From Candidatus Brocadiaceae bacterium (GTDB lineage Bacteria; Planctomycetota; MHYJ01; JACQXL01; CAKKQI01): a stretch of 6,106 bases of DNA. Under the pieces are notes generated by a model, which was not told the DNA's origin, did not search any database, and worked only from the letters and a program-made list of their open reading frames with translations. The DNA lies in contig CAKKQI010000028.1 of NCBI GenBank assembly GCA_919901895.1, positions 1 to 6,106 on the forward strand, given 5' to 3'. Made by a program: the position numbers and the translations under genes. Numbering within the stretch: the first letter of the stretch is position 1; every line of letters begins with the position of its first letter. This document shows positions 1 through 6,106 of the stretch, one piece after another.

Positions 1-2889
1 TGATATTTTATTTTTCAATTCGCTGATTGATTGCACCAGGTCGTTCAGAGTTGTTTCAAAATGAGAAATCTGGTTATTTAACTGGGTAATGGTTATTTCC
101 AGGTGTTCTTTTAGCGACCGGGCCTGAGCTTGCTTGACTTTTAGTTCGGTTATCTGTTGGTCAAGCGCCTTGTTTTCTTCAGCATACCGGCTGATTTTCC
201 GGTTTAACTGTTCAATTTCGTCGTTAATCTGGTCCTGGACGGTTTCTATTTCCTGGAGCATCAGGCTGATGGAAGAGTTTCTTTCTCCTAACGCATTAAT
301 TTGTCCGGTTATCTCGTTTAACTCTAGTTGAATTATTTCTTTTTCTTTAATCAGAATATTTATCTTTTGCTGGATTTCTTCTTTCTGTCTTTGTTTTTCC
401 AATTCAAGAGATTTATGGTCGTAAATTTGATATCTTAATGACTGGGTTATATTTTCTAGCTCGGCCGCTTCCCTGGTTTTTTGACCCTGATGAGTTTCCC
501 GGCCGGTTAAAGCATTCTGGAGAGATATTAATTCTTCGGAAATTCTTTTCAGTTCTGATTTGCGGAAAATCAGGTTTACGCCCGGTTCGCCCCGATGAAA
601 ATCGGGACTCCGCTCCGCTTCGCCGCTCCCGATTTTATCGGGAGAAGTGCCGGTGGAAATAACGCCGCGGGCTGAAATAACTTCGCCGGTTAAAGCCACA
701 ATCGGCTGGAATACTCCCCTGACCTGGCTGAGCATCATCTGGCGGGCCATATCAAGGTTCTCGGCAATCAAATAGGGCGAGAGTAAAAATTTAATCAACG
801 GTTGCAAGTGCGGTTCGCTGGACGCGGTCCCTTCGGGTTCTGTTTTCACCAGCCGGTCCAGCCGCTTCAATAATATCGGAGAGACATCCGTGGTTTTATT
901 TATTTCCTGGTTAGAACCGTCGGATGAATCCGGATCGCCCTGGTGGAGAATTGTTTCTAATGAAATAGTCGTTACCCGGCCGTAGGAATTATTTTTAACA
1001 AATTCCAGAACACGTAAACTGTCCGATAATGTCTGGGTAATAATTGCCTGGCTTAAGTCTTTCAGGACCGATTCCACCGCGCCGATATAAGCCGGTTCCA
1101 CGTCAATTAAATCGGCCAGGATGCCGTAAACTTTTCCAAATTGATGAGGGTTAGTTTTTAATTGGTCCAAAACCGCTTTCACGCCGCCGGCCAGTCCTGC
1201 CTGATGATTTTCCAGGTCTTCCAGGATTTCTTTCCGGGAGATTTTTTTATGGATTTCCTCTTTATGACGGGAAATTTCTTCGGTAAAGGCGGTTAATTCG
1301 GTTTTTAAAGACTTGAACGTATCCTCCTGCCGGTGTAATTCCGTTTTTAACGACGCATTTTTTTCGGTAATCGCCTGGTTCTCCTGTTCCACCCGGAGCG
1401 CCTGTTCTTTTGAGGCGAGCATTTCCGAGGTGATTTCTACAATTCTTATTTCTGTTTTATCCCGGCGAGCCGATAAATTTTTTAATTCAACCTGCAGGCT
1501 GGTTTGTTCATTCTGGTATTGTGATTTTTTGTGAGCGGTATTAAGAACCGCATTTCTTTTGCTTTCCAGTTCCTGATTGAGTGTTTCTAATTCCTGAGAT
1601 ACTTCTTTAAAAGTTGTATTTTTTTCTTCAAGTGTTTGGGTCAGGGTGCTGATATCGTTTTTAGCGGTTTCCAGCGTTTGCATTGTTTCGCAGAGTTGCC
1701 GGCGTGTTTCAATGGCTTTTTGGGTAGTCAGGCCTAAATTTTGTTTTAACCGGGTAATTTCTTCTTGATATTCATTTCGCCTCTGGCGGCTATTTTCTAT
1801 TTCCTGTCCGGTAGCCGCGGCTTCGGCATTAACGGTTAACAGGTTATCCTGATAACGCTTGAGATTGTTATCAAAAGATAATAACTCCTGGTCAATCCCG
1901 GTAATTGATTCTTCCAGGGCAGTTAATTTTTCCGTTAAAACCTGTTCCCGGGCTTTAAATTCAGCCAGTTTAACGGTTAAATCGTCGCTCTGAGAGATTA
2001 ATTCTTGGTAATGATGCAGGGCCAGGCGAGTCTTTTTTTCTTTTAATTCGTTGAGCCACTGCCGGTATTTGGCCGCTTTAGTCGCCTGGATTTTAATTGA
2101 CCTGATGCCCCGCTTTACTTCGCTGATAATGTCATTTAATCTTAATAAATCCTGGGTTACCCGCTCCAGTTTTGACTCGGTTTCCCGTTTTTTGGCTTTA
2201 TATTTGCTGATACCGGCTGCTTCTTCAAAAAGACCGCGCCGTTCTTTGGAGTTTGATAACAGGATAAAATCAATTTTGCCCTGCTCTACGATGGAATACG
2301 ATTCCATCCCCACGCCGGTATCCATAAATAATTCCCGGATATCTTTCAAGCGAACGATCTGGTTATTAATCAAATATTCGCTTTCGCCGGAACGGTAAAG
2401 CCGTCGGGTAACCGTCACTTCGTCGTAATCAATCGGCAGGCGCCGGGATGCCGGCAGCGAAGAAGATAATTTTTCATCTTGTCCCCCGATGTTATATTGG
2501 GGAGTTTGTTCTGATTCTATTGAAGTCTGAGTGGCATTATTTATTTCCGAAGCAGTTTCCTCTTTCGTCTCGCCAATAGCGGGACAAGGCAGGACAATTG
2601 GTTCGGAATAATGATTGTTCTCATCGTTAAGATTAGAAAAAGTAAGTGAAACTTCGGCGTAACTGGCAGAAGGAGTCCCGTTTGAACCGTTGAAAATAAC
2701 ATCCAGCATTTCTTCGCCGCGCAGTGATTTGGCGCTCCGGTCGCCCAGGGCCCATTTGAAGGCGTCAACGACGTTACTTTTGCCGCAGCCATTCGGGCCG
2801 ATTAAACCGGTAATACCATCGTGAAAACAAAACTCTGTTCGTTTGGCAAACGATTTGAATCCTTCAATTTCCAGTTTAACTAATTTCAT
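1..2889 (-). CDS. smc: Chromosome segregation protein SMC (partial, C-terminal end beyond window)
   Basis: SMC is the ATPase of the bacterial condensin complex with ScpA and ScpB; it organises and helps segregate the chromosome. The frame is open for 963 codons from ATG 2889 to the window edge. Residues 1-230 are the N-terminal ATPase head: EGFKSFA near the start, Walker A GPNGCGKSN at 31-39, then VTRRLYRSGESEYLIN, LFMDTGVG and FEEAAGISKYK. A long coiled coil follows (about 230-560), then the hinge (about 565-775, beginning GLAGGVKAV), then the returning coiled coil to 963. The family is usually about 1,150-1,200 residues, so the ABC signature and Walker B half is missing only because the window ends. 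Two inserts stand out: about 60 residues in the head (88-148) and about 20 residues at the hinge end (748-770) that coincide with a palindromic repeat. No good Shine-Dalgarno precedes the start, but EIEGFKSF just after it fits the family. Confidence 0.97.
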   Translation of the reverse strand, partial: MKLVKLEIEGFKSFAKRTEFCFHDGITGLIGPNGCGKSNVVDAFKWALGDRSAKSLRGEEMLDVIFNGSNGTPSASYAEVSLTFSNLNDENNHYSEPIVLPCPAIGETKEETASEINNATQTSIESEQTPQYNIGGQDEKLSSSLPASRRLPIDYDEVTVTRRLYRSGESEYLINNQIVRLKDIRELFMDTGVGMESYSIVEQGKIDFILLSNSKERRGLFEEAAGISKYKAKKRETESKLERVTQDLLRLNDIISEVKRGIRSIKIQATKAAKYRQWLNELKEKKTRLALHHYQELISQSDDLTVKLAEFKAREQVLTEKLTALEESITGIDQELLSFDNNLKRYQDNLLTVNAEAAATGQEIENSRQRRNEYQEEITRLKQNLGLTTQKAIETRRQLCETMQTLETAKNDISTLTQTLEEKNTTFKEVSQELETLNQELESKRNAVLNTAHKKSQYQNEQTSLQVELKNLSARRDKTEIRIVEITSEMLASKEQALRVEQENQAITEKNASLKTELHRQEDTFKSLKTELTAFTEEISRHKEEIHKKISRKEILEDLENHQAGLAGGVKAVLDQLKTNPHQFGKVYGILADLIDVEPAYIGAVESVLKDLSQAIITQTLSDSLRVLEFVKNNSYGRVTTISLETILHQGDPDSSDGSNQEINKTTDVSPILLKRLDRLVKTEPEGTASSEPHLQPLIKFLLSPYLIAENLDMARQMMLSQVRGVFQPIVALTGEVISARGVISTGTSPDKIGSGEAERSPDFHRGEPGVNLIFRKSELKRISEELISLQNALTGRETHQGQKTREAAELENITQSLRYQIYDHKSLELEKQRQKEEIQQKINILIKEKEIIQLELNEITGQINALGERNSSISLMLQEIETVQDQINDEIEQLNRKISRYAEENKALDQQITELKVKQAQARSLKEHLEITITQLNNQISHFETTLNDLVQSISELKNKIS
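591..643. repeat. Composite palindromic repeat inside smc
   Basis: Two 17-bp units, 591-607 (CCCGATGAAAATCGGGA) and 627-643 (TCCCGATTTTATCGGGA), are each internally palindromic. They are also near-perfect inverted copies of each other, separated by a 19-bp GC-rich spacer of CCGCT/TCGCC character. The 53-bp element can form either two small hairpins or one long stem. It is read through in frame as part of SMC, giving SPDKIGS from one unit and SPDFHRG from the other. The same unit occurs at 3735-3751 and 5898-5914. Confidence 0.85.
2446..2628 (-). other. Extra segment of about 60 residues inside the SMC ATPase head
   Basis: In SMC proteins the strand ending EVSLTF is normally followed within about ten residues by LPIDYDEVTVTRR. 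Here residues 88-148 intervene. They are polar and low in hydrophobics (many E, T, S, N and Q), which suggests a disordered surface loop. The frame stays open and both flanks match the family. The DNA of the segment contains a weak inverted repeat, TCCCC to GGGGA, around 2483-2504, reminiscent of the other palindromes in the window. Segment limits are approximate, judged from the remembered family pattern rather than an alignment. Confidence 0.7.
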
Positions 2890-3043
2890 ATTGAGCTATT
2901 CCACGCTAAAGCGTGGCACCCATGTAACTTAACTCTTTTCGCCTTAGGCGGACTTGAGTAATCAGATAAAATTACGGTGAAAATGATACTAAATATATCG
3001 GTATTTTTCATCTATTTCTTGCATAAAAATTCAGAAAATAAAT
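2890..3043. other. Intergenic gap upstream of smc
   Basis: 154 bp between the end of the frameshifted PspC gene and smc. It holds two palindromes (2901-2916 and 2940-2950) and AT-rich DNA. I see no consensus promoter, RNA gene or credible ORF. Confidence 0.6.
2901..2916. repeat. Perfect inverted repeat just upstream of smc
   Basis: CCACGCT-AA-AGCGTGG has 7-bp arms and ends 11 bp before the smc start codon. In the mRNA its 3' arm would contain the only GG near the start, so the hairpin could cover the ribosome binding region. It may equally be a member of a dispersed palindrome family; there is no second copy in this window. A shorter palindrome, CGCCT-T-AGGCG, lies at 2940-2950. Confidence 0.6.
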
Positions 3044-3594
3044 TTATTCCGAAGGGACAATCATGGCAATTATAAAGTAAGCAATCAGACCCAGAATTAC
3101 CCCGCTGAGTAAAATTATTACAACGGTCCCAACCCGACTAAGGTTGGGTCAAGATTGGCATAGTTGGCAAATCCGCTGCAAATACCTAAAATCATCCGTT
3201 CTGTACGGGAACGGGTTAATTTTTTTTGCAAAAAGAACGTGCTGCCGGCTTGTCCGGTCAAATAAGTGCCGCAGTGCTTGCATTTTAAAGCCGCGGCCTT
3301 AATTTCTTCCGCACAGAACGGGCATTTCTTCAAAAGTACTTCACGGTCTAAAGCCTCTAAAAGCCGTTCTCCTTCTTCAGATGAAACTTTCCCTTCTTGA
3401 ACCATTCCTAAAATTCTGTTTTTTTCAGACGGATAATCTACGAAAGGGGCCGGATTGGCTTGAGTCTTTTGAGGAGCCGGTGCTCCTTTCGGACGGTTTT
3501 TAATCGAAAGGACAACAATGATAATACCCCCGATGAAAATCAATATTGGGAGAAAGGCAAGTAATAATTTTGTTGTTGACATGGACATCTCCAT
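3044..3594 (-). pseudogene. PspC-domain membrane protein with SHOCT-like segment and zinc ribbon, frameshifted near its C-terminus
   Basis: The unbroken frame runs 158 codons, 3594 to the stop at 3118. Domains in order: membrane segment (9-30), Pro/Ala linker, SHOCT-like segment (58-82, ILGMVQEGKVSSEEGERLL), zinc ribbon with C91, C94, C105 and C108, then a PspC domain from about 125 (RMILGICSGFANYANLDPTLV). After V153 the frame departs from the family and stops within five codons. The -1 frame from that point reads RVGTVVIILLSGVILGLIAY and ends at 3044 with VPSE, exactly the missing PspC membrane segment. It matches the neighbouring paralogue (LIRVIYVLATLFSGILPLLI). One base, probably a C in the Arg codon at about 3135/3136, is missing. 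No slippery heptamer is visible, so true mutation or assembly error is likelier than programmed shifting. AGGAGG at 3603-3608, 8 bp from ATG 3594, fixes the start. Confidence 0.85.
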
Positions 3595-3602
3595 TGTCTA
3601 AT

Positions 3603-3608
3603 CCTCCT
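3603..3608 (-). promoter_or_regulatory. Perfect Shine-Dalgarno for the frameshifted PspC gene
   Basis: AGGAGG lies 8 nt before ATG 3594, within a longer AGAAAGAGGAGG purine run. It supports 3594 over the nearby in-frame ATG codons at 3588 and 3582. Confidence 0.8.
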
Positions 3609-3685
3609 CTTTCTAAAAGTTTTTAGTTTAGTAATAGACAACTATTTTTGTAATTATTTAGCCGTCTGAAACCCTTTCTGGTAAC

Positions 3686-3950
3686 GTCCCGCCATGGCGG
3701 AACATTGTAAATAAGGGTAGGTTTAAGCCCTTGCCCCGATAATAATCGGGACTTGCTTGAACCGTTATCAGCCTCGCTTCAGGCGGGGACTGATTTCCGC
3801 CGGAGGACGGATCAGCCTCTGGCTGAAGTCCTACGGCTAAGACGAAAGCAAGGACTTGTGTCTATCCCATCCCGCCAAGGGGCGGGATTCGGTTTACCCC
3901 GCCGGTCCGCCCCGCTTCGCTTGGCGAGACCGGGGAGGCGGTGGCTAAAT
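3686..3950. repeat. Palindrome-dense GC-rich intergenic island
   Basis: The 362-bp gap between the two PspC genes has no credible gene but packs many inverted repeats into a GC-rich patch set in AT-rich DNA. They are: CCGCCATGGCGG (3689-3700, perfect); CCCGAT-AATA-ATCGGG (3735-3750); TCAGCC-TCT-GGCTGA (3812-3826); AAGTCCT and AGGACTT arms (3826-3832 and 3851-3857); ATCCCGCC-AAGG-GGCGGGAT (3869-3888); and an imperfect GGTC to GACC structure around 3903-3932. The pattern suggests several REP- or MITE-like elements accumulated together. Some may also act as 3' hairpins for the upstream PspC transcript, although none has a T-tract in the right place. The flanks (3609-3685) are plain AT-rich DNA. 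Confidence 0.75.
3735..3751. repeat. Copy of the 17-bp TCCCGAT/ATCGGGA palindrome
   Basis: CCCGATAATAATCGGGA is the intergenic member of the repeat family also found inside smc (591-607 and 627-643) and inside the radical SAM gene (5898-5914). The arms are identical and only the 3-4 bp centre varies. Confidence 0.85.
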
Positions 3951-3956
3951 AATCAC

Positions 3957-4241
3957 CTATTTTTTAGGGGTAATTAATCCGATAATAATATAAGCAATCA
4001 GTAAAGGCAAAATACCGGAAAACAGTGTGGCGAGTACATAGATTACGCGTATCAAAAAGTAGTCCATCCCAAAATATTCAGCCAGGCCGCCGCAGACACC
4101 CATAATCATTGAATTCTGACTGGAACGATAAAGCCGTTTTCCGGCCTGGATACCCGGCCCTTGGCCTAACATTGAACCACAGTGTTTACACTTGATGGCC
4201 TCTTCCTGAACCTCCTCCGCACAATAAGGGCATTGTTTCAT
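3957..4241 (-). CDS. Zinc-ribbon PspC-domain membrane protein
   Basis: A 94-residue protein. An N-terminal zinc ribbon (C4, C7, C18 and C21 in CPYC and CKHC) is joined by a short Gly-rich linker to a PspC domain. The domain begins KRLYRSSQNSMIMGVCGGLAEYFGMD and has a hydrophobic membrane segment at about 62-90 ending in TPKK. PspC domains occur in inner-membrane proteins linked to envelope stress, so this is probably a small membrane protein with a cytoplasmic metal-binding head. The specific role is unknown. ATG 4241 is preferred over the in-frame ATG 4250, because AGAGG at 4251-4255 lies 9 nt before 4241 but abuts 4250. It is the last gene of the DUF2089 cassette and a paralogue of the broken gene at 3044-3594. 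Confidence 0.92.
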   Translation of the reverse strand: MKQCPYCAEEVQEEAIKCKHCGSMLGQGPGIQAGKRLYRSSQNSMIMGVCGGLAEYFGMDYFLIRVIYVLATLFSGILPLLIAYIIIGLITPKK

Positions 4242-4246
4242 AAAAA

Positions 4247-4336
4247 TCATCCTCTATTTCTTTTAAACAGGAACATAAATTTAGGTATAGGAATTTCAAT
4301 CGGGGTAGGCGGACCTAATTTATTATTACTTATCAT
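4247..4336 (-). CDS. Possible 29-residue peptide with GPPTP motif (doubtful)
   Basis: A short ORF fills the gap between the 46-residue gene and the PspC gene. Its ATG overlaps the end of the former and its stop lies 5 bp before the latter's start. The peptide begins MISNNKLGPPTP and ends in hydrophobic then basic residues (FMFLFKRNRG). The segment GPPxP followed by an aromatic stretch and basic residues resembles the region after the membrane segment of the protein at 4433-4681 (FGPPDP, then CFYPRG). That could reflect an old duplication, or chance. The ribosome site is a weak GGAAAAAGA run. The PspC Shine-Dalgarno lies inside it, so translation may serve coupling. I do not recognise a family. 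Confidence 0.3.
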   Translation of the reverse strand: MISNNKLGPPTPIEIPIPKFMFLFKRNRG

Positions 4337-4466
4337 TTTTCTTTTTCCGTTTTTGTTTTCCTTTGGAATCAGCTTTAGCAATCACCTTCAGGAGCCGTTT
4401 CCCTTGTTCCGGGGTTATTTTTTTTGATTTGATTAAACGTTTGATAATATCTTTTTCGGTATCCAT
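4326..4466 (-). CDS. 46-residue basic protein, SHOCT-like helical hairpin
   Basis: A short protein beginning MDTEKDIIKRLIKSKKITPE and ending in a strongly basic tail (KGKQKRKKKNDK). Residues 4-30 match the SHOCT-like pattern (two short helices split by KxIT/S-x-E) also seen at the C-terminus of the DUF2089 protein and in the middle of the PspC protein at 3044-3594. SHOCT-type segments are found at protein termini and are thought to mediate interactions. The basic tail could bind nucleic acid or acidic lipid, which is inference. The start is secure: AGGAAGG at 4475-4481 sits 8 nt before ATG 4466. It overlaps the preceding ORF by 34 bp in another frame, suggesting translational coupling. It is short enough to be missed by gene callers. 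Confidence 0.75.
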   Translation of the reverse strand: MDTEKDIIKRLIKSKKITPEQGKRLLKVIAKADSKGKQKRKKKNDK

Positions 4467-4681
4467 ATGATTTTCCTTCCTGTTTTGCTCTTAGAGCCGA
4501 TCCTAAAACCTCGAGGGTAGAAACACATGTTTCTATTCATTATTTTCGGGTCGGGAGGCCCGAAATTACCTGATTTTAAAAGTAAAAGAAATAAATCTCC
4601 GAAAATAAAAATAAATATCATTAACCATCCGATTAAACCAATTGATATGAACATATTCGAAATACTCATTGGTTCCGGCAT
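4433..4681 (-). CDS. Small single-pass membrane protein, unknown function
   Basis: 82 residues. Residues 10-36 form one strongly hydrophobic membrane segment (FISIGLIGWLMIFIFIFGDL and onward). A GNFGPPDP motif and a basic C-terminal half with many K, R and I follow. AAGGAG at 4692-4697, 10 nt before ATG 4681, is a good ribosome site, and the gene begins 24 bp after the DUF2089 stop, so it belongs to that operon. I recognise no family. The last 11 codons overlap the next gene, and the C-terminal third reads less like conserved protein than the first half. The natural product may be shorter, or a frameshift may have extended the reading frame. Confidence 0.65.
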   Translation of the reverse strand: MPEPMSISNMFISIGLIGWLMIFIFIFGDLFLLLLKSGNFGPPDPKIMNRNMCFYPRGFRIGSKSKTGRKIIWIPKKILSNV

Positions 4682-4705
4682 AATAAATTATCTCCTTCTA
4701 AATAT

Positions 4706-5065
4706 TTATAATTCCCTGAATAATTTTATCGCCTCGTCCACGCTGATTTTACCTTCTTCAATGCCGTCTAATATCCGTTTCCGGTATTCCTTATCGCCGG
4801 TGGTTTCCTGTTTAAGTTTACTAATTACTTCATCCAGACGGTTGCGAATTGTGGGATAAGAAATATTAAGTTTCTGGGCTACGGCTTTAAGACTGCCGCT
4901 GGATTTGACAAACAGTTCAATAAATTCACGGTCCTCGGGCGGCAGCCGGGCCAGGCGGGGGATGGGAATCTCCCCTTCCACGGCAATCTTGCATGCCTTA
5001 CAGCGAATCCGCTCAATGTGCATTGCCCCACCGCAATAAGGACAGCTACGAGCCAGTTTTTCCAT
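4706..5065 (-). CDS. DUF2089-family zinc-ribbon/helix-turn-helix regulator
   Basis: 119 residues. A zinc ribbon with C8, C11, C22 and C25 (CPYCGGAMHIERIRCKAC) leads into a helix-turn-helix at about 58-84. There, SLKAVAQKLNISYPTIRNRL is the typical DUF2089 recognition signature. A SHOCT-like segment closes the protein at about 96-118 (EEGKISVDEAIKLF). It is predicted to be a cytoplasmic DNA-binding regulator; target and signal are unknown. It is first in a run of short genes that ends with a PspC membrane protein, and a consensus promoter lies just upstream, so autoregulation of the cassette is plausible but unproven. The start must be 5065, since the next Met lies inside the zinc ribbon. No Shine-Dalgarno is present and the expected leader is only about a dozen bases. 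Confidence 0.93.
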   Translation of the reverse strand: MEKLARSCPYCGGAMHIERIRCKACKIAVEGEIPIPRLARLPPEDREFIELFVKSSGSLKAVAQKLNISYPTIRNRLDEVISKLKQETTGDKEYRKRILDGIEEGKISVDEAIKLFREL

Positions 5066-5083
5066 AATAAAATTTTTAATAGA

Positions 5084-5111
5084 ATTATATTAGATAATTT
5101 AATTTTGTCAA
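5084..5111 (-). promoter_or_regulatory. Consensus sigma70 promoter for the DUF2089 cassette
   Basis: Reading the minus strand, TTGACA (5106-5111) and TATAAT (5084-5089) are both perfect and separated by 16 bp. A/T tracts upstream resemble an UP element. Transcription would begin near 5077, leaving a leader of about 12 nt before ATG 5065. An inverted repeat AATTAT-CTAAT-ATAATT (5083-5099) overlaps the -10 box and could be an operator, although AT-rich DNA makes such repeats easily by chance. Confidence 0.85.
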
Positions 5112-5161
5112 GAAAAAAATCAATTTTATTAAAGAATTTTTTAAAAAAAGTTAATTTTATT
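5112..5161 (-). repeat. Two 19-bp AT-rich direct repeats abutting the -35 box
   Basis: On the minus strand AATAAAATTAACTTTTTTT (5143-5161) and AATAAAATTGATTTTTTTC (5112-5130) match at 16 of 19 positions and start 31 bp apart, about three helical turns. The nearer copy ends at the -35 box. They could be tandem binding sites for a regulator or simply a bipartite UP element. Confidence 0.5.
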
Positions 5162-5229
5162 GAATCTGTTGAAATCCGATAAGAAACGATTTTTTTGTCG
5201 CGATTTGTCAGTTGTTTTTATCCGGATGG

Positions 5230-5249
5230 ATTCCTGTTTTCACAGGAAT
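5230..5249. repeat. Hairpin repeat ATTCCTGT-TTTC-ACAGGAAT
   Basis: Perfect 8-bp arms with a 4-nt loop, flanked by TGG and GACA. The ATTCC/GGAAT palindrome flanked this way resembles short dispersed hairpin repeats seen in many bacterial genomes. It lies 50 bp after the DUF192 stop and could protect or end that transcript, but no T-tract follows it in the minus direction. Confidence 0.65.
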
Positions 5250-5298
5250 GACAGACGAGGGTTTCGGCAAAACCATTTGATATGATTTCACGAGAGTT

Positions 5299-5775
5299 TT
5301 ACTCGGCGATGATATTTTTGACATAAGCGGGGAATGCAACCCGGTCGCCGGTTTTAACACGATGTTGCGTAAACCAGCCCCGGTTTACTTCAAGGGCATA
5401 TTTGGTTTTATCCCTGGAAACAACCGAAGTGGTATCAAACGGTTTCAGCGGGCTAATCTGGGTAATCGTGCCGTCCGCCTTGATAAAAGCAATGTCAAGC
5501 GGGATTTCAGTGTTTTTCATCCAGAATGATAACCCCTGTTCGTCCGGATAGATAAAAAGCAGGCCGGTATCAGGCGGTAAGGCCGGACGATGCATCAGTC
5601 CTTTCCGCCTGGTTTCTTCAGTAAAGGCGAGTTCTAATTTGAGTTCAGAGCGGTTAATCCTGAGAATAAAATCAGGTGATGGCGATGAAGAAGGCGCTGG
5701 TTTGAGCCAAATAATTATGATAATGACGGCAAAAGGAATTAAGGCAAACTTGAAAAGTCTATTTTTTATCTGCAT
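5299..5775 (-). CDS. Membrane-anchored DUF192 protein
   Basis: 158 residues. An N-terminal signal anchor (basic MQIKNRLFKF, then hydrophobic 11-24) is followed by a Pro/Ser linker and a DUF192 domain spanning about 37-148. Family hallmarks are visible: ELAFTEETRRKGLMHR (48-63), a DTGLLFIYP segment (69-77), FWMKNTEIPLDIAFI (84-98), YALEVNRGW (126-134) and the final TGDRV. The domain should face the outside of the membrane. Its biochemical role is not established. The start overlaps the preceding gene's stop by 10 bp (ATGCAGATAA), so translation is probably coupled; no well-placed ribosome site is visible. Length and motifs are complete. Confidence 0.94.
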   Translation of the reverse strand: MQIKNRLFKFALIPFAVIIIIIWLKPAPSSSPSPDFILRINRSELKLELAFTEETRRKGLMHRPALPPDTGLLFIYPDEQGLSFWMKNTEIPLDIAFIKADGTITQISPLKPFDTTSVVSRDKTKYALEVNRGWFTQHRVKTGDRVAFPAYVKNIIAE

Positions 5776-6106
5776 ATAATATTATTTTTCGCTCCGCACT
5801 GGCCGCATTGACCGTCTTCGGTTAATTTTAAAATTTTAATGTTATAACCCAGTCGTTGAATAAGTTTGGCTTGACATTTATGGCAGAAGGTATCGCTTCC
5901 CGATAGAATCGGGACAGGTGTTTCCCGGAGCGAAATGTTTCCCAGATAAACATGGTCCAGATACTGTTTGGCAATTTGATGCGCTTTAAGTAACGTATCA
6001 GACGGGGTGGGTGGATTAGTTAATTTATAAATAGGGTAATAAGCAGAAAAATGCAAGGGCGTATCCCGGCCCAGGTGCTCGGCTACCCATTGAGACAGGT
6101 TTTTAA
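5766..6106 (-). CDS. amrS: AmmeMemoRadiSam-type radical SAM protein, C-terminal part
   Basis: 112 codons and a stop are visible; the gene continues beyond the window, so the catalytic CxxxCxxC region cannot be seen. Recognisable family features are DTPLHFSAYYPIYKLTNPP, then TLLKAHQIAKQ, HVYLGNI, and two CxxC pairs (CHKC and CGQC) near the C-terminus, which probably bind metal. These match the C-terminal part of the radical SAM member of the AmmeMemoRadiSam group, related to pyruvate formate-lyase activating enzymes, whose function is poorly known. Between GNI and SDTFC there are about 8-10 extra residues (LRETPVPILSG), where family members usually have a short Gly-rich loop. This insert coincides with a palindromic repeat at 5898-5914. 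The gene overlaps the DUF192 gene by 10 bp. The symbol rests on family resemblance of the C-terminus alone. Confidence 0.85.
   Translation of the reverse strand, partial: KNLSQWVAEHLGRDTPLHFSAYYPIYKLTNPPTPSDTLLKAHQIAKQYLDHVYLGNISLRETPVPILSGSDTFCHKCQAKLIQRLGYNIKILKLTEDGQCGQCGAKNNIICR
5898..5914. repeat. 17-bp palindrome inside the radical SAM gene
   Basis: TCCCGATAGAATCGGGA has perfect 7-bp arms and is the same repeat unit as at 591-607, 627-643 and 3735-3751. It is translated in frame as part of VPILSG, in a different codon phase from the copies in smc, and adds residues between GNI and SDTF. Confidence 0.85.

Follow-up and report, generated by a model that had tools for sequence, protein, structure and literature searches.

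Short in-frame hairpin units in conserved genes of a Candidatus Brocadiaceae bacterium and their possible origin as very small transposition products

Genes and palindromes in the window

The window, that is, the whole stretch of DNA analysed here, comprises 6,106 nt (positions 1 to 6,106 of contig CAKKQI010000028.1, forward strand) and comes from the fragmented 2.5-Mb assembly, in 509 contigs, of a Candidatus Brocadiaceae bacterium (GCA_919901895.1; Planctomycetota; MHYJ01; JACQXL01; CAKKQI01). Its relevant features are as follows.

1..2889, minus strand: gene for the chromosome-segregation protein SMC, of which 963 codons lie in the window; it has two hairpins near the hinge end
586..624, no strand assigned: 33-bp repeat unit in SMC, with TTCGCC at 586-591 and 619-624 flanking the hairpin at 591-606 (period-33 repeat)
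627..643, no strand assigned: exact 17-bp palindrome in SMC, lacking the RCNNGY tail
3730..3756, no strand assigned: intergenic unit with a 4-nt centre, consisting of CTTGC (3730-3734), the hairpin (3735-3750) followed by A (3751), and CTTGC (3752-3756)
5766..6104, minus strand: AmmeMemoRadiSam-system radical SAM enzyme gene (C-terminal part), an open frame beyond which the contig continues as a run of N
5899..5919, plus strand: 21-bp T-class unit CCCGATAGAATCGGGACAGGT, a tagged 21-mer within the radical-SAM gene and antisense to it

The SMC gene matches the Pfam families SMC_N and SMC_hinge, and its top NCBIfam model is SMC_prok_B at 522.8 bits, below the cut-off of 567.35. A Pfam search with the radical-SAM piece within the window returned no match, while a same-family homologue of this gene scores 356 bits against TIGR04337 (cut-off 220). 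An Rfam search of the window gave nothing at gathering scores.

Palindromes (at 591-606, 627-643, 3735-3750 and 5898-5914) are present at all four places for which the preliminary description had claimed a 17-bp element. The 17-bp pattern itself, TCCCGATNNNATCGGGA, is exact only at 627-643 and 5898-5914; the other two copies have the form CCCGAT-N4-ATCGGG, with a 4-nt centre and with C instead of T before the left arm. The same description had placed the copies at three loci, two of them in genes and in different codon phases, and this stands: two copies lie in SMC, both in phase 0, one lies in the radical-SAM gene in phase 2 (CCT GTC CCG ATT CTA TCG GGA), and 3735-3750 is intergenic. When the window was shuffled and up to three mismatches were allowed, 14/200 shuffles gave at least two matches; both real matches are exact. 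The 627-643 palindrome is probably part of an insert of 21 bp, the difference between 54 and 33 bp, and the intergenic unit at 3730-3756 amounts to a net 22 bp, which is no multiple of three. The unit at 5899-5919 folds as a DNA hairpin at -6.3 kcal/mol (z -2.8). L105 carries a longer element that is similar to the 33-bp repeat unit in SMC.

Anatomy and abundance of the unit

The unit was found to be larger than the proposed 17-bp palindrome: where its anatomy is clean it measures 21 bp, with a 15-nt hairpin (arms CCCGAT and ATCGGG around a 3-nt centre) followed by a 6-nt tail, RCNNGY. Arm length ranges from 6 to 8 bp, and the hairpins form stable folds as DNA. The tail is present on at least one side in 32/47 copies, against a background of 1.24% per position, and is absent from the other 15 despite intact arms; to the right of TCCGCC hairpins it occurs in 0/50. 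It points about equally often either way with respect to the coding strand (7 vs 6 and 4 vs 3), with no signal of direction. Centres and tails are diverse, with 25 different triplets and 20 kinds of tail among 48 copies; only one pair of same-tail copies also has a common centre, against 2.9 expected. By contrast, centre and tail are mostly fixed in the nine copies of the smaller class, the T-class, CCCGATAGAATCGGGACAGGY, to which the window unit at 5899-5919 belongs; this 21-mer had 0 exact matches in viral contigs. Copies with a 3-nt centre number 47 with exact arms and 9 with a single mismatch that spares the closing pair. Most variants whose closing pair is T-G are part of a different, longer repeat.

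The genome-wide frequency of the palindrome lies far above chance. The pattern CCCGAT-N(1-8)-ATCGGG has 228 copies in the genome, compared with 1 for the reversed control, and the 17-bp pattern has 18, compared with 0. Two further points correct the earlier description: several hairpin families share these arms, and the arms are abundant in 7/8 same-order relatives, while the tagged 21-bp unit is almost limited to the source genome and its family. About half of the sampled copies (51/98) lie in genes. Among the 98, 34 copies with 3-nt centres are in genes and 13 outside, compared with 17 and 34 for other centres (p = 1.3e-4). Genes tolerate 3-nt centres, and much less so centres of 4 to 5 nt, which occur there at lower density.

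Empty sites in homologues and flanking direct repeats

Comparison with homologues is informative at several in-gene sites. At the radical-SAM site (5899-5919), seven residues are missing from 9/11 homologues and six from the other two. Across both SMC copies, 4/6 same-order homologues lack 18 residues, and the remaining two lack 15 and 10. The PheT site corresponds to a seven-residue gap in 7/7 relatives and, among the matches listed, in 30/31 database homologues, and at the transketolase site 14 residues, equal to two units, are absent in 10/10 comparators. In HdrA the homologue differs by 5 residues at the copy. For DNA polymerase X, comparison with the PDB showed a difference of only 2 residues at the copy and no clean insertion, and for the copy in a response-regulator receiver the PDB comparison gave no alignment. 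Overall, the median homologue gap is at least 5 residues at 14/14 testable in-gene sites, against 1.07 expected, 9 of the 14 resting on a single comparator. For transketolase and radical SAM, occupied and empty paralogues coexist in the same genome. The copies inside genes are, as judged from these alignments, insertions; homologues carrying the same residues without the palindrome, which would have spoken against this, were not seen for radical SAM and SMC, where the homologues have gaps.

Many copies are flanked by short direct repeats. The final five bases of the tail are repeated exactly on the opposite side in 19/57 tagged copies, with a 4/5 match in 13 more. A perfect 5-bp direct repeat was found in 10/47 copies (permuted mean 1.36; 0/5000 permutations), in 11/26 held-out copies (permuted mean 1.12; 0/5000) and in 4/10 same-family copies (permuted mean 0.92; 50/5000). 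In the remaining 37/47 copies the perfect repeat is lacking and the arms are intact. The repeat accompanies 4-nt centres in 2/30 cases and 5-nt centres in 0/18, and none of the nine T-class copies exceeds 2/5 matches. In one back-to-back pair of units, CGAGY occurs three times. Among the copies with perfect repeats, the net frame is kept in 9/9 in genes and 2/4 outside (p = 0.077). Hairpins of the TCCGCC, CCCGCC, TCCCGC, CCGCC and CCCCG families lack the 5-bp direct repeat except for an isolated cell of 2, and the repeat is therefore no feature common to all hairpins in this genome. Taken with the genome counts and the empty homologue sites, these copy-specific repeats support the earlier suggestion that a spreading element tolerating insertion into open reading frames may be involved.

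The explanation judged probable, with a little over even confidence, is that these hairpin units, which measure 21 bp where clean and lie in frame within conserved genes at sites that are empty in related genes, are propagated by transposition as products of very small size, with 5 bp of the target duplicated on insertion. A staggered-cut, transposase-like event, recognising little beyond the two arms, would cut at CNNGY sites and insert with duplication of 5 bp of target; the centre would be newly drawn at each event, as suggested by the failure of same-tail copies to share centres; and selection on reading frame would afterwards retain the 21-bp events in genes. A more specific version is offered tentatively, at clearly less than even confidence: a mobile coding unit cut down to two 6-bp arms, each event adding CCCGAT and ATCGGG, a new 3-nt centre and a 5-bp target duplication, hence exactly seven codons, repeatedly in the proteome of one lineage. 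Searches for a transposase or parent element identified none in the 77 contigs with sequence (100 of the genome's own contigs were fetched, of which 23 are all N).

The hairpin with an unpaired tag is also the build of REPs (PMC3733652), and an S. maltophilia REP is described as 23 nt long, with a perfect palindrome of 8 bp and a loop of 3 nt (PMC8266576). An HUH enzyme (Y1, RAYT or IS200/IS605-type) might recognise the folded hairpin with its unpaired RCNNGY tag and insert the 21-nt strand beside a matching target without duplication. This is unlikely. In its favour, both unit classes are 21 nt, the T-class lacks a duplication, Y1 genes occur in 8/10 genomes searched, and in the relative G005 a Y1 gene (226-591) lies between two CCCGAT hairpins (L185, at 63 and 1008). 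However, the tag differs from both GTAG and CGTC, its sequence varies and corresponds to the flank of the individual copy, and Y1 genes and copies do not run parallel (1 gene and 228 copies in the source genome, 5 and 1 in G002, 0 and 58 in G008, which is 63% complete). The source genome's own Y1 contig is devoid of a CCCGAT hairpin, as is one Y1 locus each in G002, G004 and G006, and the hairpins closest to the Y1 genes of the source genome and of G005 have different sequences. With Y1_Tnp counts that do not track the palindrome and CCCGAT hairpins near only one of the five Y1 loci examined (G005), a RAYT/IS200 link was rejected as the main explanation and kept as a rival.

Somewhat less probable still is that the units are scars, produced by imprecise excision of a larger transposon that had CCCGAT...ATCGGG ends and duplicated 5 bp of its target, so that its end bases and random filler stayed behind. 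Centres that look independent (the 25 triplets among 48 copies, and the single same-tail, same-centre pair), target-like tails (20 kinds among 48) and one copy with a direct repeat and a 9-nt centre (L114) would suit such an origin; the repeated sequence of the T-class is at odds with it. When arm pairs separated by 9 to 4000 bases were searched for a parent transposon, only three had the direct repeat and none was convincing. At contig ends, arms within 120 bases were about as frequent in one orientation as in the other (of 154 ends, 12 had CCCGAT and 8 had ATCGGG). Selected, immobile functional hairpins or protein-binding sites are very improbable: the arms are better kept than the flanks (the 47 exact and 9 one-mismatch copies) and the DNA folds are stable, but arm spacing is variable, copies are spread through coding regions, homologue gaps are exactly seven residues, and the compared relatives lack copies at the same place. 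The fragmentation of the assembly into 509 contigs could suggest an artefact, yet chance, base composition or misassembly is hardly credible given reversed-pattern controls of 0-1 in the source genome, the abundance of the same arms in seven further same-order genomes, and the absence of just these residues from homologues.

Relation to known repeats and biological meaning

The units resemble the coding palindromes of Rickettsia, as had been proposed, but stand outside that family and differ in sequence. RPEs are described as palindromes that have entered conserved protein genes in frame and occur in intergenic DNA as well, 105-146 bp long with long terminal inverted repeats (PMC2229807), or about 150 bp long (PMC10969869). 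In-frame insertion in conserved protein genes is shared, with DNA polymerase X as the exception here; by contrast, the present unit has 21 bp, far from the RPE length, arms of 6 to 8 bp, a direct repeat in many copies and a different lineage. Coding palindromes are reportedly also present in Wolbachia.

REPs comprise GTAG and CGTC super-families, some in open reading frames, with RPE-4 and RPE-6 counted as CGTC type, and are reported in Planctomycetes too (PMC3733652). Like tagged REPs, the present units are short hairpins with an unpaired tag, in high copy number (228 vs 1 control), some of them in open reading frames. The differences are RCNNGY in 32/47 copies with no GTAG or CGTC (from an oriented list read by eye), a tag often repeated on the other flank, a RAYT link that was not found, and 51/98 sampled copies in genes. 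For GTAG REPs mobilised by a RAYT, the same hairpins would be expected on both sides of the RAYT gene; CCCGAT hairpins do not flank the source genome's own Y1 gene or the single loci of G002, G004 and G006, and in G005 the pair is farther out than other hairpins. As to IS200/IS605-type insertion without target duplication, the flanking repeats of the larger class and their absence from the T-class point different ways.

MITEs are usually a hundred bases or more in size. They resemble these units in having inverted repeats, direct repeats at the target (putative here) and no gene of their own; here the direct repeats lie well above the permuted level and are perfect in 10/47 sampled copies, two arms make up almost the whole element, and a search of the 77 contigs that contain sequence showed no autonomous partner. 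Cyanobacterial small dispersed repeats, which Elhai et al. (2008) are said to have described as mobile repeats of 21-27 nt with hairpins and nested insertions, have a size range that takes in the present 21-nt length; the present units are marked by in-frame coding insertion and 5-bp repeats.

If the transposition reading is right, proteins would have a one-step route to short peptide gain, at seven codons per event, even in strongly conserved enzymes such as PheT, transketolase and SMC, and coding palindromes would extend past the intracellular alphaproteobacteria in which they were first described. The occupied and empty paralogues of transketolase and radical SAM make tolerance of the insert directly testable within one genome. 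The independent centres pose a question beyond that of a simple copied element: what is copied, if only the arms are shared?

Occurrence of the palindrome in the window and in related genomes

The palindrome, a hairpin with arms CCCGAT and ATCGGG around a short variable centre, lies in the window as follows:

1..2889, minus strand, SMC gene, with copies at 591 and 627
3735-3750, intergenic copy
5766..6104, minus strand, radical-SAM gene (named from its same-family homologue, TIGR04337), with a copy at 5898

The preliminary description had given one 17-bp form for all four copies; a palindrome is present at each of these places, but TCCCGATNNNATCGGGA fits only at 627-643 and 5898-5914, the remaining two having C before the left arm and a 4-nt centre. 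Its recurrence above chance was confirmed in the source genome (G000; 509 contigs, 2,503,359 bases), in which the 17-bp pattern occurs 18 times, compared with none for the same pattern read backwards, and CCCGATN{1,8}ATCGGG matches 228 times, compared with once for its control. In a count over 59 genomes, the source genome included, seven of eight same-order relatives contain 35-163 copies and the eighth (G002) a single copy, and the 50 genomes outside the order contain 0-22 copies each (controls 0-3). CCCGAT is the most frequent 6-mer paired around a 3-8 loop (60 contigs, N runs set aside). The contigs of G000 analysed number 100 (674,736 letters, 632,885 non-N; 23 N throughout), part of them picked for having hits, and the copy densities thus describe a non-random sample; 40 consecutively numbered contigs contain 18 copies per 235,476 letters, N counted in.

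Hairpins of other sequence are also present. Two adjacent zinc-ribbon and PspC genes, similar at their ends (window 3053-3088 and 3966-4001), adjoin a DUF2089 regulator-like gene. The frame of the first PspC-domain gene stops early at a 21-nt hairpin of different sequence (CCCAACC-CGACTAA-GGTTGGG, window 3128-3148), with 30 of 58 Pfam positions matched; the remainder of the domain seems to continue in another frame, and the gene looks broken at this hairpin.

Empty sites and placement in genes

The proposed insertion into the radical-SAM gene is borne out by its homologues, of which nine of 11 lack seven residues at the palindrome (the gap being split as 4 + 3 in one of the nine) and two lack six; the comparators without the insert include an own-genome paralogue and the same-family genome. 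At the two SMC palindromes together, 18 residues are absent from four of six same-order homologues, and 15 and 10 from the other two. The SMC DNA there carries a 6-bp repeat, TTCGCC, with a period of 33, so that 33 + 21 = 54 bp would explain the 18 codons, a split that we infer. A degenerate hairpin elsewhere in SMC (CCCCCGATGTTATATTGGGG, window 2483-2502), within residues ~98-147 skipped by the relatives' matches, is perhaps an older, decayed insert.

Empty sites were also found at genes elsewhere in the genome. PheT shows a seven-residue gap in all seven relatives and in both PDB chains shown; of 31 further database homologues listed, 30 have this gap and one a gap of eight residues, and those of the nearest homologues that are named carry the labels Planctomycetes or Planctomycetota. 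The N-terminal half of transketolase shows a 14-residue gap in 10/10 relatives and paralogues. Among the best 119 of 6713 other homologues, one transketolase site has at least five gap residues in 118 and four in the last, and the other at least seven in all 119. The DNA consists of two units with separate 5-bp repeats, CAAGC and, around a hairpin with degenerate arms, CAAAC, and in-script removal of either 21-bp unit yields the common sequence, still in frame. An AlphaFold model of this half (mean pLDDT 70) places the inserts between helix 231-243 and strand 263-268, with block pLDDT dropping to 63 and 54, as would be expected of a tolerated loop.

At each of the 14 testable in-gene sites, the median gap counted up to six residues from the palindrome is five residues or longer, compared with 1.07 such sites expected from control windows in the same alignments; this test used all fetched comparators, including some overlapping loci, and nine sites have one comparator each. 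Gaps relative to PDB sequences are 14 and 10 residues in MurC, 15 in TatD, 11 at the first copy in RNase E/G, 10 in NAD(P)H-hydrate dehydratase, 8 in 3-dehydroquinate synthase and 5 in HdrA, and TilS has 31 unaligned residues against 4. Several of these exceed seven residues, indicating that not all sites are one clean 21-bp unit. The difference at the DNA polymerase X palindrome is two residues only, and the copy there is therefore no clean insertion; the response-regulator receiver gave no PDB alignment at its site.

Genes were called by a simple, purpose-made codon-usage caller (461 genes, 76% coding). Called genes wholly contain 51 of 98 copies; for 50 of these the gene has 150 codons or more, and 48 are separated from both called ends by at least 20 codons. 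Copies with a 3-nt centre are 34 inside and 13 outside genes, compared with 17 and 34 for other centres (p = 1.3e-4), the coding versus non-coding densities per Mb being 70.6 versus 85.9 for 3-nt, 22.8 versus 125.5 for 4-nt and 10.4 versus 85.9 for 5-nt centres. By codon phase, the in-gene 3-nt copies number 17 (phase 0), 4 (phase 1) and 13 (phase 2).

Anatomy and possible origin of the 21-bp unit

An unpaired RCNNGY tail adjoins at least one side of 32 of the 47 3-nt-centre copies (background 1.24% per position) and is absent from the other 15, giving a unit of 15-nt hairpin plus 6-nt tail, 21 nt in all. Among TCCGCC-family hairpins, RCNNGY stands at the right in 0/50. Copies with a tail on both sides being scored twice, the tagged 21-mer has 88 matches on both strands of G000, 13 in the same-family genome, one in each of two other same-order genomes and none in the other 55, and reversed controls gave none in any genome. 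The palindrome is part of a genuine hairpin unit, about 21 bp long, that has been inserted in frame many times over.

Many 4- and 5-nt centres are part of other, longer repeats sharing the arms. A longer repeat, CCCGATTAGGTCGGG-ACTCCACTGTCGTT (L035:10519, L044:7502, L051:3446, L141:50 and others), whose closing pair is T-G on one strand, is another family with a CCCGAT arm, and a short tandem array at L047:1152-1200 (19-bp period) has TAGCCTAACAGGCTA hairpins as its core.

The 57 tagged copies, some of them fetched for being tagged, can be divided into a larger and a smaller class. In the larger class, with 48 copies, the tail's five final bases reappear across the hairpin, exactly in 19, at four of five positions in 13 and less well in 16, with orientation picked to favour the repeat. 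With this choice allowed for, 10 of 47 copies have a perfect 5-bp repeat (permuted mean 1.36; 0/5000 permutations as high), and no cell exceeds 2 in the other registers scanned. A further 26 own copies, selected by tail and unused in forming the repeat idea, gave 11 perfect repeats (1.12 permuted; 0/5000), and the same-family genome gave four in 10 copies (0.92 permuted; 50/5000). Two further abundant hairpin families, TCCGCC..GGCGGA (3-nt centre in 50) and TCCCGC..GCGGGA, show no enrichment of the 5-bp repeat in the 77 own contigs with sequence. The 48 larger-class copies have 25 centres and 20 tails, same-tail copies sharing a centre in one pair (2.9 expected). Two tagged units stand back to back at C317:8463-8504 of G000, with CGAGY three times, and represent nested or serial insertion. 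Perfect-repeat copies keep the frame in 9/9 cases inside genes and 2/4 outside (p = 0.077), which is only suggestive.

Direct repeats, gaps of 21 bp and independent centres all support an origin of the larger class by a staggered cut, which would duplicate 5 bp of a CNNGY target around a minimal inverted repeat; enzyme and route are at most inferred, and the unit may have been inserted as such or be the remnant of a larger element. The main rival is a REP-like single-strand route, because the smaller T-class (nine copies, tail ACAGGY, centre AGA in six; window unit 5899-5919 is a member) shares the 21-nt build and lacks the 5-bp repeat in all nine. The sole sign seen of a link to Y1 transposase is a locus in the genome G005 (L185), at which CCCGAT hairpins at 63 and 1008 lie either side of a Y1 gene; this is, however, the only one of five Y1 loci inspected to be flanked in this way, GCCTGTAAAGGC hairpins lie closer to the gene, and Y1 gene counts across genomes fail to track the palindrome. 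The only Y1 match of the source genome sits directly upstream of two identical hairpins, GGCGACCACAAGGGTCGCC (L064:15551-15569 and 15622-15640), unlike the CCCGAT arms.

Relation to known hairpin elements

Known hairpin elements have been described previously (PMC3733652, PMC8266576, PMC2229807, PMC3116915, PMC1590033, PMC10969869). As far as the available parts of these papers go, the 21-bp unit works like the Rickettsia coding palindromes but is far from their 105-146 bp or ~150 bp, and is built like the tagged REPs but bears neither GTAG nor CGTC. Among the papers listed on palindromes and Planctomycetes were the REP survey and a HuH-endonuclease survey, the others being unrelated. As far as we know, the 21-bp unit would be new in sequence, size and host.
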